From: a virus
Strand: one strand, 5' to 3'
Length of the DNA: 58,221 nucleotides
Virus record (IMG/VR): IMGVR_UViG_3300048591_001185
Location: 1 to 58,221 of that record
Made by a program: the position numbers and the translations under genes. Below, piece after piece: positions 1-58,221 of the stretch; within the stretch, counting starts at the first letter, position 1; every line of letters begins with the position of its first letter. The notes under the pieces are model-generated. The model was not told the DNA's origin. It ran no database searches and was given only the letters and a program-made list of their open reading frames with translations.

Positions 1-4
1 TAGA

Positions 5-916
5 GTGCTTAAACAAGAAAATAAGGGCATTGAAGGATTAGATTTTTCTTTAATTAAGACTTGTACAAATAAATTATTAGATATTTGTAACATTCCTAAA
101 ATATCTGTTGGAATAATAGTTTACAACGGTAGTGATTATATTGAGCAGGTTATTAGGTCAATTTATGAAGTGGTGAATCAGGTGATAATAGTTGATGGTG
201 CAGTGAAAGGATATGGTGCTGTAAAACCATATAGCACAGATGGTACTATTGAAAAAATTAAAAAATTAAAAAATGAAATCGATATTTTAGACAAAATTGA
301 GCTTGTTGAGAATGGTGAAAAGTTTTATAAAGATAAAATTGACATGCAAAATGAAATAGCTAAAAGAGTTACTGGGGAATATTATGTTAAAATGGATGCT
401 GATGAGATATGGAAAAAGGAAACATTGTTGGATGCTATTACATATATGAAAGTAAATAATGTTGATGTATTGAGAATGCCATTTTATCATTTTTGGCTAA
501 GTTTTAAGAACATTGCTGTTGATAGTAATGGTAAATGGAGCACTAAACATCCAAGAATATGGAAATGGAATGAAAAATTTAGTCACAAAAATAGTTTCAA
601 TTATTTCCAAGATAAAAATGGTGCCAAAGTATCAGCACCAAATTATAATGAACAAGAATTTAATGGTGACAAAATATATCATTTTGGCTATGTTAGAAAG
701 TTAGAAATATTGAAACAAAAATTAGAATATTATAGAACAAGGGGTATTGAAAAATATTTCACAGATACTGTAACAAAATGGAAGGAATTAAATGATCCAA
801 CTCAACCAACTCAAAAATCTGATTCATGTGCTAAAAAATTTACAGGTGTCTTACCTGATGTTTTAAATGAACATCAATATTTGAATGTTAATGATATAAG
901 AGAATATAATGACTAA
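5..916 (+). CDS. Family 2 (GT-A) glycosyltransferase, possibly 5'-incomplete
   Basis: Likely transfers a sugar from a nucleotide-sugar donor; acceptor unknown. After about 33 residues a GT-A core begins with ISVGIIVYNGSDYIEQVI (typical first strand and helix of family 2 enzymes). A DXD-type metal/donor motif follows at residues 131-134 (DADE, within YYVKMDADEIW). The first in-frame start visible is GTG at 5. No stop lies upstream in the same frame within the window, so the gene may begin earlier and the ribosome binding site cannot be judged. It overlaps the next gene by 8 bases. With the following genes it forms a sugar-decoration cluster directly ahead of the head-tail genes. The family call is firm; the substrate is unknown. 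Confidence 0.8.
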   Translation: MLKQENKGIEGLDFSLIKTCTNKLLDICNIPKISVGIIVYNGSDYIEQVIRSIYEVVNQVIIVDGAVKGYGAVKPYSTDGTIEKIKKLKNEIDILDKIELVENGEKFYKDKIDMQNEIAKRVTGEYYVKMDADEIWKKETLLDAITYMKVNNVDVLRMPFYHFWLSFKNIAVDSNGKWSTKHPRIWKWNEKFSHKNSFNYFQDKNGAKVSAPNYNEQEFNGDKIYHFGYVRKLEILKQKLEYYRTRGIEKYFTDTVTKWKELNDPTQPTQKSDSCAKKFTGVLPDVLNEHQYLNVNDIREYND

Positions 917-2093
917 ACAAATAATGAATATGGTAAATAACACAACTAAGAAAATAATGAACACAATGGAAGTATCTTCAGAAAAAATATTAAATGAAGT
1001 ATCTTCAGAAAAAATATTAAATGAAGTATCTTCAGAAAAAATATTAAATGAGGCAGGGTTAGAGATGATAAAAAGAAATAAAATAAAAAAATTGCCACCT
1101 ATATTAGATGTTGATTTGGAACATCTTGAATTAACATATAATTTTCAACTTAGTAAAAATTATCACAATAATAATGATTTAATTAAAATATGTTTCTATT
1201 CTCATTGCTTAAAAGATTGGAGAACATATATGAATTGGGGTGATTATTGGGTATTAAGGCAGCTACAATTTTATATAACTGAATTATATGGTGATAAAGT
1301 AAAGGTAGTGCCTGAAATTGTAGATGCTGATGTAGTGATATATTTATTTGGTTCAAATTATGATAATATTGATAAAAATAAATTTAATATAATTTGGCAT
1401 TATAGTCACCCTGAAAAAGTGAGCCCTGAAGAAATCAAAAAATATGATTATATGTTTTGTGCCTCAAGTAAATTTATTGATAAAGTGAAAAAATGGAATA
1501 TTGATAAATGTGTATTAGATACAGAACCATTATATGCCTGTACTGATTTTAAGTATAAGTCAAAAGTAAAATATGATATTGATGTTTTGTTTATAGGGAA
1601 TGCAAGAAGTAATTTACAGTATGGTAGAAAATCTATATATGATTTGAACTCAATAGCTAAAGATGAATGGAAGGTTGAATTGTATGGTGCTAAGTGGGAA
1701 TTACCCAGATATATTTATTCTCATAAATGGTATAAGGGCAAATACATACCTTATGATAAGTTGCCTGAAATGTATGCTGGTGCAAAAGTTAATTTAATTG
1801 ATGGACATGAAGAGATGCAAGATGCAGGATTTGTTTCAGCCAAAATATTTGATACAGCAGCAGCTGGTGGAAATATAGTAATGAAATACAATTCAGGAAT
1901 AAAGGAATTGTTTGGTGATAAAATAAAAATGTATCATAATTCCAAAGAGATGTGGCAACTGATTGATGGTGAAATTAAAAAACCAACTTTGAAAAAAGAT
2001 TTGAAAGAGCTGTCAAGAATTGCTAAAAAACACTCATATAAAAAAGTTGTCAAAAGAATATTTGGTGTGATTGAAAGGTATCATAATGGATAA
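909..2093 (+). CDS. GT-B type glycosyltransferase (CgeB/group 1-like) with N-terminal repeats
   Basis: 394 aa. The C-terminal half resembles the group 1/CgeB-like GT-B fold: a strand-turn around YDIDVLFIGNARSN, then YAGAKVNLIDGHEEMQDA and AKIFDTAAAGGNIV, the region that binds the nucleotide sugar in such enzymes. Residues 21-47 are three perfect copies of EVSSEKILN, encoded by a 27-bp tandem repeat. This is a polar, probably helical linker with no known function. The start overlaps the end of the preceding glycosyltransferase. A second GT-B gene of the same type lies at 3948-4931. Donor and acceptor are unknown; virion or surface glycosylation is an inference from position. Confidence 0.72.
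   Translation: MTKQIMNMVNNTTKKIMNTMEVSSEKILNEVSSEKILNEVSSEKILNEAGLEMIKRNKIKKLPPILDVDLEHLELTYNFQLSKNYHNNNDLIKICFYSHCLKDWRTYMNWGDYWVLRQLQFYITELYGDKVKVVPEIVDADVVIYLFGSNYDNIDKNKFNIIWHYSHPEKVSPEEIKKYDYMFCASSKFIDKVKKWNIDKCVLDTEPLYACTDFKYKSKVKYDIDVLFIGNARSNLQYGRKSIYDLNSIAKDEWKVELYGAKWELPRYIYSHKWYKGKYIPYDKLPEMYAGAKVNLIDGHEEMQDAGFVSAKIFDTAAAGGNIVMKYNSGIKELFGDKIKMYHNSKEMWQLIDGEIKKPTLKKDLKELSRIAKKHSYKKVVKRIFGVIERYHNG
969..1049 (+). repeat. Three perfect 27-bp tandem repeats inside a glycosyltransferase gene
   Basis: Units at 969-995, 996-1022 and 1023-1049 are identical and in frame, each coding EVSSEKILN. Perfect identity at the DNA level suggests recent slippage expansion, so copy number may vary between relatives. 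Confidence 0.95.
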
Positions 2094-2661
2094 GAAATAT
2101 GACAAAAATCCAAATACAGTTGAGTCATTGAATTGGCTATATTCCAAAAGATGGTCACCAGCATCTGAAAGAGAAAATGATTGGATGTATCCGTACATTG
2201 ATAAGCTATTGAAGGAAAATAATTTTGAAAAGATTTTAGAAGTTGGGTGTGGATTTGGTAAAACACTTTCATATATACAAAAGAAAATTCAAAACAAAGC
2301 TATATTAAAAGGCACTGACATTAATAAAATAGCAATGGAAAAAGGTGCTGAATATTATGATGGAATTATTTTTGAACAAGCCAATTATGAAACTGTAAAG
2401 GAAAATGAAGTTTGGGATTTCATTATTTGTTCTCAAACTCTTGAACATGTTGACAATCCTGTATTAATGATTAACAATATGAAAAGTGCTTTGAAGGAAA
2501 AAGGAACATTGTTGATAACAGTGCCCTGGCCAAAATCTAATTTAGACAATGGAGTGAAAGCACATTATTGGAGATTTTATGATTCAGATTTTAAGAAATT
2601 ATTGCCTGGATGTAAGGTGGAAAAATCAACAACAAGGATGGTAGTCATATGGACAAAATAA
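2086..2661 (+). CDS. Class I SAM-dependent methyltransferase
   Basis: 191 aa from ATG 2086. An alternative TTG start at 2071 would add five residues, but GAAAGG just before 2086 favours the ATG. Motif I is LEVGCGFGKT (residues about 51-60), the SAM-binding glycine loop. SQTLEHVDNP (about 117-126) is the motif III region typical of methyltransf_11/UbiE-like enzymes. VPWP follows, as in methyltransferases encoded in sugar clusters. The start overlaps the preceding glycosyltransferase by 8 bases, and the stop overlaps the next gene, so the cluster is translationally coupled. The methyl acceptor is unknown; a sugar or glycan is inferred from the neighbours. Confidence 0.8.
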   Translation: MDKKYDKNPNTVESLNWLYSKRWSPASERENDWMYPYIDKLLKENNFEKILEVGCGFGKTLSYIQKKIQNKAILKGTDINKIAMEKGAEYYDGIIFEQANYETVKENEVWDFIICSQTLEHVDNPVLMINNMKSALKEKGTLLITVPWPKSNLDNGVKAHYWRFYDSDFKKLLPGCKVEKSTTRMVVIWTK

Positions 2662-3446
2662 ATTATTATGATACAGATTTGGTGAATAAGATAATTGCCA
2701 ATTGGAAGTATAAAAAAATTGATGTATGTATATCAACTTACAATAGAAAATCATATTTGGAAAAAGTGGTGAACAGTTTATTGGCTTCAAGTCAATACAT
2801 AGGAAATATAATTGTTGCTGATGATGGCAGTGATGATGGCAGTTTAGAGCTATTGGAAAGCATGTTGAAAAGGGGCAAGATACAAAAGTTGATTAAGTGT
2901 AATAGAATTGGAACAGCTAATGTGCTCAATGCAGCAATAAATAATAGTGAATCTGAAATCATATTAATAAGCAATGATGATATGTATTTCCATAGACATT
3001 GGCAATATGCTGTAATGTATGCCTTTGAAAATTTAGAAGAATGTGGAATGGTTACAATATATGATTATGCCAAAGCATCAATGAGAGAAGATGGATTTAT
3101 AAAGGTTGATGATAATTTTGACTTAATAAAAAGAAGTGGAATGGGGTGTACAGCAATTAAGAAAGAAATGTTTGATATGGTTTGTGGATTTAATTTGCCT
3201 GCTAAAAATAAGATGGGATTTTTTGCCAGTACATTTTGTGAAAAAATAAAAAAATTGGAATGTAAAAATAAACTTCATTATATAACAAGACCAAATTTTG
3301 CAACTCATATTGACCACCCAAAAAATAGTTTATGTGATAGGGATATATTGGAGCAGTACAATCAATTTAGGTCAGAGAATAAAAAAGGAAAATCAACAAA
3401 AAATTATCTCAATCAATATAATATAAAGGAAACAGGCAATGAGTGA
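2649..3446 (+). CDS. Family 2 (GT-A) glycosyltransferase
   Basis: 265 aa. The GT-A fold is recognisable from IDVCISTYNRKSYLEKVVNS, then IIVADDGSDDGS (donor-binding acidic loop), then ISNDDMYFH with N109-D110-D111 as the DXD-like metal site. The domain is of ordinary length for a soluble family 2 enzyme, with no membrane segment. It overlaps the methyltransferases on both sides (2649-2661 and 3439-3446). Substrate not predictable. Confidence 0.83.
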   Translation: MDKINYYDTDLVNKIIANWKYKKIDVCISTYNRKSYLEKVVNSLLASSQYIGNIIVADDGSDDGSLELLESMLKRGKIQKLIKCNRIGTANVLNAAINNSESEIILISNDDMYFHRHWQYAVMYAFENLEECGMVTIYDYAKASMREDGFIKVDDNFDLIKRSGMGCTAIKKEMFDMVCGFNLPAKNKMGFFASTFCEKIKKLECKNKLHYITRPNFATHIDHPKNSLCDRDILEQYNQFRSENKKGKSTKNYLNQYNIKETGNE

Positions 3447-3966
3447 AATTATTAAACTAAATATTGGAGCAGGTGGAACAAAGAAAGATGGATTTGTTTC
3501 AGTTGATGCTTTTAATAAAAAGGCAGACATACTTGCACCAGCAAATGATACTGGATTTAGTGATGATTCAATTGATGAAATTTTTAGTTCACATATGATA
3601 GAACATATTGACAGAGCCCAACTGCCTGATGTTTTATCACATTGGTACAACATTTTAAAAAAGGGTGGTAAGGTTCATATATTAGTACCCAATGCTCAAT
3701 TGTATTTGAAAGAATGGTTGGCTGCTGTTGAAAGAAAGGATTGGGAACATTTAGAAGGTTGGGGCACCAGATGGATAATGGGATTTGAAGGCAAAGGAAC
3801 TGGAATGTATCATGTAAATTTATTCCACCCAGAAACATTAAAAAGAGCACTTGAGAAAATAGGATTCAAAGTTGAATCTTGTGGTGCAGTACCAACCAGA
3901 GTCAAATCAATGACTCATTTTGAGTACAGAAACAATGGAGACATAGAATGCATAGCAATAAAATAA
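3439..3966 (+). CDS. SAM-dependent methyltransferase (glycan-cluster type)
   Basis: 175 aa. The N-terminus LNIGAGGTKKDGFVSVD is the SAM loop of a compact family often found beside glycosyltransferases. SSHMIEHID (H52 region) and LKKGGKVHILVPN match the later core motifs. There is no target-recognition extension, so it probably acts on a small molecule, glycan or protein rather than DNA; this is inference. It overlaps neighbours at both ends, in keeping with one operon. Confidence 0.78.
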   Translation: MSEIIKLNIGAGGTKKDGFVSVDAFNKKADILAPANDTGFSDDSIDEIFSSHMIEHIDRAQLPDVLSHWYNILKKGGKVHILVPNAQLYLKEWLAAVERKDWEHLEGWGTRWIMGFEGKGTGMYHVNLFHPETLKRALEKIGFKVESCGAVPTRVKSMTHFEYRNNGDIECIAIK

Positions 3967-4931
3967 ATATAATGTATTTGGGTGCTTTTGGAAAACATTG
4001 TTCAGATTCTTACAGGTTGAAAGGAATAAAAGAAAGTGGAATGTACAATTTGGTATGTTGGTTAGATTATAGAGAATTGCACAAACAACATGGTGATAAT
4101 TTTGTTTACAAGATTAATGAAATGATTGGTGATAATGAGCCTGATGTTTTATTGATAAACAAAGGTGAGCTAATAACTGGTGACCATATAAAATATTGGA
4201 AAGAAAATTTTGAAAATTTGGTTGTTGCTTATTGGTATGGTGATATGAGAGATGGAATATCAGAATATGTGCTTGATAAAATTTCAGGAATTGATTTATT
4301 CCTTACCAATTGTGATGAAGATTGGTATGTTGATGAGATAAGTAAATTGGGTATTGATAAGCATAGAATATTTTTCAGTCATACAGCAACTGACTGTGAT
4401 ACATTTAAGCAACAAAATGTAGAAAAGCAATATGATATAATATTTTTTGGTGGCAATTATAAGAATAAATTTGACCACAGTGAAATAAGAACTAATTACA
4501 TACAAAGACTTATTAATTCAGGCAAGTATAGTATAAAAATATTTGGGTTGAATTGGAATACATTAGGTGCTGCTGAAAGACCAGTGTATGGTGATACATT
4601 TTCTAAGCAGGCCAGCAAAGCAAAAATAATACTTGGGTTCAGTTCATATCTTGATAGAAATCATTACACCAGCAATAGAATTTGGAACAGTATGGCTTGT
4701 GGATTTCATTTGACTCATTATTTTAAGGGCATTGAAGATTATTTTGAGAATGGAAAAGATTTAGTTTGGTTTGATACTTATGAAGAGATGGACAAACAAA
4801 TTGATTATTATTTGAAAAATAAAAAAGAAAGAAATGAAATATTTTTAAAGGGCAGGGAAAACATATGTAACAATCATACATATAAAAATAGGGCAATTGA
4901 AATGTATAAAATTTTCAAAAAATTTTTATAG
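3948..4931 (+). CDS. GT-B type glycosyltransferase (CgeB-like)
   Basis: 327 aa. The fold reads as GT-B. The N-terminal domain opens with INIMYLGAFGKHCSDSYR, and the C-terminal domain has DIIFFGGNYKNKFDHSEIR, KAKIILGFSSYLDRNHYT and RIWNSMACGFHLTHYF. This is the same arrangement as the gene at 909-2093 and typical of CgeB/glyco_trans_1_2 proteins. It starts inside the end of the preceding methyltransferase gene. Function in the phage unknown. Confidence 0.7.
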   Translation: MHSNKINIMYLGAFGKHCSDSYRLKGIKESGMYNLVCWLDYRELHKQHGDNFVYKINEMIGDNEPDVLLINKGELITGDHIKYWKENFENLVVAYWYGDMRDGISEYVLDKISGIDLFLTNCDEDWYVDEISKLGIDKHRIFFSHTATDCDTFKQQNVEKQYDIIFFGGNYKNKFDHSEIRTNYIQRLINSGKYSIKIFGLNWNTLGAAERPVYGDTFSKQASKAKIILGFSSYLDRNHYTSNRIWNSMACGFHLTHYFKGIEDYFENGKDLVWFDTYEEMDKQIDYYLKNKKERNEIFLKGRENICNNHTYKNRAIEMYKIFKKFL

Positions 4932-4940
4932 GATAATGAC

Positions 4941-5465
4941 ATGCTGAGACTGAAATATTTATATAAAGATAACTGTTCATGGCAAAATCTTGAATTTCTA
5001 AGGAATACAAGAAGTCACCCAAATATCATTGAAAATGTATTTCATAGCAAAAAAATTACAAGAATAGAACAAGAAGAATGGTATGAAAAAGATTATTCAG
5101 CTGACCCAAATTATATGATATGGATTGTTTATGATGATGATAAACAATCCCCAATAGCTTATATACAATATCACTTGGAAAGCCTGATACACAGAAGATG
5201 TAATGTTGGATATGTTATTTCACCTGAATATTCATGTGTTTCAAATAATTATGATAAAAAAGTAATAAAAGAAATGATTAAAAATGTTAAAGGTTGGAAG
5301 GATGAAATACATAGACTTGAAACTAAAATTTTTACAACAGATAAAATTAGAATTGAGAAATTAACTGATTGTGGGTTTGAAATTGATGGAATTATTAGAG
5401 ATTACATTTTTAAAGATAGTGAATATAGAGATGTTTATTTGCTGTCATATTTATTAGGTTCTTAA
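4941..5465 (+). CDS. GNAT-like N-acetyltransferase
   Basis: 174 aa. The pattern fits the GNAT fold: WIVYDDDKQSPIAYIQYHLE (strands 2-4), NVGYVISPEYSC (strand 4 into the acetyl-CoA loop region), then LETKIFTTDKIRIEKLTDCGFEIDGIIRDYI, the usual strand 5, helix and 'GF..G' ending. The pyrophosphate-binding loop is not canonical, so this is moderate evidence. Last gene of the sugar cluster; it may acetylate an amino-sugar or a virion protein (inference). Confidence 0.6.
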   Translation: MLRLKYLYKDNCSWQNLEFLRNTRSHPNIIENVFHSKKITRIEQEEWYEKDYSADPNYMIWIVYDDDKQSPIAYIQYHLESLIHRRCNVGYVISPEYSCVSNNYDKKVIKEMIKNVKGWKDEIHRLETKIFTTDKIRIEKLTDCGFEIDGIIRDYIFKDSEYRDVYLLSYLLGS

Positions 5466-5553
5466 ATAGTATGTTAATATTGCTGTTTTAAGGTTCATAG
5501 GGTATTTTTAGGTTATATTTATTTCAGTTATTAAAAAAGGAAAATTAGATAAA

Positions 5554-6186
5554 ATGTCATTTTATAGTGATAAAACAAAGGCAGTTAATTTAGCTGGTGT
5601 TAGTGCTGATGTTATAATTGATGAGATGCAAGAAATGATTGACTCATGGATTGATACTACCATTAAGTGGGATGGATTTGGTAGTTCAGTATCTATTACT
5701 GAATATTATAATATTGATAAAATGTTACAATCTGAAATAATTTTGAAACATTTTCCTGTGGTATCTATTTCAGAAATTATTGATAATGCTCAAAGTGATG
5801 CACCAAGAATAATTTCTTTAGGTTCATATACATTTGATTCAGAAAGTGGAATTGTGCAATTAAAAAATTATGTAGATGAATATGATGATGGTACATATGC
5901 TGTGCATTATTTTACAAAAGGTAAATCAGCTGTAAAAATTACTTATGTATATGGTTTTACTACAGTGCCTGATGTTATTACAAAATTAGCAACATTCTTA
6001 TTAGCAAAATGGGCAAAGATAAAAGGCATACAGGCATCAGCAGATATTGAAAATTTAAAGTCAATAAGAATTGGTGATTATTCTGAAAGTTATGATTTAG
6101 GATTTATGAATGTTAAAAGTGAATTTGATAGTATAATTGAACCAATGATTAAAAGAGTACAGGCATATTATTCTGATGGAGTGTAA
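5554..6186 (+). CDS. Head-tail connector protein (gp6-like)
   Basis: 210 aa. Start ATG 5554 follows AAAAAAGGAAAA. The helical N-terminus (SADVIIDEMQEMIDSWIDTTIKW) and the strand-rich middle, ending in a helix (VITKLATFLLAKWAKI), match the layout of gp6-like connectors, which sit below the portal. The call rests on this and on position: it is followed by a closure protein, a gp10-like protein, a terminator-like gene and the tail tube, the standard siphovirus order. Confidence 0.6.
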   Translation: MSFYSDKTKAVNLAGVSADVIIDEMQEMIDSWIDTTIKWDGFGSSVSITEYYNIDKMLQSEIILKHFPVVSISEIIDNAQSDAPRIISLGSYTFDSESGIVQLKNYVDEYDDGTYAVHYFTKGKSAVKITYVYGFTTVPDVITKLATFLLAKWAKIKGIQASADIENLKSIRIGDYSESYDLGFMNVKSEFDSIIEPMIKRVQAYYSDGV

Positions 6187-6190
6187 TTGA

Positions 6191-6580
6191 ATGAAAACAA
6201 TACCAAATAGATTATTGAATAAAAGTGTAACAATAACAAAGTTTATTCAAACAGTGAATAATACAGGTGATGTTAGCAATACAAGAACTGTTGTATCAAC
6301 TGGTGTTAAGATGAGAATAAACTTAAATAAAACTAATAATTCAGAATATGGCAATAATGAGTCAGGTAAATTTGCCACCAGTACTCACAAGGCATTCAGC
6401 AATATAGGCATTGATATTAACATAGGATATTTTATTGAAGATGGTAATAAGACTTATAGTGTTGATGCTATTGACTTTGAACCTGGTGGTGAAATTAGTC
6501 ATCATTATGAAATAGGAATAACATTAATTCAGCCAGAACAAACTGGAATTGTAGAATCACCTTTATATATTGGAGAATAA
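6191..6580 (+). CDS. Head closure / head-tail joining protein
   Basis: 129 aa. A small beta-rich protein: RLLNKSVTITKFIQT, STGVKMRINLNK, then NIGYFIEDGNKTYSVDAIDFEPG and HHYEIGITLI. The 'G..I...G..Y.V..I.......H.E' ending is typical of SPP1 gp16/HK97 gp7-type adaptor rings, which close the portal after packaging. The start follows GGAG four codons after the connector gene. Confidence 0.6.
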   Translation: MKTIPNRLLNKSVTITKFIQTVNNTGDVSNTRTVVSTGVKMRINLNKTNNSEYGNNESGKFATSTHKAFSNIGIDINIGYFIEDGNKTYSVDAIDFEPGGEISHHYEIGITLIQPEQTGIVESPLYIGE

Positions 6581-6581
6581 T

Positions 6582-7055
6582 ATGCCAAGTGTACTTTCTG
6601 GATTCAAAGGTACAGCTGGTGGAAAATTTGGTTTCACTGTAAGTGGTGGTCAATCAGCAATTAAAAAATTAGAAAATTATGCCAATACAAGCAGAACAAA
6701 ATTATTGGTTGCTGTTAAAAAATCATTAATAACAGTTGAAGCTGAAGCAATTAGATTAGTCACTGGTGGGACATATTGGAAAAATCCTATTGATACCAGA
6801 AGGATGATTGGTTCAATAACAAATCAACTTGTAACATTTAGTGCTGTAAAGATTGAAGGTAAAGTTGGAACTAATGTTGAATATGCTATTTATGTACATG
6901 AAGGAACTGAGATGATGGCAAAAGGTGCTAAAAATAGAAGCAAAGGTACTGATGATAAAGGCAAAAGACCATTTTTAACAGATGCACTTGAAAATAAAAA
7001 ATTAGAGATAACAGCAATGATTATTGAAGCATATAAATTAGACATATACAAATGA
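6582..7055 (+). CDS. HK97 gp10-like neck/tail-completion protein
   Basis: 157 aa from ATG 6582, with GGAGAATA just upstream; an in-frame TTG at 6570 is less likely. The helix-rich N-terminus (KKSLITVEAEAIRLVTGG) is followed by the family signature DTRRMIGSI, KVGTNVEYAIYVHEGTE and KRPFLTDALE: the 'Y...VE.GT...a.PFl..a' block of HK97 gp10-like proteins. These form part of the neck in long-tailed phages. Confidence 0.78.
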   Translation: MPSVLSGFKGTAGGKFGFTVSGGQSAIKKLENYANTSRTKLLVAVKKSLITVEAEAIRLVTGGTYWKNPIDTRRMIGSITNQLVTFSAVKIEGKVGTNVEYAIYVHEGTEMMAKGAKNRSKGTDDKGKRPFLTDALENKKLEITAMIIEAYKLDIYK

Positions 7056-7528
7056 ATGAATTAGAAAGTAAATCAGAAATATTATATTCATCAATTTACA
7101 GCATATTAAAAAATGATGATACGAACACAGGTAAAACTGTTAGAGAAATAAATTTTTATGTAGCAGACAGGATTGTTAGAAAATATTTAAGACACAATTT
7201 TGGCAATCCTAAAATATTGATGGAAATAACTGAACAAGTTTCAAATTTAGGTTTACCAACAGCAAAATATTTATTAGAATTAACAGCTGTTGTTGATGAA
7301 ACTGAAAACTATGCTTTAACAATCATAGATAGAATATGTTCAAGGATTGAATTTTTATTTAATAAAAAACAAACATCAATAAATCTTGTTTATCCAAGCA
7401 AAAATTTAAGATGTAGAACAATAAATAAAATGTCTGCAATACCATCATATGATGGTTTAGAAAAAGTACATAAGAAAAACATCATATTTGATATTATAGT
7501 TGATGATGAAAATTTAGAATGTAATTAA
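7052..7528 (+). CDS. Probable tail terminator protein
   Basis: 158 aa, overlapping the preceding stop (ATGA). No family signature was recognised. The alternating strands and helices (YLLELTAVVDETENYALTI, KKNIIFDIIVDDENLE) and the place between the gp10-like gene and the tail tube fit a tail terminator (lambda gpU/HK97 gp11 role). This is a positional inference. Confidence 0.42.
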   Translation: MNELESKSEILYSSIYSILKNDDTNTGKTVREINFYVADRIVRKYLRHNFGNPKILMEITEQVSNLGLPTAKYLLELTAVVDETENYALTIIDRICSRIEFLFNKKQTSINLVYPSKNLRCRTINKMSAIPSYDGLEKVHKKNIIFDIIVDDENLECN

Positions 7529-7560
7529 TAAAAAAATACTAATAAAATGGAGAAAATAAA

Positions 7561-8010
7561 ATGATTCAATTTGGTATGGCAACAATGCTTTTTGGTGGTG
7601 AAGAAATAGGATGCTTACAAGGTGTGAGCTTAGATTTTTCTTTTAACACTGCTGAATTATACTGTGGTAATGGAATATTTCCACAAGATGTAAGGGTACA
7701 CTCAGGTACAATCACTGGTAATGCTGAGTTTGCAGATTTAACAGCAACAGCTTTTGAAAAAATTCTTGGTGGTACAAGAGTTAATGATACAATATCATTA
7801 ACTGAATCCACTAAACCATCAACTTTTGCTATGGTAACTACATTGGTAACTGATGGTGTTAGTTTTGTTGTAACATTCCCTGCAGTTAGGTCAACAAAAC
7901 TTTCTTTGGCTTTTGTTAGAGATGGGCATTTAATTCCTAATTTTGATTTTTCAATTGAGGCTGATGCTAATGGAAGTGTAGCAACTATTGATGTTGGTGA
8001 TGTATCTTAA
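7561..8010 (+). CDS. Major tail tube protein
   Basis: 149 aa. Beta-rich with few charged residues and a pattern seen in tail tube proteins: MATMLFGGEEIGCLQGVSLD, SGTITGNAEFADLTATAFEKI, TKLSLAFVRDGHLIPNFDFS. It directly precedes the tail chaperones and tape measure, the fixed position of the tube gene in siphoviruses. Preceded by AATGGAGAAAATAA, a good ribosome site for a highly expressed gene. Confidence 0.65.
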   Translation: MIQFGMATMLFGGEEIGCLQGVSLDFSFNTAELYCGNGIFPQDVRVHSGTITGNAEFADLTATAFEKILGGTRVNDTISLTESTKPSTFAMVTTLVTDGVSFVVTFPAVRSTKLSLAFVRDGHLIPNFDFSIEADANGSVATIDVGDVS

Positions 8011-8017
8011 AAATGCT

Positions 8018-8108
8018 GTAAGACAGGCAGGTTGTTATAGAAGTGTTTTTGCCTGGACACTGAAATAGCAGCTTGTTCTGTCTAATTATTTTATCAGGCA
8101 ATCAGGCA
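8018..8108 (+). promoter_or_regulatory. Structured non-coding gap after the tail tube gene
   Basis: The gap 8011-8126 holds interlocking complementary words. AGACAG (8021-8026) can pair with CTGTCT (8079-8084). CAGGCA near 8024 and again near 8096 and 8104 can each pair with TGCCTG near 8051. AGTGT (8042-8046) can pair with ACACT (8057-8061). There is no clean U-run, so it is not a simple terminator. It could tune transcription or mRNA stability between the abundant tube protein and the chaperones. Low confidence. Confidence 0.3.
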
Positions 8109-8126
8109 AATTAAGGAAATAAAAAA

Positions 8127-8537
8127 ATGAGTACAGAAAAAGAAGTAAATGAAATTTTAGGGTTTGGTGAAGAATTAGAAGTGTTGGTTGGTGTTGATAA
8201 AGACACAAAAGAAAAATTAACCAAAAAATATCACTTTTCACCAGTTCCATTAAAGAAAATTCCAGCATTAATGAATTTATTGAATGCATTCTTTTTAGCA
8301 TCAGAAAAAAATGATTGGAATGAAGATATAATCAAAAAATGTTCAAAGATGTTAAAGATGTCATTAGAAAAAATGCACCCAGATATAAGTGATGAAGAAA
8401 TTGAAAACAATTTCAGTCTTGGTGCCTTAGCTAAAGGCATAAGCATTGTTATGGATATCAATGATTTTTTATCACAAATGCAGAAGATGAATCAAAAAAT
8501 GGTAGTCAACAATCCACTGACATCAAACAAGGCATAA
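8127..8537 (+). CDS. Tail assembly chaperone, short form (gpG-like)
   Basis: 136 aa, mainly helical and acidic (NEILGFGEELEVLVG..., LKKIPALMNLLNAFFLAS, FSLGALAKGISIVMDINDFL). Start ATG 8127 follows TTAAGGAAA. Between the tail tube and tape measure nearly all long-tailed phages have a chaperone pair in which the short form is made by normal reading and a longer form by frameshifting. This gene has that position, size and a slippery site near its end (8465-8471). It coats the tape measure before tube assembly. Confidence 0.72.
   Translation: MSTEKEVNEILGFGEELEVLVGVDKDTKEKLTKKYHFSPVPLKKIPALMNLLNAFFLASEKNDWNEDIIKKCSKMLKMSLEKMHPDISDEEIENNFSLGALAKGISIVMDINDFLSQMQKMNQKMVVNNPLTSNKA
8465..8471 (+). 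promoter_or_regulatory. Programmed -1 ribosomal frameshift site T TTT TTA
   Basis: In the zero frame the codons are GAT TTT TTA, giving the canonical X XXY YYZ heptamer T TTT TTA. Shifting back one base enters the -1 frame exactly where it becomes open. This is the only heptamer of this form seen in the overlap between 8465 and 8537. Confidence 0.72.
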
Positions 8538-8890
8538 GTCTAAAAAGTCTTGTTCATCTATTTGCAGAGAAATATGGCTGGTCAATAGAATATGTGATGA
8601 ATTTAACAAGAAAACAGATTAAATTATTGAGTGAAGGAAGTAATGAAATTGCTGATTTAACTGAAGAAATAAAAGATGAGAAGATGAATGAATATAAAAA
8701 CAAAAGCAATAAAATTGGTGATGCCAAAAGTTTTTTCAATAGGAAAAAACCAATGTCAAAATACAATGCTGATAAAAAATCATCAGAATCATTTTATCAA
8801 TTATTTTCAATACCAGGTATAAAAATGACAAAAAAAGCAAGAAAAAAATTTATAGACAGTAAAAAAAGGGCTGATAATGCCAATAGATAG
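8465..8890 (+). CDS. T-frame of the tail assembly chaperone, read as G-T fusion by -1 frameshift
   Basis: The -1 frame is open from 8465 (preceded by TGA at 8462) to 8890. It reads on from the slippery site through KQGISLKSLVHLFAEKYGW and SIEYVMNLTRKQIKLLSEG. This 'L..lFaekYGWs...vm.Lt..q...L' signature is characteristic of T-domains. No ribosome site or good start lies upstream; the first possible start, GTG 8594, would cut off the conserved YGW part. Slippage at 8465-8471 would give a fusion of about 254 aa (115 from G plus 139 from T). The end overlaps the tape measure start by 14 bases. Confidence 0.75.
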   Translation, partial: FFITNAEDESKNGSQQSTDIKQGISLKSLVHLFAEKYGWSIEYVMNLTRKQIKLLSEGSNEIADLTEEIKDEKMNEYKNKSNKIGDAKSFFNRKKPMSKYNADKKSSESFYQLFSIPGIKMTKKARKKFIDSKKRADNANR

Positions 8891-11800
8891 TGGTGGTGGT
8901 GGTAAATATCTTGAGACACTTTGGATAGGAATAAAGGCTGACTATACATCTTTACAAGCTGGCCTGAAAATGTCACAGAATCAAATTCAAAGTTTTGTTG
9001 GTCATATAGCTACATCATCAGCACAATTAAAGAAATTTGGTACAACAACAACCATGGTTTCAGCAGCAGTGGCTGCAATGGGTGTAATGGTAAATCAGGT
9101 GTTTGCTAAATTTGAACAAAGTATGGCTAATACATTATCTGTATTAGGTGGCACAGAAAAGGAAATGGAACAATTAGATGCCACTGCAAGAAAAATGGGT
9201 GAAACAACTATATTCTCAGCATCTCAAGCAGCTGATGCTATGTACTATTTGGCTTCAGCAGGATATAATGTGAATCAAGTAATGGGTGCTTTGAAAGGCA
9301 CTCTTGATTTAGCAGCAGCAACTCAATATGACCTTGCAGAAACAACCAGAATTGTAGTATCATCATTAAATGCTTATGGACTTGAAGCAAGTGAAGCAGG
9401 TAGAGTTAGCAATCTTTATTCAGCTATAATTTCAGCATCTCAGGCAACAATGGAAAGACTTGGTGACTCAATGAAATATGTAGCACCAATAGCAGCTCAA
9501 TTAGGAATATCAATTGAACAAACTTCAGCAGCACTTGGATTGATGTATAATGCAGGACTTGAAGCAAGTCAAGCAGGTACTTATTTAAGAGCAGGTTTGA
9601 TAAGACTTCAATCACCAACTAAAGGGGCAATGCAAGCTATAAAAGAACTTGGATTAAGCTATGATGATATAAATCCACAAATGCATAATCTTGTTGAGAT
9701 AATGGATGCTTTTGAAAAAGCTGGTGCTGGAATGATAGATAAGGGTGATGAATTATCAGAGATATTTGATACCAGAGCAGTTGGTGGATGGCAGATTCTT
9801 ATAAATTCTGGTGCTGAAGCATTGACTAAACTTGAAGAAAAAATTACAGGTACTAATAAATCTGCTGAGATGGCAGCAACCCAAATAAATACTTTTTCAG
9901 GTTCAATGAAATTATTAAAATCTGTAATGCAAGAAGCTGCTATTCAAATTGGTAAAACTCTACAACCTATATTAAGAGGTTTAGTGGATTGGCTGAAAGA
10001 TGCTTTTGCCTTGTTTAACATCATGCCTAAAGGAATAAAAACTGTTACAGTAACTATTATTGCATTAGCTGCAGGATTGGGGCTTATAGTTGGCCCAGTG
10101 GCCATATTATTAGCACAATTGCCAACACTAATTGCAATGTTTTCTACACTTGGTGTATCGATGAGTGTGGCTTTAGGATGGGTTGGTGCAATAAGCATAG
10201 CAATTATTGCATTAACAGCAGCCATAGGTGGTTATGTTAGAAGTCAAACAGAGTTAAACACTGCTGTAAAACAAGTTACTGACCAAACTAAAAAAGAACA
10301 AATTGAATTTGACTTGCTTGCTCGAAGGTATCTTGAATTAAAAGGTATTGTAAATAAAACAACAACTGAAAAAGAATTATACCTAAAGACCATAAAAGAT
10401 TTGATTGAAAAATATCCAAATTATTTCAAGAATATGGATTTGGAAAAAATAAAATTTGAAGATGCAAAAATTGCAATTGATGGTGCAAGTGCATCATTAA
10501 GAGAATATTTGAATCTAAAAATAGCTCAATCAATTCTTGAAGAAGAAAATGCCAAATATATTGAAACTGGCAAGAAGATGGCTAATATTCAAGAACAATT
10601 GACTGATGCAACACTTAAATTAAAAGATGCACAAAAACAATGGAATGATGAAACAGCTGATACAGTTGACCTTGGTAATGATATTAAGTTAATGTTACCA
10701 ACTTTGGAAGGTTTTTGGAATGAACTTTCAGGCAATGGTGCAGGAAAGATTGTCGGTGAAGCAGGTGTGCAAGTTGAAAATTTAACATCAAAATTAAAAG
10801 CACTTGAAGCAGAACAAAATGCAATTTATGAAAACATAAAGAAAAAACAAGAAAATGTACAGAAGCAAATGGGTATCACTACATCACCTGTAACAGCTAA
10901 AGAAAATGGTACTGTTATTGATACAGAATGTCCAGATGGTTATCATTGGGATACTGGTAAGAAAATGTGTGTGCCTGATGATAATAAAAAGAAAGTTAGT
11001 GATGAAGAAAAGTCAAGAGTAAACCAACTTGAACAAGAAATAATAAGTATTAAGAAAAGAAGCTTGCAGGCTCAGTTGGATTTATTGGCTGAAAATAAAG
11101 ACAAATCTTTGGAACAAGCTGGATTATATCTATCAGCAAAGCATATACTTGAAAAAGAAGAATTAAAAAATTGGTATGAATTAGAAAAGAAAAAACTTGT
11201 TGATTTGAAAGCCAACAATGAACAAATGAAGATGCTTGATAAATCATATATTGATGAAGTTGACAAATTAGAAAAAAAGCAAATTGAAGAAAGTAAAAAT
11301 GAGACCAAAAAATGGGATGATAATAAAAAAGGTATTTTAGAAAATAGACTGAACTATGAAGCTGACCATTATTCAGATGGACTTGTTAATTTAAAAAAAT
11401 ATTTAGGTGAAAGATTGGCCACTTTGGTTAGTGAAGGTAAAAAGTGGAATGATGAATATTTAAATATATTGAACCAAATGGATGCTGTTGATAAAGAAAT
11501 GGACAGACCAAAAGAAAATAAAATGAAGTATGACCTTGATAACACCAAAAGAAAAGACATACGATCAGGTGGTACAGGATACAGTAAGGAATATGGCATT
11601 CAACTTGAAGCATATCAAAAATTTTTATTAGATAAATTAACAGCATATGAAGTTTTTAGTACTGAATACACCACTATAATGAATGATTTGAATACCACTC
11701 AAGAAGAAATGTATAGAAACCAATTGGAACAAGCCAGATTTTTATTCTTTTCTATACAAAATGCAGCTGATATAGCAACAGCAAGTATAGGTGGTGCATT

Positions 11801-12422
11801 TGACCAGATGTGGAATCAATATATAATGCCCAAATCCAGAGCAGCAAAAAATGAATTAGATGCTATTTGGATGGCATTGAAAGGTAGTTTTATTTCTGTT
11901 ATTGGGGATATGGTAAAAGAATGGATATCAAAAGCAGTGCAACAATTAATTTTTAGTCAAACTATGCAAGCTGCTCAAACTACAGCAGCTATTGCAACAG
12001 GTGCAGCTATGGCTGCAGCTTATGCCCCTGCTGCAATGTTAGCATCAGTAATGTCCTTTGGTGGAGCAGCAGCAGCTGGTGCAGCAGCATTGAGTGCTGC
12101 AATGGTAACAGCTCAAGGATTAGCACAACTACCAAATATTGGTGTACCTGGTGCTGCAACTGGAGCAGTTGTTAAAAAATCAGGCACAATAAAAGTGCAC
12201 CCTGATGAAGTCATTGTACCTGCTAACATTGTAAGAGCTAATAAAAAACAGTATCAAAATGCTGCAGGTCAAGGTAATGGAATGAATGGCTCAAGAAATA
12301 TAAATAATAATGTAAGTTTAGTTCTAAATAATCCTGTGGTTGATGATAATAGATATTGGGATACAGTATTTGAAGAACACATCAATCCAGCAATTGATAG
12401 AATAAAGAAAAGAATGTCATAA
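8877..12422 (+). CDS. Tape measure protein
   Basis: 1181 aa, the usual length-setting tail protein; by the usual rule of about 0.15 nm per residue it would imply a tail near 175 nm (inference). Residues about 90-260 carry the TP901/PhageMin_Tail core: ARKMGETTIFSASQAADAMY, ALGLMYNAGLEASQAGTYL. Hydrophobic segments lie at about 389-422 and 433-455, and another Ala-rich one (TAAIATGAAMAAAYAPAAM) near 1035-1055. Long coiled-coil stretches lie between. Odd: a cysteine pair in ECPDGYHWDTGKKMCVPDD (about 685-702), rare in this otherwise Cys-poor protein. Start ATG 8877 overlaps the T-frame. Confidence 0.93.
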   Translation: MPIDSGGGGKYLETLWIGIKADYTSLQAGLKMSQNQIQSFVGHIATSSAQLKKFGTTTTMVSAAVAAMGVMVNQVFAKFEQSMANTLSVLGGTEKEMEQLDATARKMGETTIFSASQAADAMYYLASAGYNVNQVMGALKGTLDLAAATQYDLAETTRIVVSSLNAYGLEASEAGRVSNLYSAIISASQATMERLGDSMKYVAPIAAQLGISIEQTSAALGLMYNAGLEASQAGTYLRAGLIRLQSPTKGAMQAIKELGLSYDDINPQMHNLVEIMDAFEKAGAGMIDKGDELSEIFDTRAVGGWQILINSGAEALTKLEEKITGTNKSAEMAATQINTFSGSMKLLKSVMQEAAIQIGKTLQPILRGLVDWLKDAFALFNIMPKGIKTVTVTIIALAAGLGLIVGPVAILLAQLPTLIAMFSTLGVSMSVALGWVGAISIAIIALTAAIGGYVRSQTELNTAVKQVTDQTKKEQIEFDLLARRYLELKGIVNKTTTEKELYLKTIKDLIEKYPNYFKNMDLEKIKFEDAKIAIDGASASLREYLNLKIAQSILEEENAKYIETGKKMANIQEQLTDATLKLKDAQKQWNDETADTVDLGNDIKLMLPTLEGFWNELSGNGAGKIVGEAGVQVENLTSKLKALEAEQNAIYENIKKKQENVQKQMGITTSPVTAKENGTVIDTECPDGYHWDTGKKMCVPDDNKKKVSDEEKSRVNQLEQEIISIKKRSLQAQLDLLAENKDKSLEQAGLYLSAKHILEKEELKNWYELEKKKLVDLKANNEQMKMLDKSYIDEVDKLEKKQIEESKNETKKWDDNKKGILENRLNYEADHYSDGLVNLKKYLGERLATLVSEGKKWNDEYLNILNQMDAVDKEMDRPKENKMKYDLDNTKRKDIRSGGTGYSKEYGIQLEAYQKFLLDKLTAYEVFSTEYTTIMNDLNTTQEEMYRNQLEQARFLFFSIQNAADIATASIGGAFDQMWNQYIMPKSRAAKNELDAIWMALKGSFISVIGDMVKEWISKAVQQLIFSQTMQAAQTTAAIATGAAMAAAYAPAAMLASVMSFGGAAAAGAAALSAAMVTAQGLAQLPNIGVPGAATGAVVKKSGTIKVHPDEVIVPANIVRANKKQYQNAAGQGNGMNGSRNINNNVSLVLNNPVVDDNRYWDTVFEEHINPAIDRIKKRMS

Positions 12423-15400
12423 ATGAAAACAATTAATGCAACATCTCAAGCTATACAAAAATCATCATCAATAAGTTTTATTGATAAAATAATTCTATAT
12501 AAACAATTTGAAGGAATAATAACAGATATTATTTCAGTAACTTCTGTAAAGGTAAATGGAGATGCTACAAGTTTTTTTAGTAATGGTGATAATACTCTGT
12601 GTCCATTGAAAGATTTTGGGACAGAATTGACCATTAATGCTGCACCAACTTATTCAGCCCTTAAGACAACTTTATCATTTAGTTCAAGTTCATTTACTGC
12701 AGATGATTTGGGGAAAACTATATCATTAAAAATTGATATAAGTGGTAAGATGGTAAGGGATGGAATTGATGAAATAAAAAAGGGCATTGAAGGTGGTGAC
12801 TTAACTGAATTTGATAGTGGATATTGTGATGTAACTGTTGATAATTCTGACAAATATTTTTTAGGTGCTGATGGTAATGGATTATTTGATGAAAATTATG
12901 TTTTTTGGTTCAAATATAATACAAGATTCAGAGATAGTTCTGATACAGAATTAATTTATTTTGGTGGATTGGTGGATTTGTCTGATTTTAGTCCAGATTT
13001 TTTTAATAAGACAATAACTATTAGAGCATATGGTCATTCTTATGAATTAAAAAGATATCCAGCTTATAATGTTATAAATGAGAATGAGAAAAATTTATCA
13101 AAAATTAGTGGAATGAATATTATTTCTTTCACTGAATCAGCTGATAGTGAACCTGGTATTAAAAAGATTTATTACAAACCATTTAATAAAACAAAATTAG
13201 ATGGTGTAGAAGTATTAAGAGTGTCTGAAGACACTGATGCTGGTATAAAGGTGCTTGAATTTAGATATCCATATTATTTTAAGTGGAATAATGGAGGGTG
13301 GTATAAGGTTGCTGTTATTGCTGACACTGATGGTAGTAGTGGTGAATTAAAAATGTATGGAATTGGTGGAAGTGGGGATAATGGTTATGCTGTTGTAAAA
13401 TTTGGTGATAGTAATGGGTTGAATGAATATCCTGATGGTGATGCCCAATTATGGGTGGCAATAAAAGTGCAAGCATATATTGGCACCACAGAATTAGGTA
13501 AAGAAGTTTCAAATCAAGGTACACCAACAGTTAGATTTGATGATGGTTTAGAACAATATATTGGTTTACATGTTCAAAGAGTTTTGAAGTATATTAATAC
13601 AACCACTACATATTCAGACATTTCAGATAGTACAAATTCACCTGAAACAGATTTTAGTGATGTTGATATACTTGAAGCTAATAATGATGAAATTATTTTA
13701 GTTAATAATGAAAGATTTTGGGGATTTGAAGTAATATTATCAGATGTTTTTACAGCAAGTGATATTGATATTTATTATAGCACAGGTGGATTGACATGGA
13801 GTGCTGCAATGAATCTTGCTAATAATGGATTGGTGGATAACACAAATGGATTTAAGGTAAGTGAAAAGGTAATATGGACTGAATTGAGTGGTTGGGCTGT
13901 AAATGATATTATAGTTGGAACAACTATTGATTACAAAGGTTACATGATTAAAATTGTAAGGAATACAGCAACAGGAACTTGTTCAACTGGTGAAATAAAA
14001 AAAACAACGAGATTAATAGGACAAAATAATGATTTTCTTGAAGTAAATTTTGACCAGTCTTTATTGCAAATTGAAGATTTGGATGATGAAATTATAATAA
14101 AATATGATGCTGGTAATTGGTCATTTGGGATTTGGTATGATAATTTATCATTACAATATTTATTAGAACAATCCCTTGACCAGTCTCATTATGGTAGTGG
14201 TAAAAGAATATTGAATGATATGAAAATAAATAAAGCTGATTATTCTATTAATATTTGGGGTAAACCACCTAAATATAATTATTTAAAAAATCCAACCACA
14301 TTTGATATAGATTGGACAAATAGCATAGTTTATGTAGGTATTGGGCTGGAAGTTTGGAGTTGTACATTTCAGGGACTTTGGACATATTTAGGAACAGCAG
14401 AATTTTGGGCATCAGCATTACCAGAAGCATCTTATGAAATTAAAAAATTATGGATAACAGCAACTTATATATATGTTTATATAATAAGAGAATACAATCA
14501 GCAAGTACATACTGGAGTGTTAGGGAGATTTAATAAATCAACTGGAGTATTTGAAAGTTTAGTTGGTGCTAATGGTGTATATGGTTGTAGGATATGCCAA
14601 AGAGATGGCACAAGATATTTTGAATCATCAAATTATTATAGGCAATTTGGTCAATTTGGAACATCATTCACTGGTAATACAGGTGAAAATGTTTGCATAC
14701 CTTATAAACAAGATATTTGGGTGTTTGATAATCCAAGTGGTTATGCATTATATCCTGCACCAAATTTAGATGATACTGCTGGTGGTTTTCCTGAATGGTA
14801 TTTTGACAATTATTATGCTGGTGGATTAGATGATAACAGTGGCCCAAAATATAAAAGTAACATGGGCTTTTTTGCATTACATAGTAATTCAGGTTCTGTA
14901 TCAGCAGCAGACAAATCAAAAATTGGATTCAATTGGTCATTTGGTCAACAAGGGTGTGAGATAGTTGATAAAACTAATAACAAACTTTTCTTATTCAAGT
15001 ATAAAGAAGATAGTGATAGTGTAGCAAGAGCTGTGTTAAGTGACCTTGAAACTGATGCATCAGCAAGGGCAATGTATTATAAAGAACCAGACCTACCAAA
15101 TTGTCATTGCTGGGATAGAAGTGGTGATATTTTTTATTTTGGTTTTACATTATGGCATGATGAAGGTGATAATACTGATAGCTATTCTTATATTTCAAGA
15201 TATGAAAAAACAGGTAATAGAGTTGTTAGTGTAAATAAACTAATACATTATAATAATACAGGCACAGTTTACACTGATATCACAGCAGCAGCTAATGCTG
15301 ATGGCAGCATGGCTGCTTACACAGTAACTGAAACAGATGATATGTTTTATATAGGTCATACTGAAAAGTTTAGAAATGTTGGATTTGCTTTTAATGGTAA

Positions 15401-16679
15401 AACTAATAATTATGCTTTTGAATATTGGAATGGTAGTTCTTGGACAGCATTGAGTTTCACCAATGAAACAGATGTGCCTGATGGAATATTAACATTTCAT
15501 ATGCCTTATGATTGGGGCAAAACAACAGTAAATGGTTCAGCAAGTCTTTGGTATATTAGAGTCAGGTGTACAACTTTTAATTCAAGTGATTATCTAAATA
15601 GCATGGGATTGTATGAAGAAGTAATTTGGGACAGTGAGCTGGACAACAGTGGTACATATTCAAGATATATGCCTATATGGATGTGCCTTGATACAACTGA
15701 TAATGTTATACATGGAACTATGTTTAACCGTGACCCATTGGGTGCCAATAATCCTTTTCAATGGGTGTACTTTGTTTATGATTTGAATAATCAGGTTTGT
15801 TATTTTCAGAATGTAGGTAGTAATTATACATTTGATGGTACATATTTAATGAAAGATTTTGTTTATGATGAATTCAATAGCTGTGTACATTTTATGACTG
15901 AAAATATTAGGTATCAAGACAAGGCTGGTTATATGGTAAAAGGGGAATATAACACAGTAACACATGCTATAATATTAACTAAAGAAATAACACCAAGAGA
16001 AACAGAGTGGGGCAGTGAGTCAAATTTAGTTTGTAATTCAGTCAATGGTAATATATTTGGTTTAACAAAAGGTACTGATAAGATTCTTTGGGAATATAGC
16101 AAGTCATTTTACCCAAGAATTGAATTAGCAAGATTTAATGAGTCAGATTCAGTTTATGAAATTCTGAAATATATATCACAAATTATGAATTGCTATTACA
16201 TTATACATTCTGAAAGAAATATTAGATTTTTATTAAGAGAATCATACAATGGAACAATTAATCTTGTTTGGAATACAAACATGATTAATAGCAGATTAAA
16301 ACCAGGATATTGGAAACATAAATATGATTCAATATCAGTTGATTATGCAAATCCATTCAATGATGAATATTCAGGAACAAAGAAAAAAGGATATGCTGGA
16401 TGGAATAGGACACAATTGAAAATAAGCAATCCATTAATACAGAATGCACCATTGGCTGAATATATTTCCGAAGATATGTATGAATTTTTTAATCAATTAA
16501 GAATTGAAATTGATAAGATTGGGGTGGTGCCCTTGATACAGCTTGAATTATTAGACAGGGTAAATGTATTAATTCCTGTTAAGATATTAGAAATTGATTC
16601 AAGTAAATATTTCATTGTATCCAACATTATATTAGATTCAAATAAAAATATGAATATAAAATTGCTGGAAATTAAGTAA
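12423..16679 (+). CDS. Large tail-tip / hub-like structural protein
   Basis: 1418 aa, beginning one base after the tape measure stop. Residues about 100-220 (DGIDEIKKGIEGGDLTEFD..., FFNKTITIRAYGHSYELKRY) and the C-terminus (VYEILKYISQIMNCYYIIH..., LIQLELLDRVNVLIPVKILE) look like the hub/Dit-Tal type domains that close the tube. The middle is strand-rich, with two stretches resembling carbohydrate-binding adhesin modules (DIYYSTGGLTWSAAMN near 450, FEYWNGSSWTALSFTN near 1000). A baseplate/tip protein with inserted adhesin domains is the best reading. No enzymatic motif seen. Confidence 0.6.
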   Translation: MKTINATSQAIQKSSSISFIDKIILYKQFEGIITDIISVTSVKVNGDATSFFSNGDNTLCPLKDFGTELTINAAPTYSALKTTLSFSSSSFTADDLGKTISLKIDISGKMVRDGIDEIKKGIEGGDLTEFDSGYCDVTVDNSDKYFLGADGNGLFDENYVFWFKYNTRFRDSSDTELIYFGGLVDLSDFSPDFFNKTITIRAYGHSYELKRYPAYNVINENEKNLSKISGMNIISFTESADSEPGIKKIYYKPFNKTKLDGVEVLRVSEDTDAGIKVLEFRYPYYFKWNNGGWYKVAVIADTDGSSGELKMYGIGGSGDNGYAVVKFGDSNGLNEYPDGDAQLWVAIKVQAYIGTTELGKEVSNQGTPTVRFDDGLEQYIGLHVQRVLKYINTTTTYSDISDSTNSPETDFSDVDILEANNDEIILVNNERFWGFEVILSDVFTASDIDIYYSTGGLTWSAAMNLANNGLVDNTNGFKVSEKVIWTELSGWAVNDIIVGTTIDYKGYMIKIVRNTATGTCSTGEIKKTTRLIGQNNDFLEVNFDQSLLQIEDLDDEIIIKYDAGNWSFGIWYDNLSLQYLLEQSLDQSHYGSGKRILNDMKINKADYSINIWGKPPKYNYLKNPTTFDIDWTNSIVYVGIGLEVWSCTFQGLWTYLGTAEFWASALPEASYEIKKLWITATYIYVYIIREYNQQVHTGVLGRFNKSTGVFESLVGANGVYGCRICQRDGTRYFESSNYYRQFGQFGTSFTGNTGENVCIPYKQDIWVFDNPSGYALYPAPNLDDTAGGFPEWYFDNYYAGGLDDNSGPKYKSNMGFFALHSNSGSVSAADKSKIGFNWSFGQQGCEIVDKTNNKLFLFKYKEDSDSVARAVLSDLETDASARAMYYKEPDLPNCHCWDRSGDIFYFGFTLWHDEGDNTDSYSYISRYEKTGNRVVSVNKLIHYNNTGTVYTDITAAANADGSMAAYTVTETDDMFYIGHTEKFRNVGFAFNGKTNNYAFEYWNGSSWTALSFTNETDVPDGILTFHMPYDWGKTTVNGSASLWYIRVRCTTFNSSDYLNSMGLYEEVIWDSELDNSGTYSRYMPIWMCLDTTDNVIHGTMFNRDPLGANNPFQWVYFVYDLNNQVCYFQNVGSNYTFDGTYLMKDFVYDEFNSCVHFMTENIRYQDKAGYMVKGEYNTVTHAIILTKEITPRETEWGSESNLVCNSVNGNIFGLTKGTDKILWEYSKSFYPRIELARFNESDSVYEILKYISQIMNCYYIIHSERNIRFLLRESYNGTINLVWNTNMINSRLKPGYWKHKYDSISVDYANPFNDEYSGTKKKGYAGWNRTQLKISNPLIQNAPLAEYISEDMYEFFNQLRIEIDKIGVVPLIQLELLDRVNVLIPVKILEIDSSKYFIVSNIILDSNKNMNIKLLEIK

Positions 16680-16691
16680 AGGGGAAATTAG

Positions 16692-17600
16692 ATGGCTCAT
16701 GATTGGGATGGATTAGTATTAGGCGGACTTGATAGACCAAGATTATTGCTGTGCAATGAAAACTGGAATGGTAATCCATTTTTTAATGATGGAACAGTTG
16801 GTGATTGGTATTCAACAGGTGTTAATGGAACACTTGAGGCAATTGCTGATGATGATGCATATGGTACCAATGTATTACATTATTATGATTTAACATTAGG
16901 TGCAGTTGGTGATTCAGCAAGACTTATTTACAACACTTTATCAATATCAGGAAATAATAATTATGGTAAAAGTTTTTTGTTTTCAGCAAGAATAAAAACA
17001 GATGTAACTTTTTTGATTAGATTAAGGGGTTCAGCAACTTTATTAGATACCTATATTTCACCAACAGATGGTGAGTATAAAAGATTTTTTATATTTTTGC
17101 CATCAACTACAGATACAGCAGACACAATTACTACATTTTTGTATCCTGGTGACCAGCCAGATGGATTTGATATAAAAATTGATAATATATTTTTCACAGA
17201 AGTGACTCAAGATTTAATTTTCAGACAACCAAATGATAGCAAATTAGTATTTGAAGAAAATTTAATTGGCAGTAATGAGCTATGGTCAGGAAAGGTGCAA
17301 AGATTTGACAGAAAATTTAGACCAATATTCATGGCTGAATGGGAATACATTGGAGCTGGTTGGGAATATTACAGGCAATTAGCTTATCAATCATCATTAA
17401 TATTCTGCATACCACATAAAGAAGTCAATTGGGGTTTTTTAGGAATAATGAATGGAGATTTTGAAAGGCAATATTCCTTTAAAAGATTTTTTGGACACAA
17501 AGGTGGTGTTGAAATAATGGGCACAGAATTTTTATATGAATTACCATACAACCAGAGTGGTGGTGGATTATACATTGATGATGAAGAAATATTAGTTTAA
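16692..17600 (+). CDS. Tail protein with a jelly-roll-like N-terminal half
   Basis: 302 aa; start ATG 16692 preceded by AAAGGGG. Residues 15-175 read like a carbohydrate-binding-type beta sandwich (WNGNPFFNDGTVGDWYS, FLFSARIKTDVTFLIRL, FDIKIDNIFFTEV). The second half is aromatic-rich (MAEWEYIGAGWEYYRQL). It lies between the tip protein and the fibre, so it is probably a tail-tip or fibre-attachment component. No specific family recognised. Confidence 0.45.
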   Translation: MAHDWDGLVLGGLDRPRLLLCNENWNGNPFFNDGTVGDWYSTGVNGTLEAIADDDAYGTNVLHYYDLTLGAVGDSARLIYNTLSISGNNNYGKSFLFSARIKTDVTFLIRLRGSATLLDTYISPTDGEYKRFFIFLPSTTDTADTITTFLYPGDQPDGFDIKIDNIFFTEVTQDLIFRQPNDSKLVFEENLIGSNELWSGKVQRFDRKFRPIFMAEWEYIGAGWEYYRQLAYQSSLIFCIPHKEVNWGFLGIMNGDFERQYSFKRFFGHKGGVEIMGTEFLYELPYNQSGGGLYIDDEEILV

Positions 17601-17621
17601 TTTTTAAAAAAGGAATAAATT

Positions 17622-20600
17622 ATGGCAACCAGTAAATTTATAAAAATATTAAGAGATATTAATGGTGTCATTCACAGTGGTGCAAAGCTATATGTAGTGC
17701 CACAAGCCAACACCTATCCAACAGGTGCATTGATATTAACTGAATCAGCCAGCAAACCAGGTTACTACAGCAGAGATGCCCTTGCTGATGGTGAATATAA
17801 AATTTATTTGGATAGTGAAGGCACTGGTGTACTTGATGATACTGTGTTGTATGAAGAACATGTTTGGCACGGTGAATTAAGACAAACAACCATTGCAAAT
17901 AGATTTAATAGTTCAGCTGAATTACAAACAGCAGGAATAGCAGATAATGCTGTAACTACAAATAAGATAGTTAATAATAGTATTTCAGATGTTAAAATTA
18001 TTAATGATTCAATAGGAACATTGAAACTTGTTAATGCTGCAGTTACACCAGTTAAAATGGCAGCCCAAACAGCAACAGTAACAAGTTTAACATCACCAGC
18101 ACCAAGTTACATAGGGCAAAAAGGAAGAAGTGCTGGTGGTTTAATGTACACAGCTATTGCCTTAACTGGCACTTGTTGGGAATTAGATTTGGGTGGTGCT
18201 ACACCATTATCAGTAAAAAGTGTTACAGACCATTTTGATAGTGGTGATAGTTATAAGTTAAAGAGCAGTGGAATAAAAGGTGCTGCAATAATAAATTCAA
18301 AACTATTTAGCCAAGCAGTAACTATTGATAAAATATCGTTTGTAAAATATAGCAAAAATCTTTTCAATAAAAGTGATATAACAAGTGGCTATTATGTAAG
18401 TAATGTCAATGGAACAAATACAGCAAACAAATCATATTCAGCTGCCAATACATATATTCCAGTATCTCCAAGTACAGATTATTTTGCTAATAAATTGACA
18501 AGAATGGCTTTTTATGACATTGACCAAGTTTATATTTCTGGATTATACATATCAGCAAGCACTGGTGGGCTAATGGCAACACCAGCCAACTGTTATTATA
18601 TAAGGGTTTCACTATTAACTGTGGATATAGATGATTATCAAGTTGAGGTTGGAGGCTCTGCAACATCTTATGTTGATTATTCTGCAACATTAAATTATGT
18701 TGATTTAACAGATGCACAGCTAAATGCAAAGATTATTGAGGGTTCTTTGCACCCAGTATTTCAAATTGATTTATATGGTGCATCAACCATAAATATGTTT
18801 GATGTTGATAGTATCACAACTGGCTATTATGTTGATTGGACTGATGGTGTGTTAGATGCAAATGTAGGTTTTGATGCGTCTGATTTTATGACAGTAAAGC
18901 CATCAATGGACTATAAGAGCAATTTCACAATAAGACATTATGCTTTTTATGATTTGAATAAAGTATTTATTAGTGGTGCATCATCAAGTGTTACTGATTT
19001 AACAACACCATCAAATGCCTATTATTTAAGGGTGTCCTTTACACCAACATCATCACCAGTTCATTCATTAAAGCAAATAGAAGAAGGCACAACTGTGTCA
19101 ACATTTGAAAAATATGTTAAATCAAGTGTGTTACACGAGAAACAAGTTTTAATAAGACATTTGAACGATGTTTTATATGGGAACACATCTAATAACCTAT
19201 TCAATTATGCAGCCATCACAGAGGGTCATTTTGTTGATTCTGTTCATGGTGATTTAGATGTTAATGCTACTTATGATGCTTCTGACTATGTTAAAGTAAC
19301 ACCTTCAACAGATTATGTTAGTAATTTTTCTATTGTCCATCATGCTTTTTATGATAATGATAAAAAATATATTTCTGGTGCAAATGGGATTGTTACAAAT
19401 ATTACAACACCAGCCAACTGTTATTATATAAGATTTTCAATATTTGCTTCTGAATCACATACTGGAAAACAATATGAATTGGGAACATCAGCAACTATAT
19501 TTGAGAGTTATACAGAAGGGTTTAAATTATCTGATAGACAAGTGAAAAAAAAACATTTAGATTTGTCAATTGCTGCTGACCCAGTTGCTCCAAGAATAAT
19601 TATGCCAGATGAATATGTGGCAGTTGTTGGCACAAAACTGCAAATATTTTACAGAGGTATAATTGAAGCCAAAAATCCAATGAACTATTTTATTCAGATA
19701 GATTGTGCAAAAGGCAAAGATTTTATTAGATACTTTGAATACACTCCAGTGATTGGGGATGTTGGGGATGTTAGTTTCAAGGTTTCATTATTTAATGATA
19801 GTGCTGTTGAAGTAGCTACCAAAACAATAAATATTAAGGTTGTTAGTCAAGTTGGTGATCCAGCATCAACAACAAATATTTTAACAGTTGGTGATAGTTT
19901 TAATAATGGTGCATTAGATTGGGGTTCAGTTTTGGCAAAGCAAGTCTATTCTGGGACTAATTTAATGACCGGACTAACAGCAATATCAAATATTGAATTT
20001 GTGGGTGAACTTGGAACTTCACCAGAACAATATACTGGTTATGGTGGTTGGGAATTTGAAGAGTACAATTCAGAGCCAGATGCAACAACATCTAATGTTT
20101 GGGTTTATTGCACACATGATAAAGATGCAAGTGACCAAGAAAGTATTTGGATAGATTCTAATTCAAAAACATGGCAATTAGAAACCATTGAAACAAATAG
20201 ATTGGAATTTAAGCATTATGGCACAAATGTTTCAGAAGTAATGCCAGCAAGTGGAATACTTACACATTCAAGTGCTGCAACTCATACAACAGATATTACA
20301 TATACATCAACACAAGTAGCAGATTCTAATCCATTTTGGGATTCAGTTGGTGGTGATGTTGATTTTCATAATTGGTTTGCAACAAAATATCCAACAAAAG
20401 AAAGTGGTGGTGAAGTAATAGATGCTTGTTTTATTATGTTGGGATGGAATGGCTTAGTTATGAATGCACCATTAGCAGCAGACCAAGAAACATTCATAGT
20501 CAAAGCAAGAACATTTCTTGATAATTTACACACAGATTACCCAAGTTGTAAAGTTTATATTATGGGTGTGCAAGTGCCATCTGTAAATGGTGGATTAGGT

Positions 20601-20906
20601 ACAAGCTACGGTGCTTCTGCTGATTATTATTCTGATTATTACACACTATTGCGTTCTGTAATGGGGTTAAATTTAGCATACCAAGATTTGTGCAATGAGG
20701 CTGCTTATTCTGGCTTCACAGAATTTATAAATATATCTGGGCAATTTGATAGTGATTACAATATGCAAGATACAGTTACTGCTGTGAATACCAGAAATTC
20801 CACAACAGAACTAATTGGCACTAATGGAATACATCCAGCAGATGAAGGATATTTACAAATAGCTGATGCAGCATTAAGATGGTTGATTAAGGATTTTTGT
20901 CAATGA
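17622..20906 (+). CDS. Tail fibre/spike with three repeats and SGNH hydrolase domain
   Basis: 1094 aa. The N-terminus (about 1-95) is a tail-attachment-type domain. It is followed by heptad-like NNSISDVKIINDSIGTLKL, a trimeric stalk. Three homologous repeats of about 110-115 aa follow at about 246, 391 and 525; shared words are TGYYV, ASDYVKVTPSTDY, 'AFYD.dK.yISG' and TTPANCYYIR. An SGNH/GDSL hydrolase runs from about 750: GDS at 757-759, a block III-like MLGWNGLV near 937, and H1071 in NGIHPADEGY. The usual catalytic Asp three residues before that His is Asn (N1068). Such domains de-acetylate surface polysaccharide; here the activity is inferred. Confidence 0.8.
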   Translation: MATSKFIKILRDINGVIHSGAKLYVVPQANTYPTGALILTESASKPGYYSRDALADGEYKIYLDSEGTGVLDDTVLYEEHVWHGELRQTTIANRFNSSAELQTAGIADNAVTTNKIVNNSISDVKIINDSIGTLKLVNAAVTPVKMAAQTATVTSLTSPAPSYIGQKGRSAGGLMYTAIALTGTCWELDLGGATPLSVKSVTDHFDSGDSYKLKSSGIKGAAIINSKLFSQAVTIDKISFVKYSKNLFNKSDITSGYYVSNVNGTNTANKSYSAANTYIPVSPSTDYFANKLTRMAFYDIDQVYISGLYISASTGGLMATPANCYYIRVSLLTVDIDDYQVEVGGSATSYVDYSATLNYVDLTDAQLNAKIIEGSLHPVFQIDLYGASTINMFDVDSITTGYYVDWTDGVLDANVGFDASDFMTVKPSMDYKSNFTIRHYAFYDLNKVFISGASSSVTDLTTPSNAYYLRVSFTPTSSPVHSLKQIEEGTTVSTFEKYVKSSVLHEKQVLIRHLNDVLYGNTSNNLFNYAAITEGHFVDSVHGDLDVNATYDASDYVKVTPSTDYVSNFSIVHHAFYDNDKKYISGANGIVTNITTPANCYYIRFSIFASESHTGKQYELGTSATIFESYTEGFKLSDRQVKKKHLDLSIAADPVAPRIIMPDEYVAVVGTKLQIFYRGIIEAKNPMNYFIQIDCAKGKDFIRYFEYTPVIGDVGDVSFKVSLFNDSAVEVATKTINIKVVSQVGDPASTTNILTVGDSFNNGALDWGSVLAKQVYSGTNLMTGLTAISNIEFVGELGTSPEQYTGYGGWEFEEYNSEPDATTSNVWVYCTHDKDASDQESIWIDSNSKTWQLETIETNRLEFKHYGTNVSEVMPASGILTHSSAATHTTDITYTSTQVADSNPFWDSVGGDVDFHNWFATKYPTKESGGEVIDACFIMLGWNGLVMNAPLAADQETFIVKARTFLDNLHTDYPSCKVYIMGVQVPSVNGGLGTSYGASADYYSDYYTLLRSVMGLNLAYQDLCNEAAYSGFTEFINISGQFDSDYNMQDTVTAVNTRNSTTELIGTNGIHPADEGYLQIADAALRWLIKDFCQ

Positions 20907-20965
20907 CAGACAACAACCAAAATATTGAAATAGCAAGAGAATTAATGAACAAATTTGTATATTAA
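20903..20965 (+). CDS. Possible 20-aa leader-like peptide gene
   Basis: ATG overlaps the fibre stop (ATGA), with TAAGGA about 10 bases upstream. It codes MTDNNQNIEIARELMNKFVY and stops within the TTGTATATTAA motif. It may be chance or a small coupled gene. Low confidence. Confidence 0.25.
   Translation: MTDNNQNIEIARELMNKFVY
20955..20965 (+). promoter_or_regulatory. Candidate phage promoter motif TTGTATATTAA
   Basis: Exact copy of the recurring motif, 48 bases ahead of the start codon at 21003. It is preceded and followed by T/A runs. See the finding on this motif family. Confidence 0.42.
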
Positions 20966-21002
20966 ATATATTTCCACTCATTAAATTAAAGGAACAAGTA
21001 TC

Positions 21003-21428
21003 ATGGAAGAAAATATTGTTGAAAAAATTAAAAGGATTTTATTGACTGACCCAGAAGTAAAAGTAAAATGGGATGACTTGACTCACATCACTTCAATAGC
21101 TGATGCCCTTAATTCATTCAAACTTTTATTTTTCTTCATCAAAAAACTTGTCTATGTAATAGAAATAGTACAAGCTGAATTTGGTGGAATGGAAAAAGAA
21201 GAAAGAATTGACTATGCTGCTCAAGTATTAGATGATTTGATATCATTTAGTGGTTGGGCATTTTGGTTGGAAGCAGTTGATTATATGTTTTTCAAATTTG
21301 CCATAAGTCAAGTTGTTGCTGCTTTGGATGATAGATATGGTACAGGTAGCTGGTTTACAAATTATGATGCTATAAAAAATATTGATAAAGATGAATTGTA
21401 TATTAAAGCAACAAGAAAAGAATTTTAA
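21003..21428 (+). CDS. Conserved-looking phage protein of unknown function
   Basis: 141 aa, start after AAAGGAACAAG. Helical with amphipathic stretches (LNSFKLLFFFIKKLVYVIEIV, VLDDLISFSGWAFWLEAVDYMFFKFAISQVVAAL). The first is hydrophobic enough to graze a membrane, so a lysis role is conceivable from the position after the fibre. No holin topology is clear. It lies alone between a promoter-like motif and a strong terminator. Confidence 0.5.
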   Translation: MEENIVEKIKRILLTDPEVKVKWDDLTHITSIADALNSFKLLFFFIKKLVYVIEIVQAEFGGMEKEERIDYAAQVLDDLISFSGWAFWLEAVDYMFFKFAISQVVAALDDRYGTGSWFTNYDAIKNIDKDELYIKATRKEF

Positions 21429-21473
21429 TAAACATATTCCTTATGTATGTGTTATCTGAACTGTAACACTCTG

Positions 21474-21506
21474 AAATGCCTGGTTTTTTTCAGCCAGGCA
21501 TTTTTT
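21474..21506 (+). terminator. Rho-independent terminator ending the structural operon
   Basis: Perfect 10-bp stem AAATGCCTGG (21474-21483) with CCAGGCATTT (21494-21503), a 10-base loop and a T-run through 21506. A second hairpin (GTGTTA/TAACAC) precedes it at about 21450-21469. Confidence 0.88.
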
Positions 21507-21532
21507 ATATCCACCTGAAGTCAAACCAATTC

Positions 21533-21543
21533 ATGTATATTAC
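21533..21543 (+). promoter_or_regulatory. Candidate promoter, near-match ATGTATATTAC
   Basis: Differs from TTGTATATTAA at the first and last base. It lies 31 bases before the start codon at 21564 and directly after the terminator, where a new transcript must start. Confidence 0.4.
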
Positions 21544-21563
21544 TATAAAAATGGAACATTTCA

Positions 21564-23342
21564 ATGAGCACTATCATTCAATTACAAAACTTTCAAGACA
21601 ATTCTATTATGATAAGAATAAAAGGTGAAAAATTTTACAGCATTTTAGAAATTATAAAAGATTTACCTGTTAGAAATTACATCAAACAAGAAAAAGTTTG
21701 GACAATTCCATTTAGTGACCTTGCATTATTTGTTACAAAAATGAAAAATTCTGATAATACTGTTATAATTAAGATTGAACAGAATGTTAAAGACAAATAT
21801 TTTCAGTTTAGGGAATGGAAAAAAAGACAATTATTCATAAAAGCTGACAAGAAGTATGAATTAATTGAAGAAATAAAAAAGGAAATGGTGGTTGATGAAA
21901 GAATGTATCCATTTCAACTGATTGGAGCATACTTTTTATACAAATCAGGTGATGCTTTGCTGTGTGATATGGTTGGATTGGGCAAAACTGTACAAAGTCT
22001 ATGTGCTAATGAGACACATTTTTATGATAAGTCAATAAATTTCACCATAATAATCTGCCCAAGTACATTAAAAAAGAATTGGGAAGATGAAATAAATCTA
22101 TGGACAAAGGAAAAAACATCAATAATAATTGGTGGTACAAAGGCACAAAGAAAAAAGCAATATAAATCAGCTTATAAATGTGATTATATGATAATAAATT
22201 ATGACTTACTCAACCATGACATGGATATCATTGATGAATTTATAATACAAAAAGGATTTGTATATTCAGTTATCATTGATGAAATTCAGTATATAAAAAA
22301 CCATCAAGCCAAAAGAAGCAAACATACCAAAAATATTTCAGCCTTTGCAAAATACTCTATTGGTTTATCAGCCACAGCAATAGAAAATAGTTTATTGGAC
22401 TTGTGGTCAATCTTTCAAGGTATAAATGAGACTGTATTTGGTGGGGCAGGATTATTGTGGCATTTTAAAGATAAGTATTTAGTGATGGATTTTTTTGGCA
22501 ATGCTATTGATTATAAAAATGAAGCTATTGTTAAGAATAGAATGTCACCATATTTGATTAGAAGAATGAAGGATGAGGTGTTGGATGAATTACCTGATAA
22601 GATTGAAAACAATTATTGGGTTGAGTTATCCCCAGAGCAAAGAAAATTTTATGATGAAGTAAAAAATAAAATTGTCACTGAAATAGGAAACCAAGAAAAA
22701 GCAGAAAAAATAAAGTCAGCTGAAATATTACCAATGATTGTATATTTAAGACAGTGTGTGCTATCTGCACAACTTATAGGGCACACAGAAAATATTTCAA
22801 CCAAGACAACTCAACTTATGGAGTTTGTTGAAAGTTTAGACAAAGATAGTAAGGTGGTTGTGTTCACTCACTTTGTTGAGATGGTGGAAATATTAAAAAG
22901 AGAATTAGACTTGAAAGGTTATAAAAATATTTGTATCCATGGAAATAGAAAATCAGCTTTGTATTGTCCTGCTGATGATAGGGTGAGTGTGATTAAAAAA
23001 TTTAATGCAGATAAGAAAATAAAAATATTAGTCACCAGTGACATCTTGACTGAAGGTGTAAATATAACAAGTGCAAATTATTTAGTCAATTTTGATATTT
23101 TATTCAATCCTGCTAAAATGGAACAAAGAATTGGCAGGATTGATAGAATTGGCAATAAACACAAGGTGATAAATATTGTGAATATCATAGCATTGAATAC
23201 CATTGAACAAGATGTTTATGAAAAGGTTTGGAAAAAAAGAAACATGAGTATCGATATCATGGATAATAACAAAGTGGAAAATAGGTTGACTATTAAAAAC
23301 ATAAAAAGTTTATTGGAAGTAAAAAATAGAAAATTAATTTGA
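21564..23342 (+). CDS. SNF2-family DNA helicase/translocase
   Basis: 592 aa. ATP-driven translocation on double-stranded DNA, as in recombination or fork remodelling helicases. Motif I is DMVGLGKT (135-142), motif II DEIQ (239-242), motif III SATAIENS (about 267-274). The second RecA lobe has VVVFTHFVEMVEILK, LVTSDILTEGVNI and motif VI QRIGRIDRIG (521-530). The N-terminal 80 residues resemble a HARP-like substrate module (YIKQEKVWTIPF). Length is normal for phage SNF2 proteins. It opens the replication-side transcription unit right after a terminator. Its role in the phage (fork reversal, recombination) is inferred. Confidence 0.9.
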   Translation: MSTIIQLQNFQDNSIMIRIKGEKFYSILEIIKDLPVRNYIKQEKVWTIPFSDLALFVTKMKNSDNTVIIKIEQNVKDKYFQFREWKKRQLFIKADKKYELIEEIKKEMVVDERMYPFQLIGAYFLYKSGDALLCDMVGLGKTVQSLCANETHFYDKSINFTIIICPSTLKKNWEDEINLWTKEKTSIIIGGTKAQRKKQYKSAYKCDYMIINYDLLNHDMDIIDEFIIQKGFVYSVIIDEIQYIKNHQAKRSKHTKNISAFAKYSIGLSATAIENSLLDLWSIFQGINETVFGGAGLLWHFKDKYLVMDFFGNAIDYKNEAIVKNRMSPYLIRRMKDEVLDELPDKIENNYWVELSPEQRKFYDEVKNKIVTEIGNQEKAEKIKSAEILPMIVYLRQCVLSAQLIGHTENISTKTTQLMEFVESLDKDSKVVVFTHFVEMVEILKRELDLKGYKNICIHGNRKSALYCPADDRVSVIKKFNADKKIKILVTSDILTEGVNITSANYLVNFDILFNPAKMEQRIGRIDRIGNKHKVINIVNIIALNTIEQDVYEKVWKKRNMSIDIMDNNKVENRLTIKNIKSLLEVKNRKLI

Positions 23343-23375
23343 GTGTTGAATAAGCCATCTTTTTTAAGGGGGTCA

Positions 23376-23442
23376 TATATTTTATCAAATAAAAGATTTG
23401 AATCGAAATTTCAGCACTCTATGGAATTATTTCAGCACTCTA
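23376..23442 (+). promoter_or_regulatory. 44-nt element (copy C) with duplicated CAGCACTCTA
   Basis: Located in the 155-bp gap after the helicase gene. ATCAAA at 23384 and CAGCAC at 23412 are 28 bases apart, the same spacing as in the two other copies (32,466 and 34,509). A 14-bp word, ATTTCAGCACTCTA, is perfectly repeated at 23408-23421 and 23429-23442, 21 bp apart (two helical turns), as expected of a protein-binding operator pair. Function inferred. Confidence 0.45.
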
Positions 23443-23501
23443 AACTTTTATTTTGAACCAATATTTTTAGTATTTAGAAAAAAAACAATCAGGTACAGGT
23501 G

Positions 23502-24440
23502 ATGGATAATAAATTTTTCAAGCAGGTAATTTTTAATAAAGGTAACAAGTCAGTTAGAATAATTTCAGTTGACTTGAATGGAATGGTGAATGAAATGAAA
23601 AAAGGTAAGGGTGATGAAGGTGAAATTAAATTTACATTTGATGTAGGTGATGAATATGATTTCAAATTTGATGAAGATATTGAAACAGGTCAAAGATGCT
23701 TAACCATCTCATTAATTTCCGTAAGGAAATTTAAAAATAAAAATAATAATAAAAATTATATTAATTCCAAAAAAGAGAATAAGAAAATAGAAAGAAAGAA
23801 GTACCAAGAAAGAAAGAACAAAGAAACAGAGAAAAAAGTCAGCAACTATCCACCACCTACTACCACCTACCAAAAATTACATTCTACCAATGGAAAACCA
23901 GAAATAAAGAATAGCAACCCAAATCCAAAGCAGTTGAGAACTGATTTAAGCAATGATAAATCAAAATTTTATTATGAAGGTGATGAGTTTGTTCAAAGTA
24001 AAGAAGCAACCAAGGTTGCTGTTAAAATTAGCAAGTTGAAAGATTGGGAATGTGTGGTGGTTGATAAATGGTCAAGCAGTCAGTTTTTGCAATACATGGG
24101 TCATAAATTTAATCAAGTATATGGTTTCAGCAGTCTTGAATTTTCAGTGGTTGATGGTAAAAGGTATCAATCAAGTGCCAAAGGAATACTGTATGTAAAA
24201 ATAAAATCAAAATTGGTAAGTGTGTTTGCTGAAATAAATTTGGGTAAGGCTGACTTGAAAAATTATATTGACTGGATGTATGATATCAAGTCAAGTGAAT
24301 TAGATTTTCCAATTACTTTGAATTTCTTGTGTAGCAAAGCTATGATAACAGAATGGTTACAAAAGAAAATTAAGAAAGGTAAAAATAATATCAACAAAAA
24401 TATTGGTGTAAACAAAAAAATTCATAAACCAAAAATGTAA
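23502..24440 (+). CDS. Unknown replication-module protein with Lys/Asn-rich linker
   Basis: 312 aa from ATG 23502 (a GTG directly before it at 23499 is possible). The N-terminal 75 residues look like a small beta domain (VRIISVDLNGMVNEM, EIKFTFDVGDEYDFKF). A very basic, low-complexity linker (about 80-145, many K/N/E) follows. The C-terminal domain (about 160-290) includes LKDWECVVVDKWSSSQFLQY and NLGKADLKNYIDWMYDI. No family recognised. Lying between the helicase and DnaB/DnaG, it may bind DNA or load helicase; this is a guess from position. Confidence 0.55.
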   Translation: MDNKFFKQVIFNKGNKSVRIISVDLNGMVNEMKKGKGDEGEIKFTFDVGDEYDFKFDEDIETGQRCLTISLISVRKFKNKNNNKNYINSKKENKKIERKKYQERKNKETEKKVSNYPPPTTTYQKLHSTNGKPEIKNSNPNPKQLRTDLSNDKSKFYYEGDEFVQSKEATKVAVKISKLKDWECVVVDKWSSSQFLQYMGHKFNQVYGFSSLEFSVVDGKRYQSSAKGILYVKIKSKLVSVFAEINLGKADLKNYIDWMYDIKSSELDFPITLNFLCSKAMITEWLQKKIKKGKNNINKNIGVNKKIHKPKM

Positions 24441-24442
24441 AA

Positions 24443-24453
24443 TTGTATATTAT
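24443..24453 (+). promoter_or_regulatory. Candidate promoter TTGTATATTAT
   Basis: One base off the TTGTATATTAA consensus and 31 bases ahead of the ATG at 24474. Confidence 0.4.
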
Positions 24454-24473
24454 TAAAAAAATGGATTTAGTGT

Positions 24474-25055
24474 ATGGATGTAAATAAAATTCCAACAGAT
24501 ATTGTTGAAAAAGTAAATAGGAAATATGGTCATAAAAACTTGAGAAAATTTCTGAATTATTATCATTCAGGCTTGCCTGAAAAATATTGGAATAGTGCTG
24601 AATGTAAATATTTAGCTGATATGGAAGCAATGGCTAACACATCTAATGTTACTGTGTTATCTGAAAGTGTTAATAAATCTGATGACATAGTTTATAATTT
24701 TTTAAAAAGTCAAATTGACAAAAAGGTAAATTGCATATCAGTTGATTTTGTTACTCTTAATTCAACAATCATAGATAAATTCAGTCAAATAAATTTAGAT
24801 GTGTTAAAGGAATTTGAGAAATTTGAAATTGTAGGTATTGTTGGTTTGAAAAGATATGGAAAAATTTATGATAGATTTTATCCAGCAATTACCAGCATAC
24901 TCAACACTTTAATACATAATTCATCATTTCAAAAAAGGATTTTATTAAGCATTGAAACAAAGGATGATGATTTGGAAAAAATAGGTGATATGTTTGGTGA
25001 AGAATTTATGAATATGATTATAAGTGATTTTGAAATTTTCAGTATAATAAAATAA
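24474..25055 (+). CDS. Unknown protein, possible helicase-loading accessory
   Basis: 193 aa. The N-terminus VEKVNRKYGHKNLRKFLNYY is helical. The C-terminal 110 residues alternate strand and helix (VNCISVDFVTLNSTIIDKF, EIVGIVGLKRYGKIYD, KRILLSIETKDDDLEKIGDM, ISDFEIFSII) in a P-loop-like rhythm, but no Walker A is present. The position three genes upstream of the DnaB-like helicase is where loaders often sit. Not recognised; function open. Confidence 0.5.
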   Translation: MDVNKIPTDIVEKVNRKYGHKNLRKFLNYYHSGLPEKYWNSAECKYLADMEAMANTSNVTVLSESVNKSDDIVYNFLKSQIDKKVNCISVDFVTLNSTIIDKFSQINLDVLKEFEKFEIVGIVGLKRYGKIYDRFYPAITSILNTLIHNSSFQKRILLSIETKDDDLEKIGDMFGEEFMNMIISDFEIFSIIK

Positions 25056-25064
25056 AGGAAAGTT

Positions 25065-25286
25065 ATGAATCATTTTGTTGAAAGCACAGTAAGAACAACC
25101 AAGTTGTGGTGCAGTAAGTGCAGAGCCAAAATACATAGAGAAGATGATGTGATTTTTGAATTGAATGATAGAGGTAAGATGGAGAATGTTTATGGTGAAA
25201 GATGTGGCTGTAGAAAGGATTTTGAAATGGAAGCATATGAAGAAACAGTTCACCAATTTAGCAGTGAAGGTCTTGGGCAGGATTGA
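25065..25286 (+). CDS. Small zinc-ribbon protein
   Basis: 73 aa, start after AAAGGAAAGTT. Two cysteine pairs, WCSKCRAK (CxxC) and RCGCRKD (CxC), about 30 residues apart, could hold one zinc. Such phage proteins often bind nucleic acid or RNA polymerase; here unproven. It ends overlapping the next gene (TGATGG). Confidence 0.55.
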   Translation: MNHFVESTVRTTKLWCSKCRAKIHREDDVIFELNDRGKMENVYGERCGCRKDFEMEAYEETVHQFSSEGLGQD

Positions 25287-25546
25287 TGGTTGATGATGAA
25301 TTAACATACAAAGATTTCAAGACAGGCTTGACCTTCAAAGAAGTTAGGCAGATACTTCAAATTGAAGCTGATAGTAAATATGAAAAAGGTGAATACATGT
25401 TTATCACCAGAGCAACAGTGTTGGGTAGGTGGTTTCAAATTAAAAAACAGATGTATGATATGTATTTACAGAATGTTGCATATTTTCAGATGGCTGAAGA
25501 TAGCAAAAGAAAAAACACGCCTGATTTTATTCATAAGGAATATTAA
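25286..25546 (+). CDS. Small unknown protein
   Basis: 86 aa from ATG 25286 (an in-frame TTG at 25283 is also possible). Starts inside the preceding stop and ends one base into the DnaB gene, so it is coupled to both. KEVRQILQIEADSKYEKG followed by a long helix (ITRATVLGRWFQIKKQMYDMY). No family recognised. Confidence 0.55.
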   Translation: MVDDELTYKDFKTGLTFKEVRQILQIEADSKYEKGEYMFITRATVLGRWFQIKKQMYDMYLQNVAYFQMAEDSKRKNTPDFIHKEY

Positions 25547-26982
25547 TGAAGTTGAATAATGTTAATGTTGAAAGAAATGTATTAAGATGTTTGATAAATT
25601 TAAGTGATTATGCTGCATCAATATTTATGTATGGAAATATTGTTGAAGAACATTTTGCTGATTTATTCCACAGAGATACATTTAAAGCTGTACAAAATTT
25701 TTATAAAAGATTTAGCACACCACCCACATCTGAAAAATTAAAACACCATATATTAAATTTCATAACCTATGACAATAGGTTCAAGACTAAAGAAAACCAA
25801 CGTAAAATATGGGTTCAAAATGTTGATAAGTTTTTTAAACCATTGACCAAAGAATTAATAGCAGGTAAGGATTCAGACTTAGCATTACTTGAAGATTTTA
25901 GAAAAGGTAGATTATTACAGAAGTTTTTAATATCATCTGAAGATAGTTTTTCATCAGGGAAATATGGTGAAATAATTGATACAATGGGTGAGGTTGTTAA
26001 TAGCACCAGGGCTGTTGATAATATAATTATGGAAGGCAATATTGTTGAAGATTTTGGTCAGCATGTTCAACTTATAAAAATGAAAAAATCAGGATTAATA
26101 AAGCCAGTAAACACTGGAATTACTGGAGCAATGGAAAATATAGAAACTGGTGATTTCAAAATAGTTGAATTAGATACATTTTTAGATGGTGGATTGTATC
26201 CTGGTGAGATGACATTGGTTATTGGTGAAAATAGTGTTGGTAAGTCATTTTTATTGATGGAAATACCTGTTAATGCTGCAATGGTAAATAAGCAAAATAC
26301 CATATTATTCACAATAGAAATGAACAAAATACAAGAACAAATGAGAATTTATAGCAGAATAACAAGCATACCATTTTATAAATTTAGAACAGGTGAAATT
26401 AAGAAAAGTGAATTGATAAAAGTAAAAGAAAAATTAGAGTGGTGGAAAGAAAATTGTGGAATATTGCATGTGGTAAGTTTTGACAAAGGTGCTACATCTT
26501 TGGATATAGAAAATAAATTGAAGGCTGCTGAAGACAAGTATGGAAAAGAATTTCACATTGCCAGCATTGATTATTTAAATGATATGAAACCATTAGGAAA
26601 ATTTCAGAACAATAAAAGTTGGGATGCAATGGGCGAGATAAGTTGGGACTTGGCACAATTGAGTAAGAAACACAATAACAGAAAGGGCATACCTATAATA
26701 ACTGCTAACCAAAAGAAAACAACCAGGGCAGGTAGTGAAACAACTTCATGGTCAGATGCAGCATTTTCACCATTACCATCTCAGCATTCAACCATCGGTA
26801 TAGGAATCAGTCAATCAGAAAATGATAGAGAATTAGGCAGGATAAGATATGACATTTTCAAAGATAGGTATGGTAAGAAGTCAGTAAGTTTTTATACATT
26901 CCCTGATTTTTCAATAAGCAAAATAAGCAGTTTGAAAAAATTACATGAATTTTATGACATTGAAGGTGGTGGAATAAAATAA
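25546..26982 (+). CDS. dnaB: DnaB-like replicative DNA helicase
   Basis: 478 aa. Unwinds the fork as a hexamer, driven by ATP. The N-terminal helical domain (about 1-150, e.g. VERNVLRCLINLSDYAASIF) is followed by the RecA-type core. Walker A is GENSVGKS (227-234), the catalytic-Glu strand is TILFTIEMN, and Walker B is IASIDYLNDM (about 338-347). A Q..K..R-type loop region follows. It overlaps the primase start by one base, so helicase and primase are made together. Length is standard for DnaB. Confidence 0.92.
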   Translation: MKLNNVNVERNVLRCLINLSDYAASIFMYGNIVEEHFADLFHRDTFKAVQNFYKRFSTPPTSEKLKHHILNFITYDNRFKTKENQRKIWVQNVDKFFKPLTKELIAGKDSDLALLEDFRKGRLLQKFLISSEDSFSSGKYGEIIDTMGEVVNSTRAVDNIIMEGNIVEDFGQHVQLIKMKKSGLIKPVNTGITGAMENIETGDFKIVELDTFLDGGLYPGEMTLVIGENSVGKSFLLMEIPVNAAMVNKQNTILFTIEMNKIQEQMRIYSRITSIPFYKFRTGEIKKSELIKVKEKLEWWKENCGILHVVSFDKGATSLDIENKLKAAEDKYGKEFHIASIDYLNDMKPLGKFQNNKSWDAMGEISWDLAQLSKKHNNRKGIPIITANQKKTTRAGSETTSWSDAAFSPLPSQHSTIGIGISQSENDRELGRIRYDIFKDRYGKKSVSFYTFPDFSISKISSLKKLHEFYDIEGGGIK

Positions 26983-28001
26983 TGGCAAGAAGTTTAAAAG
27001 ATATTGTTAAGAGTGATTATGGTTTGGGTTCATTTCCTTTTGTTGATGTTGAAGAATTTATTGAAAGTCAAGGCATTGAATTTACCAAGTCAGGTGATTG
27101 GTTGAAGATGAGATGCATACTACCATTTGGGCACAAAGACCATTCACCTTCAATGTTTATACACTCTAAACATGGGGCATATAATTGTTTTGTTTGTGGA
27201 ACAGGGAATTGGAATCAACTTTGTGAACACATGGAATGGAATGTTGAGATTGAGAGTATTACTATTGATGGAGTGCCTGATGTAGTTTGGAAAGATACTC
27301 AAGAAAAAATAAAAAATATTGATAAGAATAAAACCAAAGAACACTCAAAGTCAATACCTAAAGGATTCAAAAAAATAACAATAACTGATAAACATTGTAT
27401 CAAACATCATAAATATATGGTTGATAGAAATATTGAAAATTTAATAGATATGTTTAATGTTGGATATGTGCCAAAAGGTGATAGTAAATATGGAATGAAT
27501 TTTGTAAATAGAATAATCATACCATGCCATGATAATAGTGGAAATTATATGTGGTGTGAAGGTAGGGCAATAGTTCACACTAAGGTTGATAGAAAGTATT
27601 ACAGACCTTTTGGGATAAATAAAACTAAGTATTTATTCAATTATCATAGGGTTATTAGAGCCAACTATGATTGGGTGATAGTGGTTGAAGGTATTATTGA
27701 TGCTATGATATTGTGGAGTTGGAGACTGCCTGGGGTGTGTTGTTTTGGTGCAAGTATATCTGATGAACAGATAAGTTTGTTATCCAAATTTAATAAGGTG
27801 TTTGTTTGTTTAGATAATGATCCAGCAGGAATAAAAGGTTGGATTGGAGATAGAGAAAAGAATAAAAATGGTGTGAAACAAAAATTGATTGGTATAGGAA
27901 TTTCTGTAAATAGAATAATGATGCCTAAAGGCAAAGATGTAAATAATTTGACTGAAATACACTTCAAAAAACTTCTTAAAAAATCCAAAAAAATAGTATA
28001 A
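26982..28001 (+). CDS. dnaG: DnaG-type DNA primase
   Basis: 339 aa, shorter than bacterial DnaG (about 600) because it lacks the C-terminal helicase-binding domain, as in many phages. The N-terminal zinc-binding domain has C45, H51, C69 and C72 (CILPFGH..., YNCFVCG). The TOPRIM catalytic core has VVEGIIDAM (Glu near 235) and CLDNDPAG (near 277), the two acidic metal-binding motifs. Makes RNA primers for the DnaE-like polymerase encoded downstream. Confidence 0.9.
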   Translation: MARSLKDIVKSDYGLGSFPFVDVEEFIESQGIEFTKSGDWLKMRCILPFGHKDHSPSMFIHSKHGAYNCFVCGTGNWNQLCEHMEWNVEIESITIDGVPDVVWKDTQEKIKNIDKNKTKEHSKSIPKGFKKITITDKHCIKHHKYMVDRNIENLIDMFNVGYVPKGDSKYGMNFVNRIIIPCHDNSGNYMWCEGRAIVHTKVDRKYYRPFGINKTKYLFNYHRVIRANYDWVIVVEGIIDAMILWSWRLPGVCCFGASISDEQISLLSKFNKVFVCLDNDPAGIKGWIGDREKNKNGVKQKLIGIGISVNRIMMPKGKDVNNLTEIHFKKLLKKSKKIV

Positions 28002-28628
28002 AAAAATCTATAAAAATAGTCTAAAAAATAGATAAAATTTATAATTAATTTTGTTTATTTTCTCATCAAATATAAGTAGTAATTTACTTATTTTTTTAGT
28101 TTTTCTATACCTATTTTCAATTTCATAGTAAAAAATTCTGTTTTTTAGAGTGGAAAAGTGAAAAAAAGTTAATTTATTTTATTGGAATTTAGCTTATAAA
28201 CACAGTTTTCCAAAAAAAATAGAAAAATATTTGGTTTTACAATAGGAAATATGGAATTTTTTACTATATTAAGGCAGGTGAAAAAAAGTTCTTTGATAAA
28301 TTGATTGATTGGATTTGAAGTGAAAGTAAAAATATATGAGTAATTTCAAATTGTTAAGCCACTTCTAACCACTGTTCTACAATACACTAACTAAGATATA
28401 ATTTCAAATAGGTAATAAAGACAAAAACCACAGACCATCAATTTCACATAATGGAATGTGTATAGACACTAATTTTTAATATCATCCAAGTTGGTAGCAG
28501 TGAATTGACTTAGAAAATAAGTCAGGCTTCAAAAAGTTAGGAAAAATCCTTTGGTTAATGTCCTTGGATGTGTATCCAAGTTGAAAAAGCAAAAGCAGAA
28601 ACATTAAACATTAATAAGGAATAAGGAA
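28002..28628 (+). other. 627-bp AT-rich non-coding region with hairpins, possible origin or leader RNA
   Basis: No convincing gene, tRNA or terminator. The first 250 bases are extremely AT-rich. GTGAAAAAAAGTT occurs twice (near 28155 and 28278). The last 150 bases contain a perfect hairpin TGACTTA-GAAAA-TAAGTCA (28506-28524) and CTTGGAT-GTGT-ATCCAAG (28563-28580). The word ATCCAAGTTG occurs at 28484-28493 and again at 28574-28583, so CTTGGAT could pair with either copy: a switch-like arrangement ahead of the 28629 gene. Lying just after helicase and primase, an origin is also possible. Confidence 0.5.
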
Positions 28629-29141
28629 ATGAAAAAATCAGATGCATTAATTTTTCAAAATGACCATACTTTTGTCACTCCAAAAGGTAATGAATATCAT
28701 TTAGATTCATATGAAAAGGTGGGTGGCAAAACTTATTACAGTTATATTTGGTCAAATTGCCCTGAAATAGTAAAATTGGTCACCACAAATGGAATAAGAG
28801 TTGACAAAGAAGTTGATGCAACTTTTATTGACAAATGGATTGAAGATTTAATGAAAATAGTGGAAAAAGAAAGTGGAGAAATAAAAAATGACAGGATGAA
28901 ATTGACCTATGAAGATTGTGAACAATATTTGAATAAAAAAATAAATGTGGAAATTATATATTATTATGACAAAAGAAGTTCTGTTGCAGAAGAACATAAG
29001 ACCAGAAAAATTAAATTCAAAACAAAAGATGATTTTATTCAATGGGCAAATAAAAATGTTTATTCAAAGCCAAAAAGTTTGTACTCAGCATCTTTTTTAA
29101 TAGCAAATAGATTTGGAATTTTATTCATATATGAAAGATGA
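28629..29141 (+). CDS. Unknown protein
   Basis: 170 aa, start after TAATAAGGAATAAGGAAATG. Charged, with a strand-rich N-terminus (TFVTPKGNEYHLDSYEKVGG) and a later helix-strand region (KTRKIKFKTKDDFIQWAN). Not recognised. First gene after the non-coding region and first of a run sharing an ATAAGGAAT leader. Confidence 0.6.
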   Translation: MKKSDALIFQNDHTFVTPKGNEYHLDSYEKVGGKTYYSYIWSNCPEIVKLVTTNGIRVDKEVDATFIDKWIEDLMKIVEKESGEIKNDRMKLTYEDCEQYLNKKINVEIIYYYDKRSSVAEEHKTRKIKFKTKDDFIQWANKNVYSKPKSLYSASFLIANRFGILFIYER

Positions 29142-29175
29142 GTAGCATCAAAAACAAATAATTTATTTTAACAAG

Positions 29176-29583
29176 CATAAGGAATTGACAAAATGGAAAC
29201 AGTTCAAATTAAAAAATTATTAAAAGTTGGAAAAAAATATCAAGCTGATTCTGAGTCACCAATAGATTCTTTAAAATTAGAAAAAATTGATTTTGAAGTT
29301 CTGGCAAAAAAGGGCGATGATATTTTTGTTTTTGCATATGGACAAAGTCATAATTTGGAAACAAAAATCATAGAAATATTAAGAGAAAAGAAATATACTG
29401 CAAGAGAATTGGCTGAAGGGATACATCTTGAAGTTTTTGATAATGACCCAAATGATATAGCAGAGTTCATAGATGATTCCATTTCTGTTTTAACAATTGA
29501 AGATAATAAGCTGAAAACTTGTGTAGGATATGAAATAAAAAATATTGTAGAAAACAACATAAGGAATTGACAAAATGGAAACA
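29176..29583 (+). repeat. 26-bp perfect direct repeat of a translation-start region
   Basis: The same 26 bases, with CATAAGGAATTGACAAAATG at the 5' side and GAAACA at the 3' side, occur at 29176-29201 and 29558-29583. Each includes ribosome site, ATG and the first two following codons. The first drives the 29193 gene, the second only a 13-codon ORF. This looks like a recombination or deletion scar. Confidence 0.85.
29193..29570 (+). CDS. Unknown small acidic protein
   Basis: 125 aa. IIEILREKKYTARELAEGI resembles a winged-helix-like segment, but the rest (FEVLAKKGDDIFVFAYGQ, DDSISVLTIEDNKLKT) gives no family. Its stop codon lies inside the duplicated leader at 29558-29583. Confidence 0.55.
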   Translation: METVQIKKLLKVGKKYQADSESPIDSLKLEKIDFEVLAKKGDDIFVFAYGQSHNLETKIIEILREKKYTARELAEGIHLEVFDNDPNDIAEFIDDSISVLTIEDNKLKTCVGYEIKNIVENNIRN

Positions 29584-29616
29584 AATCTATTTTTAACTTT
29601 GATAGTCAATAAATAA
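29575..29616 (+). pseudogene. 13-codon ORF behind a duplicated leader, likely gene remnant
   Basis: METNLFLTLIVNK, started by the second copy of the 26-bp leader, ends directly where the first ribozyme-like RNA begins. It could be the truncated start of a deleted gene or a short leader peptide. Confidence 0.35.
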
Positions 29617-29686
29617 TTGATATCTGTAACTGATGAAGCATAATAAGCAGAAAATGCCCACTTTGGTGGGCATTCTTACAGTTCAA
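29617..29686 (+). ncRNA. Type I hammerhead ribozyme-like RNA, copy 1
   Basis: All core elements are present in order. Outer stem I TTGA/TCAA (29617-29620/29683-29686), internal loop TAT/T, inner stem I CTGTAA/TTACAG (29624-29629/29676-29681). Core CTGATGA (29630-29636). Stem II GC(A)T/AGC with loop AATA. Core GAA (29650-29652). Stem III of 9 bp (29653-29661/29666-29674) with loop TTTG, and C17 at 29675. Predicted cleavage lies between 29675 and 29676, leaving 45 bases ahead of the ATG at 29721. Weak point: positions 10.1/11.1 are A/A (29637/29649), normally a pair. The ends open at stem I, which makes it type I. Confidence 0.82.
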
Positions 29687-29720
29687 ATAAATAATATCAA
29701 TAAACATAAGGAATACCAAA

Positions 29721-31085
29721 ATGAATTATGACACAAATAACCAAAAATTATTTTTAACAGCAAAAGTTTTATCATTGAAACTTGTTGAAGATAAACATTC
29801 ACCAACTGGCAAACATGATTTATTTGCTAAAGCAAAACTCAAAATAGGCAATGGTGAATTGTATTATGATGCTTTGATTAGTAAAGTATCAAAATCAATT
29901 TTTCTTTATAATAGTGTTCCTGAATTTCAAAATGAACAAGAATATATTGATTCAGAAAAGAAAAAAGTAATTGAAAATATTTTTAATTCAAAAAACACTT
30001 TTGTAATTGACCCTGAAACAGTTATGGAAGATATTGAAGAAAAATTTAATCATCAACTTGGTCAAATTAATGGAATGGTAAAATATTTGATGGTTGAATC
30101 AATTGAATTATTCACTCTTATTAAAAATAATGAAGAATTAGGAATAAAGACAGTTATTGATTTTACTGAATTAAAAGAATTATTTCTTGCTGCTTCAAAA
30201 GAAAATAGTGAGAAAAAAAGAGAATTAAAAATTGAAGCCAGAAAAAAATATTATGAAGCTGATGAGTTGGTTATTAATTTGGAAAAGATTAAAGCAGGAT
30301 TGGTCAAAGGAATAACAGCTGAATTGAATTATGATAATTCTGCTGAATATGCTTCTGCTAAAGGTACTGATGATATAATTATAACATTCCATTTTGAATA
30401 TGAAAAAGATGATACTACAATTGAATCAGATTCAATTGTAGCTAAAGTTGAACCTATTTATAACAGAAGTGCTTGGTCAAATAGACAGATAGGGACTGCT
30501 ATTAAATTAAGAGAAGGTTATGACCATGTGGCTAACTATAAAAAAATAGATAGCTTGGTCAAAAAAGTAAATGAAAAATATGAAATATTTATGGCAAAAG
30601 CTGAAATGGAAATAAGCAAAAAAAGTAAAGAAATAAGTGAAGAAAGATGGTTTGAAGAAAATTTTGATTACCCTGTAATTATCAAGAAAGAAACAAAATA
30701 TAATGTTTATGGTGGTTCAAGAAGTAGAAATAACAATAAATATGAAGTAAAATCATATTCACTTATACATAGTGTTGGAACAGAAACCACCACTGCATTT
30801 GGTAATGTATATGAATTAGGTTATGGAATCAAATTTCATTTTGATACTGAAAAATTAACTGATAAATCAAAATTTATTATATCTGAATTTACAGCTGAGT
30901 TTAGTGGAAAATTAGAAAGTGAAAAAGTATTTATTCAGTTTCTATATTCAACTGGTGAATACTATAAATCTGGAATGAATTTATCCAGTTTTAAATTTAC
31001 AAAAAATCAGTTTATGGATGCAATGAAAAAATTTATTGAATATTTCAACCCTTGTGCATTAGATGGTGTTTATTCATCTAAATAA
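29721..31085 (+). CDS. Unknown 454-aa protein
   Basis: Start follows CATAAGGAATACCAAAATG. Mixed fold: an N-terminal part (LFLTAKVLSLKLVEDKHS), a long charged helical middle (about 150-200 and 270-315), and a strand-rich C-terminus (GIKFHFDTEKL, FTAEFSGKLESEKVFIQFL). No motif recognised. It is the gene directly downstream of the first hammerhead-like RNA, so its mRNA may be processed 45 bases before the start. Confidence 0.6.
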   Translation: MNYDTNNQKLFLTAKVLSLKLVEDKHSPTGKHDLFAKAKLKIGNGELYYDALISKVSKSIFLYNSVPEFQNEQEYIDSEKKKVIENIFNSKNTFVIDPETVMEDIEEKFNHQLGQINGMVKYLMVESIELFTLIKNNEELGIKTVIDFTELKELFLAASKENSEKKRELKIEARKKYYEADELVINLEKIKAGLVKGITAELNYDNSAEYASAKGTDDIIITFHFEYEKDDTTIESDSIVAKVEPIYNRSAWSNRQIGTAIKLREGYDHVANYKKIDSLVKKVNEKYEIFMAKAEMEISKKSKEISEERWFEENFDYPVIIKKETKYNVYGGSRSRNNNKYEVKSYSLIHSVGTETTTAFGNVYELGYGIKFHFDTEKLTDKSKFIISEFTAEFSGKLESEKVFIQFLYSTGEYYKSGMNLSSFKFTKNQFMDAMKKFIEYFNPCALDGVYSSK

Positions 31086-31115
31086 TTTTTATACAAAAAA
31101 ATAAGGAATACTAAA

Positions 31116-31343
31116 ATGATGACTTTTAAAATAACAGATTATTTTGACCCATATGGTGATGGTAAATCAGTGAAGAAAAAATATTCTTCAAAATATTTTC
31201 ACTCTGAAACATTGAGTGAAGAACAGGTCAAAAATAGAATCCATAACTATAATGATAGAATGGATTATTATGGTAAGGTTGATGTGAAATTTTCCAATTA
31301 TAAAATAATAGGAAAACTTTTTGATAGAAGTTATATAAAATAA
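31116..31343 (+). CDS. Small unknown protein
   Basis: 75 aa, basic and aromatic-rich (DYFDPYGDGKSVKKKYSSKY, RIHNYNDRMDYYGKVDVKF). The start has the ATAAGGAATACTAAAATG leader. No family recognised. Confidence 0.5.
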   Translation: MMTFKITDYFDPYGDGKSVKKKYSSKYFHSETLSEEQVKNRIHNYNDRMDYYGKVDVKFSNYKIIGKLFDRSYIK

Positions 31344-31371
31344 TTTTAAAAAAAACATAAGGAATACCAAA

Positions 31372-32427
31372 ATGAAAAAGTTAAATTTAAACCAAATTGA
31401 AGATGCATCTGTAATAGAAATAGTAGAAGATATTACACCAAAAGAACTGAACAAACAGTTAGTTGAATTAGGATTATGGAAGCCAGGCTGCCAATTTCTT
31501 TCTAAAGATGATAAACTGAAACTGATGACTTCTTCAAAGTCAACTCAAAATAGGATTTATGTAAAAGTAAAAAATACAATTGAAAGAATTAGAAAAAATG
31601 CTGGTGATAGGGAATATAAATATTCATTTTCTGAAAAGTCTGTCACCAATGGTGTTAATGTAGTGGGAGATGTTGACCAATTGAAAAATTTTATGACACC
31701 TGTTTATGAGGACAAGGTTTATTTTAGCAATGGAACTGATATGGTTGAAGCACCAAAGCACAAAGCAATAGTGACTAAAGATGGCAAGATTGTAAGTGTG
31801 ATGAACCAAGGATATAAACTTATAAGGAATGAAGATGTTGTTATGCCATTGTTGGAAAAATTGGACAAATTGGACAGTAAGTGGTACATTGATGGAAGTC
31901 ATTCATTTTTAACCAATACTAAGATGAGAATGCAGGTGACTTTCCCTGAATTAAGATTTAATGATGGTAAGTCTGATATAGCTATGAGTTTGTATTTGAC
32001 CAATAGTTATGATGGTAGTAGTTCAGTAAATGTTAAGTGGGGAGCAATTAGGTCAATATGTAGTAATGGAATGGTTTTTGGGAATATGTTTAATGATTTT
32101 TATCACAGACATTCTTCTTTCTTTGTAGCAGATAGCTTGCTTGAGCAGCTTGAAGACACTTTCAAACTGATTCCAGCTATTAATGAAAAAGTGAAATTGT
32201 TGGATGCTTCTAAATTTAGGGTAAGTGATTATGTGATGGAAGAAATTTCAGACACAATAGGTAAAAAAGCACTTGCTTATGTTGAGCAAGAAAATGGTGA
32301 AAATAAAGACCAAATAAAAACACAGTGGGATTTGCTTAATGTTCTTACATACTATGTTTCTCATTATGTAAATTATAAGACAAGAGCCCATTATCAGCAA
32401 AGAATAAGTAATATGTTTGAAATGTAA
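31372..32427 (+). CDS. DUF932-like phage/plasmid protein
   Basis: 351 aa. From about residue 110 the sequence matches the DUF932 pattern: KAIVTKDGKIVSVMNQGYK, IDGSHSFLTNTKMRMQVTF, AMSLYLTNSYDGSSSVNVKWG, AIRSICSNGMVFGNM. Proteins of this family are common in phages and plasmids; their function is not settled. Residues about 20-75 are a separate module (LVELGLWKPGCQFLSKDDKL) that recurs at the C-terminus of the 33532 gene product. It is followed by a strong terminator. Confidence 0.78.
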   Translation: MKKLNLNQIEDASVIEIVEDITPKELNKQLVELGLWKPGCQFLSKDDKLKLMTSSKSTQNRIYVKVKNTIERIRKNAGDREYKYSFSEKSVTNGVNVVGDVDQLKNFMTPVYEDKVYFSNGTDMVEAPKHKAIVTKDGKIVSVMNQGYKLIRNEDVVMPLLEKLDKLDSKWYIDGSHSFLTNTKMRMQVTFPELRFNDGKSDIAMSLYLTNSYDGSSSVNVKWGAIRSICSNGMVFGNMFNDFYHRHSSFFVADSLLEQLEDTFKLIPAINEKVKLLDASKFRVSDYVMEEISDTIGKKALAYVEQENGENKDQIKTQWDLLNVLTYYVSHYVNYKTRAHYQQRISNMFEM

Positions 32428-32431
32428 TTTT

Positions 32432-32454
32432 AAGGCACAGAGATGTGCCTTTTT
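32432..32454 (+). terminator. Rho-independent terminator
   Basis: Perfect 8-bp stem AAGGCACA (32432-32439) / TGTGCCTT (32444-32451), tetraloop GAGA and a T-run to 32454, directly after the DUF932 stop. Confidence 0.9.
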
Positions 32455-32465
32455 ATTTCACTCAC

Positions 32466-32509
32466 AGATTATATCAAAAAAGTAATTCAAAGCCAAAATT
32501 CAGCACTTA
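32466..32509 (+). promoter_or_regulatory. 44-nt conserved element, copy A
   Basis: Begins 12 bases after a terminator and lies about 80 bases before the next start codon. AGATTATATCAAAAAA opens it and CAGCACTTA closes it. It is identical to copy B (34509-34552) at 37 of 44 positions with no gap. The place behind a terminator argues for a promoter or operator. Confidence 0.5.
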
Positions 32510-32550
32510 GCTGTGAAAATAAACTAAAAATAATAATAAGGAATAGTAAG

Positions 32551-32718
32551 ATGGATGCAATAAGAATATTGAATGGAGAAAGAAAATGGAGTTATTCAAT
32601 TATTGCCAGCAGGGCTGGTATATCAAAACCTAAATTGAAAAAATATATTAATGGTGAATTAGGTGGTGTTGAGAAATCACAAGTGACAAGAAAATTAAAT
32701 TCATTAATTAAAAATTGA
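32551..32718 (+). CDS. Small helix-turn-helix protein
   Basis: 55 aa from ATG 32551, preceded by ATAATAAGGAATAGTAAG. The frame is open further upstream, but that part crosses the terminator and 44-nt element. SYSIIASRAGISKPKLKKYI has the helix-turn-helix spacing (ASRAGIS.. turn) of small Cro/Xre-like or resolvase-type DNA binders. A regulator acting on one of the nearby promoter-like elements is possible (inference). Its end overlaps the start of the second ribozyme-like RNA. Confidence 0.6.
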   Translation: MDAIRILNGERKWSYSIIASRAGISKPKLKKYINGELGGVEKSQVTRKLNSLIKN

Positions 32719-32782
32719 TATCTGTAACTGATGAAGCTAATAAGCAGAAAGTGCTCACCCAGTGAGCATTCTTACAGTTCAA
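32715..32782 (+). ncRNA. Type I hammerhead ribozyme-like RNA, copy 2
   Basis: Same architecture as copy 1. Outer stem I TTGA/TCAA (32715-32718/32779-32782), loop TAT/T, inner stem CTGTAA/TTACAG (32722-32727/32772-32777). Core CTGATGA (32728-32734). Stem II GCT/AGC with loop AATA. Core GAA (32747-32749). Stem III of 9 bp (32750-32758/32762-32770) with loop CCA, C17 at 32771. Stem III differs from copy 1 by a covarying C-G to T-A pair and by A-T to G-T, so pairing, not sequence, is kept. Predicted cleavage 32771/32772, 44 bases before the ATG at 32816. Confidence 0.82.
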
Positions 32783-32815
32783 AAATAACATTAACAAACA
32801 TAAGGAACAAAACAG

Positions 32816-32941
32816 ATGAAAAATCAATTCAAACTTGCTTCAGTATTTTATTTTAGGGTTTCTGAAGATAGAAGGAAAGTGAAAAATATTTTCCTGCACA
32901 TAGCATCACTTTTTAGAATAGTAAAAGGTGGTGTGATATGA
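32816..32941 (+). CDS. Small basic protein ahead of the sigma-like gene
   Basis: 41 aa, MKNQFKLASVFYFRVSEDRR onward, rich in K/R. Preceded by CATAAGGAACAAAACAGATG. It overlaps the following gene by four bases (ATGA), so it may couple or control translation of the sigma-like factor. It is the first gene behind the second hammerhead-like RNA. Confidence 0.5.
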   Translation: MKNQFKLASVFYFRVSEDRRKVKNIFLHIASLFRIVKGGVI

Positions 32942-33480
32942 TAGATTATGAAATGGTTGATGAAGCCAAAACTGACCCAGCAAAATTATTAAAGATTTAT
33001 AATCAGGTATTTTATGATGGTAAAAAACCAAAATTAAGGATGTGGCTAATTAAAAAAGGAATATCATATTATGAGTTAGATGATGTTGAGACTGAGATGA
33101 AGTTATCTTTTTTAGCAGGTGTTAAAAAGTATGAACATGATAAGATAGAATTTGAAAAATATATTTGGACAAGATTTTCTCATACACTTTTAAATTATTA
33201 TCAAAGCAAAAAATTAAAGAAAAATTCAATCATTCCATTTGGGGATATAAGTGAAGAAGTTGTATTCAATATAGGTTGTTTACCAGAGAAAAGATGTCAA
33301 GATGATTTTGAATATCTGTTTACTCTTATGACCAGATATGAAGCAACCATATGTAGATTGATATATTACAATGGTTGGGAAAAACAGACAATAATAAATC
33401 ATCTTGAAGTATCATCAAATTTCTATGATAAGTGTTTGGTGAATATAAGAAAAATAATCAGCAAGTACATGACTGATTGA
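32938..33480 (+). CDS. Sigma-70-like transcription factor (T4 gp55-like role)
   Basis: 180 aa. Residues 45-95 (YELDDVETEMKLSFLAGVKK, YIWTRFSHTLLNYYQSKKLK) follow the region 2 pattern, with an acidic helix, 'a..kY', then an aromatic-basic helix that would melt the -10. Residues 125-176 (YEATICRLIYYNGWEKQTII, then NHLEVSS, YDKCLVNIRKII) look like a region 4 helix-turn-helix. A short sigma with only these regions is typical of phage late factors. It would redirect host RNA polymerase; the candidate target is TTGTATATTAA (inference). Alternative: an unrelated helical DNA-binding protein. Confidence 0.68.
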   Translation: MIDYEMVDEAKTDPAKLLKIYNQVFYDGKKPKLRMWLIKKGISYYELDDVETEMKLSFLAGVKKYEHDKIEFEKYIWTRFSHTLLNYYQSKKLKKNSIIPFGDISEEVVFNIGCLPEKRCQDDFEYLFTLMTRYEATICRLIYYNGWEKQTIINHLEVSSNFYDKCLVNIRKIISKYMTD

Positions 33481-33502
33481 TTGGATAGATAAATTACATA
33501 TA

Positions 33503-33513
33503 TTGTATATTAA
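33503..33513 (+). promoter_or_regulatory. Candidate promoter TTGTATATTAA
   Basis: Exact motif copy, 29 bases before the ATG at 33532, immediately after the sigma-like gene. Confidence 0.5.
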
Positions 33514-33531
33514 AAGCAAATGGAATAAGAT

Positions 33532-34401
33532 ATGGAAATAGGAATAAGAAAAGTTAACCAAAATTATGTTTTTATTTTTTTGGATGCAAAGAAAAAAGAA
33601 GTAAATGAATTTGCTTCAGAACTAAGAAATATTGATGGATTTTATTATAATGGTTTTTTTATTGATAAAAGAAATGAGTATGAGATAGGTTTTAAAATTG
33701 TAAATGAAGGTTATTTACATATAATGGATGAATTATCAAATAATAAAATAATAATAAACAAAAAAGAAATGGAGTGTATCATGGCAACAAAACAGGCACC
33801 ATACAAGTTATGGACATTGAAAGCATTAAAAAATGAACTCAAGCAAAGAGAAATTGATTTTACTGAACTTGAAGATTCAAATGACAAAGCAGCATTGGTT
33901 GCATTATTGCAAGCTGATGATAATGAACCAAATAAAGTAATACCAACTGATGATGAAATTGAAGATTTAGAATCTGAAGATGAATTGGATGATGAAGAAT
34001 CTGAAGATGAAGAACTTGAAGATGAATTGGATGATGAAGAATCTGATGATTTAGAATCTGATGATTTAGAATCTGATGATGAAGCAAAAGCACCAGCTAA
34101 AAAAGCACCAGCTAAAAAAGCACCACCAAAGAAAGATGAGCCTGCAAAACTTAAAAAGAAAGCAGCAAGTAAGAAGGATAAAGGAACTTCATCAATTGAA
34201 TTGAATACCATGCTTAGAGAAAAAAATCTATGGAGACCAGGCTGTCAGTTTTTAAGTAAGGTTGAGAAGCAGGAATTGTTGGATGTTAACAAAAATGAAA
34301 GACAAAAAATATATGACATGCTTGATAAGAAATTTACCAAACTAAAAAAGAAAATATCAGAAACGAATAAAGAAACAAATAAAGCTAAAAAAGAAGCATA
34401 A
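33532..34401 (+). CDS. SAP-like, Lys/Ala-rich DNA-binding protein with acidic repeats
   Basis: 289 aa. An N-terminal domain (1-83) of unknown type. A SAP-like helix-extension-helix follows (YKLWTLKALKNELKQREIDF, about 88-125). Next comes an acidic repeat tract (about 140-183, ELDDEESEDEELEDELDD-like), then a histone H1-like basic tract (APAKKAPAKKAPPKK) and a C-terminal module LREKNLWRPGCQFLSKVEK shared with the DUF932 protein. A second start at ATG 33781, with GGAG 8 bases upstream, would give a 206-aa form without the N-terminal domain. Probably a nucleoid-like or genome-condensing protein (inference). Confidence 0.65.
   Translation: MEIGIRKVNQNYVFIFLDAKKKEVNEFASELRNIDGFYYNGFFIDKRNEYEIGFKIVNEGYLHIMDELSNNKIIINKKEMECIMATKQAPYKLWTLKALKNELKQREIDFTELEDSNDKAALVALLQADDNEPNKVIPTDDEIEDLESEDELDDEESEDEELEDELDDEESDDLESDDLESDDEAKAPAKKAPAKKAPPKKDEPAKLKKKAASKKDKGTSSIELNTMLREKNLWRPGCQFLSKVEKQELLDVNKNERQKIYDMLDKKFTKLKKKISETNKETNKAKKEA
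33964..34080 (+). repeat. In-frame acidic coding repeats
   Basis: A 30-bp unit beginning TGAAGATGAATTGG recurs at 33975-34004 and 34017-34046. GATTTAGAATCTGAT is tandemly repeated (34048 and 34063) and also appears once upstream at 33964 (last base differs). They encode Glu/Asp/Ser runs and probably arose by slippage. Confidence 0.8.
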
Positions 34402-34410
34402 TATGATATT

Positions 34411-34441
34411 TGCCCTTGGTGAAAATCAAGGGCATTTTTTT
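34411..34441 (+). terminator. Rho-independent terminator
   Basis: 8-bp stem TGCCCTTG (34411-34418) / CAAGGGCA (34427-34434), an 8-base loop and a seven-T run, directly after the 33532 gene. Confidence 0.88.
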
Positions 34442-34508
34442 GTGCACTTTTTTCAAGTTAAATTAAGCCAATTTAAGCAATTTTAAGCCAGTTTATAATT
34501 TTAGGGAT

Positions 34509-34552
34509 AGATTATATCAAAAAAATAATTAAAAACAAATGTACAGCACTTA
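34509..34552 (+). promoter_or_regulatory. 44-nt conserved element, copy B
   Basis: Same opening AGATTATATCAAAAAA and closing CAGCACTTA as copy A, with equal spacing (35 bases between the two words). It follows a terminator and lies about 80 bases before the ATG at 34589. Confidence 0.5.
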
Positions 34553-34588
34553 AAATTAAAAATTAACATAAGGAATAAAGGTATTTGA

Positions 34589-35581
34589 ATGAAAATAGCT
34601 ATTTTTGGTGGTGGTATATCAGGAATGACTGCTGCCCTTGTACTAAAAAATAAATTAAAAAATGCTGATGTATCCATTTATACCAAAGATTTGGGTGGCA
34701 ATTTTGGAGCTGGTGGATTAAAATATTTGAAGTATTCAGAGTATTCAGAATATTTTATGGATAAGTGTTTGCCTGAAATAAGCTATGGAATTGTTAATCC
34801 AATTGGGGCAATTTATCATGAAAATGAAATTTATAATTTTCCATTATATCTTTATAATATTTTTGGTGGAAGTGATATACAAAAAAAATATTGGGTAAAA
34901 ACAGGCAGGGATATTAATAAATTTGATAGTAGATGTATGAATGATGCTTTTAATTTTAGAACAGAGCTGAGTATAGATTTATTAGAGAAAAGTTTGAATT
35001 ATTTTATTGATTCAATGGTTAGTAAGATTCAAAAAACAACAAAAATAATTAATGTAAATTTTAATTTGGAATTATTTGATGATGTAGTAAATGAAAATGA
35101 TATTGTTATTTATACATTGCCACTTTCATTGTTGTCTGATAGAATAGGAAAAAAATTGAAGGCAGAGTTTATTGCATCAAATCTTAATATTCATAAATAT
35201 GGATTGGATGAATGTGTACTAAATAAAATTTGGTTTGATTATTTATATGTTCCTGATAATGATTATAAATTCCACAGAATATCAATTGATGAAAGCACCA
35301 TGTCATTGCATGCTGAAGTGAATAGTGATGATAATATTGATAAAGATGTTGAAAAGTTTTTGAATGAAAATTTTGGTTCAAGTTATATTGGTAAAATTGG
35401 CAATTCTAATATTAAAGGTCAAATAACAACTGATATTGATATTGAAGAAGTTGAGAAAGTTTTGCCTGATAATGTTGTGCTGTTGGGCAGGTTTGCTGAA
35501 TGGAACAAAAGAATTGTTTGGAGTGATGTGGTTGAAAAAATAGTTTTAAGTGATAAATTATCAAAATTGTATATTAAGTAA
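34589..35581 (+). CDS. FAD/NAD(P)-binding oxidoreductase, UDP-galactopyranose mutase-like layout
   Basis: 330 aa. The N-terminal Rossmann fold is KIAIFGGGISGMTAALVL with GxGxxG-type glycines, followed by an acidic strand end and a GGNFGAGG second loop. Near the C-terminus VVLLGRFAEWNKRIVWSDVV resembles the flavin-contacting 'GR.aew......d.v' segment of amine oxidase and UDP-galactopyranose mutase families. The start follows CATAAGGAATAAAGG. If mutase-like it could supply galactofuranose to the glycosyltransferases at 1-5 kb, but the substrate is not shown by the sequence. Confidence 0.65.
   Translation: MKIAIFGGGISGMTAALVLKNKLKNADVSIYTKDLGGNFGAGGLKYLKYSEYSEYFMDKCLPEISYGIVNPIGAIYHENEIYNFPLYLYNIFGGSDIQKKYWVKTGRDINKFDSRCMNDAFNFRTELSIDLLEKSLNYFIDSMVSKIQKTTKIINVNFNLELFDDVVNENDIVIYTLPLSLLSDRIGKKLKAEFIASNLNIHKYGLDECVLNKIWFDYLYVPDNDYKFHRISIDESTMSLHAEVNSDDNIDKDVEKFLNENFGSSYIGKIGNSNIKGQITTDIDIEEVEKVLPDNVVLLGRFAEWNKRIVWSDVVEKIVLSDKLSKLYIK
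35567..35577 (+). promoter_or_regulatory. Candidate promoter TTGTATATTAA within a gene end
   Basis: Exact copy overlapping the last codons of the oxidoreductase gene, 30 bases before the ATG at 35597. Confidence 0.4.
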
Positions 35582-35596
35582 AAATTGGTATTTATT

Positions 35597-35956
35597 ATGA
35601 AGAAAAATTATACATTGTGTTTTTATGAATATCCTGGTGCATTAATGGAAATTAAGCAGTGGGAAAATTTGAAATTTGATTCTATAATTCACAAAGAAAT
35701 TTGGGATGATAAAACAAGACTTTATGAAATAAAATTAGACAAAGATAAGTGTGATGGATTTGAAGTGGAAATTTTATTTTGTATAGCAATGGATAATATT
35801 GGTTTTGTTAGTAATGCATTTTCATCAGTGATGAATACTGTTTTCAATCTTAAATTAGTATATTACAAAACAATAATATTTGGCAAGGTTGATATTAAAT
35901 GGATAAATAAAATACAAAAAATAGTTACAGGGTTGGAAAAAGAAAATGGAAAATAA
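35597..35956 (+). CDS. Unknown 119-aa protein
   Basis: Start ATG 35597 preferred over an in-frame TTG at 35585. Strand-helix alternation (NYTLCFYEYPGALMEIKQW, FEVEILFCIAMDNIGFVSNA, YYKTIIFGKVDIKWINKI). No family recognised. The end overlaps the next gene by 11 bases. Confidence 0.55.
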   Translation: MKKNYTLCFYEYPGALMEIKQWENLKFDSIIHKEIWDDKTRLYEIKLDKDKCDGFEVEILFCIAMDNIGFVSNAFSSVMNTVFNLKLVYYKTIIFGKVDIKWINKIQKIVTGLEKENGK

Positions 35957-36902
35957 AGATTTGCTTGAAAGGATATTTGAAATTCAAAGTGGTCATAATA
36001 ACATGTGGCAAGACAAAGTAAAGTTCAATACTGATAATAATTACAGATTAATGGTGATGAAAGATTTTGTACTTGGTATAAGTAAGCAGAATGTATCCTT
36101 GCTTGAATCTTTCAATTGGTCAGACCACATACTTGAAAGAATTGAAGATTCACACAATAGTAAAGTTCAGCTAATTGATATAACCAAATATGTGATTGGA
36201 CTTTTCATTTTGTTAGGTGGAAAAGAAAAGGATTTTTTTGAAATGTTTGAAAATAAGTCTAAAGAACTTGACAACAGGTGGAGCCAATTATTTTCAAATA
36301 TGACTGAGAATACATCAGTTGTTATATTTGATATTGATGGGGTTATTGCTGATTATAGTACTCATTATCAAAATTTTTTAGAAGATGTTTGTGGGTTGAA
36401 AAAAGTCAATGTTAAAAGAAAGTCATATTCATTCTATGAAACATATGGTATAACAAGACAAGAAGAAGAACAATTCAACAATAATTTTGTGCAAGTTGGT
36501 GGTTTCAAGGACATTCCTGTTTTTGATGGGGTGGTTGATACAATAAAAAAATTGAAATCATTTGGCTATAAAATCATATTAGTCACAGCCAGACCAAATT
36601 GGATATTCAAAAGAATAGCAGCAGATACCCAACATTGGCTTAAGAAAAATGATGTACCATATGATTTGTTGTTTTGGAATAAAGACAAGTCAGATGTTAT
36701 TATCAATAATATTTTCCCAGCAAATATTAAATGTATGGTTGAAGATAGAGATAAACATGCCCTTGAAGTATCTCATATTGGGGTTGATGTATTGTTGCTT
36801 GACAAAAGTTATAACAAAGGGATAAGTGACACTGACAGAATAAAAAGAATATATGGATATTCAGAAATTTTAGATTTTATAAAAAATAAGGAAAAAAAAT
36901 AA
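35946..36902 (+). CDS. HAD-family phosphatase with N-terminal dUTPase/MazG-like helical domain
   Basis: 318 aa fusion. Residues 1-118 are helical. VQLIDITKYVIGLFILLGG, then a helix ending ELDNRWSQLF, recall all-alpha NTP pyrophosphatases (dUTPase_2 type); the acidic metal motif is weak. Residues about 125-310 are a HAD phosphatase: motif I DIDGV (D129, D131), cap, motif II VTARP, then CMVEDRDKHALEV with the motif IV acids. Likely acts on nucleotides: the C-terminal half is like 5'-nucleotidase/deoxynucleotidase HADs. It sits with SDR, DUF1599-like and ThyX genes, pointing to nucleotide metabolism. Confidence 0.72.
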   Translation: MENKDLLERIFEIQSGHNNMWQDKVKFNTDNNYRLMVMKDFVLGISKQNVSLLESFNWSDHILERIEDSHNSKVQLIDITKYVIGLFILLGGKEKDFFEMFENKSKELDNRWSQLFSNMTENTSVVIFDIDGVIADYSTHYQNFLEDVCGLKKVNVKRKSYSFYETYGITRQEEEQFNNNFVQVGGFKDIPVFDGVVDTIKKLKSFGYKIILVTARPNWIFKRIAADTQHWLKKNDVPYDLLFWNKDKSDVIINNIFPANIKCMVEDRDKHALEVSHIGVDVLLLDKSYNKGISDTDRIKRIYGYSEILDFIKNKEKK

Positions 36903-37652
36903 ATGAATAAAGTTGTTATAATAACTGGTGCTTCAAATGGTATTGGATTATCATTAGCAGAAACACTTGCTGAAAATGGTTATATAGTATTCAACCTTGA
37001 CATTGTATATCCAAATAAAATAGGTGGTGGTATATTCATTAAATGTGACATTAGGGATTATAAACAGATTGAATCAGCAAAAAGGGAAATGGAAAAAATT
37101 GCTTGTGATATTAATCCTGATTATAAATTAATTTCACTTGTTAACAATGCTGGTGTTAATTATTTAGATTGGTTTGATAAAATATCTCAACTTGATTTTA
37201 ATAGAGTAATAGACACAAATGTCAAGGGAACATTTTTTACAACTCAAGTTTTTTTACCAATGCTTGCTAAACATAAATCATCAGTTATTAATGTTGTTAG
37301 CAATGCTGCTGATAAGCCAATGACTTGTTCAAGTGTTTATAATGCAAGTAAGGGTGCTGTTAAAATATTGACAAGAGAAATGGCCAGAGAATTAACACCA
37401 AAGTTTGGTATAACAGTATTTGGCATTTCTCCAAATAAAATATTGGATACAATGATGAGTGAGTATGTGGATGAAGTTGTACCTGATATTAGGGGATGGA
37501 CTAAAGAACATGCTCAAGAATATGAAATAAATGGCATACCTTGTAGAGAAAATACACCACTGAAAGTTTTTACAGACCATTTAGCATATTTAGTAATGCT
37601 TGAAGATGATAATAAATATATGTCTGGGAATATAATTGAATATGGAGTTTAG
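36903..37652 (+). CDS. Short-chain dehydrogenase/reductase (SDR)
   Basis: 249 aa, normal SDR length. Cofactor loop TGASNGIG (8-15), NNAG at 81-84, catalytic serine region SSVYNASKG with Y146 and K150. NAD(P)-dependent oxidation or reduction of a carbonyl or alcohol. Phage SDRs are uncommon; substrate unknown. It begins directly after the HAD gene stop. Could serve nucleotide-sugar synthesis together with the 34589 flavoprotein, or base modification; neither is shown. Confidence 0.85.
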   Translation: MNKVVIITGASNGIGLSLAETLAENGYIVFNLDIVYPNKIGGGIFIKCDIRDYKQIESAKREMEKIACDINPDYKLISLVNNAGVNYLDWFDKISQLDFNRVIDTNVKGTFFTTQVFLPMLAKHKSSVINVVSNAADKPMTCSSVYNASKGAVKILTREMARELTPKFGITVFGISPNKILDTMMSEYVDEVVPDIRGWTKEHAQEYEINGIPCRENTPLKVFTDHLAYLVMLEDDNKYMSGNIIEYGV

Positions 37653-37654
37653 AA

Positions 37655-38044
37655 ATGAATATTTTTGAAAGAGATAGGAAAAATGTTATATCAAATGCTG
37701 ATGCAAGATTGACTGAAGCTGAAAAAACTGGTATGAAAACACAACATGAATTTGAATTGATATTAAATGAAGCAGCAAATTTGAGAATGGAAAAAGTTTT
37801 ACAATATGGTGAAGAAAGGTATGATGAAAAAGATATTGATGTACAGCTATGGATGTTATATTGTGATATTTGGCGCAAGTTTAGTAGATTAAGGAAATTG
37901 ATAAAAAATATTATAAAAAATGAAGATTTGAAAAGTGTTGAAAAATTAAGAGATGACTGTTTGGATTTGCTTAATTATGGTGCCATGGGGGCTCAAATAA
38001 TAGACAGACTTGATTTGATAAATAAGTTTAATAAGAAACAATGA
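37655..38044 (+). CDS. DUF1599-like (nucleotide modification associated) protein
   Basis: 129 aa. EKVLQYGEERYDE, WMLYCDIWRKFSRLRKLI and LRDDCLDLLNYGAMGAQII match the pattern of DUF1599, an all-alpha family linked by genome context to nucleotide and base modification. It precedes ThyX, interrupted by a homing endonuclease gene that starts four bases before its stop. Confidence 0.65.
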   Translation: MNIFERDRKNVISNADARLTEAEKTGMKTQHEFELILNEAANLRMEKVLQYGEERYDEKDIDVQLWMLYCDIWRKFSRLRKLIKNIIKNEDLKSVEKLRDDCLDLLNYGAMGAQIIDRLDLINKFNKKQ

Positions 38045-38742
38045 TAAAAATTTATAAAATTGAAAATATAGAAAGTGGAAAAATATATGTTGGTCAAACA
38101 TCAAAAAAAGGTAGAATGTGGAAAAATTATTATGGTAGTGGTGTTCATATAAAAAAGGCAATTAAAAAATATGGTAGGAATATTTTCAAAAAGAAAGTTT
38201 TGTGTTATTGTGGAACACAAAAATTAGTTGATGAAAAGGAAATATTTTACATAAAAAAGTATGATAGTCTGAACAATGGATATAATGAATGTCCTGGTGG
38301 AAGTGGTGTTGGAAGTGGTGAAGGAACACCATGGTATGGAAAGCATCATTCAGATGAAACAAAAAAGAAAATTGGCAAATTTAATAAGGGAAAAAAATTT
38401 TCAGATGAAATTAAGAAAAAGATGTCTGAATCAGCAAGGAAAGTTTGGGAAAATATGGAAGCTGAAAAAAGACAAAAGATGGAAGCAAGATTAAAAAATA
38501 CTGGTTACAGAAATATGGGTGATGAAGAAAAGAATGAATTGAAAAAGAAGCATAGCAAAAGGATGAAAGAATATTGGAAAAATCTTACACCAGAACAAAA
38601 GAAAAATAAATTGAAAAATATGGTTTCAAAAATTACACCAGAACAAAGAACTGAATTTGCTAAAAATGCAAATAGTCACAAAAAAGTCGATCAACATCAA
38701 AAAAAGGAACAAAACAATGGAAAAGAAAAAGACACCATTTAA
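38041..38742 (+). mobile_element. GIY-YIG homing endonuclease with NUMOD3 motifs
   Basis: 233 aa free-standing homing endonuclease. The N-terminal GIY-YIG nuclease is MIKIYKIENIESGKIYVGQT, followed by the Arg/Glu-containing part (RMWKNYYGSG..., LVDEKEIFYIKKYDSLNNGY). C-terminal DNA-binding repeats of NUMOD3 type are GTPWYGKHHSDETKKKIG and GKKFSDEIKKKMSESARK. The C-terminus is basic low complexity. It overlaps the upstream gene by four bases and thyX by 26, so it sits in a seam without disrupting coding. Likely spreads by cutting phage genomes lacking it. Confidence 0.88.
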
Positions 38743-39544
38743 CACTCTTGATAAAATGAAAACAGATGAAAAGATAGCAAATGCAATATCACCATTGAAT
38801 CTTGGACAGATTAATGAAGGTGTAAAAAATATTAAGGTCAAGATATTAGATTGGCCAGATGAAAAAAGAATGAAGGTGCTGCTTAGTAAAATGGTACAAG
38901 CAACCATTGGTGGAAATATTGAAGAAGAAATTAATGAAGAATTAGGTGAAGAACTTTTCAAAGGTGGATTACAGACTGGATTGGAAGCATTTAATGTTAG
39001 TTTTGAAATAAGTGGAGTAAGTAGGGCATTCACTCACCAATTTGTTAGAACAAGAAAAGCAGCATATCATCAACAATCAAGCAGATATACTTATATGGGT
39101 GATATGTTTAATGTAAGGATGCCCCAAACTATTGCTGACAACCCTGAAGCTAAAGCAATCTTTGAAAATTTTGTAAAGGTTTCAAGAGAAACATATGCAA
39201 AATTATGTGAGTTAGGTACACCTTTTCAAGATGCAAGGTTCACCTGCCCTGTTGGATTGGAAACATATATAATTGGTGAATTTCCATTAAAGGTTTTTAT
39301 GGACACATATCAATATCGTGGATGCATAATGTTCCAGTGGGAAATTACTCATGTATTTCTAGAGATGAGAAAACAACTAATTGAAAAATTACCATTCCTT
39401 GAACCATATATAAAAATCAGTTGTGAAAAGAATCACAAGTGTACATTTCAGGGCTGGGAAAATGTTGAAGAATATTGTGACTTGCCATGGGCTGGTGATA
39501 GAGTTTTCAAAAGTGAACATTTCACAAGTAATAATAAAAAATGA
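38717..39544 (+). CDS. thyX: Flavin-dependent thymidylate synthase ThyX
   Basis: 275 aa from ATG 38717 with AAAAAAGGAAC upstream; the frame extends further 5' but without a site. Converts dUMP to dTMP with methylene-tetrahydrofolate, FAD and NADPH. The ThyX signature RHRX7S is here RTRX7S: R111, T112, R113 and S121 in VRTRKAAYHQQSSRY. The second conserved position (His) is Thr, an uncommon variant. Other family segments: ISGVSRAFTHQFVRT and EFPLKVFMDTYQYR. An AT-rich phage needs much dTTP. Bracketed by two homing endonuclease genes. Confidence 0.9.
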   Translation: MEKKKTPFNTLDKMKTDEKIANAISPLNLGQINEGVKNIKVKILDWPDEKRMKVLLSKMVQATIGGNIEEEINEELGEELFKGGLQTGLEAFNVSFEISGVSRAFTHQFVRTRKAAYHQQSSRYTYMGDMFNVRMPQTIADNPEAKAIFENFVKVSRETYAKLCELGTPFQDARFTCPVGLETYIIGEFPLKVFMDTYQYRGCIMFQWEITHVFLEMRKQLIEKLPFLEPYIKISCEKNHKCTFQGWENVEEYCDLPWAGDRVFKSEHFTSNNKK

Positions 39545-40206
39545 ATAAAACAATAAAAAAATGTCTGTGTGGCTGTGGGTCAACTGTTAATAATAAATGG
39601 AAAGTTGGTCATTGGATTAAGATGAACAACCCAACTAATTCATTACATGTTAGAAAATTAATATCTGATAGAATGAAGGCAGACAATCCATATTTTGATA
39701 ATTCAGAATTGAAGGAAAAGAAATCAAAAGAAATTAAGGAATGGTGGGCAAATAATCCAAAAGCTAAAATCAGCAAAGACAATTTGATAAAAGGAAATAT
39801 TAAAAGAAATAAAACTAAAAAACATAGGGAAATAGTATCAGACAATTTAAAAAGGAAATGGAAAACTAAAGAATATCAAGATATGATGCAAAAAAAATTA
39901 CACATCAAACCAAATATCAGTGAATTAAAATTATTAACAATATTAAGCAAATATGGATATAAATATTCAGGGGATTTCACTTTTTTTATAGATGGTAAAA
40001 ATCCAGATTTCATTCATTTGGAAGATAAAAGCATTGTTGAGCTATTTGGTGAATGGGTTCACCCAATTACTGATGAAATGGAAAGAACAAAATTTTTTAA
40101 TGATAGGGGATGGAAAGTGCTGATAATTTGGTACAATGAATTGAGAGATATGGATGCTGTTATTGATAAAATAAAAAAATATACATCAAATAATGAAAAG
40201 AAATAA
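39541..40206 (+). mobile_element. Vsr/EDxHD-like homing endonuclease
   Basis: 221 aa. The N-terminus is a short zinc-ribbon-like CLCGCG and a basic helical region with repeated NUMOD-like segments. The C-terminal ~95 residues form a PDDEXK-type nuclease of the Vsr-like homing class (I-Bth0305I type): ISELKLLTILSKYGYKY (Glu), NPDFIH (Asp), SIVELFGEWVH (Glu), then FNDRGWKVLIIWYNEL. It starts four bases before the thyX stop. Together with the GIY-YIG gene on the other side it makes thyX a target locus for homing elements. Confidence 0.72.
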
Positions 40207-40208
40207 TA

Positions 40209-43200
40209 ATGTCAAAAATAGAATCAGTTGATTTTATACACCTTCACTGTCATTCAGAATATTCAGCACTTGATGCACTGCCTAAAGTTGAAGAATATGT
40301 AATAAAAGCTGCAGAGCTGGGCATGAAAGGATTAGCACTTAGTGAGCATGGAAACATGCGTAGTGTTGTTCAATTATTCATAAAATCAAAAGGCAAATTC
40401 ACTTTTAATGGTGAAAAATATGACCTGGCACCCATCAAACCAATTTCTGGAATTGAATTTTACATGTCTCCAATAAATCATCTTATCAAAGGAATTGATG
40501 AAGGTGAAAAGGCAGCCTTGAAAAATAAATGTTCAAATACAGCAGAGTATAAAGAAAAATTAAAAGAACTTGAATCCCAAAAGCAGGTAAGAAAAAGATA
40601 TCATTTACTTGCTTTTGCTAAAAATAATATTGGTTATAAAAATTTATTAATGCTGAATTATTTGTCTTGGAAAGATGGTTTTTATTATAGACCCAGAATT
40701 GATTTAGAATTATTGAAACAATATTCTGAAGGTTTGGCTGTAACAACAGCATGTATAGGTGGATTTGCACCAAGTTTATGGATTGATAAGAAACAAGATG
40801 AATCCTATATTTGGCTGAAAGAAATGAAAAAACTTTTTAAGGATGATTTATATGTTGAAATTCAGCCACACAACATTGAAGAACAAAGAATTGCTAATAT
40901 AGGAATGATACAACTTGCTGATGAATTAAAAATAAAGATTGTTGCCACCAATGATTGTCATTACTTGAATAAGGATGATTACAAGGCTCACAATGTTTTA
41001 TTAGCAATTCAATCTCATAAGCCATTGCAATCTGCTGATGCATGGAGATTTGATGACAATGCATTTTATATGAAAGACAAATGTGAAATGTTGGAATCAT
41101 TTTCAATAAATCACCCAACACTTAATAAACAGTTAGTTGTCAATGCCCTTGAAAATACAATGGAGATATATGAGAAATGTAATGTTGAATTATCAATTGA
41201 TAAAAAGCAAGGTATATTGCCTAAAGTTACAATACCAAAAGAATATAAATCACCAAAAAGTTATTTGATAAAATTATGTAAGGATGGTTGGGTTTGGAGA
41301 AATATTAAAGTAAGGGCAGAAAATTATTCTAAAAAAAATAATATAACTGAAATTAAAAGTTATAAAATGTATAAAGACAGGCTAAAACATGAACTGGATA
41401 GAATTGTAAGGTTGAGATTTGAAAAATATTTTTTAATAATACATGAATTGATATGGTGGGCAAGAAACAATGATATAATGGTCGGGCCAGGTCGTGGAAG
41501 TAGTTCAGGTAGCTTAGTGTGTTATCTGATAGGTATTACATCAGTTGACCCAATAGAATATGACTTGCTGTTTGATAGATTTTTAAATGAAAGTAGGATT
41601 GATTATCCAGATGTTGATATGGACTTTGAAGATACCAGAAGGAAAGAAATTTTCAAACATTTGTTTGATAAATATGGTTATGATTATGTTTCTTTGGTTG
41701 GAACTTTTGGAAAATTAAAGGGTAAACAAGCCCTGCAAGATGTTAGTAGAGTGCATAGCATAGATTATAGAGAAGTATCAGCAGTTACAAAACATATCAT
41801 AATAAGGTCAGGTGGTGATGCAAGAGCCAACCAATCAGTTGAAGATAGTTTCAAAGAGTTTGATGTGTGTAAGCAGTTTGATAAAAAATATCCAATGGTA
41901 TTGCCTTTTGTTAAAAAGTTGGAAGGGAAAATCAGGCAAGTTGGTATTCATGCCTGTGGGATACAATTATCACCAACTGTGATGGAAAGGTTCATACCAG
42001 TTGAATTCAGAGAAATAAAAGGTGAAGATGAAATAAAACTTTGGGGCACTAATAGATTAAAAGTGTCTGGAATTGACTGGCGTGATAGTCAGGATTTAGG
42101 ATTGGTTAAGATAGATGTGCTTGGATTGAAAACATTATCTGTTATAAAAGAAGCATTGAATGCTATTAATAAAAGGTATGATAAAAAGATTGATTTGGAA
42201 AAAATTAGTTTGGAAGACAAAAATGTATTAGGTGGTTTTACAAAAGGTGATTTTGTAGGAATATTCCAATTTGATAGTATTGGTATGACAAAGACTTGTG
42301 AGAAATTAAAGTTCACTGAATTTGAAGATATAATAACAATGAATGCTTTGTATAGACCTGGTGGCATGAGATGTATAAGTGGTGATACTAAGATAATGCA
42401 AAATTGGTGGGATGATAAAAAAAGAAATAATACCAAAAGATTTGTTTATTTAACAATTAAAGAAATGTATGAAAAATGGATTGATAATAAAATAAATCCT
42501 ATCAGAACTATTTTGTCATATGATAAAAACACTGGTAAGGTGGTCAGGAATGAAATAATAAAAATTGAAAAATCTGGTATTAAAAAAGTTTATAGTTTGG
42601 ATGTTAGATTATTTCAAAAGAAAAGTAAGTGTAATAACAATCCAAATAGAACCAGGAACTTAAAAACATCATCAGAGCATATAATAATGACTTTGGATGG
42701 TTGGAAAAAAATGGGTGATATTGAGATAGGAGATTATGCTCTTGTTAAATATAGTAACACAGTTGGTAAGTCAAAAAGAAAATATGGTATGCATCATATA
42801 TCAGAACATAATAAAAGAATGCACACCTTACAAGATAGAGCAAAATTTTTCTATAAAGATAAATGTTTTATTTGTGGATATGATGTTTTTACTGATGTTT
42901 GTCACATTGATAAAAATAGGAATAATAATAGCATTGATAATTATTTAATTCTTTGCCCAAATCATCATAGAGAATTTGATGGGGGTGTTTTAAAATTAAG
43001 TGATAATAAAATCACAAAACTGAAATCAGAAAATTGGCTTGGGAATAGCTATGATGATGATTTTGTTTTCTCTAAAGTAATGAGAAAGAATTATGAGGGT
43101 GAAGTAGAAACATATGATATTGAATGTAAATCACCATTAAATAATTATATTGCTGGTGAAGTTGTTGTTCATAATTCAGGTCTGACACAACATTTTGTGA

Positions 43201-45746
43201 ATAGAAAAATAGGAAAAGAAAAAGTTGAAAAGTTGCACCCAATTTATGATGAGATAACAAAAAGCACTTTGGGAATATTAGTATATCAAGAACAACTGAT
43301 AAAATGTTTTGTTAATCTTGCTGGCTATCACCCAGGCACAGCAGATGAAATTAGAAAAGCTGTGGCAAAAAGTTTTGGTGTTGAGTTTATTAATAAACAA
43401 AAGGAAATATTTGTTGAAGGTGCTGTTAAGAATGGTATGGATGTTAAGAAAGCTAATGAGCTATTTGAAAATATTTCATTCTTTGGGTGTCTTACTGGTG
43501 ATACATTGGTACATAGGATTAGTGCCAACCAATATCAGAAAGAACAAATATCATTGAGTGATTTATATGAGTATCAAAATAAACCTTATAATAATTTGCT
43601 GTATAAGAAATTAAAATTGAAATGTTTGATTGAAGATGAAGCTGTGGTAAAATATAATGACATGATTAAGGTTGTGAAAACTGGTGTTAAGAAAGTTTAT
43701 TTGGTTGAGACTGAATCTGGTAAGTTTTCAAAATCAACAATGGAACATGGTTATAAATTAAAAGATGGATGGAAGAAATTAAAATCAATAAATATAGGTG
43801 ATGAAATATGTGTCACTGATTTTGAAAAGCCAAAAAATAATTTAGGCATTGGCAAGGGCGGCAGGTCAAAGGGCAAGACATATAAAAATCATGGATTGCA
43901 AAAAGGTGAAAAAAATATAAATTATGTGAATGGTGTAACTGGTAAGGATGTTGAGTCAAGAAAAGCAATGGTTGAAGAACATGGTGAAAAGTGTATGGAA
44001 TGTGGTTCAACAAAATTTATAGAACAGCATCATAAAGATTTTAATCACAGTAATAACAAAAAAAATAATTTAATACTGCTTTGTAGGAAATGTCATAGAA
44101 ATAAACATAGTCATCAACTTAAAAGATATACAAAAGGATATTCAGTAAGGTATGAAAAGGTTATTACTATAAAATATTTGGGTGAAGAAGAATGTTATGA
44201 TGTGATGATGGAAAATCCAAATAATAATTTTGTTATAAATGATGGAATAATTGTTCATAATAGCTATGCATTTAACAAAGCTCATGCTGCAGCTTATTCA
44301 GTGATAGCTTATTGGGGGATGTATTTGAAAGTTTATTATCCAACAGAATTTTATTATGCTTTGATGAATAAAGAAAATGATATGGCTGAAATTCTAAGGT
44401 ATGTCATTGTTTCAAGAAAAGCTGGAGTTGATGTACAGATTGCTGATATCAATTTTGCTGACATTAATTTCAAAATAAAAGATGATAAAACAATTATTAG
44501 TGGGTTGGCAGATATCAAAGGATGTGGTATAAAAGCAAGTAATGAAATAGTTACCAACCAACCATACTCATCATTAAGAAATATGGTTGATAAAGTAAAT
44601 AGAAGGCAAGTACATAAAGGTGTAATTACATCACTTGTAAAAGCTGGTGCATTAAGGTCAATGTATCCAAATATTGGGGCATTACTTGAAGAAGTGAATT
44701 ATGATAATAGGAAAGAAAGAAACACAGGGGAACTTATCATCAAACCTGTTTGGGAATGGATGCTGATGTTAAGTGAAGAGGATGGAAATTTGTTATATAA
44801 GAATTGGGAAAACAAACTGGGAAATATGGATGAAGAACAACAGGTGAAGATAATGTCACAAGTTTGTCCAATACCACCTTATAAACATAAAATTGAATAT
44901 TATGATGGAACAATTAGAAAAATAATGAAAGATAGAAAAAATCTTGAGTTATATATACAACCAGATGAAAATTATGATAATGAATTAGAATTTAGTGAAT
45001 CAGGTTTGCATAGAAATAAAGGAATATTTATTGGTACATTGGTTGATATCAAATATAATAATGTTGGTGATTTTCATAAAGAAGAACCAGACAGTCAGGA
45101 AAAGAAAAGAATTGGTTGGGGTAAAAGATATTCAAATTTGAATATAGAGAATGTTTTGGGTATTAAAAGAGTGAATGTGGATATTTATACTTTTCCAACT
45201 TATAGACAAGTGATTGACAAAGGTTTACAAACACCAGTGTTAATCATAGGTTCTGTGTTAAAATGGAGTGAAGTGATATATGCTGATATTATTATTGATT
45301 TAGACCATTTTAGAGAAATTATGGAAATGAAATTGCCTATTAAACAAAGATATAATGAATTATTACCACAAGAAAAATATTTGTTGAAGCACCCAACAAC
45401 TTTCCATAATAAAGAAATGAAATCAAACTTAAAAAATATAAAATTTGACATCACTAAAGGTACAAGGCAAGTGATAGTTCTTGTTACAAGAGTAAAAAAT
45501 CATTGGACTAAAAAAGGTAAAAAAATGATGTTTATTGAGTTGGAAGATGAAACATCATATTTGTCAGTGATTGCTTGGCCAGAATGTGTTGTAAGGAATA
45601 GTAATAAAATGAAAACAGGTATGGTTGTTAAATTGTATATCAAAAAAAATAAAGATGGATATTTTATAGATGAACAAAGAAAGATTGAAATGATTAAAAA
45701 ATATTGGGAACAGGTTGGTACATCTGCTGGGGATATTTATAATTAA
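40209..45746 (+). CDS. dnaE: Family C (DnaE-type) replicative DNA polymerase containing two inteins
   Basis: 1845 aa precursor; 1319 aa after removal of both inteins, close to bacterial DnaE plus an OB domain. An N-terminal PHP domain (HLHCHSEYSALDA, H11/H13/H15) may proofread. The polymerase core has GPGRGSSSGS (about 426-435) and catalytic PDVDMDFED (D468, D470, D472). Tower/finger regions follow with YRPGGM and FNKAHAAAYS, the two sites interrupted by inteins. The C-terminal OB-fold includes VIVLVTRVKNHWTKKG. Replicates the phage genome with the DnaB and DnaG of this window. The distance from start to primase gene (about 12 kb) suggests separate transcription. Confidence 0.93.
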   Translation: MSKIESVDFIHLHCHSEYSALDALPKVEEYVIKAAELGMKGLALSEHGNMRSVVQLFIKSKGKFTFNGEKYDLAPIKPISGIEFYMSPINHLIKGIDEGEKAALKNKCSNTAEYKEKLKELESQKQVRKRYHLLAFAKNNIGYKNLLMLNYLSWKDGFYYRPRIDLELLKQYSEGLAVTTACIGGFAPSLWIDKKQDESYIWLKEMKKLFKDDLYVEIQPHNIEEQRIANIGMIQLADELKIKIVATNDCHYLNKDDYKAHNVLLAIQSHKPLQSADAWRFDDNAFYMKDKCEMLESFSINHPTLNKQLVVNALENTMEIYEKCNVELSIDKKQGILPKVTIPKEYKSPKSYLIKLCKDGWVWRNIKVRAENYSKKNNITEIKSYKMYKDRLKHELDRIVRLRFEKYFLIIHELIWWARNNDIMVGPGRGSSSGSLVCYLIGITSVDPIEYDLLFDRFLNESRIDYPDVDMDFEDTRRKEIFKHLFDKYGYDYVSLVGTFGKLKGKQALQDVSRVHSIDYREVSAVTKHIIIRSGGDARANQSVEDSFKEFDVCKQFDKKYPMVLPFVKKLEGKIRQVGIHACGIQLSPTVMERFIPVEFREIKGEDEIKLWGTNRLKVSGIDWRDSQDLGLVKIDVLGLKTLSVIKEALNAINKRYDKKIDLEKISLEDKNVLGGFTKGDFVGIFQFDSIGMTKTCEKLKFTEFEDIITMNALYRPGGMRCISGDTKIMQNWWDDKKRNNTKRFVYLTIKEMYEKWIDNKINPIRTILSYDKNTGKVVRNEIIKIEKSGIKKVYSLDVRLFQKKSKCNNNPNRTRNLKTSSEHIIMTLDGWKKMGDIEIGDYALVKYSNTVGKSKRKYGMHHISEHNKRMHTLQDRAKFFYKDKCFICGYDVFTDVCHIDKNRNNNSIDNYLILCPNHHREFDGGVLKLSDNKITKLKSENWLGNSYDDDFVFSKVMRKNYEGEVETYDIECKSPLNNYIAGEVVVHNSGLTQHFVNRKIGKEKVEKLHPIYDEITKSTLGILVYQEQLIKCFVNLAGYHPGTADEIRKAVAKSFGVEFINKQKEIFVEGAVKNGMDVKKANELFENISFFGCLTGDTLVHRISANQYQKEQISLSDLYEYQNKPYNNLLYKKLKLKCLIEDEAVVKYNDMIKVVKTGVKKVYLVETESGKFSKSTMEHGYKLKDGWKKLKSINIGDEICVTDFEKPKNNLGIGKGGRSKGKTYKNHGLQKGEKNINYVNGVTGKDVESRKAMVEEHGEKCMECGSTKFIEQHHKDFNHSNNKKNNLILLCRKCHRNKHSHQLKRYTKGYSVRYEKVITIKYLGEEECYDVMMENPNNNFVINDGIIVHNSYAFNKAHAAAYSVIAYWGMYLKVYYPTEFYYALMNKENDMAEILRYVIVSRKAGVDVQIADINFADINFKIKDDKTIISGLADIKGCGIKASNEIVTNQPYSSLRNMVDKVNRRQVHKGVITSLVKAGALRSMYPNIGALLEEVNYDNRKERNTGELIIKPVWEWMLMLSEEDGNLLYKNWENKLGNMDEEQQVKIMSQVCPIPPYKHKIEYYDGTIRKIMKDRKNLELYIQPDENYDNELEFSESGLHRNKGIFIGTLVDIKYNNVGDFHKEEPDSQEKKRIGWGKRYSNLNIENVLGIKRVNVDIYTFPTYRQVIDKGLQTPVLIIGSVLKWSEVIYADIIIDLDHFREIMEMKLPIKQRYNELLPQEKYLLKHPTTFHNKEMKSNLKNIKFDITKGTRQVIVLVTRVKNHWTKKGKKMMFIELEDETSYLSVIAWPECVVRNSNKMKTGMVVKLYIKKNKDGYFIDEQRKIEMIKKYWEQVGTSAGDIYN
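42372..43175 (+). mobile_element. Intein 1 (268 aa) with HNH endonuclease, in DnaE
   Basis: Inserted after YRPGGMR. Begins Cys (block A CISGDTKIM, precursor residue 722). Block B has the TxxxH-type SSEHIIMTLDGW. It ends GEVVVHN followed by Ser (+1 at 43176). An HNH nuclease lies in the middle: CFICGYDVFTDVCHIDKN, then NYLILCPNHHREFDGG. All splicing residues (Cys1, block B His, penultimate His, last Asn, Ser+1) are present, so it should splice. The site lies in the conserved RPG motif of bacterial DnaE. Confidence 0.93.
43488..44261 (+). mobile_element. Intein 2 (258 aa) with HNH endonuclease, in DnaE
   Basis: Inserted between ENISFFG and SYAFNKAHAAAYS, at or one residue beside the site of the well-known split DnaE intein of cyanobacteria. 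Begins CLTGDTLVH (precursor residue 1094); block B is STMEHGYKLKDGWKKL; ends NDGIIVHN with Ser +1 at 44262. HNH: CMECGSTKFIEQHHKDFNH, LLCRKCHRNKH. It is contiguous, not split. The sequence differs clearly from intein 1, so the two were acquired separately. Confidence 0.93.
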
Positions 45747-45756
45747 TGAATATTTT

Positions 45757-45767
45757 TTGTATATTAA
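45757..45767 (+). promoter_or_regulatory. Candidate promoter TTGTATATTAA
   Basis: Exact copy in the 40-bp gap after the polymerase gene, 30 bases before the ATG at 45787. This gap holds nothing else but the ribosome site. Confidence 0.5.
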
Positions 45768-45786
45768 GTAAAATAAGGAATATAAT

Positions 45787-46407
45787 ATGGCAAGTCTGAA
45801 AAATGTAAAAGTAGAAAAAAAATCAGGTGGTACTGATTTAAGCACATTAATAAATGATAAAATTCAAGAAGCAATTGACATGCTTGATGTTACTTTGGAT
45901 AGTGATGACCCAGCACTGATTGAACAAATAACATTGGGTGATAATTGGGATGACCCATTTGCCCTTACAAAAGCAATGGACACTCAACCACTCTATTATT
46001 CAAGATGGGCAACTTTATTAAGAAAGTTGAAAAAATTTAAACAAGAACACCAGCAGAAATTTGATGTTTGGGCAAGTATTATAAAGGAAAATTTGGCAGA
46101 AGAAATATTTGATGAGAATGTTGAGTCAGGTATGACTGCTAATAATGCAAAGCCAACTAATCAGGCTGTTGAAAATAGATTTAACAAATATTATGTGAGT
46201 GCTGATGGTGATGAAAAAATGCATCATGAATATTTGGAAATGAGAAAAGAACTTGAGAAAGTTGATAACCAAATAGACACAGTTGAGATTGTAGTAAAAG
46301 CATTTGAACAAAGAAAAGATATGCTGGTTTCACTTGGTTCATTGGTTAGAAGTATGGTTGATAATCAGTTGATGATTTATAGAGATAAGAAAAAAATAAG
46401 AAAATAA
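45787..46407 (+). CDS. Unknown helical protein beside the SSB, possible recombination mediator
   Basis: 206 aa, start after AATAAGGAATATA. Helical throughout: LINDKIQEAIDMLDVTLDSD, YYSRWATLLRKLKKFKQ, NAKPTNQAVENRFNKYY, VEIVVKAFEQRKDMLVSLGS. Size and layout (N-terminal disordered, then long helices) and the place next to the single-strand binding gene recall UvsY-like mediators, but no motif proves it. Confidence 0.5.
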   Translation: MASLKNVKVEKKSGGTDLSTLINDKIQEAIDMLDVTLDSDDPALIEQITLGDNWDDPFALTKAMDTQPLYYSRWATLLRKLKKFKQEHQQKFDVWASIIKENLAEEIFDENVESGMTANNAKPTNQAVENRFNKYYVSADGDEKMHHEYLEMRKELEKVDNQIDTVEIVVKAFEQRKDMLVSLGSLVRSMVDNQLMIYRDKKKIRK

Positions 46408-46435
46408 TTAACTAATAAAAAATGGAGTAAAGAAA

Positions 46436-46642
46436 ATGGGAAATAGTAAAGAACCAACATTGGCTGAAAATTTTAATCAGCTAAAACAATTGCTTATTGA
46501 TTCAGAAGGTGACATAATGAAAAATTTTGAAAAAGGAAATTATTCAGCAGGTCAAAGATTCAGAAAGACAATAAAAGAAGTAAAAACACTTTTATCAACA
46601 ATGAGAAAACAAACACTTGAGTTAAAAAAAGAAGTAAAATAA
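46436..46642 (+). CDS. Small histone H1/Hc1-like protein
   Basis: 68 aa. LAENFNQLKQLLIDSEGDIM, then EKGNYSAGQRFRKTIKEVKT, fits the pattern of short Hc1-like DNA-binding proteins ('F.KGN..AG.R.Rk.l.e.K'). Expected to bind DNA non-specifically. It sits between the possible mediator and the SSB gene, with GGAGTAAAG as ribosome site. Confidence 0.62.
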   Translation: MGNSKEPTLAENFNQLKQLLIDSEGDIMKNFEKGNYSAGQRFRKTIKEVKTLLSTMRKQTLELKKEVK

Positions 46643-46678
46643 AAAAAATTATATTAATAAATTTGGAGCAGATTCAAA

Positions 46679-47641
46679 ATGGCAAAAAAAGACATCAATC
46701 AAAAATATCAGGATGCTGCTGAAAGGGCAGATTCAGGTGATATCAATAAAGTCATACTGGAAAAAGGTGAAAACATAATAAGGATTGTTGACCTTAATTT
46801 TGAAGAAAACTATGTTGCTTATGTGGAAGACACTGAAGGCAATACAAGAAAAATTAGTATGACTGTTGACCAAAAAGAAAATAAAAAGAAATATGCTGCA
46901 TTATATGAATCAATATCTGACTTAAAAGCAAGTCATAGATATTATTTCAAAGCTATACAAGGAAAGAAAGTTGAAACAAAAACTGGTGTCAAAACAGTAT
47001 TTGACCCACAGGTTAAATTATTTGAAATTGGCCCAAGTATATTCAAACAAATTGCTGCTATACAGATGGATGGTGAATTTCCAGATGTAACTGAAATTAA
47101 TCTTAAAATAACCAGAAAAGGTGAAAAATTAAAAACTGAATATACAGTGATGCCAAATCCAAAACCATCACCAATGCCTGAGTTGGAAGGTGAATTGGAT
47201 TTATTAGCATTTGTTGAATCAACTGACATGAAAACTGTATATGATATAATTGGAACTGAAGCTGGTGAAGATTATGGTGAAAACACTGATGATGATGATG
47301 AAACATCTGATATACCTGAAGATGATGATATAGTTGAAGATAAAAAGCCTGCTGTGACTAAAGATAAAAAAACATCAAAGAAAAAACCAGAGCCAGAGCC
47401 AGAAGATGATGAAGAAGAAAATGAAGAAAATGAAGAAGTTGTAGCAGGTGATGAATTTGATGATATGGATAGAACAGAATTAAAGAAATATATTAAAGCC
47501 AATGGACTTGAAATAAGTGTTGTCAAATCTTGGAGTGATGATGTCATAAGAGAAAAAATCAGAGAACAAACAGCAACTGATGAAGATACTGTTGAAGATG
47601 ATGATGACTTGAGTGATCTTGATGATTTGGATGAAGATTAA
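46679..47641 (+). CDS. ssb: Single-stranded DNA-binding protein
   Basis: 320 aa. The N-terminal and middle part (NKVILEKGENIIRIVDLNFE, SHRYYFKAIQGKKVE, NLKITRKGEKLKTEYTVMP) have the layout of phage gp32-type proteins with an OB-fold core. The gp32 zinc cysteines are absent. A long acidic tail follows (about 200-320), including a SAP-like stretch DRTELKKYIKANGLEIS and ending DDDLSDLDDLDED, typical of SSB C-termini that recruit partners. Coats single strands during replication and recombination with the RecA encoded 350 bases downstream. Confidence 0.72.
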   Translation: MAKKDINQKYQDAAERADSGDINKVILEKGENIIRIVDLNFEENYVAYVEDTEGNTRKISMTVDQKENKKKYAALYESISDLKASHRYYFKAIQGKKVETKTGVKTVFDPQVKLFEIGPSIFKQIAAIQMDGEFPDVTEINLKITRKGEKLKTEYTVMPNPKPSPMPELEGELDLLAFVESTDMKTVYDIIGTEAGEDYGENTDDDDETSDIPEDDDIVEDKKPAVTKDKKTSKKKPEPEPEDDEEENEENEEVVAGDEFDDMDRTELKKYIKANGLEISVVKSWSDDVIREKIREQTATDEDTVEDDDDLSDLDDLDED

Positions 47642-47661
47642 AATTTATTAATTAATTTAGG

Positions 47662-47693
47662 AAAGGGGGTACTATCAATGTACCCTTTTTTTT
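47662..47693 (+). terminator. Rho-independent terminator after ssb
   Basis: GGGTAC (47667-47672) / GTACCC (47680-47685), extended by G-T and A-T pairs, a 7-base loop and eight T. It ends five bases before the next start codon, so the following gene must rely on read-through or an internal start. Confidence 0.82.
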
Positions 47694-47697
47694 ATAT

Positions 47698-47991
47698 ATG
47701 GCAGTTTACATATTACATTTTGAAAAAAAATTTTATCACACCCAACATTATATAGGTTGGACAAAAGGCAATTCAATAGAAGCTGTGCAAAAAAGATTGA
47801 AGACACATTTGGCTGGTAAAGGTAGCAAGATAGTAAGAAGTGTTGTTGCTTCAGGTATAAAGGTTGAAGTGGCAACAATTTTTATTAATGGTGATAGAAA
47901 GTTGGAAAGAAAATTGAAAGATAAAAAGAATGCTAAACAATTTTGTAGTATTTGCAATGATTTTTTAATAGACTATGGAGCAGAAACGTGA
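47698..47991 (+). CDS. Small stand-alone GIY-YIG nuclease-domain protein
   Basis: 97 aa. [20 protein letters not shown] is the GIY-YIG signature (YIL...HYIGWT), followed by the helix with Arg (VQKRLKTHL) and a Glu-containing segment ([13 protein letters not shown]). This compact type occurs widely in bacteria and phages and has no separate DNA-binding domain, so it is more likely a repair nuclease than a homing enzyme. No clear ribosome site; the start directly follows the terminator's T-run. Confidence 0.72.
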
Positions 47992-48968
47992 AAGAAATAT
48001 CAACCAAAAGCAAGTTGGCAGCAGCAATATCTCAAATTGAAAAATTATATGGTAAGGGTTCATTGATTGAATATGGCAAGGGTACAAGTCTTGATATAAA
48101 AGGAATATCAACTGGTTCATTCCTTATCAATGATATAAGTGGTATTGGTGGCATACCTATGGGTAGAATCACTGAAATATATGGCCCAGAATCAAGTGGC
48201 AAGACAACAATGTGTTTACATATTATAGCTGAAGCACAGAAGATGGGAATGAGAGCTGCATTTATAGATGCTGAGCATGCTCTTGACCCAGTTTATGCCA
48301 GGAATATAGGTGTGAATATGGATACATTACTTTTAAGTCAGCCAGATTATGGTGAGCAAGCACTTGACATAGCAAGCAAATTAACTGAGACAGGTGAAGT
48401 TGGTTTAATAATAATTGATTCAGTTGCAGCATTAGTCCCAAAAGCAGAAATTGAAGGTGAGATTGGTGATGCACATATGGCATTGCAGGCAAGAATGATG
48501 AGTCAATCATTAAGAATGATGAATGGTGATATAAAAAAGACCAACACAGCAGTTGTTTTCATTAATCAATTGAGAAGTAAGATAGGTGTGATGTTTGGAA
48601 ATCCTGAGACAACAACAGGTGGCAATGCTTTAAAGTTTTATGCAAGTATGAGAATAGATATCAGAAGGATTGGTGCAATAAAAGAAGGTGAAGAAGTGGT
48701 TGGTAATATAACTAAAGTTAAGATTGCCAAAAGTAAAGTATCATCACCATTTAGAACATGTGAAATTGATATAAGGTATGCTGAAGGTATTGATTGTTAT
48801 TCAGAGTTGATTGAACTTGGTGTGAAGCATAATGTGCTGGAAAAAAGTGGTGCTTGGTATATAATCAATGATAAACATAAGTATCAAGGCAAAGAAAAAA
48901 TTAGACAGGCACTCAAGTCAAATGAAAAATTGTATATTTATTTGAGAAAAAAAATATTTGGTGAATAG
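47988..48968 (+). CDS. recA: RecA recombinase
   Basis: 326 aa, GTG start at 47988 overlapping the preceding stop, with GGAG 8 bases upstream. Forms filaments on single-stranded DNA and drives strand exchange. Walker A is GPESSGKT (66-73), then [19 protein letters not shown], Walker [14 protein letters not shown], loop L1 near [15 protein letters not shown], loop L2 near [15 protein letters not shown]. It is a true bacterial-type RecA rather than UvsX. Slightly short of E. coli RecA (353), lacking part of the C-terminal acidic tail. Confidence 0.96.
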
Positions 48969-49190
48969 ATGTTAGTAAAAAATAAATTCAAGATAACTAA
49001 GACATTTGAAGCCAGTTTGTCAATAATGGCTGACAATAGTTTTGATGATAAGGATAAAAAGAATAATGAGTGGAATGTTAAATTTGTTGATAGTGTTAAG
49101 AATCTTGACTATACTCAATTATCAAGTAAGCAAAAAGTAATTCTTACTAATATATGCCAATTATTAAGGAAGCAAGGATATATAAGATGA
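48969..49190 (+). CDS. Small unknown protein
   Basis: 73 aa, starting directly after the recA stop. The C-terminal half VDSVKNLDYTQLSSKQKVIL resembles short phage segments with a helix-turn pattern, but no family is clear. The end overlaps the next gene (ATGA). Confidence 0.5.
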   Translation: MLVKNKFKITKTFEASLSIMADNSFDDKDKKNNEWNVKFVDSVKNLDYTQLSSKQKVILTNICQLLRKQGYIR

Positions 49191-49621
49191 AGAAAAATTA
49201 TAGAAGTATAGGTGGTTTGCCTATTTTTCAAAAAGCAAATATGGAATGTAAATATTTTTGTGATTTTTCAAGAGAAGAAAAATTTGATGAATGCACTTGT
49301 CCAATAGCAAGAGTGTACTTGCAAAAGAATAATTATGGTTCAATAATAAACTGCCCAACAGGTAAAGATGAATGCCCAATAATGAAAAGTCAAAATGAAA
49401 AGGACATAGAATTTATTGAAAAATATATTAACAAATTTTATGAAGGTGGCTGGGTTCATGTAAGTAAAAAGCATGTTAAATTAATATTGGAAAAGAAGTT
49501 GGCATTGAATAGTAAAAAATATTTATTATTGCTTTTTAATTATTTTGGTTTTCGTGATGTAAAGGATGACAATTTGGTGGATGGAATAGTGTTTAATAAT
49601 CTTAAGATAAAGGTTGATTGA
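49187..49621 (+). CDS. Unknown Cys-rich protein
   Basis: 144 aa from ATG 49187 (the frame is open further upstream, but AAGGATATATAAG favours this start). Seven cysteines in the first 70 residues (MECKYFCDFSREEKFDECTC, INCPTGKDECP) suggest a metal site, possibly Fe-S or zinc. The second half is helical. Not recognised; it lies between recA and the SbcD-like gene. Confidence 0.52.
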   Translation: MKKNYRSIGGLPIFQKANMECKYFCDFSREEKFDECTCPIARVYLQKNNYGSIINCPTGKDECPIMKSQNEKDIEFIEKYINKFYEGGWVHVSKKHVKLILEKKLALNSKKYLLLLFNYFGFRDVKDDNLVDGIVFNNLKIKVD

Positions 49622-49622
49622 T

Positions 49623-50744
49623 ATGGTTGGTTTTATACATACTGCTGATATACATTTATATGATAATCATAAATACAGCATAGATGGCTCAAGATTAAAA
49701 GCTATTTATAAAAATTTGCTCAGAATGATTAAATATATAAGTAAAAAAACTTGTGATGTTAAAATTATAATAATTGCTGGTGATATTTTTCATACTTACA
49801 ATCCACCAGAGAATCTTATCAAATTATTTAGCAAGTTTATAAAGATTGCTGCTAAACATGGGGTGTTAGTAAGAGTGATAACAGGCAACCATGATACCAA
49901 TGGAATAAATTATGCCTTTGAAAGTTTAGCTAATATAAATGACTTGACAGGGCAGAGTAATATGTTGAAAGTTTTTCCAATTAAAGATGGTCAGGCAATA
50001 TATGCTGAAATTATAGAGAATATTAATTTTGTATATGTACCTTGGCAAGAAAATTTAAGCAAAATATTAAGAGAAGCAACAAAGTTAAGAATAAAAGATA
50101 AATTTAATATTTTAACTACACATTGTGCTGTTGATGGGGCATTGACTAACAGTGATTATGAAATGAAAAATACAAAGATAACAAAATCATTGTTGTCAGG
50201 CTGGGATTATGTTGCTCTTGGTGATTTTCATACTTACCAAAGAATTGATGAAAATATTTATTATAGTGGTAATATAAGTAAAACTGTTTGGGATGAAAGA
50301 CATGCTGATAAGGCATTTAACTATGTAGAAATTGATTCATTAACAGGGGTGAATATAAATAAAGTAAAATTGCCTGATAGTGAGTTCATTGAGTTGAAGA
50401 TTGATTACAAACAGATTAAGGAATATCTTGAAGATGATGTAACTGAAATTAATGGTAAGGCAATCAAAGGTTCATTCATAAAATTATTTGTACACAATCA
50501 ATTAGGATATGGTGAAAAGGTTATTGAATTAAAGAAACATTTTATTAAGTGTGGAGCAATGGATGTTTATTTTAAGATAATAAAAAGTGTTGAAGGACAT
50601 TCTGTAAAGAGTAATGATGATGGTGAATTAAATATTAATTTAGACTTAAGGTCTGTGTGTGATTTATTTTTGGAAAGGAATGGAATTAAAAATGTTAATT
50701 ATAAAAAATATTTAGAAAATAAAATAATGGAAAACATGTTGTAA
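49623..50744 (+). CDS. sbcD: SbcD/gp47-like (Mre11-type) nuclease subunit
   Basis: 373 aa from ATG 49623 (TTG 49614 is an alternative). Calcineurin-type metallophosphoesterase motifs in order: HTADIH (D9, H11), IIAGDIFH (about 51-57), ITGNHD (about 86-91), THCAVDG and GDFHTYQ. This is the Mn-dependent nuclease partner of the SbcC-like ATPase encoded 330 bases downstream. It processes DNA ends and recombination forks, as T4 gp47 does. Length close to family norm. Confidence 0.92.
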   Translation: MVGFIHTADIHLYDNHKYSIDGSRLKAIYKNLLRMIKYISKKTCDVKIIIIAGDIFHTYNPPENLIKLFSKFIKIAAKHGVLVRVITGNHDTNGINYAFESLANINDLTGQSNMLKVFPIKDGQAIYAEIIENINFVYVPWQENLSKILREATKLRIKDKFNILTTHCAVDGALTNSDYEMKNTKITKSLLSGWDYVALGDFHTYQRIDENIYYSGNISKTVWDERHADKAFNYVEIDSLTGVNINKVKLPDSEFIELKIDYKQIKEYLEDDVTEINGKAIKGSFIKLFVHNQLGYGEKVIELKKHFIKCGAMDVYFKIIKSVEGHSVKSNDDGELNINLDLRSVCDLFLERNGIKNVNYKKYLENKIMENML

Positions 50745-51073
50745 TGTATAAACTATGGGATATATTAAAACCACTGGAAAATTTTATTGATTTCAAAGTA
50801 TTGGAGCAAAAAATATTAACACTCCAAGAAATGGTAAATCAAGGGTTGGCAAATGATAAGGTAATTGATGCTATGAAGAATAATGATATCTGTATTTCAG
50901 CAGTTTTCAATAGTAAAGAAAAGATGCATAAATTATTTATAAAGGGTATAAAGATAGATAATGTTAAAAAAGATTTATTAACAGGATTGAGTGATATTGA
51001 TGTGAAAGATGTAATGATTGATAATGTTAGTTTTATTGAAAATAAAGATAAATTGTTGGGTATAATTTTATGA
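50744..51073 (+). CDS. Unknown protein between the SbcD and SbcC genes
   Basis: 109 aa, overlapping both neighbours (one base with sbcD, four with sbcC), so co-translated with the complex. FKVLEQKILTLQEMVNQGLA is helical, then ICISAVFNSKEKMHKLFIKG alternates strands. In T4 small genes also lie between 47 and 46, but no homology can be claimed. A regulator or accessory of the nuclease is possible. Confidence 0.5.
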   Translation: MYKLWDILKPLENFIDFKVLEQKILTLQEMVNQGLANDKVIDAMKNNDICISAVFNSKEKMHKLFIKGIKIDNVKKDLLTGLSDIDVKDVMIDNVSFIENKDKLLGIIL

Positions 51074-53124
51074 AATTAAAGACACTAAAATTCAAAAATT
51101 TGTTTTCATATGAAAGGGGTGAAATAAATTTAGGTGAACTTGATTTGACTTTATTTAAAGGAATAAATGGAGCAGGAAAATCAAGCACATTTGATGTATT
51201 GTGTTGGGTGTTATATGGCACTACAGCAAGAAAGAAATATAAAAACATATTAAGAAATTCACCAGATAAACCTAAAAATGGTTATGCTGTTATTGATTTT
51301 ACAGTTGATGATGGTACTGTTTATAAAATAGAAAGGGGCATTGGTGTTAAAAAATTTTTCAGATTGTATAAGGATGATTTAGTACAAAAGTTTAGAACAT
51401 CAACTATGATACAAGATGAGATTGTAAAAATAATTGGTGTTGATTATAAGACATTTTTAAATATAGCTTATTTCAGTCAAGGGGATGTTGGTAAATTTTT
51501 AACATCTGAATCTGGTGAAAGAATAAATATCATAACAGATATGTTATCAGAGTTGGGTGATATTGATAAACTGAAAAAAAGTATTGACTATGATGCCAAG
51601 AAAATATCATATGAAACAGAGAATTTGAAAGGGCAATTATTAGCACACAAGGAAATAATATCAGGTGTTGATATATTGAAACTGAAAAAAGAAATTAAGA
51701 TGAAAGAATCATCAATCAGTAAATATACTGAACAATTAGTTGAATTTTCTCAAGTTCTTTCAATGTTTAATGAGAAAAAAGAATTTACTGAACAATTGGA
51801 AAAATTACAAAATGAAAAGGGTGAATATGTTGAAGATGTTAAGACTGAACTTGAGCAAATAAATAAAAGTATAAAAGGTTTGGAAGGTAAGAAAGGCAGT
51901 GAAGTAGAATTAAATAAAAAATATAATTCAATAATTGCAGAGCTGAATAAATTAGGTAATATTAAGAGTGATTATGAGTTGAATAAAAAAGAAATTTCTA
52001 TACTTGAAGAAAAAAATATTGAGTATAAAACTTCAATTGAATATAATGTGAAGGAAATTTCTGCCCTTGAAAAAGTAATGAAAATGAAAAATTCAACTTG
52101 TCCAACTTGTAAGAGTATCATAGATGATGAAAATATTAAACATTTAAGCACTCTATCAGGCTCAAGGCAGAATGAAAATAAAGTATTCAATAAAAGTATT
52201 GCTGAAAATTTAAAGTTGCTTAAAAACCATTATAGTACAAGGGAAAAATTAGAAAATAAGATTGGGGATATCAATAAACTTAATTCAAAAAAAACAGATA
52301 TTAAGAATGAGCTACAAAACTTGAAAAATTTATCTGATGATATTAATCAATTGAAAGTACATTATAGGAATAAGAAAAGCAAGTCAAAGGAAAAAATTGA
52401 AAATTATAAACTGAAAATAAAGCAAACAAAAGATGATTTGAGTTATTTGGTAAAATATAATTTAGATGATTATGATAGTGTTAAGTCAAGTTATCATAAA
52501 TATGATATATTGATGCAAGAAATGGAAGATGCCATTAAAAAGGAAAAAATAACAGCTGATAATTATTATAGGTCAGTGAAAAAAATAACAGAAATAGAAA
52601 AAGAATTGAATGAGTATAATGATGATGAAAAGGTGATAAGTTTTTGGAGTGTTGCCTTACCTAAAATAAAGGTTGACATGATTGCTGGTATTATTCCATT
52701 TCTTGAATCTGAGAGTAATAAATATTTGAGTCAAATACTGCCAGGTAAAATGGTGAAGTTCATTGCTGATTCAGGTAAAGCTAATAATAAATTGGATGTT
52801 ATGATTTATGATATTGAAAATAATGTTGAAAGGATATATGAAGGTTGGAGTGGTGGTGAAAAAAGTAAGATGTCTATCAGTGTTTATTTAGCACTCAATA
52901 AATTAGCATCACTGAGAAGTGGTAAGACAATTGATTTTCTTATATTAGATGAGAAGTTTTCAGAAATAGATTATGAAAGCAGGATGACATTGATGGAAAT
53001 GCTGAAGAATGAATACAAAGGCAGAAAAATTTGGGCAATAAGTCATGTTGAAAATTTAGATAGTGAGTTCAATCAGATAGTAAAAGCACAAAAGATTAAT
53101 GGTATATCAAAATTGGTGGTGTAA
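51070..53124 (+). CDS. sbcC: SbcC/gp46-like (Rad50-type) ATPase subunit
   Basis: 684 aa. Walker A GINGAGKSS (31-39); the Q-loop region IAYFSQGDVGKFL; two long coiled-coil arms joined by a zinc hook with CPTC at 344-347; ABC signature WSGGEKSK (about 592-599); Walker B FLILDEKFSEID (about 620-632). Works with the 49623 product to process ends. Shorter than bacterial SbcC (about 1000) owing to short arms, and near the size of phage gp46 proteins. Confidence 0.93.
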   Translation: MKLKTLKFKNLFSYERGEINLGELDLTLFKGINGAGKSSTFDVLCWVLYGTTARKKYKNILRNSPDKPKNGYAVIDFTVDDGTVYKIERGIGVKKFFRLYKDDLVQKFRTSTMIQDEIVKIIGVDYKTFLNIAYFSQGDVGKFLTSESGERINIITDMLSELGDIDKLKKSIDYDAKKISYETENLKGQLLAHKEIISGVDILKLKKEIKMKESSISKYTEQLVEFSQVLSMFNEKKEFTEQLEKLQNEKGEYVEDVKTELEQINKSIKGLEGKKGSEVELNKKYNSIIAELNKLGNIKSDYELNKKEISILEEKNIEYKTSIEYNVKEISALEKVMKMKNSTCPTCKSIIDDENIKHLSTLSGSRQNENKVFNKSIAENLKLLKNHYSTREKLENKIGDINKLNSKKTDIKNELQNLKNLSDDINQLKVHYRNKKSKSKEKIENYKLKIKQTKDDLSYLVKYNLDDYDSVKSSYHKYDILMQEMEDAIKKEKITADNYYRSVKKITEIEKELNEYNDDEKVISFWSVALPKIKVDMIAGIIPFLESESNKYLSQILPGKMVKFIADSGKANNKLDVMIYDIENNVERIYEGWSGGEKSKMSISVYLALNKLASLRSGKTIDFLILDEKFSEIDYESRMTLMEMLKNEYKGRKIWAISHVENLDSEFNQIVKAQKINGISKLVV

Positions 53125-53594
53125 TGAAATTCAATATTTTAAAGGATGTAGGTGGTGAAGATTTATTTGGGAAAATGTTAAGAGTAATAATACTTGAAAA
53201 AAAATTAAAACAAAAACAGCTTGCTATCATGATAGGAAAATGTGAACAGCAAATACAAAGATATGAGTCATTAGATGATAGTCCAAATAAGCAAATGCCA
53301 CCATTAAATGTTTTTAAAGATTTGTGTATTGCTCTACAAGTATCACCTGAAAGATTATTGGGCTTAGAATTTGTTGTATCAGATAAGCCATTGAAATCAG
53401 GAATTGGAATTATATATGAATGGAAGTTAGTTAAGGATAAATTATATTGGACTTGTCCTGAGTGTAACAGGAAAAATATAATATATAATGATTTTAGTAA
53501 AAATAAAAAAATTTTGAAGGAACAAGAATTTTTGTGTGAATATGATGACTGTGGTAAATTTTTTAATAAATTAAGTGAAATTAAAAATGGATAA
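53124..53594 (+). CDS. XRE-type helix-turn-helix protein with C-terminal zinc ribbon
   Basis: 156 aa. An XRE DNA-binding fold at about 15-75 (LRVIILEKKLKQKQLAIMIG, then QQIQRYESLDDSP, LNVFKDLCIALQVSPERLLG). The C-terminal zinc ribbon has CPECNRKN and CEYDDCGKFF. Likely a transcriptional regulator or adaptor; the target is unknown. It overlaps the SbcC stop by one base and the RuvC start by eight. Confidence 0.78.
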   Translation: MKFNILKDVGGEDLFGKMLRVIILEKKLKQKQLAIMIGKCEQQIQRYESLDDSPNKQMPPLNVFKDLCIALQVSPERLLGLEFVVSDKPLKSGIGIIYEWKLVKDKLYWTCPECNRKNIIYNDFSKNKKILKEQEFLCEYDDCGKFFNKLSEIKNG

Positions 53595-54141
53595 ATATTT
53601 ATTTTGTATTGATGCTGGTTTTGTTAGCACTGGTTTGTCAATATTTTTAGTTGAAAATGGTAAATTAATTTTCAATAATTGTCTGACAATACAAACTAAA
53701 AAATCTGAAAAAAAGAAATCAGTAAGAGTTGCTGATGATGATTCTGAAAGAATAAAAAATATAATAATAGGAATAAATGAATTTATTGACCCTTATTTGA
53801 ATCATAGTTTAATGGCTGCAGTTGAATTACCAACTGGTGGAGCACAGGGTGCCAGAGCTAATAGAACAATGGGAATGATAACAGGTTCAATAGTTACTTA
53901 TTTAGAAATTATGGGATGGCCAACAGAATATGTTAGTCCAAATGATGTTAAAATTGCTGTGACAGGCAGTAGAAAAGCAAGCAAAGATGAAATAATGGAA
54001 AAAATAAAAAAAGAGTTTATTAATTTTGAATATTTGTTCCCAAAGACAAAAAGTAAATTTGAGCATATAGCTGACAGCATTGGTTGTGCAGTTCATATAA
54101 AAAGACATAGTGAGATGTTTAAAATGTTTTCAAAAAAATAA
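53587..54141 (+). CDS. ruvC: RuvC-like Holliday junction resolvase
   Basis: 184 aa from ATG 53587 (a GTG at 53575 would add four residues). RNase H-like fold with the RuvC metal residues in place: D9 (LFCIDAGFVSTGLS), E80 (AAVELPTGG), and H160/D163 (HIADSIGCAVH). Lys-rich VTGSRKASKDEIMEKIK lies between, as in RuvC. Cuts recombination or replication junctions before packaging; partner of RecA and SbcCD in this region. Confidence 0.85.
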   Translation: MDKYLFCIDAGFVSTGLSIFLVENGKLIFNNCLTIQTKKSEKKKSVRVADDDSERIKNIIIGINEFIDPYLNHSLMAAVELPTGGAQGARANRTMGMITGSIVTYLEIMGWPTEYVSPNDVKIAVTGSRKASKDEIMEKIKKEFINFEYLFPKTKSKFEHIADSIGCAVHIKRHSEMFKMFSKK

Positions 54142-54158
54142 ACAAGGAATGTAAAAAA

Positions 54159-54401
54159 ATGAAAAGATTTTTGATTTTAGAAATAAAGGGTTCAAAAGAT
54201 GAAATAAAATTCATATATGAACTTGATTATTATACTGAAGAAAGAATAAAAGATGAAATTTTTCTTACAGCACACGTAAAAAATAATAGCAGTGTAAAAA
54301 GTATATTAGTAGGTGAAAACATATCAGAAATGAAAAATGAACAATTGAATTTATTCAATGAAGAAAATAAGGGAAATAAAGATGACCAGATATTTGAGTG
54401 A
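54159..54401 (+). CDS. Small unknown protein
   Basis: 80 aa after ACAAGGAATG. Strand-rich N-terminus (KRFLILEIKGSKDEIKFIYE) and a QLNLFNEENKG-like tail; the word QLNLF resembles a beta-clamp binding motif (Q-L-x-L-F) near residues 62-66. That would bring it to a sliding clamp, but no clamp gene is seen in the window. Unknown function. Confidence 0.5.
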   Translation: MKRFLILEIKGSKDEIKFIYELDYYTEERIKDEIFLTAHVKNNSSVKSILVGENISEMKNEQLNLFNEENKGNKDDQIFE

Positions 54402-54729
54402 AGACAGAGCACCACTTGAGTTTACTAAACCAAGTAAAAAACAAAAGGTGGTTGGCTGTCCATATTGTAAAAAAGGTAGAAATGTTTCTATTAATTGGGT
54501 GGCAGGAATATGTTCTGGATGTAATTCTTATTTTAGTATTGATATGGCTATTGATGAAAAAGATTGTGATAATTTTTTGAATCAGAATGTTCCTATTAAT
54601 AAAGAGTACACAAATATGAAAACCAAGATGGAAAAAGAAGCATATGAATATAAAGAGAAGGTGCTTGATAAAAAAAGTCAAGGTAAGCTGAGAAAACATG
54701 AACCAGGTGGGGATGATGGTTATTGGTAG
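54382..54729 (+). CDS. Small zinc-ribbon protein
   Basis: 115 aa from ATG 54382 with AAATAAGGG upstream, overlapping the previous gene by 20 bases. VVGCPYCKKGRN and AGICSGCNSYF give two CxxC pairs about 20 apart, a classical zinc ribbon. The charged helical C-terminus ends GGDDGYW. Possibly nucleic-acid or polymerase binding. Confidence 0.6.
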   Translation: MTRYLSEDRAPLEFTKPSKKQKVVGCPYCKKGRNVSINWVAGICSGCNSYFSIDMAIDEKDCDNFLNQNVPINKEYTNMKTKMEKEAYEYKEKVLDKKSQGKLRKHEPGGDDGYW

Positions 54730-54735
54730 TTTGAT

Positions 54736-54746
54736 TTGTATATTAA
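54736..54746 (+). promoter_or_regulatory. Candidate promoter TTGTATATTAA
   Basis: Exact copy in the 43-bp gap after the zinc-ribbon gene, 37 bases before the ATG at 54773. Confidence 0.48.
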
Positions 54747-54772
54747 ATAGAAACAGTAAAGGAATAGAAAAA

Positions 54773-55018
54773 ATGTTAAAAGTGACAAACAGTGAACCAA
54801 AAGAAATGTTGAATTTTTGTGATGTTGGGTGTAGATTTAAAGGTGAAATTCATTCAACTCAATTTGGCGGTATATTTAGTACGTGTTTGAAGATGGGAGG
54901 TGATATTTTTATAAGACCAATAAAAAAGGAAAATAATATCATTATTGGGGAATTTGTTGCTATTGAAGGATGTGGTGAAAAAACAGAAGTTTTTGAAGCA
55001 TTGAAATTTATTGACTAA
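54773..55018 (+). CDS. Small unknown protein
   Basis: 81 aa from ATG 54773 with AAAGGAATAG upstream. The same frame is open back to 54698, but that part overlaps the preceding gene and contains the promoter-like motif. Three Cys (FCDVGCRF, FSTCLKMGG) and a strand-rich C-terminus. No family recognised. Confidence 0.5.
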   Translation: MLKVTNSEPKEMLNFCDVGCRFKGEIHSTQFGGIFSTCLKMGGDIFIRPIKKENNIIIGEFVAIEGCGEKTEVFEALKFID

Positions 55019-55582
55019 ATGAATAAGGATATTAAAGTGGAAACAAAAAAATTACAAAAAGAAATTTATCAATGGAAGCTGAACAATTTTGGTAATAAGG
55101 CTGGTAATGGTCATCAGAATTTATTAGGTGTGATTGAAGAAATTGGTGAGTTGGCTCATGCTGTATTAAAAAAAGAACAGGGGATAAGAAATAATGAAGA
55201 ACATAATGATTTGATGAAAGATGCTATTGGTGATATATTTATATTTTTGATGAATTATTTAAGTGATATGGGAATTGAATTTGATATGCCATTTGTATTT
55301 TATGATATTTCTGTTTGTGATGTTAGGGATGAAGTCAATGTAATGAATATTTATTCAACAGCTAATGACCTTGTAAGTTTTCACTCAACCATGGAAACAT
55401 TCAATATGAATTTTAGTTGTCCACCAACAAAAATATCAGTTTATTCTAAAATGTTGGTGAAAGAACTGATGTTTTTTTGCTGTTGTAAGAGTTGGGATTT
55501 TGAAAAAATAGTTATTGAGACTTGGGAGCAAGTAAAGAAAAGAAATTGGAAAGAAAATAAAATAAATGGAGTAAATAAATAA
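55019..55582 (+). CDS. mazG: MazG-like nucleoside triphosphate pyrophosphohydrolase
   Basis: 187 aa. The helical metal-binding core is VIEEIGELAHAVL (E40, E41, E44) and MKDAIGDIFIFLMNY (D68, D72), the EExxE...DxxxD pattern of MazG-like enzymes that hydrolyse (d)NTPs or alarmones. It starts the base after the preceding stop. Sanitising nucleotides or lowering ppGpp are known roles of phage MazG; which applies here is unknown. Confidence 0.82.
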   Translation: MNKDIKVETKKLQKEIYQWKLNNFGNKAGNGHQNLLGVIEEIGELAHAVLKKEQGIRNNEEHNDLMKDAIGDIFIFLMNYLSDMGIEFDMPFVFYDISVCDVRDEVNVMNIYSTANDLVSFHSTMETFNMNFSCPPTKISVYSKMLVKELMFFCCCKSWDFEKIVIETWEQVKKRNWKENKINGVNK

Positions 55583-56199
55583 TGCCCAATAGAACACCTG
55601 AAGCAAGAAAGATGATTGACTCATTGCCTATAAAAGAGCCTGATACAATGTGCCGAGCAAGAACTGCTTCAGGCTATTGCAAAATGCCAGCAGGATTCAG
55701 AACTGACCATGTTGGTAATGGAAGGTGTTATTTACACGGTGGTAGGGCAGGGAAACCAATATCACATGGATTGTATTCAAAGAAGTTGAAATCAACATTA
55801 AAAGATGAATATGATAAGATGGTAAATGACCCAGCATTGGTTGACCTTTATGCTGAATTTGCTCTTACAAAATCTTTGATGATGAATTTTATAGATAGCA
55901 TACAAGAGAACATTGATAACAGTGTAAACATCTGGGTTAGTTCTAATAGATTTGGTGAAGATGTTCTGTCACCACAAGCAAAAGCATTAATTTCAATGTT
56001 AGAGACAATAAGTAGAATATTTACCAGAATAACTGATGCTGAAACAAAAACTAAAAATACATTAAACATGAAGCAGGTATATGCCATTGTCACTCAAATT
56101 AAAAATGCTTTGAATGATACTTGTGGTGAATGCCCTGTTAGACATTCATTGGGTGATAGATTGAAAAGTTTGAAAGCACCTAATATGGATGAACAATAG
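55582..56199 (+). CDS. HGG-motif protein, possible small terminase-like DNA-binding protein
   Basis: 205 aa. A Cys/His-rich N-terminus: DTMCRARTASGYCKMPAG, then DHVGNGRCYLHGGRAG and KPISHGLYS. This HGG-type motif occurs in many phage and prophage proteins that are often annotated as terminase small subunit-like or unknown. A helical body follows (LISMLETISRIFTRITDAET). No large terminase is adjacent, which weakens the packaging reading. Confidence 0.5.
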   Translation: MPNRTPEARKMIDSLPIKEPDTMCRARTASGYCKMPAGFRTDHVGNGRCYLHGGRAGKPISHGLYSKKLKSTLKDEYDKMVNDPALVDLYAEFALTKSLMMNFIDSIQENIDNSVNIWVSSNRFGEDVLSPQAKALISMLETISRIFTRITDAETKTKNTLNMKQVYAIVTQIKNALNDTCGECPVRHSLGDRLKSLKAPNMDEQ

Positions 56200-56236
56200 A
56201 AAAATAATCAATAAACTAATAAACAATGGAGTAAAT

Positions 56237-56527
56237 ATGTCATTTAGACAAAAAATGAAAGAAAATCTTAAACCAGGCAGTCAAGTAACATTAATTAAAG
56301 GTGGACTTGAATATGTAGGCAAAGTTATTTCAATTGATTTTATGAATCCTGCAGATTCAAATGTAGTTATTATAAATGAAGATAAACAATTGATTACAAT
56401 GTCATTGGGACAAGATGTTGTAATAATTAATGATGCAGCATCAAAGGAAGCTGATAAAGATGATGATGAAACTGAAGATGAAATTGAACAACCTGTTAAA
56501 AATAAAACAGTAAAGAAAAGAAAATGA
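56237..56527 (+). CDS. Small protein with acidic-basic tail
   Basis: 96 aa from ATG 56237 with GGAGTAAAT upstream; the frame is open earlier but without a site. LKPGSQVTLIKGGLEYVGKV and a further strand (NVVIINEDKQLITMSL) suggest an SH3- or KOW-like barrel. The tail has DKDDDETEDEIEQ followed by KNKTVKKRK. Function unknown. Confidence 0.5.
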   Translation: MSFRQKMKENLKPGSQVTLIKGGLEYVGKVISIDFMNPADSNVVIINEDKQLITMSLGQDVVIINDAASKEADKDDDETEDEIEQPVKNKTVKKRK

Positions 56528-57000
56528 GTGATGCAGATAAAAAAGCAATTATCATAATTTCAATTATTAAGACAATTGCAGAAGTAACTGGTGTAACTGG
56601 TGATAAACAAAATGAAACTGTTGATATTACAAACAAAGTGCTTGATAGTTATTCAGGCACTTTGAATCAACATGATTTAAACAAAATAGAATATATACTT
56701 ACAGAAATATTCAAAGAGCTTATTAAACAAAATTTTATTATCAATGCTGATGTGCTTTATTCAGTTATGATTTTCTTTTCAGAAAAATATCTTCAATTTA
56801 TAAAGTTTGAACCAAAGAAAAAAATATGGAATGAACTTTATGAATTTGCTAATGACAAAATATCCAAAAAATTTGATGACCCATTATTGATTGATAAGGC
56901 TGATGAAGTTGTTGATTGGATAAGTGATAGGCTGAAAGGGAATTTGGATGATGGATATAATAAACATTATAAAAAGAATAGGTATAGAAAAAATAAATGA
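56524..57000 (+). CDS. Unknown helical protein
   Basis: 158 aa, overlapping neighbours at both ends by four bases (ATGA). Helical (KKAIIIISIIKTIAEVTGV, LNKIEYILTEIFKELIKQN) with a basic C-terminus (YNKHYKKNRYRKNK). No family recognised. Confidence 0.5.
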   Translation: MSDADKKAIIIISIIKTIAEVTGVTGDKQNETVDITNKVLDSYSGTLNQHDLNKIEYILTEIFKELIKQNFIINADVLYSVMIFFSEKYLQFIKFEPKKKIWNELYEFANDKISKKFDDPLLIDKADEVVDWISDRLKGNLDDGYNKHYKKNRYRKNK

Positions 57001-57455
57001 AAAAATACAACAGATTAATAAAAATAATATCAGGTGGTCAAACTGGTGTGGATATAGCAGGGTTAGAATTTGCTAAAGAAATAGGGCTTGAAACAGGTGG
57101 ATTTGCACCAAATGATTTTGTAACAGAAAAGGGTAAAAATTTTGATTTAGAAAAGATATATGGTCTGAAAGATTCTGGTAAAGGGTATGCAGAAAGAACT
57201 AAAATGAATGTGAATGATTCAGATGGTACTTTATTGTTTATAGAAAAAACTTCACCTGGTTCAGTGTTGACTTTGAATGCTTGTAGAAAATTAAGAAAAC
57301 CATGTTTGGTTTCTTTTGATACAGAAAAAATAGTCAAATTTCTGAATGAAAACAATATAAAAATTATCAACATAGCTGGTAATAGAGAAAGTGTATCACC
57401 AGGAATATGTGAAAGGGTGAAACAAAAATTAAGAAGTGTGATAACTAATGAATAA
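56997..57455 (+). CDS. SLOG/YpsA-like nucleotide-binding protein (putative molybdenum carrier family)
   Basis: 152 aa. The signature ISGGQTGVDIAGLEFAKEIG, TGGFAPNDFVTEKG, YAERTKMNVNDSDGTLLF and TSPGSVLTLNACRKLRKP matches the 'putative molybdenum carrier' family, part of the SLOG Rossmann-like superfamily that binds nucleotides or nucleotide-derived ligands. A role in phage biology is not known; sensing of a nucleotide signal is conceivable. It lies just before the exonuclease gene. Confidence 0.75.
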   Translation: MKKYNRLIKIISGGQTGVDIAGLEFAKEIGLETGGFAPNDFVTEKGKNFDLEKIYGLKDSGKGYAERTKMNVNDSDGTLLFIEKTSPGSVLTLNACRKLRKPCLVSFDTEKIVKFLNENNIKIINIAGNRESVSPGICERVKQKLRSVITNE

Positions 57456-57468
57456 AAAAAGATAAAAT

Positions 57469-58221
57469 ATGCCAAGTCTGAATGGAATAAATAAAACATT
57501 TAATAATATTGTAATATTGATTGATGGTATGAACATGTTTCATCGTCAATATTATGCATTTAATCAATATGAGTTTGGAACTGCTTATGGTTTTTTGAAT
57601 GCATTGATGAAATTTTCAAAAGACTTAGGTGTTAATAAATTTATTGTTTGTTGGGATGGTGATAAAAATTGGAGAGCTGATTCCAATAGCACATATAAGG
57701 AAACAAGAAAAATACAAAGAAAACAATATACTGAAGAAGAAAAAATCCAATTTAATAAGGCATTAAAAACAACTAAAGAATTATTGACAAATTTAGGTGT
57801 TGTACAAATGTTGGATGAAAAGTATGAAGCTGATGACTTGATAGCATACTTTGTTAATATGTATAAAACTGATGTGACAATAGTAAGCAATGATAAAGAT
57901 TTTTTGCAATTGGTGGATGATGAGAAAAATATAAAGGTATTGAAACCAATTGGTAAAGGTGAATATAAGTTATTGGATGAGAAAAATGTAAAAATAGAAT
58001 TTGGTGTTGAACCAAAGGATATAACAAAATTCTTAGCAATAGCTGGTGATACATCAGATAATGTAAAAGGTGTATATAAAATGGGCAGGATAAAAGCAAT
58101 TAAATTAATAAATGAAGGTAAAATTGTTAAAAGTAAATTAAAAGAAATATTCAACAAAGAACAATTACATCAGTTCATTGAAAGTTATAAGTTGGTTAAG
58201 TTGGGTGATGATAGGATACAT
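57469..58221 (+). CDS. 5'-3' exonuclease / flap endonuclease, cut by the window end
   Basis: Incomplete at the 3' end (first 251 codons). Start ATG 57469, 13 bases after the preceding stop, with AAAAAAGATAAAAT as a weak site. PIN-like FEN motifs: VILIDGMNMFHR, VCWDGDKNWRADS, 'YKETRKIQR', YEADDLIAYF, TIVSNDKDFLQLV. The H3TH region follows: AIAGDTSDNVKGVYKMGR. Removes RNA primers and flaps, as T5 D15 or the Pol I 5' domain do; useful beside a DnaE-type polymerase lacking that activity. Confidence 0.92.
   Translation, partial: MPSLNGINKTFNNIVILIDGMNMFHRQYYAFNQYEFGTAYGFLNALMKFSKDLGVNKFIVCWDGDKNWRADSNSTYKETRKIQRKQYTEEEKIQFNKALKTTKELLTNLGVVQMLDEKYEADDLIAYFVNMYKTDVTIVSNDKDFLQLVDDEKNIKVLKPIGKGEYKLLDEKNVKIEFGVEPKDITKFLAIAGDTSDNVKGVYKMGRIKAIKLINEGKIVKSKLKEIFNKEQLHQFIESYKLVKLGDDRIH

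Follow-up and report, generated by a model that had tools for sequence, protein, structure and literature searches.

Two variant type I hammerhead motifs at gene junctions of a phage genome, candidate sites of mRNA segmentation

Type I hammerheads are known from bacteria and (pro)phages, where clustered (pro)phage-associated copies cleave in vitro and, for one cluster, in E. coli (Perreault et al. 2011, PMC3088659). The same authors proposed that the clustered prophage hammerheads serve in mRNA processing. The 10.1/11.1 pair is the most conserved one besides A15.1-U16.1; U.U is the most active mismatch at this place, and a natural U10.1-U11.1 mismatch was reported as surprising (PMC3088659). 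A hammerhead variant of the haloviruses HF1 and HF2, HHphage, lies 13 nt 5' of a phage gene start, and an mRNA 5' end was mapped near its cleavage site (PMC3088659).

Here, we describe two type I hammerheads in a stretch of viral DNA of 58,221 nt (IMG/VR record IMGVR_UViG_3300048591_001185, positions 1 to 58,221; hereafter the window). They share with the bacterial and (pro)phage type I hammerheads the stem order I-II-III, open at stem I, the CUGANGA/GAA/A15.1-U16.1/H17 core, a short stem II of 2 bp and the presence of several copies flanking genes (PMC3088659). They differ by an A.A mismatch at 10.1/11.1, where the main text of that paper gives U.U as the sole mismatch, and by having no integrase neighbour among the genes examined. 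Like HHphage, they lie closely 5' of a phage gene start, but HHphage belongs to an archaeal virus and was linked by its authors to high salt, whereas the window has two copies and a spacing of 44-45 nt. We found no report of A.A or C.A at 10.1/11.1 in the literature searched, from which the alignment supplement of Perreault et al., PMC3334697 and PMC3048661 are excepted. The type I phage hammerhead is already known, while the subgroup with a mismatched pair, scattered among phages, is a variant that we did not find described in this literature.

Structure of the two copies

Copy 1 (29617-29686, + strand) was described in the initial annotation as a complete type I hammerhead, and each element named there is present where it was placed. 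An outer stem I helix (TTGA, 29617-29620, with TCAA, 29683-29686) is separated by an internal loop (TAT, 29621-29623, facing T, 29682) from stem I (CTGTAA, 29624-29629, with TTACAG, 29676-29681). The core comprises CTGATGA (29630-29636), GAA (29650-29652) and C17 (29675), and is complete save for the already noted mismatch between A10.1 (29637) and A11.1 (29649). These two residues flank the GC dinucleotides of stem II (29638-29639 and 29647-29648), which enclose a loop at 29640-29646. Stem III is a hairpin of 9 bp (29653-29661 with 29666-29674) and has no terminator-like score on the + strand. The hammerhead consensus predicts cleavage after C17, between 29675 and 29676, which is indeed 45 nt 5' of the ATG at 29721, as first proposed. 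A leader with a Shine-Dalgarno-like motif, AAGGAA, separates the copy from this ATG (29687-29720, + strand). On the other side, the 13-codon ORF listed before copy 1 was found at 29575-29616 (+ strand), its stop codon (29614-29616) abutting the outer stem I. The folding check suggested at the time agrees with these assignments: among the folds of 29610-29695, the hammerhead has the lowest energy (-20.2 kcal/mol, z -3.1).

Self-comparison of the window revealed a second copy that was absent from the initial annotation and is also at a gene junction (copy 2, 32715-32782, + strand; A10.1/A11.1 at 32735/32746; predicted cleavage at 32771/32772). The copies are 86% identical over about 100 bases spanning the hammerhead, the leader and the ribosome-binding motif. 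They do not differ in the core or in stem I. The differences are in stem III (where an A-U pair becomes G-U and a C-G pair is replaced by U-A, the latter compensatory), in its loop and in one base of loop II. Both have the UAU internal loop and the UAAUAA loop II, which could form a UAU/AUA pairing, as judged from the window copies alone. Both contain CUGANGA, GAA, A15.1-U16.1, a non-G residue 17 and a three-way junction, with the 5' and 3' ends in stem I as in the type I architecture, and in both the 10.1/11.1 pair closing stem II is A.A instead of Watson-Crick. The 58-kb window holds no type II, type III or further type I hammerheads. Two mutually homologous copies are more than expected by chance, because 60 first-order Markov sequences of window length contained no complete type I motif on either strand. 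The small RNA at each junction probably self-cleaves.

The copies were also identified by covariance models built from the hammerheads of other phages. A small model of five hammerheads from other phage contigs, with the window excluded, found in the 58-kb window the two copies alone (35.3 and 28.6 bits, E 2.3e-6 and 1.2e-4). With a model of 34 sequences they score 46.4 and 40.7 bits (E about 1e-10 and 5e-9), and no other match exceeds 17.1; false positives, i.e., bacterial sequences with the core pattern, score 18-25 bits, with a maximum of 25. We used a small clean set for the five-hammerhead model because initial MAFFT alignments put GAA or stem III in the wrong place where stem lengths differed. 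In the alignment, 98% of the cells are paired, against 31-38% in slid-pairing controls, and 14 of the 16 pairs show changes on both sides; since the alignment was partly collected via a structure filter, this covariation is somewhat inflated and is to be read alongside the shuffle and bacterial-genome controls. The three helices are backed by covariation, and the window copies fit the independent model. The assignment of a type I hammerhead to a phage 5' leader is supported by the compensatory change in the second copy of the genome, by about 30 other hammerheads on phage contigs, which covary strongly, and by an independent covariance model that matches these two places alone.

The expectation of an Rfam match was not borne out. 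Rfam 15 gave no match at gathering scores in the whole window, and neither copy reaches the cut-offs of RF00163, RF02275 or RF03152: in a permissive search, the best hammerhead score, that of copy 1 with RF02275 (Hammerhead_HH9), was 18.6 bits versus a cut-off of 52. A RAGATH-12 match on the minus strand (25 bits versus 75) was rejected as chance. At gathering thresholds, Rfam also misses the phage-contig hammerheads found here, including the canonical G-C ones, such as L129:265-320 (30 bits versus 34 for RF00163). Since a canonical phage hammerhead falls below the cut-off too, the miss reflects model coverage and says little about the copies; counts of phage hammerheads based on Rfam are therefore too low. 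The window copies share the architecture of RF00163 (Hammerhead_1) and RF02275 at sub-threshold scores. The variant class RF03152 (RAGATH-1-hammerhead) weakly matches the canonical L129 copy (30.1 bits versus 56.3) and matches neither window copy in the gathering or the permissive searches.

Gene junctions and proposed mRNA segmentation

The predicted cut is 24-86 nt (median 33, typically 24-65) 5' of an ATG-started frame in 23 distinct cases, and the upstream stop codon is often at most 13 nt from stem I or within it. The two window cuts would fall 45 nt (copy 1) and 44 nt (copy 2) 5' of an ATG, and the outer stem I of copy 2 contains the stop codon of ORF 32443-32718 (32716-32718, + strand). 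Some A.A members (L031, L062, L072, L114) have no obvious start codon just 3'. In four contigs (L013, L032, L091, L102), a canonical or U.U hammerhead is found 39-57 nt 5' of a gene of about 350 aa, which we take to be AAA+ ATPase-like from our reading of a GGTGVGKS motif rather than from a family search; three of the four have a second hammerhead one gene upstream.

The long ORFs near both copies are all on the + strand. The segment between the predicted cleavage sites (29676-32771, 3.1 kb) has four frames, at 29721, 31116, 31372 and 32443. The first (29721-31085, + strand) encodes a 454-aa protein of unknown family, with no match in PHROGs, Pfam or phages, and the third (31372-32427, + strand) a DUF932 protein (Pfam PF06067, E 1.8e-15). 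Copy 2 is followed by a 41-aa ORF (32816-32941, + strand), whose ATG is 44 nt past the predicted cleavage, and by an ORF overlapping it by ATGA (32938-33480, + strand) with a weak sigma-factor match (phrog_1740, E 4e-4). Queries with the 29721 gene and the primase found no protein relatives of this phage in IMG/VR, and the replication and DUF932 proteins have distant relatives alone in the phage collection. The RecA-like protein (47988-48968) has up to 60% identity to RecA of phage-collection records, while the primase/helicase matches, at 20-28%, are far more distant. Several gene starts, some with a hammerhead and some without, have a leader motif like CATAAGGAAT(TGA/ACC)CAAAATG (29178-29201, 29560-29583, 29700-29723, 31340-31374, 31098-31118), and an exact duplicate of 24 bases that include the start of ATGGAAACA lies 5' of the 13-codon ORF.

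Given the recurrent position at junctions, separation of the upstream from the downstream mRNA by the predicted cleavage is the most likely role. Our main reading, to which we give a probability of roughly 70%, is that the two A10.1/A11.1-variant type I hammerheads self-cleave and cut a polycistronic phage mRNA at the junctions. Each would fold on transcription and then cut after C17. Hammerhead cleavage leaves a 2',3'-cyclic phosphate at the end of the upstream RNA and a 5'-OH at the start of the downstream RNA. The upstream mRNA would thus gain a fixed 3' terminus, formed by the stem III hairpin and a 2',3'-cyclic phosphate, while transcription continues, and the downstream mRNA would gain a short 5'-OH leader of 44-45 nt with its own ribosome-binding site; the 3' product of copy 1 would begin UUACAGUUCAAA. 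Between them, the two cuts would free a four-gene RNA (29676-32771, about 3.1 kb). In the most economical view, which Perreault et al. put forward for clusters in prophages (PMC3088659), a long transcript could in this way be divided without promoters or terminators, with the likely benefit that adjoining gene blocks decay and get translated independently. We infer for this a single transcription unit; cleavage and its rate, the chemistry of the ends and the effect on expression are likewise predictions. If the reading is true, 5'-OH ends are expected at the predicted positions, which makes the segmentation idea directly testable. Two copies framing a four-gene block, and at least 15 distinct relatives, many of them at junctions, bear on the role of phage hammerheads, a question that dates back to at least 2011.

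Cleavage might in addition be regulated, with translation of the 13-codon ORF controlling the folding of copy 1, but we consider such a switch quite unlikely. A competing hairpin (29605-29621) overlaps the end of the ORF; when the ORF is untranslated, this hairpin and a second helix would hide a strand of stem I, and a ribosome at the stop codon (29614) would melt both helices, allowing cleavage, or would cover stem I while there. When copy 1 is folded with at least 20 upstream bases, the competing fold is better by about 3 kcal/mol and the probability of stem I is 0.06-0.13, in a secondary-structure model that leaves out tertiary contacts and co-transcriptional folding. Moreover, both copies and many hammerheads of other phages have a stop codon next to or within stem I. 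However, the competitor of copy 2 gains no more than 1.3 kcal/mol and draws on other upstream sequence, and the stop codons may be close simply because phage genes are compactly arranged, with small gaps as a rule. Translation control of copy 1 by the 13-codon ORF is possible, and that of copy 2 is weakly suggested.

The 10.1/11.1 mismatch in other phages

We scanned IMG/VR for patterns that specify nothing but the core and a short stem II having A10.1 and A11.1, and we called complete hammerheads those sites that also form stems I and III and an A15.1-U16.1 pair and whose residue 17 is not G. Of the 127 A.A-pattern sites, 21 qualify, whereas shuffling the flanks leaves 1.2 on average and never more than 5. 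Among the 21, L040 is probably a chance match, its loop being implausibly long. In a control scan with C10.1 and either A or C at 11.1, all complete hammerheads had A11.1 and none had C.C. The distinct elements with a stem I of at least 5 bp are 16 A.A (one differing from another at residue 17 alone), 8 C.A, 6 U.U and 6 G-C, counts that depend on the patterns scanned and are not frequencies. A10.1/A11.1 is found in at least 15 distinct phage hammerheads, and others have C.A or U.U. A stricter A.A pattern of 20 bases led to a hammerhead in 10 of 12 viral matches and in none of the 16 matches in bacterial genomes, which were used as a control and resemble ordinary coding sequence. Exact patterns from the window's stem I or loop II gave no further viral matches. 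Residue 17, left free in 31 distinct matches, is C in 27, A in 3 and G in 1, the single G17 match being chance-like. The U.U hammerheads (L032, L091, L101, L102, L117) all have A17, and the A.A and canonical ones nearly all C17. Mismatched and canonical elements occur together on some contigs: two G-C and one A.A inside 1 kb in L129, A.A and G-C in L131, and G-C, A.A and C.A in L189. In L129 (265-1202, one viral contig), two of the three type I hammerheads have an identical stem III sequence.

On this comparison, the A10.1/A11.1 mismatch is a recurrent variant and not decay, because at least 15 distinct phage hammerheads share it, some of them arrayed with canonical copies. As natural U.U hammerheads are already accepted, and the pair is strongly conserved but not strictly defining, we file the window copies as a variant. 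The conserved mismatch suggests that a pair held to be near-invariant is apparently replaceable. Judged from the known hammerhead fold, A.A could stack on G8.A13 and A9.G12, the sheared pairs in tandem. Cleavage may be slow because 10.1/11.1 is highly conserved and U.U is the most active mismatch (PMC3088659). A more tentative idea, unlikely as a whole, is that of a separate and widespread phage type I subclass in which an A11.1 mismatch (A.A, C.A) extends the tandem sheared G.A core and in which systematic stop-to-start mRNA cutting is gated by translation of the upstream frame.

The high conservation of 10.1/11.1 in known hammerheads (PMC3088659) might also indicate that the copies are relics, degenerate hammerheads inactivated by the mismatch. 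This is very improbable, as at least 15 distinct phage elements combine A.A with a core that is perfect in all other respects and occur among canonical copies, and the two window copies show a compensatory change in stem III. It is hardly credible that the copies are hairpin terminators or mRNA 3'-end stabilisers with an incidental or decayed hammerhead likeness: stem III is a strong, G+C-rich hairpin of 9 bp located 3' of a gene and scores terminator-like on the minus strand, but on the + strand it is not followed by a U tract, unlike the sites at 32432 and 34411, so that a G+C hairpin and then a U tract are found on the minus strand alone, and this leaves CUGAUGA/GAA, the stem I pairing and C17 unexplained in both copies and across phages. 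We reject both of these readings in view of the conserved core and C17, the recurrent A.A and the compensatory change in stem III.

The + strand has terminator-like hairpins with T tracts at 32432-32451 and 34411-34434. The former overlaps the first ATG of ORF 32443, which makes that start codon doubtful. Two ORFs include repeats: ORF 33532-34401 has a repeated acidic coding stretch, GATGAAGAATCTGAAGATGAA-like, at 33914-34090, and ORF 909-2093 has tandem 27-bp repeats at 975-1050 (CATTTAATATTTTTTCTGAAGATACTT on the minus strand).
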